Below are positions 1 through 64,000 of a stretch of 64,000 nucleotides of DNA, piece by piece. The position numbers and the translations under genes are program-made. Position 1 is the first letter of the stretch. Every line of letters begins with the position of its first letter. Origin of the DNA: Polychytrium aggregatum. Taxonomy: Eukaryota; Chytridiomycota; Chytridiomycetes; Polychytriales. The notes below the pieces were generated by a model that was given only the letters and a program-made list of their open reading frames with translations, ran no database searches and was not told the origin of the DNA. The stretch is from the NCBI RefSeq assembly GCF_025602895.1, contig NW_026516216.1:62001-126000 (forward strand). Reading direction: 5' to 3'.

Positions 1-691
1 TGTCTTGTACCCCCTCCCTCCCCGTCTTGCCCCAACGTCCCAGTAGTGGACGTTACACGCTGACTCACGGATCCCGAGTCACGGCCGCCACCTGCTTCGC
101 TCGCTGCTTCGCCCTCCCCGCCGCTGCTTCGCTCCTGCCCCCTCGCTCTGCAGCGTCGATCCTTGGCGCTCGCATAAATAGCCCTCCGACCAGCCTCTGT
201 CTTTTGCCTTCGTCTTGCCACTTTGTATTTTTAGTATCCTAAGCCTTGGATCTAGAATAAAACATTGGCTTTACACTTGACACTCTGTGTCCCAGTCCAG
301 TCCCCGCTCCTCTCCCTACGTTCGAGTCTTGCATTAGGACTCTTGCGCACTTCCCTGCTTGCCCCGTTGTCCAGTCTTGACATTCCATTCCCTCCGAGCT
401 CAATGGTTCGATCTTTGACTTGACTTCTGACTCTGAGGATGAATTGATTGAATAAAGACACTGCTTTGATCCGTGTACATGTACTCTGGGTGATGGGACA
501 TGGAGTCTTTGTGTTTGGCGGTCCTTGTAGGACGAGTGACAGGTCGAATCCTTGCCGGCAACCACGTGATCCGGCTGGATCCGATTCGAGCCGCGGTTCG
601 GACAGGCTCGGTGATCTTCGTCTCGGGTTGGATGCGGATTCCCCCTACCTCCCCAGCTCCAGCGACAATCCCCATCTCCCATCCAGCCAAT
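1..691. other. Region without a supported gene
   Basis: I see no convincing gene here. There is a TATA-like stretch (ataaata, about 174-180) and two AATAAA polyadenylation-like hexamers (256-261 and 451-456). These could be the tails of transcripts entering from outside the window or chance matches. The short open frames in this part are compositionally biased and lack any recognisable domain. Confidence 0.5.
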
Positions 692-1285
692 ATGGCGAGC
701 CCTCCTGAGCGCCGAGTGACCCGCTCGCAGACCCGTCGAGCCCTCGCCTTAGCCGGTGCGGGTACAAGCCCCGCGAACCTCAACCCTGTCCAGCCGGTTC
801 ATCGGGGCCTTGTCCCCGACATCTTCACCATCATATGCTGCAACGACTCTTTCCAGTTCTCCCTTCCACCCACCGATATCGGGAATCTGCGACTGGTGTG
901 CAAGCAGGCAAACTTCATTTTGGACACCAAAGTGAACCGATTCCGGCTCTGGCTTGAGAAGCACCGCCCTGCTCGATCGCCCACTTTTCCCTCCCTTGGC
1001 TGCCCATCGCTGCCTAGTCCGGGCTTGCCTGTAAATAGCCTGACCCCCGCGATGTGTAGTCGAACCTCAGCGTTCAAAATAGGACCAAATAAAGTGCCTT
1101 CTACGTTATTCTCTGAGTGTTCCTCACGTCTCATTTCGAGACAAGTCTTGAACTCATCTTTGCCTTCCTCGCTCCCTCTCCGAGCCCAAGTCGGCAATTC
1201 TATCCAATCGGGTTCGTGCGCAGCTTGTGCCATGCCTGTGGCACCGCCTGTCAGCGCAGCAGGCTCGTGCTGTGCGGCTCGATAG
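692..1285 (+). CDS. F-box-like N-terminal fragment, possibly truncated gene
   Basis: An open frame with an ATG at 692 encodes a basic N-terminus containing the motif RRVTRSQTRR. It is followed by a helical segment (about residues 45-80) with the pattern LVPDIF...LPPTDIGNLRLVCKQ, which resembles the F-box helices of ankyrin/F-box proteins. No downstream repeat domain follows. Beyond about nucleotide 960 the sequence loses protein-like character, and an AATAAA hexamer lies near 1088 inside the open frame, so the frame probably does not continue to 1285 as coding. It could be a small gene, a first exon whose continuation I cannot see, or a decayed copy. The F-box reading is by resemblance only. 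Confidence 0.3.
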   Translation: MASPPERRVTRSQTRRALALAGAGTSPANLNPVQPVHRGLVPDIFTIICCNDSFQFSLPPTDIGNLRLVCKQANFILDTKVNRFRLWLEKHRPARSPTFPSLGCPSLPSPGLPVNSLTPAMCSRTSAFKIGPNKVPSTLFSECSSRLISRQVLNSSLPSSLPLRAQVGNSIQSGSCAACAMPVAPPVSAAGSCCAAR

Positions 1286-1439
1286 CTTATCGCCATCCAC
1301 AGACATTTACCGTTGTATCCGACTTGACGAGGTGTTTTACATTTTGCTTTGTCGATGGCGTCCGTCCTTCCCCTTTCGCATCGCGCGACTCTGGCCGAGT
1401 TTGGGGGCTCGGGTCCCCAATCCACCCGGGGATGGGGAG

Positions 1440-1446
1440 TATAAAG
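1440..1446 (+). promoter_or_regulatory. TATA box of the TIR-NACHT-WD40 gene
   Basis: The sequence tataaag lies 54 bp upstream of the ATG at 1500, the expected place for a TATA element with a short 5' UTR. It sits just upstream of a pyrimidine-rich stretch that precedes the start codon. Confidence 0.5.
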
Positions 1447-1499
1447 CATCCACCCAACCCCCGCGCTCCGTTTCCCCCATCGCCCTGATCTCATCCACA

Positions 1500-4400
1500 A
1501 TGCTCCTGTGGATCATTGTTATATCCGCCCTTGTTGGACTGCTGTCCCTCTGGTGGCTGCACCAGAAGAAGCAAGCAGGTCAGTGTCGTTGATTGCTGAA
1601 TCGATTCTGAACAATAATGGTTGTGGATTGGAGATAAACCAGGACGACTTCTCGGTAAAATGGCGATGTTGGGAATCGAACCCCCGTCATCGGAGCGATC
1701 TTGGATCGAGCCATGGATCCAGTGTGGTTCGAATTGGATTGGTTTGTCATGTGATCTGACTCTCGCTCATTCGATCCAAAGATGACACCCCCCAAGTTAA
1801 CACCAAGGAACCAAAGGATGGTCAATCCAATACCGTTAGGACCTCTAATGAAGATGAAGAGACCGAATTGACAGAGGAGTCTAAAGAATTTGATGAATTC
1901 CTGAAGAAACATCATCTATCCAAATGGAGAGAGCACTTCATCAATAATGACTACGACACCATTCGATCGGTAAGCTTGAATCGAGGCAATGCTTCGCTCC
2001 GATATCTTGTATTCATTACTTCTGCTCGCTCCACAGATCATTCATATGAGTGATGCTGAAATGGATGAAATCAACTTGAATAAAGCAACCATTGGGAAGA
2101 TCAAAGCAGCGCAACGCCTTCTCAACCTCTCGCCAATAGATTCGCAAACCGCCTCAGCCCAACATATCCTCTCCGGAAATCAGGGCAACAACGTCAAAGA
2201 GGAGGGAGATGAATCACCACAAGACAACATTCTCACAACTCCACCTCCCGAATACCAAGCCTCTGTCAACGATATCATTCAGACAGAGCCTATCGAAGCA
2301 ACCGCCTCAGACGAGGAGCCACTACGCAATACTTCGAATACGTTCCATAAATTCCTTGAGGACAACGGACTCACTAAATTCAAAGGCCGTTTTGAGGAAC
2401 GCGATTACGACACCGTCGATGTGGTAGGTATCCTTTACCATCCATAGAATCAACCAAGTGCGTTACTGACCCTTGCACTCCACAGCTCCTTGCTCTCGAT
2501 GATATCCAGATTGCCAAGGTCGGCCTGAATGATGGTGCCATCATGAAACTCAAAATTGCACAACAAAAGCATGGTTCACCCAGGCTCGATAAACCAAAGG
2601 TGTTTTCCAACGCAACGGAGCGCAAGATTGTTCCTCGTGAACATCCCTTGAGCCCAAGCCACTACGCTCCGGCAACACCCACACAGCATTGGGAGTGTCA
2701 GAACCATTATGAGAGACATGATGTATTCATCAGGTAAGCGGTGATTCGTTCGCAACCACGTCATTTCACCCAGCTAACATGTGCCCCCACAGTTACCGAG
2801 TCCGTAGTGACGCCAGCAATGCGACTGCCCTGCATGGAACCCTCGCTGTCACTCCGCGAGGCCAAATGGCACTTCATCCCTATCTCGACAGGCTCTGTCT
2901 CTGTGACGGCATGCCCTGGGAACAAGGTTTCATCAATGGTCTCTACCAATCGGACGTGATTGTCCTAGTTCTCTCCGAGGCTGGACTCGATCAAACCTAC
3001 AACGCGCACAATGAGAAAGACAACCAGTTTCTCGAGGTAAGTGCGTCTGAATGCATATAACTGGATTGTATTTGGAAACTCACCTATCCTGTGAATGCAG
3101 ATCCAACATGCTCTCAAGAGAATGAAGGACGGTGAGAAATGTGGTGAATCGGTCATCATCCAACCCATATTCATGTGGTCCACCAGAGAGTTTGATGGAC
3201 AAACACTCCACATGAAGTATTTCCCGTCGGTCAAAGAGTTCCCTGACTTCACCCCGATCCATGAAAAGAGTCCGTTGTTCGACAACAAACCAATGTCGAT
3301 CCGTGAAACCTTTACTGAGTTGATGAAGCTACAGGCCCTCGATGCTGCGGATGGAAACGCTCTCAAGAGGTGAGATCATCAAATTCACAAGTGAAACGGT
3401 TGATACAATCTCACACTATTGATATTCCACAGACTGGTCCCCAATATTCGTGAGCTCATAACAAAGACTTCCATTGCCGACAAGCAAGGCGATGTGTACA
3501 CACAAGGCGGTAGTGTCGTCCTCACCGCCGAACAAGACCACGCCTTGCGATCCCTCCTCGACCCTGTCGACTCGACCCAGGACCAGCACGATCTTGAGGA
3601 TCTGTATGTCGAGGGCACTCGTCTATGGCTGTTCGACCAAGTGGCCGACTGGGTCAACGAAGACACCAAGGACACTGTCCTGTGGGTCAATGCCGTTGCT
3701 GGTGTGGGCAAGTCTGTTGCCGCAGCCAAGCTGGCCAGCTTCCTCCGGGGCAAGAACCAGCTGGTGTCGGCGCTGTTCCTCAAGTACAACGACACCCGCA
3801 AGAGCGATCCGCGGGCCGTGCTGAGCACGATCGCATACGGCCTGTGCCAGTGGTATGCCCCGATTGGCCGCAAGCTGCTCGATGCTGGCCACTCCAAGGA
3901 CAGTCTCGACAAGATGCCCATCCCCGAGTTGTTCAAGGCCGTGATTGCCGATCCACTCGAAGCCATCGGCAAATACAGACCCAAGGGATCGGTGATGATC
4001 CTGGTGGATGCACTCGACGAGTGCTCTCCACGCGACCAGCTGCTCAGTCTGCTTGCCTGGCGCTTCGTCGAGCTGAACAAGACCCGTCCGTGGCTCAAGT
4101 TGCTGCTGACATCCCGTCCCGAGGACGACATCAAGGCAGCATTCCATGGAGTGAATGCCAAAACAATCGAGCCCTCCAGCGAGGAGAATATCGCCGACTT
4201 GAGGGTATTCATCAGGCACCGACTCACCAACGAGCACAAGGGCCTCACAGACGCCGACAGAGAACATGCCATCGAGATCATCCTCCACAACCCGGCTCAG
4301 TCGAATGAACATGGAAAGCCAGCTGATACCAATGATCCGGCTGACGATGACAAATCCAAGACATTCGTGTGGATCAACCTGATCCTTAACACGCTCAAGG

Positions 4401-7046
4401 AGCAGGCCAAGAGCGAAGCCATCACACTCACCAAGATCAGGGAGCTCAATGACAGTGCCACTGATGTCAAGCAGCTGTATGGGATCACATTCACCAAGAT
4501 CCACTCCGGGTCGAGTCGTAAGGGCGAACTGATCACCGCGATCTCGGCTATCGCCACATCGCAGACCATCCTCACACCCAATATGATTGCCGGGATCTTC
4601 TTCCGCAACGTGGCTGAGGGATATGCACTCCGCATTGTTCGCGAATGCCTGAGGAGTCTCAACTTGGTTCTCGCTCCTGGTGCCAACGGATCCACCGACG
4701 ATGGCGAGGTCAAGTTCAACCACAAGTCGGTGGCGGACTATCTCCTCGGCGACGCATCAATTGGCCACCCATGGCATGTGTCGAGCTCGTTCCACACGGT
4801 GTTTGCCAAGGGATGTCTCGGAGTGATCCTCTCGCACGAGCCAGTGATCAACATCTGCGAGATCTTCGACTTTCACGACAAGATCGCTGACCTCGAGGAC
4901 AGGGTCGCAGACAAGATCACACCGTCGCTGCGATACAGCGTCGCCCACTGGGTCACCCATCTGATTGAGGGTACCAAGGTCAATGGTGTTGAGTTGGATG
5001 GTCCCTTTGAGACACAATCCTTCGAAGAATTGGCCCCGTCTCTCACCCAATTCATGTCGAGCCATGTGTTCCACTGGCTCGAGTGTGGGTCGCTCACACA
5101 TGTGGTCAAGCCGATCATCGAGCAACTGGCTGTGCTGCGAGGTGTGATCGCCAAGGCACCCAGCACCATCATCGACGACACCACGAAGGAACTGGTCAAG
5201 GACACGTATCGATTCATCCGCGAGTTTGCCGACCCGATCATCAAGAGTGCACCACAGGTGTACAACTCGGGGTATGCATTCACACCGAAGGAGACGGCGA
5301 TCTACAAGACATATGCCGACCAACTCGAGGACAAGATCCTGTTTCTGATCACGACTGGTCCGGCACACACCTGGGATCCGTGTGAGGTGACACTCACTGG
5401 TCACTCGAGCCATGTGAAATCCGTTGCGATCTCACCCGATGGTAAGTGGATCGCCTCTGGCTCTGAGGACAAGACCATCAAGGTGTGGGATGCCACCACA
5501 GGCCAGGTGATGCACACCCTCAAGGGACACACAAACTATGTGTTCTCCGTGGCGATCTCACCCGATGGCAAGTGGATTGCCTCTGGCTCTTATGACAAGA
5601 CCATCAAGGTGTGGGATGCCACGACTGGCCAGGTGAAGCACACTCTTGAGGGGCACACAGGCGGTGTGACCTCCGTGGCGATCTCACCCGATGGCAAGTG
5701 GATTGCCTCTGGGTCTGTGGACAATACCATCAAGGTGTGGGATGCCACCACCGGCCAGGTGAAGCACACCCTCAAGGGACACACAAACTATGTGGACTCC
5801 GTGGCGATCTCACCCGATGGCAAGTGGATTGTCTCTGGCTCGGCTGACAAGACCATCAAGGTGTGGGATGCCACCACAGGCCAGGTGAAGCACACCCTCG
5901 AGGGACACACAGACAGGGTGACATCCGTGGCGATCTCACCCGATGGCAAGTGGATTGCCTCTGGGTCTGTGGACAATACCATCAAGGTGTGGGATGCCAC
6001 CACCGGCCAGTTGAAGCACACCCTCGAGGGACACACAAATTACGTGAACTCCGTGGCGATCTCATCTGATGGCAAGTGGATTGTCTCTGGCTCTTATGAC
6101 AAGACCATCAAGGTGTGGGATGCCACCACAGGCCAGGTGAAGCACACCCTCGAGGGACACACAGACAGGGTGACCTCCGTGGCGATCTCACCCGATGGCA
6201 AGTGGATTGTCTCTGGCTCTATGGACAAGACCATCAAGGTGTGGGATGCCACCACCGGCCAGTTAAAGCACACCCTCGAGGGACACACACTCTATGTGTA
6301 CTCTGTGGCGATCTCACCCGATGGCAAGTGGATTGCCTCTGGCTCTGAGGACAAGACCATCAAGGTGTGGGATGCCACCACAGGCCAGGTGAAGCACACC
6401 CTCGAGGGACACACAGACAGGGTGACATCCGTGGCGATCTCACCCGATGGCAAGTGGATTGTCTCTGGCTCTATGGACAAGACCATCAAGGTGTGGGATG
6501 CCACGACTGTCCAGGTGAAGCACACCCTCGAGGGACACACAGACTATGTGTTCTCTGTGGCGATCTCGCCCGATGGCAACTCAATTCTGTCTCGCGACGT
6601 GGGTGGCAATCAAATCCTCTGGGTCCGTCGCGGTGACGAGTGGGTTCGCTCCGACGAAGATCCCTCCAACTTTACCACCGCATCCAGCCCACATGCATCG
6701 TCCCAGTGGACCGAAATCGACCAACGAAACGCACCTCAGTGGATCCGCCATGGCAGCCACATCACCAAGGTCCCACACTCCTTATTTGGCAATTGGTACA
6801 AATGTGTCTTCACTCCATCCGGCGGGGTTGTATTTTGGTCCCATGAAACACCCTACCGTCCAGTCATCATCCTGGTAAGTCCAGCCACTTGTCACCACTA
6901 CTCCAGTCCCTCAAATAACACTCCTACCACCACAGCCAATCTACCTCAACACCCCAGAGATCCGAGCCGAGATTGCCAGATACATCGAAGCTCGACCAGC
7001 CATCACTGCCGCTTTCGAAGTGGCAAGAACAGCAGTCGATGAGTAA
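1500..7046 (+). CDS. Membrane-anchored SAM-SAM-TIR-NACHT-WD40 STAND receptor
   Basis: Eight phase-consistent exons (1500-1578, 1782-1969, 2037-2423, 2486-2733, 2793-3036, 3101-3369, 3433-6874, 6936-7046) give 1655 aa. An N-terminal hydrophobic segment (about residues 2-20) precedes HQKK and suggests a signal anchor. Two SAM domains follow (about 63-120 and 192-245), then a TIR domain starting at DVFISYR (297-303). Glu382 in NQFLEIQHAL aligns with the SARM1 catalytic glutamate. The NACHT-type ATPase has Walker A AVAGVGKS (559-566) and Walker B VDALDE (663-668). Ten WD40 repeats begin near 1124. Known family logic is that WD40 repeats sense a ligand, NACHT oligomerises, and SAM/TIR signal, the TIR possibly by NAD cleavage. 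That this gene works so is inference. TATA at 1440. The large exon is intact, with no sign of decay. Confidence 0.9.
5399..6532 (+). repeat. Nine near-identical 126-bp WD40-coding tandem repeats
   Basis: Nine head-to-tail units of exactly 126 bp encode 42-residue WD40 repeats sharing SVAISPDGKWI and TIKVWDATT. A tenth, diverged unit follows from 6533. Differences cluster at few codons: the two or three residues after GHT (NY, GG, DR, LY, DY), the residue before SVAIS, Ala or Val after KWI, the residue after SGS (E, Y, V, A, M) and Val or Leu after TGQ. This is the pattern of high-internal-conservation WD40 arrays in fungal HET-E/HNWD receptors, which evolve by unequal exchange. Confidence 0.93.
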
Positions 7047-8512
7047 GCTTGAGTCACCGAAGAACAAGCCAAACCGAAGGGTCTGTTCAAGTGGTTCCGC
7101 AAGTAGTGTGGAAAGAACGCAAGTGCAATTGGAATGTATTGCATACGAATTATCGAATACATGGTGTCCGTATGCCGTGTGAATTTGGGCATAGGTCCGC
7201 CTCTGCCGCCGCCAGATTTTCGTTCAAACCCGACCACAATGGTCGTTGAAGCGAAGACCAATGAACCAGTCTCGCGTGTGGCCGGAGCCACGGTGGTTCC
7301 AGACAGAGCTGGAGGTCTCAACTGGAGTGCCAGTTTGTGATGGGCGGCGGCAGAGGGCTTATCAAATCATATCAAATCAACAGAGTCATGTTCCAGGAGT
7401 GGTTCCCATTTGAGTCGGGAGAGTATCGGGCTTGGTGGTCTTGGTGTCGCGAGCGAGGCTCGAGTGGATCAATAGAGACAGGAATGGTCTCGGATGTGCC
7501 ATGGATGGGCAGGAATGTCTTGAGGCGTCGATGGTGACGTGCGACGCGTAGTAATCGCGGAATGCGATGGATAGGATGGTTTGTGCCGGAAGATAGCAGG
7601 CAATATAGGTAATATAGGTAATATAGGTAATGATAGTATAGGCCGTAGAAGAGGCAGTATGAAGTAGGCAGTGGGCAATGGGCCAGAGGACGAAGGCCAG
7701 GAGGAGCATGATTGCGATTGTCATTTTTGGTTTCTGCGAATGGAACGTGCAGACTGGCGATACACAATCATGTTAGCCATCGCACAGCATGACACACGCA
7801 CATGCATGGAGTATCATCACGGAAGGAAATGCACTTACGTTACGGTCTTGAGATTTTGCTGCTGCCCAACTGCCTGGGGAGCAAACAGCATCCTAAGAAC
7901 GAGCCGAATTTATGGGCCAGGATTCCCGCCAAAACCCAACCCGCCAAAACCCGCCAGCAACCACTCCTGGAGGGTGTGCTCATCCCGCCATGGGGCCAGG
8001 GCCAGCCCCCACATGACGTCGATACCCCGGACCATCATTTTACAGTACGACCATTATGCTATTCCTCAAGCGTCAACATGAACCCACAACGACCATGTAG
8101 ACGCGACCTGAAAGCCTCACGCACCACCATGTTCGACCAAGCAGAAAGATCTGCCATCGACGAGTGCCCACGATGATAGCGCAGCACCAAACAACACCAC
8201 GAACCACAATACCCACCATCCCAGAACATACACACCGATAACACCATTCTCACAACCCCAGCGGACACCACACAAACAGACATGAAACACAACTGCGCAC
8301 GGATACCACGGAACCATCAACAAACCACAATAACAACGATATATCAATACTCCACATTCGACGACATCCCACACCGAATTCCAACGAACCCAACAGATAC
8401 GGTATCTACCACACTGTGCCCCCGATAACACAAGTCACACGGACCACACAAACCCAAGCCACACGCAAGCAGACGACAGAAATATAAAAGAGGACGAATT
8501 CCCCCACACCCG

Positions 8513-8820
8513 ATGGACGTCCAAACCCAACTATCACGAAGACCACGACGATCACAACTATCACGACTACCACTACTATCACGACTACCACTACTATCAC
8601 AGCAACCACTACTATCACAGCAACCACAGCAACCACAGCAACCACAACTATCACGACTATCACGACTATCACGACTACCACGACTACCACAGCAACCACG
8701 ACGATCACAACTATCACTACGATCACGACGATCACGACTACCACGACTACCACGACTACCACAACACCACGACTATCACGACTACCACAACCACCACGAC
8801 TTCCACGACAACCACAACCA
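8513..8820. repeat. ACC/ATC-type imperfect trinucleotide repeat
   Basis: About 300 bp of short units based on ACC, ATC, ACG and CAACC follow each other with little interruption, such as repeats of cacgactatcacgactac. On the minus strand this gives a Val/Ile-only translation with no biological plausibility, so I treat it as low-complexity DNA. Confidence 0.85.
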
Positions 8821-8824
8821 CACT

Positions 8825-8857
8825 TAACCTAAACCTAACCTAACCTAACCTAAACCC
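8825..8857. repeat. Telomere-like CCTAA run
   Basis: The stretch consists of tandem CCTAA with one CCTAAA variant at each side. This is TTAGG on the other strand, one G short of the common fungal TTAGGG repeat. It lies inside the C/A-rich tract and is too short to be a chromosome end. Confidence 0.6.
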
Positions 8858-9015
8858 TCACAATAAAACACCATATACCACAATTATCACAACTACCACC
8901 ACTACCACCACTACCACATCTACCCCAACTACCCCTACCCCTACCCTACCCCTCGTCTACTCCAACCCTACCGTCCTCTGCTGCCCCACCCCTCGTCTAC
9001 CCCTACCCCTAACAC

Positions 9016-9061
9016 CTATACCGTTTCCCTCGTCTCTGCCATCCCCTCAAAAACGGTATAG
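9016..9061. repeat. Perfect 11-bp inverted repeat (hairpin)
   Basis: ctataccgttt (9016-9026) is an exact reverse complement of aaacggtatag (9051-9061), with a 24-nt loop between. It sits at the end of the low-complexity tract. Function unknown; it could form a hairpin in RNA or DNA. Confidence 0.5.
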
Positions 9062-10117
9062 TTACCGATATACCCCTATACTACTGCACCACCCCTTCGA
9101 GCCCACCCTCAGCACCACACTGCAAGCCAGACAGGGCTACGAACAGTCCAGATGGCTCGGAAGGCTTCGGAGACATACGGGTAATGTAATTCATCTGCTT
9201 GCTCGTGTTGGAAGGCGGGAAAGGGAGGAGGGGTTCCCGGTCGGCCATCGTGGGTTCAACCGCAGCTTCCTCCAGACATCGAGCGAGGTATGTCTCTCTA
9301 GATCTAGACTGTCGCAGACACGGGCTGCCTCCACAAGCAGAGGTGAATGTAAGTGATGCAGATGGGATGCTGGTGCAGATTGAGGCGGCAGTAGTGGCGG
9401 TGGCCGGCATGAGAGTGTCGATGGGCAACTGACAGCGAGTGCGTCATTGCGTCCCAGCATTCGGCCTCGCCTGGGAGTACTACCGGATGGGATCCAAGCC
9501 ACGATGGTTCAAAGAGGCAGATGTGATGGCCACGGAAGAGCAGCCCTCGGTGAGCCACAGGGTTTGTGAAGGTGAAGGAGTGGGAATGCGGGTGAGAGAC
9601 AGATGTGGACTTGCTGGCCAGGGTGGTTCAGTTCAGTCGAGGATTGAGAGGCATGGTCGATCTGTTTGGATTGCAGATTGCAAGGATGCATGCTGACGCT
9701 TGATCGGAAACGAATAGCTCCGTCTTGTGGTTGTTGTTGGGGCTGGATGTGGATGAGACTGGGAAAGCGAATGGCAGGATCACCGGCGATGCGGGTGAGA
9801 TGGATGGCGATGATTGCCAACATGCCCAGATGCCATCGTCAAGCACCAGCACCCCGGCTTCCACAAGCCAGGATCGAGATATGGCAGTCGAGGGACGGCT
9901 TGGCTCTATCCTCCACCCTGCATCGGGCCAATGCGCCGATATCTGGCAGCATCGACCAGGGTCCTGCTTGGATGTCTCGCGTTCACAGTGTCTGCTCGGA
10001 TGGTCCGTGCTGCTGGTGCCTCTGGAAGATTCGGAATCAAGATCAGGACCAGGATCAGGAACATACCTACTTGAAGATGCACATCGAGCGAGTCTGTGCC
10101 GGCCTGTCTGGCGCGAG

Positions 10118-13100
10118 TCAAAGCCGGTCGTCGGGAAGGGTGGTCTTGATGGTGCTCCAGCCGGATGGCATGTCGGTGTCATCGACGACACTCGGATCCC
10201 AGTCCGCCATGGCCATGCTCATCAGCGAGCCCAGGTCGACTGCTGACCCGGCAGCGGCCACGTCAAAGACGCTCGGGTGCTCAGAGTAGCAGAGACCGGT
10301 GGGTTTATTACTCGGACCAGTCTCTCTGTTAGTCTGCATCAGAATGGTGCTGTCATGGCTGGCTGGGACGACGGCGCTGTCGGCTCCATGTCCGTTCACT
10401 TTGTCCGGGATACGATCAACGAGCCCAGAGGAAACTGGAGTCTGCCGCCCTTGCGGCAGATTGATGGCTGGCATCTGGCCGACCAGGTTGGTGTCGACGT
10501 TGGCAGCGTCTTTGAGACTTGGTTGTTGAATGCTGTCCTGACGAGAGCCGATATCGTCCGTCGCATCCATGGTACTTCCCATACCAGCTGCCACGGCCGT
10601 CTTGGCTACTTGAGCACCAGGGATCGTCGACAGAGTGTGTTTCGATGAATCAGGGGTGCTTCTTGGGTTGACATGGATCCGGTCGTCGCCACCGCCGAGT
10701 ACTTCGTCGACCTCCATGCTGGATGCATCTCCAGCAAAAGTGCTTCCGGGAACCGATTCAGCGCCGATGTGGGAGCTGCTGTAGTTGCTCAGGCGGACAG
10801 CACCTGGCATCTTGTTCCAGCTCCTGCTCGGACCGACTTGGTTGGTGCCTGTGGTCGCATTGGACAGAATTGGTGACGATTTGAGATGATGTGGTGCTTG
10901 TGCAGCGAGTGGGTTGGCATTCGACGGCGTTGATACACCCATTGGGATCAATGGTGTCAACACTCGCGCTGGAGTCGATGACGATATGCTGGAGATACCA
11001 GGCTTGGACACATGATCGGAGGCAAGAGGCGGCACCAGAAAGCCTCCATGGCCAGCGAGCCTGGCTGCAGTAGTATCGATAGCTGCCGAGAGCCGACTGG
11101 AACCTGTGGCTCTGGTGGTGTTGCTGAGATGCTGGAACAGGGCCAGGTGATTTGGTGGATATGCCTCGGAGAGATCATGACCAAACCCTGGCGGATCGCT
11201 TGGAAACGAGCCAGAAAGCCAGTGGTGCATTTGATCAAACGAATGGACTGCCTTGAAGAAGAATCCGTTGGCTTGATCGCCAGCACAGACAGATCCGGCG
11301 TTGAGAAGGCTGTTGCTGTTGATACCAGGGTCGTGGATGGACTGACGAGGCTGCGACTGATACGGATGTAGCTGATGCTGAGCGGGATGCGAGTGGCGCT
11401 GAATATACTGCGATTGATGCTGAGTATGTTGAGTATGCTGCAACGGTGTTTGGCCCTCGATGGAGTGAATGGGGAGCGAGCGGCGGCGATAGGGATGGGG
11501 ATGGAGTCGGGAATGGCGAGTGATCGACTCGACAGCCACAGGGTCGGGCGCTACAGTCGGAGCCATCAGCGACGATGCCGGCCAGGCAAGCGAGTCATGG
11601 GCAGAGTGCGAATGAGAAGCTGTCGGAAATGGTCCAGCAGCAGTGGGATATTGTCCAAGAGTTGGCGCCGGGATCGAGAATGGGTTCATCGAGATGTCTC
11701 CGTGGCGAGCAGCCATTGTCGTCGAGAATAGTGGTGTCGTCCCTGGTGATGAGACTCCATGAGCAGGGAGCCTCGACGACCGACCAAGCACCAATGTCTC
11801 TCCCAGCGGCGACACATGCTGGTTGCTGTCTGGTGCCGAAAGAACAGCACCGATCGTGGGTAGAGTGGAATGACCAGGGAGAAGCCAGACGAACTCATCC
11901 AGATGGCCGCGAGGATGTGCATCAGACACGCCGACGGCCGATCCTGCAAGCGGCATTTGCAGACCGGCGGCATCGTGGCATCCAGATGGAGGCAATTCAG
12001 CGGCAACAGAAGCAGCAATGTCCAGGATATGTGCAGCGGGCCGTGGTCGTGATGCTGTTGGCGACAGAGTGGGGCGAGCATGAGCGGAAGAGGCAGCGCC
12101 GATGCCAGGCTCGTCGGCCGACGTCATTGCGAGCCCGCCAGGCCATAGCGGCGTTCTTGTGCCAGGACTGACACTTGCACCTGCATCTCCGCCATTTGTC
12201 GGCGGGCATGGAGACCGATGTGCATTCTCAATGGTCGCTCTGATCAGGCGAGCATATGTCTCGCCACGGTGGTGTGCCTGATCGAGATAATCGAGGATGC
12301 AGTCCAGAACCGAGAGGGCCAGATTCCTGTCGGACGAGTGGCCCAGTGTGTCCAAGTACACCGTAGCGGCGGTCATGACAAAGTAGGACATGCCCGGGAG
12401 GAGCAGGGAGGATGGGCCGGAAGGCATGTTCTCCTGGAGTGTGCGATCAGAGTCAAACAGACCCAACCCGGACGACGCGGATGCCGATCCGATGCCGACG
12501 CAGGAGAGAATGTACTTTGCGCTCTCGAGGGCGCTTGTGTGGTTGACGGAGACACTTGCCCGAGTGCTTGGATGCGTCTCATTCGACGAGAGAGTGCTGC
12601 TTCCCGTGGTCTGGTCGCCGATGGCATCGACCGAGGATCGGCTTGCCGAGTTCGCATGCGTTTCCACGGACTCGACACGCTCTTCCGACGAGGCGCTTGT
12701 TGGGGTCGCAAGACGGTTCTCCAAGAGATCGCCAGCATCGAGTTCAAGAGAGCGACGATCTGCTACCGACGAATGGATGATGGCGGTCGCAGTGGGTCTG
12801 TTGTGGAGTGATGCCGGTGCTTTGCATGTGTCGGGCTCGCCAGCGACCGGGCTCGATCCCGACACCGTCTGGGGCAAAGGGCTGCTTCTGCTCTCGAGCA
12901 TGCCACCCTTTGCTGCTTCTCCACGGCCGCTATGATGTCGTGGATGTGGATGTGGATGTGGATGAACCAGGAGCCCTGGATCGGCGTTGGTCTGCTTTGG
13001 GTGTGAGTTGAGCGGTGTTGTGTCGCTGTTGGTCCTGTGCAATGGCTGGCCGTGGGAGCGACCCGCGAGGGCCGTCGAGGCGAGGCGCTGGGCAATGATG

Positions 13101-16100
13101 TTGAGGGAGTGAAAATACGAGTGCAGGTGGTGATGGAGGCCGAGGGCACCTTTGGGCGATTGCTGGTGCTCGGGCGAGAGACTGCTCCACCACTGGCGCA
13201 GACCGACAATGACCTCGGCGGCACCCATCTGCCGCTGGTGGCTCGTCAGCACCGGGGACACCATCAAGGACGAGAGCCTGCCACTGATGTGGGCGAGGTG
13301 GACGTATATGCACATGTCCTCGTAGAGCGAGTCGAATCCATCGAGCAGGAACGACGAGTCCCAGCCTGGTGCGGGTGCCGATGGTCAGATGTGCGGGTCC
13401 GGGATCAGGACAGGGTTGGATGGCCGATGCACCGACACGGTGTTGCAGCGACGGTGGTTGGCGAGCGGAGCCATCGAGTCATCCAGGGTGTTGTCGCCGA
13501 GTTGCACCGTTGAGCGAGGCGATGGAGGAGACAGGATCAGCGGGATGGATCAAGGGGAGCAAAGGCATCGGCACGACCGAGACGCCTGCCCGCCTGCACC
13601 AGCAGAATGCATCTCGGACCAGCGTGCGCCACACCCCATCCGTGCCTGCATCTGTGCGGGAGCGATGCAGCAACGGGGAGCCAGGGCCCTGGGCAGCAGC
13701 AGCACCGCCAGCCCGCCCTGGCCGGCATCCTGGCTCATGTTCGCAGCGACAGCCAGGGCCGTGTGGCGTGGCGCATGCGCCTCACGGGGTGGTGTCACAA
13801 CGCGACGATCCCTTGAGGCGCTGCGTTTCAGGGGGAATGGTGTAGGGGAATGCTGCCACAGAGACCCAAGCGACGGCGACGAGGCAGGATGGGGGCTCTG
13901 TGGTTGCTCGCACCAGATGGCGCTCGGTGTCGGGCGGCTGCGTCCTCACCATCGTCGGGAATGGCCGGGCATCGCCCAGCCATCAGAGCTCCGAGACGAT
14001 CAAACAGAATCAGGGCGAGAAGCGTCATCCGGCGATATCGCAGCTCCGAGGACACACGGCTTGTCGTTCCAGATCGTGCCATGGGAATGGATAGTGACTG
14101 GCATTCTGGGTTGGGGCGTGCAGACTGCGAAGAGGCGGATGCCGTGGGTGCTTGTGGCAGTGGGGTCTCGGATGGGTGACTCAGGGCCGATCCTGTGTGG
14201 TGCGGACCCGGAGCAGTCCAACTGCCGTGGCTGTCGAGACTGAGATGCAGCCCGAGATCCTGGGCCATGTTCCAGGCGAGCCCTGCATGATGGGGATCGA
14301 GTCACTCCCATGAACAGCGAGGCATCGCGAGCCAGGATCCAATGATCAGCAGAGTGTGTTACCTGTGTAGTAGGTGTGGCCGGTGCTGGCGCCGGATCCA
14401 GTCGACAGACTCGTTCCACAGATGATGACCACGGCTTGCAAGACTTGCAGACACGGGTGGTCGTGGAGTCGCTGGGTGTAGATGCGGCACTGGTCGGCCA
14501 AGGCTTTCCGGGTGTGGGCGGGGTCCGAGAGGCCGAGGGATGCGCTGAGACGGTCGTCGTGAGCGACCGCCAGACACATGGACCAGACGAGGAACAGGAA
14601 GGGCTTGAGTGTGCGTGTGGATTGGAGATGCAAGAGAGTGGCGAGTCGTCAGTGTCTGCTCGGGAATCGAGGCGCATGGCGAGGCAGATGGAGACATGGG
14701 TGGGCTTGTGGGAGAGGCAGTCGAGGACGTTGCGGCTGTCGATTGGCTCCCGACCGATCACCGAGACAGCGACGCCATCCAGGTCCACAATGCCATACTG
14801 ATTCGTTCCACAGCATCGATGCCGTGCTCTGGTCGTCCTCTGGATCGCCTTGCTGTTCAGAGCGGCCGCCGTTGCCTCCATATGGCCAGATGTGTGCTCG
14901 GTGTCATCGACGACTTCTGCATCGCGACCATGCACAGCATCCGGCGGGCATCGATCAGAGCGACTTGCTACTGTCTGGCTCGCCAATCACACACCTATCC
15001 CCACGACCTCCGTCTCCGTCTCCTCCTGCGAATCGTCGTCCAAACCACCCGCTGTCGCCCTGTCCAGAATCGTCTGTACCTCGGAGTAGCGTTCCCTGGC
15101 CAGCTCGGCGCGGAACGCAGCCGGGTCGACAAAGTCCATTGTCAGTCCGAGGTGCTCAAAGAACATCCCAGTGATCTGCCCGGTGGAATTTAGTGGGAAT
15201 GGAAGGACCTCGGATGTCGGTGCCTCGGGCTTGCCCGTCGGACGGCATGCGATGTCAGAGTCAATGTCGATGGCTCCTCGTGCAGACCGAGGAACGCTGT
15301 CGACGAGGTGGCTCCGCCCATGGCAGTTGCCCCCATGAGCACTGCCGAGTTGCTGGTCGTGCTCTTGACTGTGCGAGCGAGCGGTGAGTCCACCGGCATC
15401 GATTGGATAGTTGTCGGTGTGGATCGGGTCAGGCAGGTCCGATGCCAGATCGACGAGCACGATTCCGGGTGGCAGCCAGGGGCGGTATCCGATCAGCACG
15501 TTGGAGTGCCGCCCAATGATGCCGAGCGTGATGGATCGCGACGGCGAGACGGCATTGGTGGTCGGAGCGGGCCAAGACAAAAGCAAGTCGGGTGAGTGGT
15601 CGGCTCCAGCGATCACGGCTTCCTGGTCGTCATGGCAACTCGCGGTGCACATCAGGCAGCCGGCGCCACACCCACTCCCACCGGTATTCATTCTGCCACA
15701 GCAAGCCGAGCATACTGCCGATGTCGATGCTGATGCTGATGCTGATGCTGATCTGCCCCAGAGGCCGACGCCGTCCGTGCAGCGCAGGCTTGGTCCATCC
15801 GCCGCAGCACCATTTGCAGCATCAGCAGTCGGTCACATACCCCAGTAAATGCCGAGGGTGTTTTGCCCCTGCATCGGTTGAGGATTCCGTTGCGAAGACG
15901 GCGGGTGGTTAGTTTTACATCCTCTGCTTTGTCCTTGGTCGAGCCAAGCGAGTGCGATCGGCATGGAGGCGCACCATGGCCAAACGGCGTCGATCGATCG
16001 GGAGCAGCCACGGCGTCCTGTGCGAGCCAATCTGCCAAGGCTGCATCAAAGACTCGGATCGAAGGGCTTTGATATCCGGCAAATTGGAGGCCGTCGCGCT

Positions 16101-16686
16101 GATCCACGAGTTGGACGAGTCTCCTGCAGCTGGGTGATGGCGAGTCTTCTGCGGTCCGCGTTTCCTCGGGGGAGTGTAGTAGGCTGGAGAGCAAGCAGGC
16201 ATGCGGATCAGCGGGGACGCAGGCCAGCATGGAGATGTGCACAGTATGAGGAAGATGTCTGGCTGGTGCCTGCAACTCGATGCAGCTGCACGTCGTGAGC
16301 AGTGATTGCGAGGGCCCAGAGCCAGACACCTGGGTTGACGTTGTCGCATCGCGATCGATGGGATGGAGTGAGGCTGCTCGCCTGCTCGATACTCACTGCA
16401 GAGGATTCCGCTTGCCCGACAGGCCTCGCATGGGTATTCGCCGATGCACTTGACCCGCTTGATGCGGCAGACTGTGCAGATGCAGATGCGGGTGCAGATG
16501 CAGATGCAGATGCAGGCGTGTGGTTGTGAGCGGCGACTCGCGGCTAATCTGGGCGTTTGGCAGTCGACGGACAAATCGGCAACGGGGCCGGGAGCGATCT
16601 GGGGGCAGATGGGATCGGCACATACCATCACACGCCCGCTTGGTTTTCGGGGTGGGGGCGGGCTTGGGAGGACCCGGTGGGTCCAT
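10118..16686 (-). CDS. Zn2Cys6 (Gal4-type) transcription factor
   Basis: The start at 16686 opens exon 1 (16686-16626); exon 2 is 16471-16397. Joined, they give a binuclear zinc cluster with exact spacing C-x2-C-x6-C-x5-C-x2-C-x6-C, reading KRACDVCRIKRVKC at its start. Exon 3 begins at 16183 and adds the basic linker RKRGPQ typical of the family. Further exons carry fungal transcription-factor domain features: MFFEHLGLTMDFVD near 15130, MAQDLGLHLSL near 14260 and RRMTLLALILFDR near 14020. The last exon, about 13360-10118, ends with roughly 1070 residues rich in Ser, Pro and His. Exon borders between about 16180 and 13360 are not resolved. Intron 1 contains a CAGATG hexamer repeat (about 16475-16515). 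It is expected to be a nuclear DNA-binding regulator; its targets cannot be told from sequence. Confidence 0.75.
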
Positions 16687-18530
16687 GCTGGATCCGGTCT
16701 GGAGGGCAGCAAGATGGAAGAGGAGGGCTCTGGGACGAGGCCTGAGGGCGAGTCTCGCCAGCGCTGCGAAACGCGAGGATTTGCTCAGAAATGCAGGTGT
16801 CGGAAGCGGCCTGCACCGTAGCCAGTTTTGCGGTACACCCGCCCAGCCAGTCAGCCAGCCAGCAATCAGCCTGGCAGCCCAAGACTCACAGTCAGCACAC
16901 CGCACAACAGCATCGACAGCATCGCAGACGACAGAGAGTCGGCGGGCTTACAGCGCAGCCTCGTTTGCAGGGCAGTTGGCGCGGGATCGGCTGGGGATGG
17001 CGATACTCGGTCCAGTTGTCGCTGTGCAGTTACTCCGGTTCAACCGAAGAATGCCCATGGCCGGAGCCAGTCTCTGACTCACAGGCCCGCTGGCCCGCAG
17101 GGAGCGCACCGTGATATATGGCGGCCGCACTCAGACGGCCCAGCACAAACAGCCAAGCGGGTCTGCTATATGCGGCAGATGATCGCTGATTGCCCAAGGC
17201 ATCGAGTGCTCAGCCCAGCCCAGCAAGAGGCATGCGAGCGAAGCGTTATGCGCCAGCACCGGCTATTCCTGGGCTCAGACGACTGCCTGCTTCAAAGCGG
17301 GCAGCCGAGGCACCTGCCGGGCGGAAGGCGCCAACAGTGGCATGCAAGGGTCCAGTTGTTGGTGCTGTTGTCGCCCGACGGCGAGATCGCACGGGTATGT
17401 CGGGGAGAGCAGGCACCCGATCGTCAACAAAAGGGGGTGGATGTTGGATCGCTGGGAGGTGCCAGGCATGGATGCAACTGCACCCGACTCAGCCCACAAT
17501 CCCCGGCGGTGCGATGCACGAGGATGTGGGGGGTGGATGTGCATTTGTGGCGTCAGCTGGATTCAGGGGAGGGGTGGAGAGGAGTGGTCGGCAGTGGTCG
17601 ATAGAGTTGGGCCAATGCCGGTGTAGTTGGTGTTCGACACAGGGGGCTGCTTGGGCTGCTGGTGTGTCCTGGGTGTTGATGTTTGTGTTGGCCGCGAGAC
17701 AGCAACGTGCTGGCGGGGGCTTGGGTTGATGTGGCCAGAGTTGGACAACAGGGGTTGTGGCCGCCAGGGGTTGTGTTGTCGAGGATTGTGGCTGTCAGGT
17801 GGGCGCTGTCAGGGGGTGGATGCATCTCGGTCACCAGCACCAATGATGTGGCTGGTGTGGTGCTGGGGAACAGCTGGTCAGAGGGGTTGCTGGTCTCGAG
17901 CTGGATCGAGAATGTGGACTGGGTGTGGATGGAGAGACAGTCGGGGTGTCCAGATGGAGTGAAGGGAGTCAGCGCGATCCAGGGTGCAACTAACTGGCAG
18001 GGACGAGTGCTGGTGTCGAGCGGGATGCAACTAACAGGTCGTGGTGGCTTCGTTGAGTGCAGATGTTATGCTGATGTTGTGCTGGTGTTGTGCTGATGTT
18101 GTGCATGAGTGGGCCAGGCTCCAAGATGATCCGATGTGGGACACCCGCTGGATCGAGCATCGATTCGGCGCATCTCGTGCAGTCCAAGGAGCGACTCCAA
18201 CAACAGTCCGATGACTCGTCGCTGGCTCTGATATCTTGTCCCGGCTGCCGTCTGTCCCTGAGGTCTTGTGGATGAAGTCTTGCGACTGATATCATCGGTT
18301 TCGACTCGCAGTACCCCGACCCATGGGCAGCACCCCACACCGTCTCCGTCATCGCATCACAGCGCAGCAACCCGGGCGATGTGAATCGTCATTGGGATAC
18401 ATGTATTTTAGAGGTTTCGATCATCCATAGGACCAGCTGAAGCCCATCAGACAAACTAACTGGGCACCCGGGTCACGAAATCTATTGAGCTGAAACTGAT
18501 AGTGGCATTCGAGGAAGTGGGGCGCTTGCC
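16687..18530. other. Intergenic region, no gene seen
   Basis: About 1.8 kb upstream of the zinc-cluster gene and downstream of the GPI-protein gene. Many short open frames exist on both strands but none has a domain or coherent exon chain. There is an imperfect 12-15 bp repeat built on tgatgttgtgc at about 18064-18104. The part next to 16686 is presumably the promoter of the transcription factor. Confidence 0.5.
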
Positions 18531-19649
18531 TTAGAAGATAGCGGCAAAAAGAGCGGCAACAGAAGCAACACCAGCGACAACGGACCAGCCGGCCGAGACA
18601 GAGGCCGACGAGGACTTGGGGCTCGAAGAGGCACCGGGGGCAGCAGCCGACGACGTGCCCGAGGCGGAAGGAGCATTGCAGCTGCCGGTGACGACAAAGT
18701 TCTTGAGGACGATGTTACCGCCCTGGGGGGTCAGGTTGACGAAGGTGAGATCCTTGTTGTGCTTGAAGTCGTAGGGCTGGCCGAGCAGGTTGGTGGAGAA
18801 GTCCTTGAGAGGGATGGACAGGTGCTGGGGCTGGCCGTTGGGAGTAAGGTACTTGGACAGCAGGAAGTACTGCGAGTCTGTGGGTGGTGGGGGACACAGG
18901 GACACAGGGACAGCATCAGGTCAGCGTCTGGGCAGCGAATTGCTCAAGCAGCCGAATCGAGTCATGCGGGCCGTGCTGACAAGGTTGGCATACCAATGGA
19001 GCGGTTGAGGCAATCAGCGGACTTCTGGGTCAGAGTGATGTTGAAGTTGACTCCGGGATCGATGACAACATCAAACTCGAGGGTGGCAGCATTGCTCATG
19101 TCGTAGCAGATTTGGGGGTTCTGTCGAAGGCAGCGCAAGCGAAAGAGAGGCGTGGAATGCCAGCGGGTTAGCCATATCTGCCAACGTGCGGCCCCCGATA
19201 CGTCCGTAACTTCATCCGCAATGTCTAAACGTGCTGCGACCTCGTTGCACAGGCTACCAAGGTGAAGCTGCGTCGAGTCGCCTCGGCTTGGCCCAGATGG
19301 CCTAGCAAACACCCCCTCGCACTCAGCTGCTGGGGAGAATACTCACAAACTGGATGAACCAGTAGTTGAAGGTGGCAACGGTGCCGGGGTGGGTGCTGAG
19401 CTCGGCGCCCTGGCTGTAGAGAACATTGTCGAAGCCAGCGGTGATCTGAAGGCCGCCGGCAGGCAGGATGGTGAGGTTAGCGCCGTCGGCACCGATCAGG
19501 CCACCGCTGGGGGTGTGGTACTGGTCTCCAGGATCGGCGGCGCGGTAGGCGAAGGAGTCGATGGTATCGTTGTGTCCGCAGGAGGCCTGGGCATGGACGA
19601 GGGGAGCGGCAGCGGCCAGGACGGCGGCGACGAGGGCAGCGAACTTCAT
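18531..19649 (-). CDS. Secreted GPI-anchored protein of unknown function
   Basis: Three phase-consistent exons (19649-19347, 19120-18994, 18877-18531) encode 258 aa. The ATG at 19649 is preferred to the in-frame one at 19715 because it opens directly on a clean signal peptide (MKFAALVAAV to about residue 20). The mature part has several cysteines (for example NPQICYDM and KSADCLNRS), possible N-glycosylation sites and beta-rich sequence. A Ser/Ala-rich spacer and a hydrophobic C-terminus ending VASVAALFAAIF form a typical GPI signal. It should be exposed at the cell surface or in the wall. I do not recognise the globular domain. Confidence 0.8.
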
Positions 19650-20223
19650 CGTGTCGGCGGGGTGCGGGACAGAGGCAGGAGCGAAGGCAGAAGCGAAGAC
19701 GGTGAGGAGAAGCACGAAGCGGGGGCGTCGCAGCTTTTAACGAAAGGGCTTGCGGGCGGCCAGGACGAGCAAAGGGCCGGCCACCGAAACAATCAGCAAC
19801 ATTGCTTGTTGCTGGGCTGTGTCGGACGGGTATTGCCACCAAAGGCGGGCGCACAACCGCGGTCCCATCGCGTCGGGGGGGCGCGCGGTGCTTTGCACGC
19901 TGCGGCACTGTTGCTGTGGCTGTTCAGGCTGCGGCAGTGTGCTGCGCGACCCAGCCCAATATACGCGGTGGGGCCTCTGTGCGACCGTCGCGTGCTCAGT
20001 CCGGCTGTATTCGCAACAGCCCTTGTGCTCTCTGTGTCACCGTTCCACCGCCCCAGCCGCGCAGACGCCACGCGCAGCACGGCATCGAACCGGCTGGATC
20101 GCATGAGCCCGGATCGATCCAGCCAGTCCAGCCAGTCCAGCCAACCACAAGTTCATGAGTCGCTCCGTCCTTGGCCATCCCGGCGCTTGAATCTGCATCG
20201 TCCAAGCAAGCACTCAGCATACA
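19650..20223. promoter_or_regulatory. Divergent intergenic (shared promoter) region
   Basis: This 574-bp gap separates the start of the GPI-protein gene (minus) from the start of the dehydrogenase gene (plus), so it holds both promoters. There is no clear TATA box. A short tandem of ccagccagt units lies at about 20115-20140. Confidence 0.45.
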
Positions 20224-22047
20224 ATGTCGTCGCAGCTGTTCAGCGTCTCGGGCAAGGTCGTCTTGGTGACGGGAGGATCCAGAGGGTATGTCTCCGCCTC
20301 CGCCGCACTCGCCCTCCTCATCGCCATGCACACAGGCCTGGTTCCGAACGGGCGGACGTGCGGCCAGTTTGGATCCGTCGATAGCGTCCTCACACCGCGT
20401 CCTTGCCGCTGAGCCCAACCCGTCTATTTGCCATCGCTGGCCAACAGGATCGGACTTATGATCGCCGAGGTGAGGTCTCTGGGCGTGTGTGTGTCGGCTC
20501 GAGCGCCGCTGACCGAGGAGACGCTGACCCTGAATCTTGCATCATCTACCAGGGCTTCGTCGATGCGGGCGCCAAAGTGTATATCTCCTCTCGCTCCAAA
20601 TCAGTCTGCGATGCTGAAGCGGCCAGGCTCAGTGCAAAAGGTTCGGACGTTGCGTTGCGCACCTCGACTCGATGGGATATGCGGCGGCCGCTTGGTCTTT
20701 GCCTCGCGTGTCCGGAACGCCGATCTTATATCCCCTCATCGTGTATTCCCAGGACCCGGCAAGTGCATCAGCATCCCGGCCGATCTCCAAAAGCTGGAAG
20801 AGGTGCACAGGCTGGTGGCCGAGATCGCTAAGAGAGAACCATGTAAGCCGCATGCATGCTGCCCCAACATACTGCTTTCTCTCATGGGCACACGCTTTCG
20901 TCCTGGCCGCTGTCTCTGATGGCTGTATGTCTGGCGTCATCGCTCCGGCCAGACCTGCACGTCCTCGTCAACAATGCCGGCGCAACCTGGGGCGAGGACA
21001 TCTCCAGCTACCCCGACGAGGGATTTGAAAAGGTCCTCAGCCTCAACCTCAAGCGCATCTTCAGCCTGATCCAGGCGTGAGTATTTCCTTGCTTCTTCAC
21101 GTGCCGCCACACAGACACAAACAAAACGCACCTGTCAAGCCAGCATGATCTGTTTCTCCGCGCCGTCCGTTCGCCCGTGAGAATCTGGGGACGGCCTCGT
21201 TGTCGTCCGCATCGATTGGGGCATTCGTTCTGCAGCTCTCAGCTGCACCAGCTGGTCGTGCGCTCAGTACAGGCTGGGCCCCCGTGCAATCGAGCCATAC
21301 ATCTGTAAGCTGACAAGGGATCTGCTCCATCACCCTTGAATCACCCTTGGCAAATACCCTGTGGTGTTCAAGATCCCTGCCTCTGCTCGAGGCCGCCGCC
21401 GTTCCATTGGATCCAGCACGCATCATCAACATCGGTTCTGTTGATGGTAAGGCATGCGCTTTGAGTATCCCGGTTATCTGCCCATGGCCCATCGCCAATG
21501 CGTGTGCACCGCCGTCGACGCTTGGACAGCTTCCCCTATCGACCAGACCTGCAGACTGAGCCGCCACAACTCAATAGGCATCCATGTCCCGCTCCTGGAG
21601 ACGTATGCCTACTCCGCCTCCAAGGCTGGTCTCCACCACTTGAGTCGCCATCTGGCCAGCAAGTTGGGCTCGCGATACATCACCGTCAACAATATCGCCC
21701 CTGGCCCCTTCGAATCCAAGATGATGAAGGCCACGCTTGAAAGCGCCAAGGATCAGATTGTGGCCTCGGTGCCGCTCGGTCGCATTGGATCGCCCGCCGA
21801 TATGGCCGGAGTCTGCATCTATTTGTCCAGCAAGGCCGGAGCATACGTCAACGGTGCGTTCTCAGCCTGTTTCGTGCCGATATGCCCACTGCCGCGAGCG
21901 ATACAGTGGGCTTGAACAAGCTTGTACCTGGCTGCTCCGTTTTCTGAATTCGGTTGGCACCATGCTCACTTTGACCCATACCATATTCCAGGGGCTACGA
22001 TCGCGGTCGACGGCGGCCTCCTGGTTCATGCCAAGAGCCACATCTAG
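20224..22047 (+). CDS. Short-chain dehydrogenase/reductase (RhlG/FabG-like)
   Basis: Eight phase-consistent exons (20224-20285, 20448-20469, 20553-20640, 20753-20842, 20953-21076, 21373-21446, 21578-21853, 21992-22047) give 263 aa, the usual length for classical SDRs. Visible motifs are the NAD(P)-binding TGGSRGIG, the NNAG motif, catalytic Ser151 (INIGS), Tyr165 and Lys169 (YSASK), and the C-terminal GATIAVDGG. The sequence style, with IPADL and LVNNAGATWGED, recalls RhlG-type 3-oxoacyl-carrier-protein reductases, but SDR substrates are not safely read from sequence. The second exon is only 22 nt and carries most of the glycine motif. The donor of exon 3 (G then GTTCGG) is weak but required by phase. 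Confidence 0.88.
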
Positions 22048-22166
22048 TTCAATCGAAGAGATTTGATATGATCCTTTCGTCTGCGGCATTTTGGAAAGTC
22101 GCATCGGGCGTCCTGTATGTCTTGGGGGATGGCGCCATTCTCGTTTTTGATTACAGGCAATCCAAT
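22048..22166. other. Short gap between the dehydrogenase gene and the element
   Basis: The 119 bp between the dehydrogenase stop codon and the left inverted repeat of the mobile element hold no gene. They presumably contain the dehydrogenase 3' UTR, so the element inserted just downstream of, or inside, that UTR. Confidence 0.5.
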
Positions 22167-22181
22167 AAAAAACGGGACACC
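22167..22181 (+). repeat. Left terminal inverted repeat
   Basis: AAAAAACGGGACACC, the exact reverse complement of 25856-25870. It is preceded by CCAAT, giving a TA at 22166-22167 as a possible target-site dinucleotide. Confidence 0.85.
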
Positions 22182-22237
22182 CGGGTTTTTGACCATTCAT
22201 CGAATATTTTGTTACCCAATGTTATCGCGCGCTGGCC

Positions 22238-23170
22238 ATGACCATTCGCCACACATCCGACTTTCGCACCGCCACATTGCGATGCTACGCCCTCATCCAT
22301 AGCCTGCGTAAGGTCGCCTCCATATTCAGTGTATCCAAGAGCACCATCCATCGATGGCACCGAGGATGCAAGCTGGATGACCCATCCCGGGTCCCAGCTC
22401 GCAGATCCACTTTCTTCGAGCAGGCATGTCCAGTCATTCGCACCCTGATTGAACAGGACCCGTTCCAGACTGGTCCTGTGTTGCGGTGCAAGCTCGAGTC
22501 CATCCTCCAGAGGAAAGTATCACTCTCACTCTGCCACACTGCCATCCACCGAGCAGGTCTCTCACACAAGAGGGCAACACACCTCTACAAGTCCAAGCGA
22601 CTGGATGAGCGAGTGGCACAGTTCAGGGACCAAGTCCACTCCATCGACCCACGGCGGCTCGTTTTTGTCGATGAGACAGGGATCAGGAAATCCATTTTCC
22701 CTCTTTACGGATACTCACCGAAGGGTGCTCCGCTTCGCCAGCGCAATCACATGAAACACAAGTCTGTCTCGGCTGCATTTGCCATCAACCACTCTGGTGT
22801 GCTGCATCGCATGTACATCCCCACATCATTCAAGACACACTCGATGGTCGAGTTCTTTGAGCGAGCGAGCTTCCCAGACGACTCTGTGATTGTGATGGAC
22901 AATCTCAGCATGCACAAGACAATGGCTGTCTTGGACTGCATCGAGCGCCGAGGATGGTCAGTGATCTTCACCCCACCTGCCTCGCCCGACTTCAATCCCA
23001 TCGAGAACTTCTTTGGGATTGTGAAGCATCAGTACAGGAAGGCAGCAGCGCTGAATGCGTCCGAGGGGTTCAGAGTCGGGATGGTGACCCTGTTTGAGTC
23101 TGCCGTTCGGAGGGTGCTTCCAGATGTCTTCCCACGGCTGATTGAGCGAGCGATGCGCTTCTGGGGTTGA
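22238..23170 (+). CDS. IS630/Tc1-mariner DDE transposase
   Basis: An intronless 310-aa frame. Residues 1-110 hold two helix-turn-helix-like segments (KVASIFSVSKSTIHRWHRG, then CHTAIHRAGLSHKRA) that would bind the inverted repeats. The catalytic core shows FVDETGI (Asp145), IVMDNLSMHK (Asp221) and NPIENFFG (Glu256). The 34 residues between the second Asp and the Glu give the DD34E signature of the Tc1 group. The function is cut-and-paste excision and insertion at TA. Length and all three acidic residues are intact, so it may be active. It lies 56 bp inside the left inverted repeat, and its stop is 249 bp before the Fanzor ATG. Confidence 0.93.
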   Translation: MTIRHTSDFRTATLRCYALIHSLRKVASIFSVSKSTIHRWHRGCKLDDPSRVPARRSTFFEQACPVIRTLIEQDPFQTGPVLRCKLESILQRKVSLSLCHTAIHRAGLSHKRATHLYKSKRLDERVAQFRDQVHSIDPRRLVFVDETGIRKSIFPLYGYSPKGAPLRQRNHMKHKSVSAAFAINHSGVLHRMYIPTSFKTHSMVEFFERASFPDDSVIVMDNLSMHKTMAVLDCIERRGWSVIFTPPASPDFNPIENFFGIVKHQYRKAAALNASEGFRVGMVTLFESAVRRVLPDVFPRLIERAMRFWG

Positions 23171-23287
23171 GTTCCCTCCAATCAAGCCGCCATTTTCACG
23201 CTCAAATCCCTGGCTTCAACCTCTCGGCGATTTTTGAACAGGGTCACTTCCCCAACCAGCCCGCGCAGACGGGTTCCTGCTCTCGGG

Positions 23288-23294
23288 TATAAAT
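23288..23294 (+). promoter_or_regulatory. TATA box of the Fanzor gene
   Basis: tataaat lies 126 bp upstream of the Fanzor ATG inside the gap between the two element genes, followed by a pyrimidine-rich leader. This suggests that the Fanzor has its own promoter rather than being read through from the transposase. Confidence 0.5.
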
Positions 23295-23419
23295 GCCACA
23301 CCTTCGTCCTGCTGCTTTCTTCCCTCACCTCGCCTTGATCTGATCATCGCGCTATTGTACGATAAAAAAGTCTCACCTCTGACCAGTACCACTGGCAGGC
23401 ATCCAGCATCCTCTGCCCC

Positions 23420-25785
23420 ATGCCTCCGAAGCGTAAGGGTACCGGTGATGGCCAGCCTCGGCCACCCAGGCCCAAGAAAGCCAAGTCACAGTCGGAGCCT
23501 GTCTCTGGTTCGTATTCTGATCCCACGCATGCTTGGTCGTCTGTTGCTCCGTCGCTCACCACCACTGCTTCTGCAGATCCAATGGATGTCGATCCCACCG
23601 AGCCTGGTCCCTCATCTGGTCCTGTCAAGCGATGTCCCAAGTGCGATGGCACCGATCATCAGCGAAGCAACACCAACAGGTGTCCCAAATACCGGCCCCT
23701 CAAGAGTTCTGTCGTCCCACTCGTGGATGGAAGGTCATCCGCCCCTCAGTTCAGCTGCTTCAAGCAGACGATGATGGCTGTTGTCTCAATCCCGCTCTCC
23801 GCGACAAGATCCAGGCCACCGTCGAGGCCATGACCCAGATCCAGTTCGAGGCATCCAGGCTGCTCAACCTGCATATCCTCCGGTGCATCGAGCAGGATAT
23901 TCCCATCCCCGTCATCTCCAAGTCCACCCCTGCTTTCATCCGCCAATGCTTCACGATTGTCGAGGCCGATGCCCTCTCGACGTCCAGGGATACCAAGAAA
24001 TACAACGAGCATCTGGTCGCTTCCTTTCGCGACTACCAGACCACTCGGCACGCAGACCTGCCTCCGGCCCCTTGTCTGCCTGATGGTGCTCACAGTCAGC
24101 TTCTCACACTGGCTGTCAATGCCTATGCCACCAACTGCACCACCCACCTCGACCTGGCCTACTGGCGACTCCTTCGTCGCTTTTGTGCTGCTGTCTTCCC
24201 TGCCAACAAGCATAAGCACGAAGCCATCGAGGCCTGTCTCGAGCTCTTCGAGAAACCAGGGCAGACTCCACCCAAGGCCGATCTCGAGTTCCTCTATCCC
24301 GACTTTGGCCACATCCTGGACGAGTTTCGGTACAGCAACGACCAGGACCGCTTCCGGGCCCTCCATCGCCTCTCACACCATGTGAGAATCCTCGCCCGAG
24401 ACAAGATGGTCGACAATGTCCACAAGTGGATCGACTGTGACATGCCCGCCCTCCGAGTCACCGAGCTGCAGCGCCAGGCCAAGCTGGACGAGCTCACTAC
24501 CCAAGGCATTCCCTCCGACGACAAGAGGTTCACCACGGCCAAGTCTGAGCTCGGCACCACCAAGTCCAAGATCAACAAGCTGGCATCCAGGATCAACTGG
24601 GCCCTCAAGCAGCTCGCTCTGGACACTCCTCCGGCCGTGTGCACGATAGTTCCTCTATGTACTGCGAAGGCCAAGTATGTCAAGATTGACACGGTCACTC
24701 TTTGGAATCTCCTTGGTCCAAAGAAGCGCCTTGACCTCACCAGGGACAAGCTCAAGGAAGAAGGTGAGGACGGTGTCAACAACCAGGATCGTCTCTGGCG
24801 CAGTTGCTTCAAGCTGCGTAGTTCCCTCTTCCGTGACCGGGATATCAATCACAAGCTGTTCAACTACGATATCAGCACCGATGGCATTGGATGCACCATC
24901 GGTCTCGTCAAGTTTGTGCCTCGAACCGATCACACCGAGACCATCGAGCCTCCTCCGACTGCCGAGCAGCGCATCCAGGCCCACATCGGCGACCCAGACC
25001 CCGATCGCACCACTTGGATTGGCATCGATCCTGGAGTCGGCTCCATCTTCACGGCGGTCATCCAAGCACCGGGCCACCAAGACGAGGTGGTCTCATTCTC
25101 CAATGGCCACTACCAGCACATGTGTGGCCATACGTCCAACACCAAGTGGCACAATATCATGAAGTATCGACTCAGCATCGAGACCTGGATGTCGACCACC
25201 CCCTCGCCCAAGGTGTCGTCCTCGGAAGCCTTCAAGGTCCATCTCACCCATGTCCTGCAACCGGAGCTGCGAGTGCAGCTCGACTTCCACCTTGGCAAGA
25301 AGGCCCGTCACCATCGATTCACGGGCCACAGGAGACGCCAAGTGGCCGTCGACAGGATGTGCAAGGCCGTCCTGAAGCACGCCCCGATACGGACCGATGT
25401 GGTGATCGCCTTTGGCAATGCGTCATGGCGGCAAGGCAAGGGCTATGCATCCAGCCCTCGGAGGCAGCGGTTTGCTCAGTACTTTGAGCAATTCGAGCAC
25501 CACCGACGCCGTCCCAATCACCATCACGGAAGCGTCAAGGTGGCCTCGACGAACGAGTTCAACACCTCGCAAGTGTGCTCCAAGTGCCTGGAGCCAGTTC
25601 GGTTGGAAGGACTCGATGCGCCCAGTGTTGCGAATTCCCACTTTGTCAGGAGCTGCAAGAATCCCAGCTGCCGGACAGTGTGGAATCGCGACGTCAATGC
25701 GGCGCGCAACATGATCACAGTGTGCAGGTCGATTGTGGAGATCGGAGAGCGACCGGTGGTCTTCACTCGGAGGCTGCCAAAGTGA
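23420..25785 (+). CDS. Fanzor, eukaryotic TnpB-like RNA-guided nuclease
   Basis: The ATG at 23420 opens a basic tail (PPKRK, PRPKKAK; likely nuclear signal) and a zinc-knuckle-like segment (RCPKCDG...NRCPKYRP). The rest is in another frame, entered through a probable intron 23706-23767 (or acceptor at 23764), giving about 767 aa; a frameshift is the alternative. The C-terminal RuvC core has Asp in IGIDPGVGS (25027-25029) and Asp in WNRDVNAARN (25690-25692). The zinc-ribbon cysteines are CSKC and CKNPSC. At the RuvC-II position the sequence reads VVIAFGNASW without Glu, while Glu in TNEFNTS (25555-25557) sits at the alternative Fanzor site. Known Fanzors use an RNA from the element end to cut DNA; activity here is inferred. 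Confidence 0.92.
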
Positions 25786-25871
25786 TCTGTTTTATTTCTT
25801 GTGGCTTTGCTTGACGCAAGCACAGCACATACTACACGTTCATGGAAACGGCTGTGGTGTCCCGTTTTTTT
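25786..25871 (+). ncRNA. Candidate Fanzor guide-RNA scaffold region (right end)
   Basis: In characterised Fanzor and TnpB loci the guide RNA spans the 3' end of the nuclease gene and the right end of the element, with the guide segment reading into the flank. Here only 86 bp separate the stop codon from the end of the right inverted repeat, so the scaffold would lie here, possibly starting within the last codons. Small self-complementary pieces are visible (for example gcttgacgcaagc, 25808-25820). There is no direct evidence of transcription. Confidence 0.35.
25856..25870 (-). repeat. Right terminal inverted repeat
   Basis: GGTGTCCCGTTTTTT on the + strand matches the left repeat exactly in inverse orientation; one further T follows at 25871. 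An AATAAA hexamer lies just outside the element (25875-25880). Confidence 0.85.
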
Positions 25872-26438
25872 CTGAATAAAGTGTACATTCGTGTCCACCA
25901 CAATCGCCATATGGGTAGATTGCCCACGGCTCGGTTCAAAGCAGCTGGGAGCAATTGTGCCCAGCCGGAGCATTGTCGTCTGCGATATGTCTGCTCGCCC
26001 TCACATATTTCTGGCCGTGATTGGTATGAATGAGCGGACCCGGCAGACGGCTATCGTTAGTCGCAGACCAAGCGAGTCCAGCGGTGGCCGAACAATGGCT
26101 GCTCCGAGGTCGTGCATTTGTCAAGCCAAGGCTGTGAGACCACCAAGAAGCTCATTCTCCATACGATCTTCACAAAATCTTGAATTGCCAAGCGGGCGAC
26201 TTGTCGGATATCGAGTCACTTGCCCGTGGCACCGATAGCCCCCCAAGGACGAATCGCTATCTGTGCAGTCGCCACTATAACGCTCAGCGAGCGAGAAGGT
26301 TCCAGTCGTCCCACAACAGCAGCTCGACCAACGGCGACATTCACCTCAAATCACACTCACATCAGTATACCAGGCCTTACGAACCCGCCCGCATACACAG
26401 GCCCGACTGTGCCCCCTCTGAACTTTGGACGCAAGAGC
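25872..26438. other. Intergenic region upstream of the membrane protein gene
   Basis: The 567 bp between the element and the next ATG hold no gene. They must contain the promoter of the downstream gene. A tataacgctc stretch at about 26276-26285 is the nearest TATA-like sequence but is imperfect. Confidence 0.4.
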
Positions 26439-28048
26439 ATGGATGTCAGTCATATATCGGGGATTGTGGGACTGGCTGTGCAGTCCCTGAACATCCTATT
26501 CTCCGCCTACAAGTTTGTCAGACAGCCGGTGCTGTACTACTTTTGCCTGCTGGTGTCGATGTTGGTAAGCTCGGGCCGTGCGCAACGCCATTCGATGGCG
26601 ACCGTGCGATTCGATGGCGGCTGGGATAGAGCTGCATTTGTGTGGCTCGGATTCTCCCAATGATATCGACGGAAGCGTTAGCCGGCTTCCTGTGAGTCCA
26701 CCCGTCCTGTTGCCTCTGAAAGTGGCATACCAGAATTGCGGCAAGTTGGTTCAGTGCGTTGCCCTTTCCGCTCGCCCCATTCCCCTCACCGACTGCTCGA
26801 TATCGCAGTCGGGGATCGAATCATGCAAGCTGATACTGCGTCGCCGCATTGGTCTTTGGCACAGGGAATATCTTCCTACACCACGATGGCCTATCTTACA
26901 CTCGATGCCCCGTTTTCCCTGGACGATTTTGTTCAGGGAGGCCGACTTGAGTACATCATCTATGCGCTCTCCGTGACGCTCTTTATCGTGCTGATTCACC
27001 GAAAGTTTCAAATCATCAAGAGCATTGCGCCGTACTCGATTATTTGGGTAACTGACCTTGGCTGGATGTGTCGGCGTGTTGCTGGGAGCACCACTGGGAG
27101 CATCACTCGGAACATCACTGGGAGCATCACTGGAAGCAGTCTTTGGCACCCTCCCTGGTTCATTTCGGTTCCATTTCTCAAACGGTCCTTGTTCTGGCTC
27201 TGGCATCTCGCTCATTCAGGACCGGGTCTTCCACGCTATTATCGGAACGAGCTGCGCAATGTGCTTGATCTTCACGCAGATCCCGGCGCTTGCCAGGATT
27301 CAAAGCCTGCGATACCTGGGCAGCGGCGTCCTGATCACGGCGGTATTTGTGTCGTCTTCGGCCTTTGGGTTTGTCTTCCATCGCAATCTCAAGAAGATCG
27401 AGGACCAAATGAAGGAAATCTCCCGGCGGCGATCAAGCTCCGATGCAACGAGCATTGTGCTGCTGTGGCTCAAAATGGTTATCATTTCGATCATGCTGAT
27501 GAGGTATGTGCAGATCGCTCGAGATCGGGGCTTGTCGATATCACTCGCGCGATCCCCGATGCCGCCTTGGCAGACATCGTTGCAGAGGCACCTCGATCAG
27601 CTCGACAAGACTGAGCCAGCTCGGCTGGGAGTTCATACGAATGACTAATCAGAGGGCTTCTGGGTGTTGACGAAACCACCATGCCCGACTCAACCATCCC
27701 TCGCCGCCCCTCGCCGCCCCTCGCCGCCCTCATAGCTTCTTCTGCATCGTGGTCTACTTTGCGCTTCTGGGCCTGTACCTGGGCGGGATTTTGGACTTTG
27801 ACGGGTTCCTGCAGGCCACCACTGCCATCCAGCTGGCTGGGGTGCCGCTCTACTTTGGTGGATGCCTCGGATTCCTTGAGACCATCTACATATCGGTCGA
27901 GAATCTGTTCTGCTACGGCGATGGTGCCGTCCCAACCATCAAGTCAACGTACGGGCTGACGACAACCAAACATGCCACGACGGTGATACAAAGTCAAGTG
28001 GCCGAGAAACCAGAGCATAACTCGGCCGATAGTGGACTGATACCCTGA
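26439..28048 (+). CDS. Polytopic membrane protein of unknown family
   Basis: Exon 1 (26439-26564) encodes 42 residues including a hydrophobic helix. Three later exons join in phase: 26809-27047, 27220-27503 and 27736-28048. One or more short exons between 26565 and 26808 could not be placed. The product has about six or seven hydrophobic helices, including IIYALSVTLFIVLIH, GVLITAVFVSSSAFGFVF, LLWLKMVIISIMLM and CIVVYFALLGLYLGG. A basic loop (HRNLKKIEDQMKEISRRR) lies between two helices, and a polar cytosolic-type tail follows the last. The layout resembles seven-helix receptors, but no family motif is recognised. It lies 568 bp downstream of the mobile element, in the same direction. Confidence 0.65.
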
Positions 28049-28521
28049 CCCTCCGTCGCCGCTCGACTTGCCCACGTGCTTATGTACAGTATAGATATAA
28101 TCGGTGTTTTCGATCGGAATTCCCTGTTCTGGATGTGGATGGGACGCGGAGACCTTGGGGCATCTACATCGTTGCCCATGGCACTGCAAAGCGACTCGGT
28201 GGTGAAGAGCCCGGGGTCGCGGTTTGCATCAGAGGACGCATGTTGGTTGTGCCCATCGATGGCGAAGACTCAGGCGCTGCCGAGCGAGCTTCATATGATA
28301 ACGACCGGGGAGGCATGTCCCCAGCCGTGCCTCTAACGGGAAAGTGGATGAATGAATAGATGTATTCATGATCCGGAGGCGAGGGGAGTGGCTGCTGGCT
28401 ATATATGCACGGTGCCCTGTTCCATTTTGTGAGCACTGTATCTAGTGCTGAAGAGTGCGGGCCTGGAAGGTTCGTACAGGCAGACAAATGACAATATATC
28501 CAGGTTGGAAAGGAAGGCGTG
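28049..28521. other. Convergent 3' flanks
   Basis: The 473 bp lie between the stop codons of the membrane protein gene (plus) and the complex I gene (minus). No gene, repeat or clear signal is seen beyond a short tattcatgatc-type A/T-rich patch. Confidence 0.45.
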
Positions 28522-29675
28522 TCAGTATGGGATCAAGAGGAACTCCTGTGGCGTCTGTGGGCTGACACAAACCGACCCAGCACGGCATGCGAACTGTTGT
28601 ATGCGATGCGATGTCATTGCTGTATGTCATTGATGTCGGGCCAACTACTACTTACAGCAAGGACACGGTCGTTGGGGTCCGCCGGATCGGAGCCGAGCTC
28701 GACACGAAGTCCATCGAACGGATAGTCGCGGGCAGCCTGGACAGCAACACAGGAGTGCAAAGGCGATTAGCATACCCGGCTGGATCGGGCTGATTGTGTG
28801 CAACACATGATCGCGATTGGGACGGGCTGGGACGGTGGAAATTGAACTTGGATCGGTGGGCAGTTGCCGCAGATGTGATCGTGACATTCGCAGCGAAAGG
28901 ATGCAGAATGAAAGATCGACGACTGTCCGGGCAATTTGCGGTGCTCGGGTATATAGTCGCTCGATACGCCTGATTTCAAAGGCGTCTCCGAGCAAGAGAA
29001 AGACGGACAACCCGCCACAGGTTGGGCTACAAGCGGACTGGATCGCGTGGGGGGGGGACTCACCGCATGCATGTGCTTTGACGGATCCCAGAGGTAGATG
29101 ACGGTAGCAAAGGTGCCAATGACGCCCAGGAACTTGACGCTGGCCCAGGCGAGCGGGCCCCAATGAGGCTCAGGGCCAATACCCAGCCAGTCGGTCATGG
29201 CGTCTTGGTCATGGAGAATCTCGCCATAGTTTCTGCGTCCCTGCTGATCCCAGTACTTGAAAGGATCTTTGAGCTGAGTCCACTGGAAGGGAACGTCGCG
29301 GGGATAGTCGCCGGTGGGGGCAACGAGCTGGTCGTCAAACTCGCGGTAGTGCCAGTGAGCGGGCGATGGCAGACCCGACTTGTCGGCCGAAGGAAGCCGC
29401 TGGTCGTACTCGGGCCACTTGAGAGGAGCAGCCATCGGGCCGATCGAGGTATTGGGCTTGGGAAGAGGCGTGTAAACAGGGTGGGTCAGAACGGCATCGG
29501 GTTCGTCGACTGGGACCTTGGGGGCCGATGGCGGGACGTGGTTGTTGGACCAGATTTCGGAAGCTGCCGGGAAGCCAGCCTCGGGGGCCTCGCGGTCCTT
29601 GATGTTGTAGCTGTGACGATACGTTGAGCAAGCCGTGTCCAGATGACACCGCGATGGGAGGGCCATGACCGTCAT
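28522..29675 (-). CDS. NDUFB8: NADH:ubiquinone oxidoreductase subunit NDUFB8 (ASHI)
   Basis: Three phase-consistent exons (29675-29064, 28736-28656, 28545-28522) give 238 aa if the ATG at 29675 is right. The basic, acid-poor N-terminus fits a mitochondrial presequence. Family features are the Trp/Pro-rich block DPFKYWDQQGRRNYGE, a single transmembrane helix (ASVKFLGVIGTFATVIYLW) and the tail RDYPFDGLRVELG. NDUFB8 is an accessory subunit in the membrane arm of complex I, in the inner mitochondrial membrane. Uncertain points are the start (another ATG at 29666, or an upstream exon) and the last 24-nt exon (EFLLIPY), which I accept only because it keeps phase. Confidence 0.8.
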
Positions 29676-30613
29676 GACAGTGTTGACAACGGCCGCATCG
29701 CAATCGTTGTCGTTGTCGTTGTCGCGGTATGGATCCAATCGATCCGAGCCGGAGCGTCGAAAAAGCCGTCAGTCCCAGCGCCCGCGATGGCGGTGCATGT
29801 CGATATTCCATGATCCAGCGTGATCCCGGACAGCCCCCAGGTTGTCCCAGCATGAAATGGAACCGTCCAAGCGACAGGGTCCAGGAAAAATCGGTGGTCG
29901 AAGCGGGGCATCGAGGACATTGAAACAAATCGCGATTGTTAGATTCTGTCGCCGAAATGATAGCGCACGCTCGCCGATGTGCCGATGCCTTGAGATGCTT
30001 CAATGGCAAATGTATCGGTGTCTCCCCGAAAGGGCAGTGTGGTAATGCGCTGCATCTGCTTCGTCCGCGATCAAAGCCTCCTGCTTCCGGGATGGCAACG
30101 GGTCTCCCCGGCTGCTGCTATGGCCCCGCCGTCGCGAGCATTCCATATCGGCTGGTTTGGGGGCGCTCGCACAAATGCCTTACCCATACGAGTACGATCG
30201 GGAAGAGACGGCCCCCGAGAAGGCAGCCGGCTTGTTCAGGGCGCGAAGGCCCAGGGCAGCAGAGCGAGCGAGAGCCATCGGGAGGGTAATCGCTTGGGTG
30301 TCGGCGATGGATGCTCGATGGGCAAAAGACAAGTGCGAATCGCTGGCTCTCCACGAAAAAGAAAACCGAGCGAGAGACGGGGGGCAGCGAGGCCGGAGCG
30401 AGAGCGTCCCGGCGAGAGCGCGTTCTGTGTCGCATCTGCGCTGTGTCGGCGCCTCTGGTTCGGGATATATGAAATTCATTCTCCCAGCGCGCCTTGTGTT
30501 CCGATCCAGCTTCTCGGCACAAGTGGGGCATGTATTCGTCCATCGACAACAGCGCGAGTTCCGCATCACAGCCATGGGCGCGAGCAACCAGCAGCCGGCC
30601 CGCTCGGCTCGAC
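29676..30613. other. Intergenic region, no gene seen
   Basis: The 938 bp lie between the start of the NDUFB8 gene and the end of the glycosyltransferase gene, both on the minus strand. The sequence contains GTTGTC-type triplet repeats near 29704-29727 just upstream of the NDUFB8 start. No open frame has a recognisable domain. Confidence 0.45.
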
Positions 30614-32473
30614 TCATTGGCTCTGTGCTTCTTCAGTCGGGCGGATGCGCTGCTCGGCTTGGCCGGCAAAGAGCGGGCAGACGTGGTTCTGATCAAAGGA
30701 CTGCATCAGCTGCCTCCAGGTCCAGTGTCTATGAACTTTCTCGGCCGCTTTCCGCCCAATGACGAGCGAGTCATAGCGGTTGAGGACCATTTCCTTCATG
30801 ACCGGAGCCATGACCCGGGGATCGAGGTCGGCACCGCAACCTGAGGGTGTGCGTTGGGAGCAAGCAAATGGGGGGGGGGCAGGTTAGTTTGCATTCGCGC
30901 CTGGCCTGGGTCTCGATAGCCCTGCCTCCCTCCATCCACCCAGATGATGCCTCTTCGCCGACTCTCAGCATCCTGGAGGCGGCTCCTCACCGTAGTGACT
31001 GCCAAAGTTCAAGCCGATCAGCCGCGTTGGTGGTATCATGACGCAGGTCTCGCGATCACAAAAGTCCTTCATTCCGGAGTACTCTGGTACGATCACTGGC
31101 AAGCCAGTCGCCATCGCCTCCAGCACAGTGAGCCCGAATCCCTCCGAGAAGGATGGGAAAACAAAGCAATCGGCCTCATGGTAGAATCGCGCGATTTCGG
31201 TAGCCGGTCGATCCGCCGCGGCCTCGACGATGACGACTCCAGGCTTGCTGTTCCAATGGTCGTGCTCCCACTGCTGGATCGTTGGCGGGTATCCGCACAC
31301 AATCTTGAGTTCCACATTGATGGTGCGGCCGGATGCTGTCGTGAGTGTGCCTTTGGGAAAGGCAAACGAAAAGGCTTCGAGAACGGCCCTGGTGTTCTTG
31401 CGCCCGCCCCAGACCGAGACCCAGATGAACTGATAGCGATTGGACTCGAGCCGATCAAAGCGATATTTGTACGTAAAGATCTCGGCATCGAATCCATGTG
31501 GAAAGAGATTCACTCGTTTCTGGGCGTCGGGGACGGCCCCGGACAGGAGCTCCTGGCTGAAACGAGTCGGAACAAAGAGCTTCTTTTGAAATCGACTGCT
31601 GCTCGGCTCCAAGAATCTGTTGAACTGGGCACTCGCAGTGGTATGGGGCATTATTGGAACTTCTGAGACCGTCAGGCCGAAATAGTGTGTACTAGGCTTT
31701 GCTGCGAGGCTGTCGATATGGCTGACTCGAAATGTTAGGTTGGGACGCTGATTTGGCTGCCTTGCGCGAATGTTTTCGAGCTCAGGACTCAGCCGAATGT
31801 CGGGTGTCCATGTTTCGAGGATAATGGGCTGATGACAGAGATTAGGGACGATCGATCAGTACGATTTTGCACCCATCGCAGCGCAGCCGTGGTGGTGCAG
31901 CAACCATGTCGTGTGTGAGAGCGGCAAGGCGATTGGTGGATCAAGTCCATAGGATGGTGAGCCGATCGTGCGTGATCTTACATAGCCCAGGCGATCAAGA
32001 TGCAACGCAATGTTCGATGCCACAGTTCCAAACGAGGTGGGCTCTCCGATAGGGCCATCAACCTTGATGGCATACTTGGATCGATCGATCTCGCACAGCT
32101 GCGTATCGTTGAGCGGGCTGCTCGGCTCATCTGCGATGGTAGCCAGCGGGAGTGTTGGCATTGGAACCTGGCACGGCTTTTCGGCGGAGATTCCGTGCTG
32201 GGCATAAATGTCGCTCAGGTAGGGCGGATAGTCGGCATATCGCAAAGTTGCGGTTTCGATGAGCCGATACAGGCGATCGTGAAAGACCAAGTTTCCCTGC
32301 GGAAGCGAGCCCTCATCCCAGATGGTGATGCTGTTGTGGGAGGCGGTGGAGATCATCCAGATCAAGGCGATGACGACTGCCAGGCTAAGCGCTCGCTTGA
32401 ATTGTCGGAATTTCGGGAGCGACAGCGCCAAGCCTGGCTTGGAGAGCAGCGGCGACTTTGGGAAGAGCACCAT
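30614..32473 (-). CDS. Type II membrane GT4-family glycosyltransferase
   Basis: Three phase-consistent exons (32473-31982, 31828-30991, 30840-30614) give 518 aa. A single hydrophobic helix at residues 28-44 after a basic cytosolic tail marks a type II Golgi/ER protein. The C-terminal catalytic half is a GT-B retaining fold. It shows the E-x7-E motif (Glu393 and Glu401 in FSEGFGLTVLEAM), preceded by the strand DCFVFPS and followed by GLPVIVPEYSG. An ITS-type lumenal stem precedes it. Family 4 members transfer mannose, glucose or related sugars from nucleotide donors; the specific substrate cannot be read here. An interrupted reading is ruled out by the clean exon phases. Confidence 0.85.
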
Positions 32474-33848
32474 ACTGGAGGACAGACAGTTCGACGATGC
32501 ATCGGCGCTTCACCAGATGCAGCCGCACATTAAATACCATCACTATGGCGGGAAGCGGCACTGCAAGAAGCTGGCGGCCCTGAGCCCCTCCCCGCGGAGC
32601 TTTGGCGGGACGACGGGGGATGCAACTGACCGGCGGCATGTCCGCATTGAAACGGAGCACCACCCGCAGATGGTTTGTGGATCGGCTGATGTTGATCGAT
32701 CTGGCTGGACGGCTTTGATCGGCACCCAAACCAGCGACATTGCTCTTTGCCCTGCGTCTGCCTCCCTCATCCCAGGTATGTCTTGCTCTGACCTGCAGTG
32801 ACTCGCTGGTTCCCTGTCGTGCCCGCTCACTCCATGCATCTCCCTCACACAGGGACACCACGGGCCAGGGATGGATCCATCCGAGACAGTAACCATCTCG
32901 ATGTAACAAACTTATCTGTCCCTGGGGAGTCGAGCGTGGCCTGCCTTGACTGTTGTGGTGGACTCGGTCGAAGATATCCGATCGGCCGCATTCAGCCAAA
33001 TCGATCAACTTTGTCCGATCCACCAAGATCGCAATCCATCCGCATCGCCCACTCATCACCGCATGTCAGTACAGCACCTAAAAATCAAATGCCAAGCTCC
33101 TGTTTTGACGGAATACGGCCTTTCAGCAAAGAATGCTATATTGCCCCACAGCCGGAGAGCAATAGGGAAGATATGTCTCCCTTCTCAGCGAGTTTTGTGG
33201 CGGGCATGTTACGGTGGGGGGGTGGAGAGAGTGTCAGTGAGCTTGAGCTTGAGCTTGAGCCCGGGACACAAGATGGCCAGAGTCAAGTGGTTCAGTTGAA
33301 AGTGCTGGGCTGGGAAAAGCGGATGTATGCAGAGGGACGGATGGGGAGGATCGATACTCGGGTATCTCCCGGCATCTATACATGTGGTGGTGTCGTTGGT
33401 GGCGATTGAGGAGCGAAATAGAACAAGAATGGGCAGCGACGACCGACTCTGCAGCGTCGAGCGTCTGGGATATGTAGCGGCATTGAGCGTCAAGTGTCGA
33501 GTATCGTGTCGAGTGTCGAGTGTCGAGTGTCGAGTGTCGAGTGTCGAGTGTCGAGTGTCGAGTGTCGAGTGTCGAGTGTCGAGTGTCGAGTGTCGAGTGT
33601 CGAGTGTCGAGTGTCGAATGTCGAGTGTCGAGCACTTTACCAGCTATGATTTGCTGGCAGTCAGTGTCGCTGGCAGTGAGGCTGCAGGGGTGGATGATCG
33701 GAGTGGATTTTTCGATGAGGGTGTTCCAATTACGACGAGACCGAGGATGAGCCAAAAATAAGTACTGCAGGGTGGATGGGTGGCGTTGAGTCCAAGTACC
33801 AAGAAACGAGGGGCGGGCGAGCAGCGAGGAGCGTGGGCCGATGGCGAG
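32474..33848. other. Intergenic region with minisatellite
   Basis: The 1.4 kb lie upstream of the glycosyltransferase gene and downstream of the F-box-like gene. No gene is supported; the open frames here reflect repeats. Besides the 7-bp minisatellite there is a short GAGCTT run (33239-33260). Confidence 0.5.
33505..33632. repeat. 7-bp minisatellite (GTGTCGA)n
   Basis: About 18 uninterrupted copies of gtgtcga, with one a-for-g variant near the 3' end. The sequence flanking it on the left (33490-33504) contains imperfect units. Because 7 is not a multiple of 3, every frame reads through as a repeating Ser/Val/Cys/Arg string, which explains the spurious open frames on both strands. Confidence 0.9.
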
Positions 33849-36800
33849 TCACTGGTCGTCGACTTGCATTTCCTTGACCATGGCCCAGTTGCCGAGCCAG
33901 GCAACAAGGTCATTAAGTTCGACAATGTGGCTCGTTTCGCTTGCCACTTGGAAGACTTCGACAACGGCATTCCGAAATTGCGGCTCGAGACTTCGCGATA
34001 TGGGCAGAACCAAGGATGCAAGTGAAGTCGAAGATTAGTAGCGCGGACACGGGCTGAGGCGCCCGAAGGCAGGTCAGACGACAGATCCGCCGGGCAAAAG
34101 AGCCACGCAACACCTACCATAGTAGCTGACATGAGAACTGCACCGCATTGACAAGCCCGATCTTTTGCCGCACCCGGCGAATGATTTGTTTGCAGTAATT
34201 GGCATCGTGCGAGTCGCGGATGTACTCAAAAATCGTCGTAAAGTACAGAAGCTGGATCGATAGCTCGATGATCTACACAGAGGCAAGCCAATATCAGCAT
34301 CACGATTTGTGTACTCCGAGGCTGAGGAACGGGTATGGTCCCTAAGCCCATGTGCGGGCACGACGCTCAGCCCAAAGCTGGCACGGTCTCCTGTCGATAT
34401 AGTCGGTCTTACCTTATCCGTGATGTGTGCGCGCGAGTAGATCGACAGAGCAATCGGCGTGTGCTGGTGCGAGGCGAAAAAGTCACCGAGCTCCTCAGTG
34501 CACTCGAACTAGTGTGCAAGTCGCAGCATGGAGACACGAGCCCATGTTAGTTCCACGCTTCAGGAGGAGAGCGAGCCAACTGTTGAAAAGCAGTGCATCC
34601 TATCGAGATACAGCTTCTGACGAGATCAGTTCAGCCGCGAAGCACTTACCCTGTTTGCGAAAAAGGCATGGCTCATTCGGTGGACGGATTTGCTTTCGAC
34701 CGAGATGCGCGCTGTAGGGCACATGACGATAGTACAGGTGGCATATTAGGCGTTGGGGCAAGGTGAGATTGTCGTGGTTTGCACGGCCGAGCCACGCCAG
34801 CATCGAGCCCCGACATATCAACGAGGCTTGCGGACATTCGCTACAGCGAGATTCCTCGGCTGCGGGTCAGAGCATCGCTCGGTCGTTACGGACGACCTTT
34901 CCTCAAGGGTCGTGAGCCAGCAATACCCAATCCCCAACAGAACTCACCCATTTCCATAGTTTCATATGCATTCAAGAACGAGCCGAGGTGGTGGAGGCAG
35001 TCCAGATAGAAAACCATGGGATTCTGGGCTTGGCCCGAGTCTGGCAAAATGAACATGGGCGAGGTGACGTGCGGCGACTGTGCCGGGGCCTCGGTCGCAC
35101 TCGTCGGCTGGTCCAGATCCGAGTGATCGGACGAAGAAGAGCCGCTCGAGTCGGAGGGATTGATGGTCGTTCCCCAGACCGTGGTGTAGCTAGCGGCATC
35201 CGTCCGCTGCTCGCGCTTGTTGAAATACTCCTGCACCGTCTTCTTGAACCACTCGAGGTACTTCTGGCTCCGCAGTTCGTGACGCCAGTTGTGGCACGCA
35301 ATCTCCCGGGCCACAGACTTCCACTCGCCCATCATGATCTTTTGAGCGTGTTGCTTCCGCGTGAAAATCATCTTGGCGCGATATGCCAGCTCGGGCTGGA
35401 TCTGGGTCTTGAGTCTTTGCATGACCTTCTCGACGGCGGCGTTGGAGCGATTGTGCCCGGCTCCACGGCGATACTCTTCCGAGTGCCGTTCGTCCGTCAG
35501 CAGGAGCGCGAGCCGCAGAAGAGATCGCGATATCCACCGCAGCGACGAGCACATGCCTGTGGAGTCCATGACATGCAGTGAGCGGCGGCACAGGGATCGC
35601 AGGAAGGATATCGATCGACGGCTGGCACAGCGCCTACCTAATGGAATACCATAGCACTTGACATTTTGGAGGGTCGAGTAGAATAGATTGTCATCTGTGG
35701 GACAAACATTCGAGGCAGAAAATGCGTTAGGGCACCCATCCGAAGCAAGGGCCCACGAATACAATAGTGGCCAAGTGTGGTGGATAAGGGTGCATATCAG
35801 CATGGTTGCCAGTCCGCAGCGCGCAAGGTCGCTCATACCACTCTGCTTCTGGAAGCGTCCGAACAGATTGAGGCGGACAAATTCTCCGACGACCAGCGTA
35901 GGTGCGATGTTGATAACTTGTACTTTGTGTTCGTTCTCCAGCTGGTATCGCTCTGATGTGTAGTGCATTCTCTTGAGCGACGTGTGGAAGCCAATCGACA
36001 CCGAGATCTCGCGCGGGCCGTAGACAGGTGCGCTGTACATAGGAGCCATCAGAAGGCAGGCGGTGAGGTATGCAACGGAAGAACAAGATCAGTAAGCACA
36101 TGCGCAAAGTAAGCGGTGGCAGCACCCAAACGGCCATCGCGGGATAGCAATGATGGCAAGTACAACTGCGCGAGTGTGCATACCCGCGCTGATAGAAGGC
36201 TTTGAAGGGTATCAGCTCGATTCTCGTTACGATGCAGGCGGGTTGGATGAGGCGGAAGGTCAGGAACTCGTCCACGTCAGCTGTCTTTGACCCAATCGAA
36301 GACCACAGCGACTTTGGCGACTCGTCCAGGACAGAGTGGATCGTCTGCTTCTCGTTGTCGAAGGTTGAGGCTGTGGCGACGTATGGCGGTAAGAACAGGC
36401 GGCACAAGAACGGCGATGCAACAAGCCACCAGTGAAGACAGCGATGTACAACGGCAACACACTTACATTCTATACCCGACTCGATGATTTGCATGTGTGA
36501 GGAATACGCCATGCGGCTCAGCAGAGCTGGCGCGATGGGAGTGCGAATGTGGTAGCAAAGAAGCAGGCGTTAGTGTAGTCCTGTCGAGTGCTGGATGGCA
36601 GCGACAGCGGCAACGACGACGAGCGGACCGAGTGGCGAAACAGTGGCCGTGACAGCTATGGCGGACTTGGACAAGTCCGGGCGATGCACAGCAGGGGCGC
36701 ATGTATACAGCCTCCCAGGGGTCCCGCATGTCGTCGGTGCATCGGCCAGGGTCCGTGGGCTCCTCGACAAGCAGGAGCTGAGTGAGTGGGTGGTGCCGAA

Positions 36801-37604
36801 GCGAGCGAGATCCGTACCGAGCTCCTTGTAACAGGCCTTTGGATTCAGGATCCAGTCGGAGAGCTTTATTGGATACTGCGTTTGCCTCCCGCGATTGGAT
36901 CGACTGGATGACTCTGGCCGGGAATGAGATGAAAGTCCAGAGGCAATCTTCCGCCGCTTCCGTCGGACGGACTCGAGGGAATCGTGGTCTTCTTCCTCGG
37001 AGCTCTGGGAGGTTTCAGAGCCGTGGGTTTGTTCCTCGTAGGTAAGCAGGAGGGTTGAGATGCCCGAGTCGGCGCTAGCGGCTGATGAGCACGACGACTG
37101 CGACGACGACGCAAAGATGCGGTTGGTGTTGAAGGTGACGGCCGAGAGCTCGTGGCTCGGGCTCAAGACATCGATGACGGGAGACAGAAAGAGGCGGTGG
37201 TTCGGCTCACGAGCGTCGGCGGCCCGATTCTCCAACAGGGTCGGAGTGGGCTGTGTCAAGGGTGTGGTCAGAGCGGCCCTCCAAAGCGACTCGGTTTGGG
37301 TGCTGGTGGGAGTGAGAGAGAAAGAGAGAAAGAAGGAGAGCGGGCGACCATGTGTCCGAGACAGCCCGAGTTCGTTAGCGGAGCAGAAGCGGCGACGACC
37401 AAGGTTGCAGCACCGACAGCAGCAGGTCCAAAGCAGCACCGGGTCTGCAGACCTCCCAGCACTCTGCAGGCTTAAGTGGCATGGCCGCCAGGTGCCTGTT
37501 TCGCCGAGCCAGGATGCCGCTGGCTCCGTTGGCCTGGAGCACCAGCCCACAACCCACAGCCGGCGAGCCTCCTCCCACCCGGCCAGCCCCCGGGTGCTGG
37601 ACAT
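33849..37604 (-). CDS. F-box protein At4g00755-like, with helical C-terminal region
   Basis: Ten phase-consistent exons (37604-36818, 36526-36467, 36370-36184, 36032-35839, 35694-35638, 35556-34948, 34711-34650, 34508-34413, 34272-34118, 33990-33849) give 782 aa with the ATG chosen. The central part matches the plant F-box At4g00755 type: SSTFDNEKQTIHSVLDE, SLWSSIGS, IELIPFKAFYQRGAPVYGP, TLVVGEFVRLNLFGR and NVKCYGIPL, probably a discoidin-like beta sandwich. The rest to the C-terminus (DERHSEEYRR to the end) is helical and unfamiliar. Upstream is a nuclear-type basic patch (RRKRRKIASG) in a Ser-rich tail. I cannot see an F-box, so the true N-terminus may differ. By family the role would be substrate recognition for SCF ubiquitin ligase. 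Confidence 0.7.
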
Positions 37605-39246
37605 GCTCTCGGCAGCAGAGACCGGTCCCGAAACACCAAGACAGGCTGGAGAACCCGGGCAATCCAGACATTGCAGCGACAGTATCAGGTTGGATGACTC
37701 CCAATTCAGGAAAGCAGGCGCACGATACGCTACATTTGGTACCAGGCCTTGGAGAGACGCATGATTTTGAACCACTCGTCGGAGGGAACAAAGCTCAGGC
37801 ATTGTAATACAACTTCCGATGGCAGGACCAGGATGGGGTCAACCATACTAGTCGAGAATTGCTCTGCGAAATCGGCAAGTGGGTTTTGGCGTTGTAGGAA
37901 AGGGAACAAGGAGCAGCGGGATTAAAACAGCATTGGGGGCTGTGGGATGGGATGCAACAGGATGCGATGGGATGCAAATCGGGTTCGGGCTCGGGTTCGG
38001 GTGAGAACGATCCTTACGATTCGGGGGAAGCAGAGACAAGACAGTTCCGAGGCAGCCCACAGAGCTGTCGGTGGTGGATCTGCGGTGATGCCGAGGAATT
38101 TCGGACGCATACCACGGCGAGCAGGAGAGGCAAGCGAATGTGATTTCGAGTATGGATGTTAGTCGAGGTAGTATCAAGCGGGCTGCTCGACAATGTTGGA
38201 TCTAGGTCAGGGTCAGAAACAGCCATACCAGGGGGAGCAGGGCAGCAGAGACAGGATTCAAAGGACGGCGGCTGGGACGGCAGTCGGCAGCAGCGGTATC
38301 AGAGCTGGGGCGGCAGGGCAGAGCAGAGGTTGGGATGAACGAAACGGAGCCGAGCCGAGCCGAGCCGAGCCGGAACAACAAGTTTTTTTCGGAGGACAGC
38401 GAGAGCAGGCGAGAGCAGCCTCGGCGCGACGAGACCCGCAGCGAGCACCCCCGAGCGAGACCGCCGGCGAGAAGCAACAACCATACGACCGATGTGCTCC
38501 TGGCAAGGACGAGCATCGACTGTCAAGGAGGGGGGGGATCTCTGGGGTGTCTGGGCCGGGGAGATGGTCATGCGAAAGACGGCTGGGTGGCCGACACAGA
38601 CGACATCGTCTTTGCAACTCGAGGTGCTGTGCTGTCGCTGTGCTTGGCCGGGAGTGCATCTCTGCATGGGCGGGGATCGCATTGGAGGGTAGATAGATAG
38701 ATCCACAATTGTGCAGTAATACATCAGCATATCCGCATATCTACACCTGTGTGGTGATATTCATTATCCCATGCACACACTATGCCATCACACTCTCAAA
38801 CAACGTCACACTCTCAAACAACATCACACTATCAAACAGCATCACCGCCGTCGGCCCGCTCTGTCCGTTCCCCAGGCTATCGTCGTCGGTCTTGTCCGTG
38901 GCGCTGTCGACTCGGCCCCGGCTCCTGTCGGGATCGCATCCGGCCGCCCTCGCCCGAGACAACAGGCGCGCACCCTAGGCGCCGCCTTGTTGTCCATGGA
39001 CATGGCAGCGACAACCCGCCCACTCGCCATCGAGCATGCAGGCCGATCCCAAGCCTGCCCAATGCCGCCGAGGTTGATTCGAGGCTCTCCCATGAGCACC
39101 AGCTCGGTTTGTCATATCTCAGGTCTTTATTTCAGTCAAAGTTCCAAAACCAGCAGCCACACATCAAAAGAATCAAGGCCAGAATCGAGCGGTTCGCCAA
39201 TGCTGTGCTGCTGCTGTCCTCATCCGGCCCTGGGATGCTCTCCGCC
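37605..39246. other. Intergenic region with short repeats
   Basis: No gene is supported in these 1.6 kb. Repeats seen are a GAGCC pentamer run (about 38347-38372) and three or four copies of an 18-bp unit based on tcaaacaacatcacac (about 38785-38845). The part near 37604 should contain the promoter of the F-box-like gene, and the part near 39246 the HSE1 3' UTR. Confidence 0.45.
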
Positions 39247-42200
39247 TCAGCGCTGCCCGCTGGGATAGCCCTGGATGGCCGCTGTTCCGTAGGGATCGAC
39301 CGACGGTGGCAGCCCCGCGACCGGCACTTGTCCAGCGCCGTAGCCGTATCCAGCCCCAGGCAGAGGTCCTGATGGGCCTCCAGTGAAGTATCCCTGAGGC
39401 CCCGCAGCCGGCGGCTGCTGTTGTTGCTGCTGCTGCCCGATGATTGCAGGCGGCTGCGAGGCGACAACATAGGTGCTTGCACCCGGCTGCGAATAACCCG
39501 GCATGCCTGTTTGCCGCCCCAGACCTGCGATTCCGGCGCAAAGCAGGAGCAGCAAAGAGCGCGTGTCAGTCAGAGTGATTGTCCCTTCCCGATCCTGCCC
39601 TTGTTGCTTCCATTCCTTCGGCTCGTGCGCTCTGTCATCTCCAAGGGCCGAGGCAGATCGGCCCATGGATCTACGGCTCCATGGTTGCCGACCTTGTTCG
39701 TGCGACCCCTCGGCTTTGCCAGCATCTTGTTTCCACCGATTCGGGTTCCAAACAAGACAGCCGGCGTGTCCGAATCGAGTGCCGATCCCGACGACGCAAC
39801 CGCCGATGCATCGTCCCGATGCCATGCTGCCCGCTGCATCGCACGGCTCCGAAATCCACCGCCCTCCGGGCATGACGCCATATTTCCGTGCCATTACCTG
39901 TGTGGTACTGGGAAACGGCCAATTCCATAAGGTGATGATAGGTGGCATTGGCCTTGACGAATCGATCGCTCAGCTCCAGCAGCTCATCTAGATCAGCCAG
40001 TGGGAGTGCATACACAGCAACGTCGGTGTGGGTGAGTGATGGTGCATCCATCCGGAGGTGTGGTGTCATTGCGGTGGAGCGACATTCGCGAGGAACCAAT
40101 TACATCGGAACGGGCCGGCTGCATCAGGACAGACCGGCCACCGGAAGTACATCCGATCGGCTTCCGATCCGCCTCCGATCCGGTATCCGAAACAGCCTCG
40201 GCCGCTCGTCACCCAACCTCCGCCGGCTGCCCGACCGTATCCATCAGTGTTGCCTTACCCTGCTGCGTCCGTGCGGCTTCCATGTTCCTGACCAAGGCTG
40301 GCCGAAGCGTGATGGTGTCATGATAGAGTTGCTGTGGCAGAGGGTTGACTCGATGTAAGCGACACACCGAAAGCGACATGACCGAGCAAAACGCCCCGCC
40401 AAGCACCTTCCAGCGCCTCGATCCGGAGTGTCTGCTCACTCGTGCATGGCTCTTAGGAAAGCTGGGCATCATCTTTGCGGCGATACCACGTCAAGCCGCC
40501 TTTGCGCCGTGCTGCCTCGCTTCCTGAGTCGGCTACAGTCAGCTCTGTACCTGGATTCGGGCGTTTTCCATAACATTGTCCCGCGAAGGATCGAGGCGAG
40601 TCAGCAGCTGCAGGAGCTCCTCGATCGTCTGAGTGTGGGCCAAGACGTCGCCCTTGGTGGCATCGCTCGGGCCCTCGGTCCTGGTACCGGCGCCTGCTTG
40701 GAGGCGCTCGACATAGTTGGAAGGGAACAGACCGATCCTGCCGCGGCTCTTGCCCTTCCACCAATCCTTGAAGGTGGTTGCGTCGTACACATCGATAACA
40801 TCGCCCCGCGTCATTGGGATCTCGCCTTCGTCCGTGCCAGCGAAATCATAGAGAGCTCGGACCTGGAAGAGCGCCGGCTGTGGAAGTCGAACGATGGTCA
40901 ATATCCCGATCCCACCCGGGCTTGTCATCGGTCTCCCTGCAGCGGTTGTGTGCCTCGCCGGCTTCGCAAGACTATCCAACTTTGACGCATGGCTGTTTCT
41001 CGGGGTCGCCCGTGGTCAGCAAAGCCCTCGCAACCCAACTCGTCCGTGCCAACGGCCGAATGAATTCGGAGGTCTCCACGGCGAGTTGATCGCACTACTT
41101 ACAGCCTGCTGGGGTTTAGGAGACTCGACGGGCTTGGAGTACGACTGTCGCAGCTTGGCTCGCTATATGACCAACAAAAACAACACACGCTTAGAAAGTC
41201 ACATCTGCAGCCGCCAGTGATCATCGGGTATCTCCAAATCGGTCACGGGCTCTAAGCGGACGCCAATGAGCCCGGTCGTCAGACAGATCACATACTCGTT
41301 CTCGGTCTTGCTCCTCCGAAGACAGCGACATCGCCAGAGCCATCTGCAATTCGTCCTCCTCTGCTCGTTTCTGTAGAGTGCTCTGCTTGACCGGCTCCTT
41401 TTCGGGTGGTCCAGGGAAACGGTGTCCTAGTCGAGTCGCGGCGCTGGGTCAGTCTTGTGGGTCTGGGTGGGGGGTAGCGGCGTTATGCTATCTCCGAGTC
41501 GTCAGAAGCTGGATATCACCGGGATTACCTTGGTGCTTAAGCTGCTGATAAACGTCATCCATATACCTGGCGAGAGCCACATCAAGTCCAAGTTAGAACC
41601 GCATCGAGCACGTCCAGCAACCTCGTCCTTCTCGCGCTGTGCACCGACATGGATATCGACATGGATATCAACATGGATATCAACATGGATATCAGCATGG
41701 TCACTGCCATACGTTGCAGTCCATACGTTGCAGTCCATACGTTGCAGTCCATAGCGTCAACTTCCACCACCAGCGGCACAGCAGAGCACAGGAAAGCACA
41801 GCGCCGACAGGAAACAATCATGCAGGCTCACCCAAGCTGGGAGTTTCCGCGAAAGGCCTCGGCCCACTGTTGGATCATGCCCAGCATTCGCGTCCGGACG
41901 GCCTCGTGGATCGATCTGTTGTTGATCTGCTTCACCAGCGTATCGCAGAAGGACCTGGAGGCGATCTCTCGATGGACCACGATCGTGCAGTTCATGACCA
42001 GCGAGTTTGCCAACGTCAAGGCGAACAGAACGACCTATCAGGTAATTATGGGCGAGACAGAGTCCAGGGAGAACATGAGCGATGGTGTGAACAGTGGCAG
42101 CAGCACCCTCCAACAGCATGCAACGTAGCGAGCGGGCAGCCGGGCGAGGAAACCAGGAATAGCACCCCTCGCCCACATGCAATAATGCACAGGCAGTTGA

Positions 42201-43050
42201 TCCGAACGCCTCGCTGATTCCGGATCGTCCAGCACCACTGCGACGGCCCCTACGTTGGCATTGCGGTTTGTGGTCTGAACCCGGACGGCATCCACGACCT
42301 CTCGAGCCGAGGCTTCGTTTCTGCAGGATGTGCAGTGGCGGTCGGGCGGAGCGATGGCAAGGCAGAACCGGGGATGGGTTAGCCGCGTGCTGCAATCGCC
42401 GGGGACGGAAGGAAGCAGCAAGCAACCCCCTTATCCCTGTCCTCGTTCTCGTTCTCGTCCTCGTCCTCGTTCTTGTCCTCTTCATTGCAGGTGAGCATCC
42501 GAATGGCTACGAACCGCCCAGCTTGTTCACAGATATTGGTAAATAGAGCCCAGTCTTCGCTGGTGTTGTTTTCGCTCGTTGCCTTGCCTGAACGACAGGA
42601 GCGCCAGGCGGACCAAAGACATGGGGGAACGAAGCACAAGATGAGATGGTGTCGTAGCGAATGCGGCTGCATCGCCTGTAAGGCACAGGTTCGAAAACAT
42701 GCTGTTCGTCGTGGAGGCGGGTCACCGGCGGCCGATGCAGTCGATGGGGGGGGGATGATGCTGCAGCATCGAAGCATTGCTGCGGTCCTGGCCAGAGGGT
42801 CTGGTAAACCTCCACGAGTACGTTGGACCTGCACACAGCAGCGACACCCTCGACCGATATGCAAAACATCGGCCGCGATCTGGACACCTGGCTGCCTGAG
42901 AATCGACCTGCAGGCGGACAGACTCTCTGTTGACGACGTGCCCGGGGGTCGGATGCGACCCAACGAGCGTCTGGGCAATGACGGGCACAGAGGTGCTGTG
43001 GAAGGTCCCCGGCAGATGCAGTACTCACGGACGGCTTCCTGAAGCGACAT
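39247..43050 (-). CDS. HSE1: ESCRT-0 subunit HSE1/STAM (VHS-UIM-SH3)
   Basis: Eleven phase-consistent exons (43050-43029, 42587-42515, 42320-42254, 42034-41832, 41566-41529, 41426-41296, 41162-41103, 40862-40551, 40331-40259, 39987-39898, 39524-39247) give 448 aa. Residues 1-130 are a VHS domain (VRKATSENNTSEDWALF, FALTLANSLVMNC). Residues 158-173 are a ubiquitin-interacting motif (EDELQMALAMSLSSEE). An SH3 domain follows from about residue 199 (ALYDFAGTDEGE, LFPSNYVE). Next comes a helical GAT-type region that should pair with VPS27/HRS, then a Gln/Pro/Gly-rich tail. The complex sorts ubiquitinated membrane cargo on endosomes. The first coding exon is only 22 nt, behind a 441-bp intron. Confidence 0.93.
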
Positions 43051-43312
43051 GGCTGTGCTTGCGATGGTGATGCGGTTGGGTAATGCGTTGGTTGGATGGT
43101 GGGTTGTGAGGTGAACCAGACAGCGATGGGGCAAGGCTGGGATTTGTCCACGGCGCCAAGCGAGATGCCGAGCGAGATGCCGAGCGAGATGCCAAGCGAG
43201 ACGCCAGCGAGAGCGGAGGACCGAGAGCACCACCCCCGCCAGATTGTGTTGCCCTGGGTGTGTTGTCCGAATACCACCATTCCATGCACCGCTCCTCTCA
43301 GACGACAGCGCA
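43051..43312. promoter_or_regulatory. Divergent promoter between HSE1 and the PINCH-like gene
   Basis: The two start codons face away from each other across 262 bp, so this gap must hold both promoters. It contains four tandem copies of a 12-bp unit (gagatgccgagc, about 43161-43205) that could be a binding-site array. No TATA box is seen. Confidence 0.5.
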
Positions 43313-45203
43313 ATGGAGGGCGATTCGACGTGCCGGGTCTGTCGGGAAGCCATCCAAGGCCCGTATCTCTCGGCTGCGGGCAAGTCCTTCCATCCGGGCT
43401 GCTTTGTGTGAGAACAGCAAGCTGTCTCTGACCACCGGCGCCTCCGTCGTCTGGCCTCCATCATTGTCTGCCACTTGCCTCTGCTCCTCATTGGAGGGGT
43501 ATGGCGCTTGGGTATTGCTTCTCACGGGGACGCGAGTACATTAGGACAGAGCATCTCACAGACCGTCGCTCTAACGTATGCAGATGTTTCCAGTGCCTTG
43601 AGCCGTTCCCGGACGGACAGTACTACGAAGCCGGCGATTCGGTCTACTGCGAGTTCGACTATGGCATGCTTCACGGGCAAGTATCCGGCGTGGCGCTCGT
43701 GTCTGTCCTCGTCGCCATACAGACGAATGCAGCGACTTTTTGCTTTGCCCGACGGTGTTCGTTGAGCTTCGGCTGGGAATGGCTGCTGAATACAGACTGC
43801 TGTCGGCTGCGGCAGGTCGCGCTGCGGCCGATGCGGCGAGATCATCCGGGGTAAGATTACCACAGCACTCGACATGAAATGGCACCCCGAGCACTTTACT
43901 TGCGAGGGATGCAGCAAACTCCTTGCGGGCTCGGGGTTCCTCAAGTATAAGGGCAAGCCATACTGCAAGCCATGCCATCAGAAGGCCAAGGAAAAAGGTG
44001 AGTATTGGATAGGTGATCGATGTATGATCAACGTGGGATCGAGTCCTCTGTATTTCGCGTGTCGATTCTGGCGCAAAGAGCGTCGAATGCAGTCGTCAAT
44101 AGGCCCAAGGGGAACCGACGACGCAGACCCTTGGCGATCCGCGAGAAAGCCACTGTTCCATCAGGGCTAACCAGACCACGGCTGCACCAACAGACATCCA
44201 GCTGCAGGGCGAAATCTGCGAGCGCTGCAAAAAGCACATCAGCAAGGGAGACATGATCGTTCTCAAGGGCCAAAAGTTCCACAGCCACCACTTCAGCTGC
44301 TGTCAGTGCAAGAAGCAGCTCGAGGTCGGCAAGTTCAAAGAGCATGAAGGCAAGCTCTACTGCCTGGAGGACTATGCTCTGGCGACAACCCAGACCTGCG
44401 ACACTTGCAAGCAGACCATCATCGGCCGGAGCGTCGCTGCCCTCGGCAAGGTGTTTCACCCAGAGGTGGGCGCGCTTGTCCTGGAAGGGACATCAAGCAC
44501 CGTCTGCGCTGTAGTTAGTCGATGTTGCAGCAGCCACTGGCCGTGCCAAAGTGACTGGCATCACCACCGAGCCAGGATGCACTGGCAATCGAGCAAAACG
44601 TTGACCGCCCATCTCTTGGCTATCGACAGCACTTTGTGTGCTCAGAGTGCCAGCAGCCATTTGCTGGGACTTCCTTTTGGGAACATGAAATGCAGGTTTA
44701 CTGCGAGACCCACTACAACGAGAGAATCGGGGCCATGTGCGCAACATGCTACGAGCCGGCTTCGGCTGCTGCTGGCGCTGGTGAGGACATCCACAAGCCC
44801 GGTGCTGTGAACCATGCAAGCACCCGCTCCCACCTCCCAATTCGACACATCTGGACAACAACACTCCTCCGCCCCAATGTCGTCCGCAGCGCATCGCTCC
44901 CACCAAATACTAACGTGACTATGAACCACCTTATTCTTCTCCTCCACCTCCACCACTGCTAATCTGCGACCAGTTATCGAGACTATGAAGAAAAAGTTCT
45001 GTGCCAACCACTTTATCTGCTTCACCTGCCACCGAGACTTGACTGCAAAGGGAGCCCGGTATTTTGAGTTCGACCGCACGCCGCTGTGCAAGCGCTGCTT
45101 TGAGAAGCTGCCCTCCAAGGTGCGCAAGTCCATCAACAAATATGCCGAGATCGAGCGGAAGGTGGCGGAATTGGAAGAGAAGGAGAAACGAGCAAAGAAA
45201 TGA
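43313..45203 (+). CDS. Five-LIM-domain protein, PINCH/LIMS-like
   Basis: Six phase-consistent exons (43313-43407, 43584-43676, 43816-43997, 44194-44465, 44630-44780, 44974-45203) give 340 aa made almost wholly of five LIM zinc-binding domains, close to animal PINCH (about 325-340 aa). LIM1 shows C-x2-C then H-x2-C-x2-C-x2-C (CRVC, FHPGCFVCFQC). LIM2-LIM5 start at CGRCGEI, CERCKKH, CDTCKQT and CATCYEP. The C-terminus after LIM5 (FEKLPSKVRKSINK, then a Glu/Lys-rich helix) parallels the PINCH tail. In animals PINCH links integrin-linked kinase and parvin at adhesions. Intron 2 begins GC (GG then GCAAGT), the only choice that keeps the second LIM domain in frame. Other multi-LIM proteins are possible, but five domains plus the tail favour PINCH. 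Confidence 0.88.
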
Positions 45204-45393
45204 ACGCATGTGTGCCTGTATTCTGCGTCGCGCATATCCGCAAATCGAGTGACCACGAGTCTCCGGAGGCGCCGGATGGCAGGGAGCCGATGTAGTGGCA
45301 GCGCGAGTTGTATCGCCGCAATGGTGCCCAAGCAGAGCGATGTCCGGTGTGCTTGATGCACCCAGCCACGATGGATGCGTGGGCATTGTGGAC

Positions 45394-47489
45394 TTATTTC
45401 GAGGACAGCTCCGAGCCGAGTTTGTCTGTAAATTGAAGGGGCGCATGTTGATATTGAGAGGAATGGACGGCCAGAGCAGGTCAGGAGGGTGGGAATGGCA
45501 GCTCAGACAGCGAAATCGGCTTGCGAGGCAGCCCCATGTCCCAAACCGATGATCAGCAATGTTCGTGCCAGCCGGATCCAGCCACAAGCAGGGGGTACGG
45601 GCAGACTGCACTTACAGTTGGCGACCTTGTTCCAATCCATCTTGTTGCGGGTGATGGGGAGGTTGCGTCGTAGAGACTTGAAAGCGTTCTCAGAGAGCTG
45701 GCTGTAGCTCTCGTTCAGCCCGTTCTGGAAGTCAGCATCGTGCTTCTTGATGACTTGGACAACCTCGGCGGCAAAGGCAGCGAGCTCCTGTGGGTCGGGG
45801 ATCGGCCGTATAAGTACGACGGTCGGAGGCTCCGGGCACGTAGCCGGTGCAACTTTGTTTGCTTGGGGTGACTCCGTGCGCCACTATGGGCATAAATTTC
45901 GGCTGGAGACGGATGCAGAGAAGCCGAAAGTAGAGCATATCTCGTCAGCATACCTTCTTCTCGGCCATCGTCGCCGAAATCTCCTTTTTGTTGTTCAGCT
46001 GAACGTTTCCGTCCTCGTAGTAGTGGACATGCACCTTGACGGTGCCCGTAATCTCGGTCGATGAGGGAGAGACGGTCCACGACGAGCGCCATCGGCCGTT
46101 CCTGCGGCACGAGCAGATACCCAAGTTAGCACGTGTGGAAACGCATATGTGTGTCCGGCGCTCTGCAGTGGGCCAACTAACTGCCCAGCGCTCGCTCATA
46201 CCAGAAGTTGTCGGGATTAAACTTGGAGGCAGATATGACGATAGTGAAGGACTCGTCCTCGTTGGCGTAAACAGCAGAAATGCCTGAGGCAAAGTGCTGG
46301 GCAATGTACTTTTCGACGGCGTTTTCCAGCGCTTTGCTGTCATTCAACAGCAAAGAATGGATACAGACAGCATGTGAGTTTACGCCACATCCGAAGCTGC
46401 TTTTCAAGCCTTCCATGGGCTGGAGCAATCCGAGGGCCCGCGAAGAAACAGCTGCAGCGAGTCGGGGGAATGTGTCGGGCGTATCCAGCCGGGGCAAGCC
46501 AGTCCGACATGTTGCATTACCGGGCCTCCTCGGACTCTTCCTTGGGCGCATGGGGCTGGACGTCCGTGATGATCTAGATATGGCAAGCGTAAATCCAAGT
46601 ACACAGCGAGTTTTGGCATCGCAGTTGTGAGTCGTCACGAGAGTGAATGTGAGCAGCGGCGGGAGCCGGTCATGGGTATTATGCTTCCATCAAGCACACA
46701 GCTACAAACCATATCCAGAGGATCAAATGTAAACGACTGGTGGCCTTTGGGATCGACAAATCGGCCAGGCTCGATTCGGCCAAAGGAGCTGATGACGACC
46801 TTTGAGCGAGATGGAGAGCATCGACCGTCTTAGCACGAGAACCGACGGCACCCGATAGCCGGTGCACGGCATGGAATTGACTCGAAGCAATAAAAGTCTC
46901 CTGGTTGATTTGCCCCTCGTAGCGACGGCGCCGACGACAACATCCATGACAGCGGCAAAGGCATTGTGTCGGCGGGCTGGAAGACTGGCAGGCTGGCAGG
47001 TTGGCAGAGAGCTTGATGGTCACCAGAGGAGCACGCCGCGATCGAAACCAGAGCGAGGAGTTACCCTGCGAGAGTTATCCGGGAGAGGAATGGCGACAAA
47101 TTGCTCGGTGCTGTACTCCTCGAGTGCTTGGCGGACATGCTGATCCAAGAGGGCATCATCGTCCAGCAGAATCTTGATGTCTGGTTTGGGCGAAGGTATG
47201 AGGCAGGACGTAGATGGGCATCATACGTAAACATCAGATACAACACGATACACAGGTCTGGGGAGCTCGAAGACACAATAGACACAAGGGCTCAAGCATA
47301 AAAGGCGACGGGTGCCTGCTGCTTGGGTTTCCCCGGCTGAGCTGGTCGCCTCTATCAGCAACGATCGCAGGAACGGCAGAGGCAGAAAGGCGCACCGTTG
47401 TAGACGCTGAGGAACTCGCCGGGAGGCGACTGCTTCAAAAAATCCAGGGCGATCTTGAGCCGCTGCTCAGGAGTCAGTTCGGACTGCAT
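45394..47489 (-). CDS. CAP1: F-actin-capping protein subunit alpha
   Basis: Eight phase-consistent exons (47489-47396, 47180-47065, 46799-46710, 46573-46521, 46336-46202, 46101-45954, 45787-45616, 45425-45394) give 279 aa, the family length. Recognisable blocks are LKIALDFLKQSPPGEF at the start, KFNPDNFWNGRWRS, and VHVHYYEDGNVQL. The last block is LPITRNKMDWNKVANYK before a short tail that forms the actin-binding tentacle. The protein pairs with the beta subunit to cap barbed ends of actin filaments in cortical patches. The last coding exon is only 32 nt. The gene is convergent with the PINCH-like gene (190 bp apart) and divergent from the MutL gene. Confidence 0.94.
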
Positions 47490-47904
47490 CGACGGCGAGG
47501 CTTGAGCGGGGAGAGGATGGAGCTGCAGGGTGCGGGCGGGGTCGGCGAGATGCGTTCGCGAGCGAGGAGGCCAAGGAACAAGCCCGCGCGGCCAGGCCAA
47601 AGGCCAGGGCCAAAGCCGGGCGGGCTGGCCGGCTGGATCCGCGGCTCGAGTGCACTCGATCCGGTCGGAGTTCGCACCGCCACAGCGGTGGCAAAAGCGA
47701 GGTCGGCCACAGGCAGGCCCAGGCCGAAGCAGCCCGTCCTTTGCATCGTCCCTGGCATCGTCCCTGGCATCGCTGTTGGCAGCAGCTCGGAGATCGGTCC
47801 GAGCAAAATCCTACCAAGCCATACAGGCGATACCGTATCCACCACCAAACCCCCACGCCAAGTCGAGCGGGACGCAGCTGGCACAGAGCACAGGCCCCGC
47901 AGCC
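47490..47904. promoter_or_regulatory. Divergent promoter between capping protein alpha and PMS2
   Basis: The 415 bp separate two start codons on opposite strands. The sequence is GC-rich, with repeated gcatcgtccctg units (47744-47772). No TATA box is seen, as usual for housekeeping genes. Confidence 0.5.
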
Positions 47905-50900
47905 ATGTCCAAGATACAGGCCATCCCAAAGTCATCGGTCCATCGCATCTGCTCAGGCCAGGTTATCTTGGATCTCGCCACCGCAGTCAAGGAGCTCGTC
48001 GAGAACAGTATCGATGCCCAGGCCACCTCGGTCGTGGTGACCATCAAGGACTACGGGTTGGACTCCATTCAGGTTGCCGGTGAGCACGCAACGCTACTGT
48101 GCTTGAGAGTGTGGTGGCACCATCTTTTGACTGTGAGCTCAGAGCCTTGGCCAAGGCCCAGTGCTCTATAGTCCATCGTGGGCATCCAAGCCGCTCAAAA
48201 AATGGTCAGTGTCCTGAGGCCTAACCAACCCCGACAATCCGAACGACAATTCGGAACTATGTGCCGCAATCTGCAGACAACGGCGTTGGCGTGTGCAAGG
48301 AAGACTATCAGACGATAAGTAAGACGAGAGCGATATGGCGTCTGGGTCAGTGCAGGTGTCGTATGGACGGATGACCGAGCCGGCTGTCGGTTTTTCTCTG
48401 CGAGTCCCGGTCGTCTGTGGTATGCTCCATCCCCTCTGGAATCGCTGCACTTTGGCCCTATCTAAACCGAAGCCACACGGTCCTGGTCTTGTCTTGGAAG
48501 CGCTCAAGCACTACACCTCCAAGATTTCGTGCTTCGAAGATTTGGAGACAGTGCAGTCGTTTGGATTCCGTGGCGAGGCGCTGAGCTCGCTATGCGCCAT
48601 TTCGAATCTCTCGATATCGACCTGCCGGAAAGACGAGTCGCCCAAGGGCACGCTGCTAGAGTATGATATGCATGGCAAGATCAAGTCGCAGTCGTTCGTG
48701 GCCCGTCAGACCGGCACAACAGTCACGATCTCGAATATCTTTGCCGCCATGCCCGTTCGATATGGCGAGTTCAAGCGCAACATCAAACGCGAGTTTTCCA
48801 AGTGCTTGCAAGTCATGCAAACCTATGCTCTGATATCGACACATGTGCGCATCTCGTGCGTCCATATTCCGGTTAAAGGGTGAGTGTTGCTTTGGTGAGC
48901 GGCAGGCGAAGCAATCTCATGCATCATCGGGCTGGCTGTTTCGGCTTCGAGCGAGGAGGAGGGCACAGGGAGCTTGCAGCGCCAAATATCGTCCTTTCCG
49001 GCTGCATCAGCCCTTAATCAATCTACGCGGGGCGATCAGTCCTCGATCCACACTGCTAATGACGAATGGAAACGAGGCCATCAAAGACAATATTACAAAT
49101 GTGTTCGGGACCAAGGTGATTCCTACGCTGATGGAGTTTTCGTTCAAGCTGGACACAGGCGCTTCCGCCGGGTACGATGCAAACGTCACTCGCGAGTCCT
49201 GCTATCGAGGGGCTGGACTGCCATTGGTCCGCATCAACTGCTAACCGCTTCCCTGTGGATCTACAACATCTGTAGAGACCCAGATGAGCCTCAGGTCTAC
49301 GGATACATCTCCAAGTGAGTTTGGGCGTTGGAAGGCAAAGACATCCGCACGAGTCTGCAAAATCTGATACACTCCTTCCGACCCGGGCATCTATATGTGT
49401 CCCGCTCGCCAACAGACCGATTGCGCGATGCGGTCGCAACACGAACGATCGGCAGTACTTTTTCATCAACAAGCGCCCGTGCGACCTGCCCAAGGTCTCA
49501 AAGACCATCAACGAGGTGTATCGGTCATTCAATATGCAACAGTTCCCTATGGTTGTAATGAACATAGCACTCCCCACAGGTGAGTCTCCCCGTGTGGGGC
49601 ACTACTGTCTGTGATGGATCTCCGCTCATCACAGTTTTCTCATCCTGCCCAGACCAGTATGATGTCAACGTGACGCCCGACAAGCGAACCATCTTCCTTC
49701 ATACCGAACAGGCTTTACTTGATACTCTCAGGGTGGGCATATTGACTCATTGTGCCTCACTTGGCCTTGGATGGACTGCAGCAGGAGTCTGCGCTGACCA
49801 GCAGTCGTTGATCCCCACAGAATGGACTGGATGAGCTCTTTGAGCCGATGCGCGGTCTCATGAGCACGGCCACGTTCCATCCAAGTCCTGCCGGTGATAT
49901 CGACGGTGACGTCAGAACGACATTGAGCCAGGAGTCGATTTCGCTCAGCCTCGATATGGATACGACCCAGGAGAGTGCACCCAACATCCTGACCCAGTCG
50001 GGAAGCGTGCCAACTCAGCCGGACGAAGCGCTCGTGATTGCCTCTTCGCTAGATGTCCCAGATCCACCGTCGCTTGCCAAAGGCACACCTGATTCGGGCA
50101 GCTCGCCCTTTGCCAGCCCTGCACCAAAAGCAAGGCTGTTTACAGAGCGCCGTGGCTTTTCGCCAGAGTCTCCGGCCAAAGGTGTCCCCAACGCGGCCGG
50201 TGCAAGTTCGTCCTCACATCGGCTCTTGGATATGATCGAAAAGTCCTTTCCAACTCTGGAGACGTTCATGAACACCAAGCGCCCCAGATCTTTCACAAAC
50301 CAGTCGACGCACTCGCTCTCCTTGGTGGAAATCAAGAGCAAGGCAAGCAGGGCCTCCACACCATCAATCAAAGATATGTTCCAGACGATCGAAGCAAGGC
50401 CAAAGAAAAGACCAACTCCCGTCCAAGTGGACACAAAGGCAGAGGAGGTTCCCGGGTCAAGGCCCGCGGATATTCCAAGCCGATATCACACCCTGAATCT
50501 CTCCGGCTCGCTGATCCTGTCCCCGCCCGACATTGACCACAAGTGGAGACTCTGGTCACTTCGTCGGAACAAACACAGCAAACGGAGCCAGGCGATTCCG
50601 ACAGATGGGAACGGTCGCACGGACCCTGGCGAATTCAATGTCGCATCGAGCTTGGATCAGATACCCCGCCATGTTTTCTGCGATGAGATTCTGAAGCTAA
50701 ACCGCTTTGTACGCAAGGGTGACTTCAAGGACATGAAGATTGTCGGTCAGTTCAACTTGGGCTTCATCATAGTGTTGCTCCGAAGCGATATATTCATTGT
50801 CGATCAGCACGCCAGGTACGACACGGCGACCTGACAACTTTGGGACGACCCAACTTCCAATATGCGTTTTGGACTCCTTGATCTCCTGCTTCTTTGCCTC

Positions 50901-52155
50901 GTCCCTCACTTGCTGGAACTCGCATGCTGACTTGCTTGACCGTCTCGCAGCGATGAAAAGTATAACTACGAGCAGCTCCGCCAGTCAGCCAAGGTTCAGA
51001 GCCAGAGACTTGTTGTGTAAGTCTGTCCGCTTTAACGCACACATAGCTGCAATGATTGTGGAATCGGTATAGATGAATGGCCGATGCCAGCGTCCTACTT
51101 ACCACGACGGTGCTTCAAAGCCCCAAGCCTCTATCGCTCACAGCACAAGAGGAGCTGCTTGTCGAGGAACACATAGAAACCCTCAAGTAAGCCCAGTTGA
51201 ATGGATACGGAGTCCACAGGCACGCTTAATTTACAAAGACTGCGATATCTTTGCAGGATGAATGGCTACGACATTGAGATCGATCCCCAAGCACAGGCGT
51301 TCGAGCGCATCAAGCTCGTTGCTGTTCCTGCCAAGAAATCCAAGACGTTTGGATCCGATGGTGAGTCATGACTGACGATGGAATCACGTCGACACTGTCC
51401 TCGATATCAACAAACCCTGCATCGTGTCCCTTGTAGCTTTGGGCCGGCCTCGCCCAACACCGGAATCAGACACTGGAATCAGACGCTGGAATCAGGCACT
51501 AACCTCCCTGTGCTGCTCACGCTGCTTCAGATTTTGAGGAGCTGCTCTTCAAGCTCAAAGAAGGCGACACGGACCTGATGGGCTCCAAGATGCTACGTCT
51601 GTTTGCATCCAAAGCATGCCGCAAGTCCGTCATGATCGGCACATCGCTCACCCATCGCCAGATGAGGCAGGTGAGTACCGTAAGGAGCGCAGGTTCATCG
51701 CAGCTCTTATCGAGAGGCGGTCCCGAGCATTCATCCAGTGCTCTCACCATGACGCTGATGCCTTTTTCTCGCGGCGATGGCGGGTCCTGTAGATTATCAT
51801 CCACATGGGCGAGATGGTCCAGCCATGGGTAAGCAGCAGGCCGATATACGTTGTTGTTGCAGAAGCGCTCTTCTCGCCCTAACTCTCTAACGGCGACCGG
51901 AAAAATTCGGTTGTTTTCCGTATGCTTCATACTTTCACTCTCCACCACTGATTTCGGCATCATCCTAATTTCGGCATCATCCTGATCTGGTGTCGTGGAC
52001 GCATGCTCTCAATCACGATCGCTCAACTGGACAACTGGGGTACCACGCAGAACTGTCCGCATGGACGCCCCACAATCAGGCACCTCTACGACATGAGCAC
52101 TACAGCCTTGCAAAGCGACAATGGAGCACCGGGGTCATCCCATTCACCGCCATAA
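47905..52155 (+). CDS. PMS2: DNA mismatch repair endonuclease PMS2 / yeast Pms1 (MutL)
   Basis: Fourteen phase-consistent exons (47905-48079, 48277-48318, 48501-48879, 49040-49171, 49276-49314, 49416-49579, 49653-49732, 49821-50815, 50951-51016, 51091-51186, 51257-51360, 51531-51670, 51793-51828, 52051-52155) give 850 aa. The N-terminal GHKL ATPase shows ELVENSIDA, DNGVGV and FGFRGEALSS. A disordered linker (about residues 340-600) precedes the C-terminal endonuclease and dimer domain. That domain has the exact DQHA-x2-E-x4-E metal motif (665-676), restored only after splicing at 50815/50951, plus ACRKS and CPHGRP. The protein pairs with MLH1 as MutL-alpha and nicks the strand to be corrected. 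The three endonuclease motifs separate it from MLH1. Confidence 0.95.
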
Positions 52156-53184
52156 GCGTTGCATCTCATCGGCGAGTCCCTGTTGCCTCCACATCCCCGC
52201 CACCGTCATTTGTCGCCGATACCGATCCTGTCTTGGACAATCGCAGACGATCGGGCTGCACACCATGACCATGCTCCTGTGCTCGCTGGACCGAGGCCAC
52301 TCTGAATATACTGAGAGTATGTTGGATGGCGGCTGTGGTTGGCTGTGATGGACCGTGATGGGCAGTGCATCTCCATGGCCACCGACCCTCTCATCGCCGC
52401 ACCGCCGTGCTGGCCCCATGCCGACCAGCCCTCCCGCCCCCCCCCCTTGCCTTTGTTGTTGGTGATCGAGACCCGTTCGCCCAGAAGCACCCCTGGTCAT
52501 GTGGCTGATCGGATGGTGGCACCAAGACCCCTTCCCAGCCCCGGCGAGAGCGCAGCGAGGCCGCCCGCAGCGAGAGCCTACCTTTCTGCGGCCGAGGGTG
52601 GGCCGAGGGCGCGGCCGAGAGCGCGGCCCTGCGGACAGGCGGGCCTTCAATCCGGCCTTCAATCCAGCCTTGCTCATCCGCCGTCGAGTCTTCTCTGCCG
52701 CACATCTGCCGATCGTACTCTGCCCCCGCCTGGCGCTTGCCCCTCCCGTCCTTCTGCTCGATTGTGCTTGCCCTGTTGATTCGACACCAGCACCACATCT
52801 CCCTCTGCAGCAGCGCTTGTCCATCCCCGACCTCTACTTTCTAGAACCGCGGCATCCTCCGCTGCCACCACAAAGTATCCTTTCTCCGCCATTGATTCGA
52901 CGCTCCCCCCCCGGACTGCCGGCTCCCGACTTGCGATTGCTCTGCCGTATCTTCTTTCTCGTGCTCATCTTCTTGGTATTCTTCCTTCCTTCCCTTGCAT
53001 TAACATTCGTCGCACATCCAGCCATTAGCTACGCCAGCTGCCGCTAAACCCAGTCCGTCCACCGCCGACGACTCATCGCTCCCATTACCCTTGGCAGTCG
53101 GTGCAGCCCAAGACCAACCCTCTCCGCAGACTATTTCCGTAGCCGTTAAACTCGCACATTTCCCCAGTGGAATCGGAGCCAAAA
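52156..53184. other. Intergenic region, pyrimidine-rich before UBE2H
   Basis: The 1.0 kb contain no supported gene. The second half (about 52660-53040) is strongly C/T-rich on the + strand and gives long open but low-complexity frames. It is likely the promoter and 5' UTR of the downstream ubiquitin-conjugating enzyme gene. Confidence 0.5.
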
Positions 53185-54943
53185 ATGTCTTCTCCTCGAC
53201 GAAGAATCGAAACAGATGTTATGAAGCTGTAAGACCCATTCCACGCATTACCTCCCGCAGCGGTCGCACGCTCTGCTCCAACCGATAGCATTACCGCAGC
53301 GGCTGCAGCGGCGGCCTTCAGTGCCTTCCGTATTCCGATGCTGCCATTTCGCTCTTGAAGAGTGCTGCTTCAATCCAGCCTGCTTCGGGTCCGGTCTAGA
53401 GTGTGTGCGGCTGCGGGTCGTGCTTGGTTTGGCTTTGTCTGTGACGCCGCAGGCTCCAAATGATCCTCTCTCTCTCGAGCACGAGACTAGATATCTGTGC
53501 ATCAGCACCTTCCTTGGCGACACGAGCTGCTTCACAAGCAGGGCCGGTGCTCGTTCCGCAGCCGAGCCATGTCTGATGCCTCTCTATCAATATCTGTGCT
53601 ACTCAGCTTCATGGGCGACTACGAAGTGACGCTGGTGAACGACAACATGCAAGGCAAGTTCCCTCCAGGCTGAAGGGGTTGATTAGAGCCAATGCTCTAT
53701 GATCGAATGCAGATTGCCTGTTCGGGCAAAGGAGGGCAGCGGGTGCTTCACATGCACCGGATACATGCGCTTTGCCACCCGGTGGTCTGCCCAGAACTAC
53801 GCAGCTCATTCTCCTGCTGGTCTCTCTCGTTTCTGTCCGTTCAGAGTTTTACGTCCGATTCTATGGCCCTTCAGACAGTATGTACCGCGACCGCGATGGC
53901 GCAGATCATCTCGGTTGGAGCCCTCTTGTCCCGGAGTGTTAATTTCCCTTTGACTCTATCACAAATCCGCGCCTTTCTCGCTGGATTCGACGCTGCTCTC
54001 TGCAGCTCCTTTCAGCGGCGGCGTTTGGAAGATCCATGTTGAGCTGCCTGACCAGTACCCGTACAAGTCGCCCTCGATTGGCTTCATGAACAAAATCTTC
54101 CATCCCAACATTGACGAGCTGTAGGTAGCGCCTCGAAGCGGCACCGCCTTGATAATGCGGTTATGCGTGGCGGCTTGCACCCGCCAACCTGCCTGGCTTG
54201 CTTGTCCGTCTCTGTCGAATACCCTAGACATGGCCTCGTGCCATGAGGTTGGCGGCGCTGCATCTGCACCGGCCTCATGAAGGCCATAGATACGCTCCTT
54301 CGCCGGCTGATTCGTTTGATTGATTATAACAGGAGCGGCTCGGTCTGTCTGGATGTGATAAACCAGACTTGGAGCCCCATGTTCGGTGAGTAAAGCAGTG
54401 GGCTTGGGACACAGACATGCTCTCCGTATCTGATCCAGTTCGAATGCACTGATGTTAAATATCGACACTAACTCTACGCTTCCTCTGTCCATCCGACCCT
54501 GACCAACCGACTCTGTCCACCCGAATCTCCCCACACGAATCTGCGCTCGCCCCAAGATATGGTCAACATCTTTGAGGTGTTTTTGCCCCAGCTCCTGCGA
54601 TACCCGAATCCCACCGATCCCTTGAACGGCGAGGCCGCCGCCATGCTCATGCGAGACCCGGCTGCATATGAGCAGCGTGTCAAAGGTGGGTGCAGCCTCG
54701 CTGAGCGGGCTCTCATCGTCCGAGCTCGGGCCTCGTCTCCGTCGCACCGCCACGCACTTTGCTGCATTTGGTTTCTCATTCAAATGGCCTGTGAACCCCA
54801 CAACCGTTACCGGCACTCCAGAGTACGTGCAAAAGTATGCAACCAAAGAAGCGGCCGACGCGGACGAAAGCTCAGAGGAGGAAGATGACATGAGCTCGCT
54901 TGGATCCTTCTCCGACGAAGAGCCAGCCATGGACGACATATGA
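53185..54943 (+). CDS. UBE2H: Ubiquitin-conjugating enzyme E2 H (Ubc8)
   Basis: Seven phase-consistent exons (53185-53228, 53607-53653, 53845-53877, 54006-54120, 54333-54385, 54557-54685, 54822-54943) give 180 aa (human UBE2H is 183). The UBC fold shows [16 protein letters not shown] with the HPN motif, then the active-site Cys85 in [11 protein letters not shown]. The acidic, Ser-rich tail ([18 protein letters not shown]) is typical of UBE2H/Ubc8. In yeast Ubc8 works with the GID/CTLH ligase to degrade gluconeogenic enzymes. Intron 2 has a GC donor (AAG then GCAAGT), the second such intron in this window. The start codon is chosen because it gives the conserved RR(R/M)xTDV N-terminus. Confidence 0.95.
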
Positions 54944-55583
54944 GCACGATACTCCACCACCTGCAAAGGCCTGCAATACGCTCGGCCGATAGAACTGCGC
55001 TGTGTGGCCGCCTCGCCTGGGGCCACTGACTTTGCTGCTCTGCGCCCTGCTCGTGACCCTCAGAATCTGCTTTCCCTTGCCATCGCACACACCCTCTCCA
55101 CCAGAATATCTCTTTTTGGCTTGTTACCTTCACATTTTGGACCGCTCGCAATGATCGATACTTTTTGGCGATGACTGGAATACTCATTTGAAACGATCAG
55201 GAGCCCTCCTTCCCTCACAACCATCGCTCTCCGTTGGATTCAAAATAGCCCCCCCCCCCTGGAATACCTTCATCAGTAAAGTAGCTGCTTGCGAAGACAC
55301 AGTGCTCCGTCGGCCAGGCTGAAGTCATGTTTATGGCAATGACGGGGGGGGGACTGCTGGTCACCCAGGAGCAGGCAGCGTTGCTTGCCCAAGAATACAG
55401 GAGATACCCCCCCCCAAAACCCCGAGGCGCTCTCCGTAGCTATCGAGTGGAACGAGACTCCGTCCCAGAGGTGCACAAAGCTGGAGGCTGGGGTTGAGAG
55501 CCGAGGGTTGGAAAGCGGATGAGCCTCGAGATGGAAAGCGAGGCGGATAAGTGGAGGACGAGTCGCAGGATTTGGCTTTGGCT
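54944..55583. other. Convergent 3' flanks with homopolymer tracts
   Basis: The 640 bp lie between the UBE2H stop and the stop of the coiled-coil gene. Three G or C homopolymer runs of 7-10 bp occur (around 55249-55258, 55345-55352 and 55406-55414). No gene is seen. Confidence 0.5.
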
Positions 55584-57478
55584 TCAGTTTGAGTATTTTG
55601 CATTGAACTTGCAGATCAGCTTGAGCTCCATCAGCTGGACATTCATTGATGCTATCTCATCCAGCGCAAGATGGAGTCGCTGCGATAATGGTATAGCGCA
55701 AATCGGGTCTACGGTCAGGCCATGGACAGATCCGCAAAACCGAGCAGGCGCATCCGAGGCGCAAGCTCACCTTTTCCATTCCCCGGGCATGTCGATCGGA
55801 ATGCTCCAGTTTTTCCTCCAGCTCCTGGATTCGTTGTTGTTGAGCTGCGTGGTCTTGCGCTGCCTATTGTACCAGAGGGAGCAGTGGATAAGCCACCGGA
55901 CCAACACTGATTCGTTTCGACGGAGCAGAGGCTCCTTCCCACGGCGCAGCAGCCAGGACTACAAAATGCGACGCCATAGCTGCATGAATCGGACGAGCAC
56001 TCCGGTGAAAACCGGGGCTAACGAGGAGAGCGGCTCGAGTCCGTGAACAGAAACACAAACCTTATCCACAAACTTGGTCAGCAGGCCAATCGCTCGTTTT
56101 GACTGATGGACGAGAGCCTAGGTCATGCAGCCACAGATGGGGCGGCGTAGAGGAAGCCCGAGGGTTGGTGTTGGTGTTGGTGTTGGTGTTGGTGTTGGTG
56201 TTGGTGTTGGTGTCGGTGTCGAGCGACGCACGAAATGAAGGGGATATCAAGAGATGTCAGATATGAATGTGGCGCACTATCCGTTGGAACACGAGGGAGA
56301 GTAAATGCAAGCAAGCCAGAATGCGCCTGGAGCAGAACAGGGCACTTCTTCGAGCGAATGGGCTGCGTGGATCCAACATTGCTGTCGTCGCAGACCACGA
56401 CATATCTCCTGATTTCGACTTGCTGATGTCTGTACCTCAATGCCACGGGTATCAGCGCCATCGCCGTTCTGAGTATTGAATCCATAGATATAGTTCTCCA
56501 TGGTGCTATTCATGAACTGCAGTCCTGTTCCCACTTCAGAGGCCAGTTCAGGATCAAGGCAGGTCTGGTGAGCAGCCGCTGTCTTGAGCTTCTGCCATGG
56601 TTGCTGCACGCGGGGCTCGGGATTGTACGATGGTGAGGCTGGTCCTTGATAGCGCCAGAGCAAATGTCAGCGAGGACATCGACGAATGGCTCGGTTGAAA
56701 GGTGCCCGATCCATCCAGACACCGGGGCCATGCCTTCTGCTTGAGCTAGATACCGGCTCTGCAACTCACCCGAAGACGAGCTCATTCGCGTATGTCGAGA
56801 AGGCGGACTGGTTTCGTCTGTTGTCCGGACTGGACCCGAGACAGACCGAGGATGAGATCGGCGCCGTAGACGCTCCCAGTTGGCGACTTCCTTGTCAAAA
56901 TCGATCTCCGAGTAAAGCCCCCACTTGGGTATTGACGATCCTGGGACGTCGGCACGCAGGACCTCGAGGGCCGCTTCCTCATCGTCGCTGTCTATTGCCA
57001 GCCAACAATCGGAGCACGGCCGAAGAAGGTGAGCAACACCAAGCAGCAGTTTAGCAAGGAAAGAGTCGTCCACCGCCAATGTTATAGGGATACAGCCGGA
57101 CACTGTGCCAGATGCTCGAACTACTCGGAGCTGCTCCGTCCTGCCGCCTACCACGGGGTGTGTGGAGAGATGTTCTCCGGGCAGACTTGGGGAGATCGCT
57201 GCTCTCGGATCGGCGATGAGCTGCAGTGTACCGGTCGGCGTTTTCCTTTCTTTGTTTCTGAGACCCACAAATGGCCACGCAAGACGATGGAAGCGGATTA
57301 CTGTGTCAGACCAAGGGCCGAGCGACGCACGAGGGGAGGGGGGAGCAAGACGACGGCAGGGCAGCATGCCGTGAGCGTCAGCACCGACACTTGCCCGCTG
57401 GGTTGGAGTGAGCTTATGCTGGATGAGGTCGGACTGGGTCAAATCAAAGTCCTTCCTGGCTCTGCGGGGTGTGGCCAT
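55584..57478 (-). CDS. Coiled-coil protein of unknown function
   Basis: Four 3' exons join in phase (56644-56436, 56102-56061, 55863-55771, 55679-55584) and are preceded by an exon ending at 56770. Its start is not resolved: an ATG at 57478 is in frame, but undetected introns are likely. The 3' half encodes a coiled coil (QQQRIQELEEKLEHSDRHA, then RLHLALDEIASMNVQLMELK) and ends KFNAKYSN. Upstream is an acidic stretch (IDSDDEEAALEVL) and a segment with DFDKEVANWERLRRR. One intron (56435-56103) holds a 6-bp repeat. No family is recognised. The exon chain and heptads argue for a real gene; the name and N-terminus are open. Confidence 0.5.
56163..56216. repeat. GTTGGT hexamer repeat
   Basis: About nine tandem ttggtg units with slight decay at the right end. 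It falls in the predicted intron 56435-56103 of the coiled-coil gene, so it is probably not translated. Confidence 0.85.
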
Positions 57479-58513
57479 CGTGTGCGAGGCGGTTCGGCCT
57501 GGGGGGGACTGCAGCACGGCGCTGGGCGGGTGGCGGTTGATGTGGTCGATGGCCTGATGAGTGGACGAGGACCACGAACCTGCAGATGCCCGTCATGTCG
57601 GCGCAGGGCCTGCGACATGGGCCCGCCACATCCCCCCCGACACTCCGGTGCGCACCACCTCACATCCGACATGCGACATCCGACCGCACATGCATGGCAT
57701 GGAACTACACAAGCATGGCAATGGCGTCGCACACTGCACATCAGAGCCCATCAGCGCTCATCAAAGCCCGTCAGAGCCCACCGGGCCAAGACAGCGCCGC
57801 ACGTGCTGCGCGTCTGGACTTGCTGCGCATCGCCATCCAGTCTGCTGCGCATGTGGCGCCAGCGGTTTTCGTTTTCTCTTCGGCTCGTGGTCGCCAGCTT
57901 CCCACCATCGATCTGCCAGCGATCTGCCAACGATCTGCCATCGATCTGCAGCGTCGCTTTTGCCCTGGTTCGTGTTGTAAGGTAAGCCACGGTCTGGGCA
58001 GTCGACTCGCCATCCGCTTGTCGCAGCGGCACATCGCCTCTTGAGGATGAGACAAATCAATTCATAACTTTCGTTCTTCTGATATAATTCGTGCGGAACA
58101 CTTTTACTCTGAATACTGTGCTTTGGCTGGGTGCGACATGCGGGATGCGGTTCTGTCTCTGATCTGGCACTGATTGCTCTGCTAACCCTGCCGTCCATTT
58201 CCCGCGCCAGTATCCCCAACAGATGGCTCTGCTTTCGTTTGATCCCTTCCCATGTCGCGTCGCACTTTTCTGCTGGTCTCGAGTCTTGAGCGATCGGGCC
58301 ATGCGCGCCGATATTCAATATATTTCGCTCGCTGTAACGGATGAACAGTGCAGACCCTGTCGAGTGCATTTGGTGCATTTGGTGCAATTAAGATCTAGAT
58401 TGCTGCTGCATGGTTGGCGTGGGTGTTCCGGGCGATCCTGCCCACAAACGGCAGTGAAGCAGGCGCCGCCCATAGACGGAGGGCCGCCAATGCTTGGTTC
58501 CTTCGCGATCGCT
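57479..58513. other. Intergenic region with short direct repeats
   Basis: No gene is supported. Two clusters of short direct repeats are visible: cagagcccatcagcgctca-type units at about 57743-57783, and four or five copies of cgatctgcca (about 57908-57952). The flank near 58513 is the 3' region of the AGGF1-like gene. Confidence 0.45.
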
Positions 58514-60479
58514 CTATGTGCTCTTGAACCCAAGCCCTGATCTCTCCGACTTGATGGTGACAGCGATCGGCTCGTGCCGCCCGTCGCCCTCCTTTCCCAG
58601 GCCGGTGCCTGTTGTCCAGCCCATCTTCCGCAGCAGCTGGTTGCCCACGTTCGTCTCGTCGTCCATCAGCGGCTTGGGTGCAGCCGGCCGGGTATCTTGG
58701 TCGGATGTCTCCTCGCTGAAGACGGAGGCCACAGCCGATCTGCCTCGTCCACCGCCGGCGATGAACGACGAGCCACGGCCCAGTCTCATCTGCATCTTGG
58801 AAAACTTGAGTTGGCCGGGCGAATGGCTGGCAGCTTCCGCCGCTGCAGGACTCGGCTTGTGGTCTGGCCGCTTGGGGCTGAATGAATCTGGGGTATCGGG
58901 TCCGTCCCGCTCCCGTCGTTTCTGCGCCCGATCGACACTCTGGGGGTTCGTGGATGTGTCCTTGTCGGCGAAGCGATACTTTTGTCTGAGGCGATTGAGC
59001 TCGTCCCGACGACGAGACTCGAGGGACTTGTGCTTGGACGCTGCCGGCGCTTTCGTCTTCTTGGCCTGTGCGATTGCAGTCGAGTCTGTGACAATTTCGT
59101 TGTCGTCGGTGATCCGGCAAGCCTCGCAGCTCCAGGCCTCATGGATGTGTGCCTGAAAAGTCGTGCTTCCGATCGTAATCGTGTCTTCGTGCCGAAGGGC
59201 CTGTGGTTGGGAGCATTTCTGCTCATCGGTACAAGCGAGATCAAGAACGGTTCGTTGTGAGGGTCGATGTGTGAACAGTTGGATGCTCAGAGGCATTTAG
59301 GTATCAAGGAACAGTGGGTGCCAAGGACAGTCGGCCACCACCATTGCCCACAGATTGCCGGGCTGCCAGAGCATCGCTTACCTTGGCTTCTGAGAGTCGC
59401 CAGCCGTTGTGCATTGTGCCATGCACCGAGCCCTGGTCAACAACGAAGAAGCAGTCTCTTGTGATGTAGATGCGCTGCTGTTCGTCCTCTGTCGTTCCCG
59501 CTTGCGTTTGCGGGTCGCTTTCACCAGACTGCTGCTTGTCCATGGACTGACCGGATTCGTTCCGTGGGCTCTGCGCTGCATCTTCGTCGTCGGTACGGTT
59601 ATTGATGGACTTGTCCTTCTCCTGGTATTCCCCCTCCTCGCCAGACTCTGCTTCAGCGCTGGCTGGCAGCCCGCCTTCTGTTTGGAGCCGGTCGTCCAGG
59701 CCGTTCTCCGGCGACGGCTTTTGCTCGACTCCATGACAGTCGGCACCAAAAGAGCCCTGCGCTGCAGATATAGCCACTTGGGCTTCGTTGATCTCCAAGG
59801 TCGCCACGTCGGCGCTATAGCAGCGATGCAGGGAGTCGCCATCTGATGGCTTCTGGGCAATCGGGCCAATAAAGCCCCCGAGCAGCCCCGCCTCAAGCGG
59901 ATCGCTACCCGGAAGCTGTCCTGTCTGGCATTCGGCGCTTCCTGTTTCCGGCCAGGCTATCTCGGCCTGCGAGGTTGCCTCTTCAAAGACCGTCTGCACA
60001 AATATCATGGCATGAAACCGACTAACGGCCATCTCCTTCAGCTGCAGCCGCTTCTCTGGCGCCCGGTCTCTGCCTATCGTGAGCCCGCTGCCATCGACCA
60101 GAACAACCGATCCGGGCTTGAGGACTTCTGACGAAATCACCACCAGCTTCATCTCGGCGTTGCTTTGCGGCTCGTAGGATGAGGGTCCGCCGATCTCGCC
60201 CGATCCTTCGTATCTGTCGGAAGCGGGCATGCTGTGGGTGTAGAGCGGATCGTAACTGCCATGGTACTGTCCACTATGGTCGAGTCCGTATTGGGCGTGC
60301 CAGAAAAGACTTGGGTCTTGCGGATCGTGGGCAATGGTGTTGGTGGTGGTGTTGGTGGTGGTGTCGAGTCCAGCAGTCTCGATAATCTCGCCATCTTCGA
60401 GATCCTGGTCGTCGCCGACGGGAAAAGATTCGCCGCCAGTGAGTCGGGCGTATGCCGTTGTCTCGGCTTGCTCGCCCAT
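58514..60479 (-). CDS. AGGF1-like protein with FHA and G-patch domains
   Basis: Two exons (60479-59382 and 59218-58514) give 600 aa. The ATG at 60479 is chosen because the frame upstream of it is low-complexity. Residues 55-85 resemble an OCRE module (YGLDHSGQYHGSYDPLY). The FHA domain starts at about 118 with LTIGRD and SRFHA, then continues only at about 342 with FFVVDQGSVHGT and NGWRLSEAK. It ends after the intron with DTITIGSTTFQAHIH and SCEAC. The 175 residues between are acidic and low-complexity. Residues 554-598 form a G-patch (NQLLRKMGW, GTGLGKEGDG). FHA plus G-patch defines the AGGF1 family, with a likely nuclear RNA-processing role: FHA binds phosphothreonine and G-patch activates DEAH helicases. 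Confidence 0.88.
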
Positions 60480-60768
60480 TCTCTGCTTCAAGATCTGGGC
60501 AAAGCAGAGGCACAAGCAGAGACAGAAGGGCGGCCGAGGACCAAGGCCGCCGCTGGGCTCGTCAACAGCGGCGTGGCTGGAATGCTCTCGCAATCGGCCA
60601 GCCCCAGCCGTTGCGCATACGGAGTACTCTGCGAGACCCCATCTCCATGACTTTGCGAGTCCAGGTCCCCGCGACGATGCACTCTGGCAAGGCTGGGTTG
60701 TGTTGGAGTGTATTGTTCTGTTCCGCAGCGTCGCCGCCAGCGCCCTCGCTGCTTGCCTGCCCGGTTCG
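60480..60768. other. Gap between the chitinase and AGGF1-like genes
   Basis: 289 bp between two minus-strand genes. It must hold the AGGF1-like promoter and the chitinase 3' end. The AGGF1 frame stays open through it up to 60785, but the translation is low-complexity and no in-frame evidence supports a longer protein. Confidence 0.4.
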
Positions 60769-63353
60769 TCAAGAGATCTGGACACCCCAGTTGTGCTCTA
60801 CGCACGCCACATACTGCCCGGTAATCAAAGCGCTGAAGGGCGTTTGCCAAGTTACCAGATCGCACCCATACTGGCTGCTCCAGCTCTTGTCCCAGTACAG
60901 AGGAACGCTGCTGGTTGAGCTGTCCGCGCCAAAGAGACCCATGCCGGCGCATGCCATGTTCTCCTGGCTGATGTCCAGCCCGAGATCCTGCGCAAAGGCC
61001 TTGTAGTAATCGATTCGGTTTTGCGCATTTGCAGGCGTGGTAGCTGCCTGGCACTCGGCGTTGATGATCTGGATCGTCGTTGGGAAGTTGTTGCCAAGCA
61101 ACTTGCCTTTGTCTGCAGCATTTGGAACCCATGTGCCGTCAATCACCTCAAGCATCGACGGCTTTGGCGATTGCGGAAAGACAAAGAAGAAAATGGCCGA
61201 GGCCAGCGACAGCCAACTCGTCGCCACTTGGTCAGGGTCGTTCAGGAGGACCCCGGCGTCTCCATAGATGATCTGGCTGAAAGGCGCATAGTTGTATGAG
61301 TACGTCAGCTGCTTGGCGCCTCGGCCAAAGTACTGCAGATAGGCTCCTGAAGCGTCCTTGCCGCAGGGCCAGATCGAGCTGAAGCTGCTCGTGCCGCAGT
61401 CCGAGTTGTACGATGGGCAGTTGCCGCTGGACGGAATGCAGTTGTCTTCACGCACAGCCATCAGCCCCTGTCGCCATTGGGGTGTGGGATCCGCCTGGCT
61501 GTGGCCGCCTGTCTCTTGGGTGAAGTGTGCAAAGGCCGTCGCAAGAGCATGGAGACAGATGTGGTTGGCGTCCCGGCCGTCGCTGTAGTCGCCACAAAAG
61601 CCTGGAAACTTGGCCACGGCCTGCAAAAATCCTGTATATGTGTATGCTGAGTTTGCCTCCGGGAAGTAGAAGGACCATTTGGCCTGTGTGATGATTTGCT
61701 CGACTCTCTTGACGTTTGCAGGGTTGCCCGCTCTAAGAGGCGCAACCTGGAGTGCTGTTGCCGTGTCGATGTACGCAGCGGTCTTTTTGATGCTCTGGAA
61801 GCCGGCCGAGGACGTCTTTGAGATCTCGGCTGCCTGTGCTTGAGCCAAGGTCGGCACACCGCTGGCGCTTGGTGGTGCTGGGACTGGAACGATCACTGGA
61901 GTGGGCGAGGGAGATGGGGACGGGGACGGTGACGGTGATGGTGACGGTGATGGTGACGGCGAAACGGGAACCTGGATCGACTTGAACACCGCGGCGTACT
62001 GGTACTGGCTTGACGCCCCGTTGATGATCTGGTCCCGCGAGAGCGAATAGAACGACAGGTCGGTGATCCAGCTCGTCGTTTGAGCCCACGACACAAGGCT
62101 GGACGCATCCTGGAGTGTAAAGTCTTGGCTCGCTTGGACGTCGTTGTTGCCTGTGAGAGTTGATTTCGAGTGTAAGTCACAGAGCCTGCCATGGGCCATG
62201 CCAGATCATGGCTGCGGGCTCACCGATCCATGGCTCAAATCACGGCTGCCGAGGCAACCCACGGCCGACACTGTGGCTCACCAATGACCGGGAAGAGCCC
62301 GATTCCCACGTTGCCGAGACGGCTGTTCAGGGATGTGAACTGGTACATCTGGACAGCGGCGTCTCGGGTAGCGCCCCACTGTCCGTCTGCCGGAAGGACC
62401 TCAAAGTTCCTTGCCAGCACATATATCTTGTAGATGCTAATGCCTGCCTTGGCCGCTGCGGCAATCATCGAGAGCTGGGCATTCATGGCAGTCGTGCTGT
62501 CCGTCGAGACGACAAAGGATACCTTGAACTTGGCTGTTCCAAGGGATTGCTGGAGGTTGAGGATTGCGCTCTGCTGTCTCTGGATTTGGTTGCTGTTGGA
62601 GAGGTCGCTGTTGCGAACCGAGAAGATCAAGTGACTGATGCCATACGACTGCAGGATCGTCTGATAGCTTGTTTGCAGCGAGTTGATCGTGGGCTGGTAT
62701 GTCGCCAGATCGACGCCTGTCCAGCCACAGCCGTATGAGACCAAATAATGTTGGAAGATGTACCAGAGCAGAGACGGTACATGTGCGAAAGCCAAGCTAC
62801 CGCAAAATGTGACATTGGCTACCTACTGTGATCGCTGGGTTGGAGTGTGCCCACAATGGCGGCCACCTTTCCCCCGCTGGTTTGAACCGTTTTGATTTGC
62901 GCGGCGATGGCCTGGGAGAAGCTTGTCTTTGGCGGATACAGACCCCACCAAGCCGGATTGCCCAGAGCATCTGCAGAGATGTACCCAATGATGAAGGACG
63001 ATATGCCCATCGACGACGCGACCGTGGGCAGGTCCTGGCGCGGGTACTGAAGGACGTCGATGTATGGCGAGAACGCTTGGGTTGAGGCCGACGCTGGTGT
63101 TTGGGTGTTTGGGTGTTTGGGGAGAAAGCGTCGGAGGAAGACGAGGGTCAAGACGGCGGATGTGGTCCACTTGGGTATTGGATAGAGCCTCTGCGACGCT
63201 CGCTGTCGGGCCTTGCTGGGGCTTACCTCGGACCGACAAGAGCGAATGTTCGTGCTCACCGTCGGCACTGACACCAAGAGGGAGTGCCCTTGCGACCGCC
63301 AGGAGAGCGACCACAATCGCAAGTACGGCCAAGAGACGATTGAGGCCTCTCAT
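60769..63353 (-). CDS. Secreted chitinase: GH18-like module fused to GH19
   Basis: Four phase-consistent exons (63353-63227, 63093-62827, 62716-62282, 62150-60769) give 736 aa. A signal peptide (about residues 1-23) starts at the ATG at 63353. Residues 45-285 follow the ChiA-type GH18 fold (FSPYIDVLQYP, IIGYISADALGNPAWWG). The catalytic DxDxE strand is replaced by IFSVR (162-166), so hydrolysis by this module is unlikely. A Pro-Ser repeat linker (340-358) leads to a GH19 domain (about 425-736) with the general-acid Glu488 in FTQETGGHS and YFGRGAKQLTYSYNY. GH19 enzymes cleave chitin with inversion. Expected roles are wall remodelling or attack on chitinous substrate. GH18 to GH19 order within one chain is unusual. 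Confidence 0.88.
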
Positions 63354-64000
63354 GAAGCAAAACGCCACAGCTTTGGGGTGTGCTCGGAGCAGTCTCGGTA
63401 TCAAAGGCACTATTCACAGCCAAGTCTTGTGGCTGCAGCGGACCTGATGATGAGCCTGGGGGTGCTTCTGTCTTGGAAGCAACGGGAATGACGGTGGCTA
63501 TCGCTACCCTTCCAAGGCCGCTGCATTTATTCACAGGACCACTCGGTTGTGTACGGCACATATGGCCACCATAGCGACATATTCCAGGATGAGGCCATCT
63601 CCAACAAACGGACGATTGTGTGGATCGCAGAACTCTTGCACGGCAACATATTGCATTGATGGCTGGCTGACCTGCTGTGATTGGGACATATTCCGCATCG
63701 ATAGCTTTCAGTGATACTTTTTTGAGACCAACAGCGCCGCTCCCCAAATCCAGACTGGACACATGCTCATTGATTCAGCGCCCCCTCAATGCACGGCTGA
63801 CTTCATGGCGATATGGAGTAATCGTCAGCGGCACCATCCGTCGATTCACATGCCCAGCAACTGCAACAACATTGTTGCTCAAGGGCGTAATGGCACGCTA
63901 CAAGGGGTGGCTGGATGAAGATAGACCAAGCATGTTCAAGAGGCGGTGCCCAAGACAATGACCTCGTGGCCGAGGAACAGCAGCGAGGCGGGGAAGCACG
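63354..64000. other. Upstream region at the window edge, no gene seen
   Basis: 647 bp upstream of the chitinase start. The open frames here have no recognisable domain. It probably contains the chitinase promoter and the edge of the next gene, which cannot be judged from this window. Confidence 0.4.

Follow-up and report, generated by a model that had tools for sequence, protein, structure and literature searches.

The biological role of Fanzor nucleases is stated to be unknown in the work on SpuFz1 of Spizellomyces punctatus (PMC10432273). As described there and in PMC3627910, the SPu-1 family that encodes SpuFz1 has a Fanzor1 gene between inverted repeats of ∼30 nt, flanked by TA duplications, and it includes ghost copies that keep both ends. 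In SPu-1, CA followed by the TA outside the left end gives a CATA target-adjacent motif (TAM), and no transposase is reported between the repeats (PMC10432273). Units that combine a Mariner-type transposase and a Fanzor1 within one TA-flanked element have also been described, namely, the Mariner elements PGv-1 and PUl-1, the former as a single-copy element with a third protein (GIY-YIG) (PMC3627910). In IS200/IS605 and IS607 TnpB elements, an RNA-guided nuclease likewise lies beside a transposase and the guide is expected to come from the flank; those elements, however, are described with transposases of the tyrosine (HUH) or serine type (PMC3627910, PMC10432273), whereas the one reported here is of the DDE type.

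We analyzed a window of 64,000 nucleotides from Polychytrium aggregatum (contig NW_026516216.1), in which the first-pass annotation had placed a Fanzor gene and a DD34E transposase together between perfect 15-bp terminal inverted repeats. Domain matches and the other copies in the genome bore out the single unit, which is one copy of a high-copy transposon of the Tc1/mariner-IS630 type carrying a DD34E transposase and a Fanzor1-type nuclease. Both perfect 15-mers are present (22167 to 22181 and 25856 to 25870), but they are not the termini: comparison with other copies replaced them with ends 13 nt further out on each side, so that the element spans 22154 to 25883 with TA on both sides (Table 1). 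The 15 nt form the inner part of imperfect 28-nt inverted repeats that match at 21 of 28 positions by eye, the other seven lying outside this inner part. The window's version of the inner right repeat, GTGGTGTCCCG, occurs in only 3 of 30 Fanzor copies, most of the others having TATATTGTCCCG. As candidate target duplications, TA follows 81 of the 84 distinct right ends listed and precedes the left ends as well.

Table 1 Features of the Fanzor-bearing element and its flanks, in window positions
Feature	Position	Strand	Basis
ATTA, the WT of the left flank followed by the TA target; candidate empty-allele TAM	22150..22153	+	flank counts; TAM role inferred
Left TA target-site duplication	22152..22153	.	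copy comparison; no empty site seen
Left terminal inverted repeat, 28 nt	22154..22181	+	copy comparison and genome counts
DD34E IS630/Tc1-mariner transposase, 310 aa, intact	22238..23170	+	domain matches, catalytic residues, copies
Fanzor1-type nuclease gene, frame-broken near 5' end	23420..25785	+	main in-frame stretch, 23743-25785; D, E, D and a C4 zinc ribbon retained
Putative omega-RNA scaffold, two predicted hairpins	25796..25885	+	fold prediction, low diversity, kept in ghost L005
Right terminal inverted repeat, 28 nt; AATAAA at 25875-25880 on + strand	25856..25883	-	copy comparison
Right TA target-site duplication	25884..25885	.	copy comparison
Predicted guide, from read-through of the right end into flanking DNA	25886..25900	+	inferred from SpuFz1

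The transposase matches DDE_3 (E 2.7e-24) and IS630 transposase (E 3.5e-36), and its triad, D145, D221, and E256, has 34 residues between the last two; a DD34E enzyme of this family and terminal inverted repeats are marks of a Tc1/mariner-IS630 element. In the Fanzor, a TnpB/Cas12f zinc-ribbon domain was recognized (E 6e-9) and D, E, and D are retained; the catalytic acids of both proteins are kept, as had been annotated. The suspected 5' frame break in the Fanzor gene is real and is common to a second copy (C201). The window copy is therefore not the complete unit that it had been proposed to be, though other members of the family have both reading frames open.

Fanzor1 proteins have been described by the motif D-X(125,275)-[TS][TS]XX-[C4 zinc finger]-X(5,50)-RD (PMC3627910) and by the signatures DPG (RuvC-I) and TDG (WED domain) (PMC10711439). 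The intact copy L020 has the first as D539, T718-S719, C722/C725/C748/C753, and R759-D760, with counted gaps of 178 and 5 residues, and the other two as IDPG at 538-541 and STDG at 488-491. When a C-terminal profile of Fanzor relatives (A3) was compared with PDB chains, SpuFz1 (8gkh) came first (E 6.3e-4), followed by TranC (E 0.019-0.020) and, in fourth place, the Fanzor1 of G. theta (E 0.028). A full-length profile returned SpuFz1 alone (E 0.15), and a single-sequence search returned TranC alone (E 0.4 and 0.51). Judged by the C-terminal profile, the protein is closest to Fanzor1 among solved structures, with likeness to SpuFz1 seen in the C-terminal domain alone. Peptide patterns from the window protein, which find close relatives only, gave no viral relatives in IMG/VR, and no relatives of the window Fanzor were found in phage records.

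A genome search for further copies of the ends and of both proteins, as the first-pass annotation had suggested, returned many. The exact 15-mer occurs 414 times (reversed-pattern control, 0), the transposase has at least 129 matches (128 of 538 candidates scored), and the Fanzor has at least 60 (60 of 1478 candidates scored). Of 100 right ends listed, 53 pair with a listed left end, and among these the spacing is 3.39 to 3.79 kb for 44, 283 to 385 bp for 6, 1.11 kb for 2, and 3.18 kb for 1. The short "ghost" copies pair both ends as in SPu-1, but the published SPu-1 counts are 134 ghosts and 19 full copies, compared with 6 and 44 full-length copies here among the ends listed. In the one ghost that was read (L005), ∼100 nt of the left end is joined to the 3' end of the Fanzor gene and the right end. 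Downstream of 11 of the 128 transposase copies scored lies a second, deeply different Fanzor, a cassette exchange under the same type of transposase. The family differs from PGv-1 in numbering more than 100 copies and in including ghosts and an exchanged second Fanzor; with a DD34E transposase inside the unit, it differs from SPu-1 as described.

Two hairpins are predicted at the right end, one at 25800-25831 and another, formed by the right inverted repeat plus TA, at 25833-25885. Fold z-scores relative to shuffles were -1.5 for the window, -2.3 for L024, and -0.3 for L035, a predicted fold only moderately better than shuffles. Diversity among copies is low at the right end; that in the transposase and intergenic part is inflated by alignment around deletions. 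The ghost L005 keeps the scaffold region. A search of positions 21900-26200 against Rfam found nothing at E ≤ 1. By eye, there is a hint that the window family and a second family (fam2, L048) have one hairpin in common, although the program folds the latter otherwise (z -0.6). The idea that the right ends of a third family (fam3; L032 and L011) also have the closing stem of the predicted RNA was dropped, since the stem is absent by eye in L011. For SpuFz1, the guide extension is given as 14 to 15 nt (PMC10432273).

Outside its left end, the element adjoins an oriented W-T-TA motif. After duplicates were dropped (78 left flanks to 61 distinct, 100 right flanks to 84 distinct, with 3 lacking TA set aside), T was found at -1 in 60 of 61 left flanks, compared with 13.5% of TA sites, and W at -2 in 51 of 61. 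The mirror-image A after the right TA showed no enrichment (15 of 81, p 0.19). Looser left-end patterns gave T in 254 of 286, weaker than 60 of 61. As in SPu-1, conserved bases thus precede the TA outside the left end, but the CA that marks that family is replaced here by WT. The motif fits a Fanzor TAM by analogy with SpuFz1, but a transposase whose target preference is oriented would produce it as well.

We consider the following explanation the best and rather probable: the family is a DD34E plus Fanzor1 transposon whose right end yields an omega-RNA that guides Fanzor to WTTA empty alleles. The transposase would move the element into TA, and the right end would be transcribed as omega-RNA, with a scaffold that includes the right inverted repeat and a guide taken from the right flank. 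Fanzor loaded with this RNA would cut the empty allele, in which the W-T-TA TAM lies directly before the guide-matched flank, and repair from an occupied copy would restore or spread the element. The occupied site would be spared because its right end reads TGTA rather than WTTA. The window copy could supply transposase but not Fanzor, for which it would depend on other copies. More tentatively, the W-T-TA flank may be a population-level footprint of Fanzor action in a homing-type transposon with exchanged Fanzor cassettes; of the insertions into TA, it would be chiefly those with the left end beside a TAM that persist, because only their own guide RNA then targets the empty allele.

That the repeats and the gene pair came together by chance, with no mobile unit, has a negligible probability: nothing was found in its favor, and it is ruled out by the 0.06 15-mers with up to two mismatches expected in the window, where two perfect ones are seen, and by the 414 in the genome, along with the 44 full-length end pairs among the ends listed. 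Rather unlikely, in our estimate, is that the family is dead, having amplified long ago without moving now, and carries both genes as decaying passengers. The empty sites that had been named as signs of recent movement did not appear at any of 14 loci (40 of 471 candidates scored, a full empty site being expected to outscore all those listed); 8 of the 14 have another place in the genome that resembles one flank or more, and at 6 of these it matches both flanks, set apart by an insertion. No second copy of the window's own left flank was found in the genome. The broken window Fanzor, the C-terminal transposase deletion common to many copies, and a median identity between copies of 95.9 to 96.6% (3.4 to 4.1% difference, allele pairs included) also favor a dead family. 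However, fully open frames are found in 19 of 30 Fanzor copies and in 27 of 52 transposase loci, among which a few elements are counted twice. These samples were chosen by likeness to the window: the loci read, 30 for each gene, ranked highest against the window proteins and are biased in intactness and similarity. Both genes are also under purifying selection: for variants in at least two copies, the N/S ratio was 0.83 for Fanzor, where 2.69 was expected (15 of 30 copies, of one length and with duplicates dropped), and 0.57 for the transposase, where 2.78 was expected (23 of 52 loci), each below all 300 permutations. In addition, two insertions whose left flanks are unrelated share 99.6% identity over 2.5 kb, which argues against a family that has long been immobile.

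The more serious alternative, to which we give appreciable weight though less than even chances, accepts the Fanzor as real and conserved but has W-T-TA set by the transposase, leaving Fanzor another or only a weakly helping role. The inverted repeats differ at 7 of 28 positions, and such a difference outside the inner 15 nt could make the transposase land in one orientation. The second base after the right TA is A/T in 51 of 81 flanks, compared with 44% in the mirrored background (p 4e-4), a weak mirror of left -2 of the kind expected from a transposase preference. In mariners, target preferences are usually palindromic, however, whereas one orientation dominates here. Ghosts also have T at the left flank (10 of 12), yet L005 keeps the Fanzor right end, and ghosts are thus no sure Fanzor-free control. 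Across all contigs, where the list of T sites is incomplete, second-Fanzor copies keep T in 6 of 10, compared with 41 of 50 window-Fanzor elements (p 0.20). In contigs C1 to C159, for which the site lists of the three left-end patterns are complete, T is rarer with the second Fanzor (4 of 8 versus 36 of 40; Fisher p 0.018, resting on eight second-Fanzor elements). These comparisons of the left motif with Fanzor type are not decisive.

Transposase-plus-Fanzor1 units were already known from PGv-1 and PUl-1, and the present family is unusually informative, as it combines both genes in one unit at more than 100 copies, some of them open, and includes ghosts and a single transposase type paired with two deeply different Fanzors. 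It offers a natural setting in which to test directly whether Fanzor has a copying role and what its TAM is. If the more tentative footprint reading is true, the family would amount to a eukaryotic transposon of the homing type, with the jump given by the transposase, the copying by Fanzor, and Fanzor cassettes swapped between elements under one transposase.

The first-pass annotation had placed a Fanzor nuclease gene and a DD34E transposase gene between perfect 15-nt terminal inverted repeats. These perfect repeats exist, as AAAAAACGGGACACC and its reverse complement (0.06 matches with up to two mismatches expected by chance in the window), but comparison with other copies in the same genome showed that they are only the inner part of a 28-nt repeat. 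Sequence common to the copies extends beyond the 15-mers on both sides, from TA followed by CAGGCAATCCAATAAAAAACGGGACACC on the left to CCCGTTTTTTTCTGAATAAAGTG followed by TA on the right, and the flanks diverge past the TA; we therefore placed the element boundaries there (see the table). The 28-nt repeats match at 21 of 28 positions, counted by eye, and GTGGTGTCCCG inside the right repeat is a minority form, found in 3 of 30 Fanzor copies (loci L009, L029, and L038). At L045 the left tip is altered.

Coordinates of features in the window and at related genomic loci (L, numbered locus; C, contig)
Feature	Location	Remark
Large ORF	window 3419-7042	WD40-type repeat units; by eye, perhaps a NACHT-WD40 protein
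Window element	window 22154-25883	TA on both sides
15-mer and its reverse complement	window 22167-22181; 25856-25870	
Transposase ORF	window 22238-23170	310 aa
Transposase C-terminal deletion	about window 23015-23165	many copies
Low-diversity 75-nt windows	window 23727-23876; 24402-24476	inside Fanzor gene
Fanzor long ORF	stop end at window 25785	between the 15-mers
AATAAA	window 25875-25880	coding strand, 3 nt inside right end
L045 and L046	C8:65964-77533	inverted to each other, about 7 kb apart
L063	C58:76678-80604	second Fanzor
Further Fanzor-type relics	L032:3668-4207; L048/L064 about 1241-1389; L011; L007	right ends diverged (66-78% identity in places), beside window-family copies

Both genes proposed from the sequence alone were borne out. 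The 310-aa ORF matches DDE_3 (E 2.7e-24) and IS630 transposase (E 3.5e-36), with catalytic residues D145, D221, and E256 giving DD34E. Full length with no more than one stop is retained at 29 of 52 transposase loci (a few elements enter this set twice); 27 have no stop at all. In many Fanzor-bearing copies the transposase C terminus is deleted directly past the catalytic glutamate; several copies with this deletion retain an open Fanzor. The second ORF matches a TnpB-type zinc-ribbon domain (E 6e-9), and a C-terminal profile built on four copies plus a relative at 68% identity matched SpuFz1, the Fanzor1 protein of Spizellomyces punctatus (8gkh), first (E 6.3e-4), followed by TranC (E 0.019) and G. 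theta Fanzor1 (E 0.028). A full-length profile matched SpuFz1 alone (E 0.15), a single-sequence search gave only TranC (E 0.4 and 0.51), and no solved structure matched the N-terminal half. Intact copies are 790 aa long and carry the Fanzor/TnpB, DPG, and Fanzor1 TDG motifs, as defined in PMC3627910 and PMC10711439. The suspected Fanzor frame break is real in the window copy and recurs in a copy on C201, and so has survived one or more duplications or jumps. Nineteen of the 30 Fanzor copies are open from an MPPKRK-type start to the stop; the others are L015 and L038, in frame with one stop, eight frame-shifted copies, and L023, without the start context. Both genes are open in at least three elements (L016/L047, L021/L061, and L022/L049).

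Fanzor1 genes accompanied by a transposase in Mariner elements (PGv-1 and PUl-1) appear in Bao and Jurka (2013; PMC3627910), where SPu-1, the S. punctatus Fanzor1 element, has a single ORF; Saito et al. (2023; PMC10432273) describe the role of Fanzors as unknown and report that they found no transposase between the SPu-1 repeats. Searches of open-access titles gave none on the present family, and we thus regard the element type as known and the family as new.

The suggested search for further copies covered 64.7 Mb in 418 contigs of the host genome and found them. The exact 15-mer occurs 414 times (reversed-pattern control, 0), and there are at least 129 transposase matches, 88-100% identical (128 of 538 candidates scored), and at least 60 Fanzor matches (all 60 scored, of 1478 candidates), both counts being lower bounds. 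Many contigs form near-identical pairs, as would be seen in a diploid assembly with partly separated haplotypes, and nine compared pairs each have one insertion in common, 97.3-99.9% identical; the counts therefore include alleles or duplicated contigs. The right end, searched as 23 exact bases plus flank with one letter excluded at the flank's last place, occurs 169 times, and three complementary left-end patterns gave 225 and 29 occurrences in which T precedes TA and 32 in which it does not. Among 100 listed right ends, 53 could be matched to a left end in the list, at lengths of 3.39-3.79 kb (44), 283-385 bp (6), 1.11 kb (2), and 3.18 kb (1). In L005, the sole short copy whose sequence was read, ~100 nt of left-end sequence are joined to the closing stretch of the Fanzor gene together with the right end, and the copy thus resembles the ghost elements of SPu-1 (short copies pairing both ends).

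Variation among the copies implies that both proteins were under constraint in the lineages that spread. Under a permutation null that keeps base changes (300 permutations; 15 Fanzor and 23 transposase copies), variants present in at least two copies had an N/S of 0.83 for Fanzor (2.69 expected) and 0.57 for the transposase (2.78 expected), each below all 300 permutations. The signal was weaker in singletons, at 1.31 versus 2.49 for Fanzor, still below all permutations, and 1.12 versus 2.21 for the transposase, above the permutation minimum of 1.04. The copies record past spread of the family, perhaps with recent movement. Identity among copies, alleles included, has a median of 96.6% for the transposase side of the element and 95.9% for the Fanzor side; the closest separate insertions, L045 and L046, are 99.6% identical over 2.5 kb with unrelated left flanks, and the next pair is 97.6% identical. 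The left flank of the window element is single-copy in the genome. Empty sites, suggested earlier as a sign of movement, were found at none of 14 loci in joined-flank queries of the host genome; at eight, a second place matches at least one flank, and at six of those both flanks match, an insertion apart.

Compared by region, diversity is lowest in the last 185 nt of the Fanzor gene (pi 0.015) and the next 100 nt (pi 0.028), compared to 0.035-0.048 in the rest of the gene, where a few 75-nt windows are equally low (about 0.008). Taken as a putative RNA, the right end is predicted to form two hairpins, the second pairing the right repeat and TA with a stretch ~45 nt inward; energies are modest (z of -1.5 in the window, -2.3 in L024, -0.3 in L035, and -0.6 in the diverged L048; controls from an intergenic part and the left end, +1.3 and +1.6). 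Of 27 distinct right ends, 26 have AATAAA 3 nt inside the end on the coding strand (its first three letters were set by the search pattern), and the diverged L048 right end has AAGAAA; a separate AATAAA stands on the + strand of the left repeat, which lacks the inverted counterpart. Cleavage and polyadenylation by the host at the right end could define where in the flank a guide has its 3' end.

At L063, a window-family left end and transposase gene (96.5% DNA identity over both) lose similarity a few bases short of the transposase stop, and beyond that point lies another Fanzor, with 31% and 39% identity to the first over the two alignable parts. A 138-aa piece of this second Fanzor gave at least 69 matches at 71-100%, which are the second Fanzor, and at least 81 at 41-46%, many at window-Fanzor places (150 of 340 candidates scored); many copies of this second, deeply diverged family have open frames of 800-1000 aa. 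The second Fanzor follows 11 of 128 transposase copies, always with 582-584 nt between matches, and a listed first Fanzor copy follows 59. The second Fanzor behind a window-type transposase is read as a cassette exchange. The right TA of L011 adjoins the end of another Fanzor-type element, and several more right flanks start TACAG, which may mean repeated insertion at the ends of related elements.

T precedes the left TA in 60 of 61 distinct left flanks, compared to 13.5% of window TA sites (p 3.6e-51), and A or T (W) precedes that T in 51 of 61, compared to 46% of window TTA sites (p 1.7e-9). On the right, 15 of 81 distinct flanks have the mirror base A after TA, compared to a background of 13.5% (p 0.19), and the T is thus oriented. 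At the second base past the right TA, 51 of 81 flanks have A or T against a mirrored background of 44% (p 4e-4), which speaks against a fully neutral right flank. The T recurs in a set of left flanks taken from the loci (34/36), with looser left-end patterns (254/286), and on contigs C1-C159 (118/135 left ends, 42/46 paired full copies, 10/12 ghosts). Where the element carries the second Fanzor, T precedes 6 of 10 left ends, versus 41 of 50 with the first (p 0.20, T list incomplete), and on C1-C159, with full lists, 4 of 8 versus 36 of 40 (p 0.018); as the second-Fanzor copies are low in number and perhaps not independent, this comparison leans toward a Fanzor-linked motif without settling it. 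Since SpuFz1 elements have CA outside the left repeat and CATA as the motif beside the target (TAM), W-T-TA is the predicted TAM of this family. On an empty allele, it would lie directly before the sequence read as guide from the right end; on an occupied allele the right end reads TGTA, and the element would thus not cut itself.
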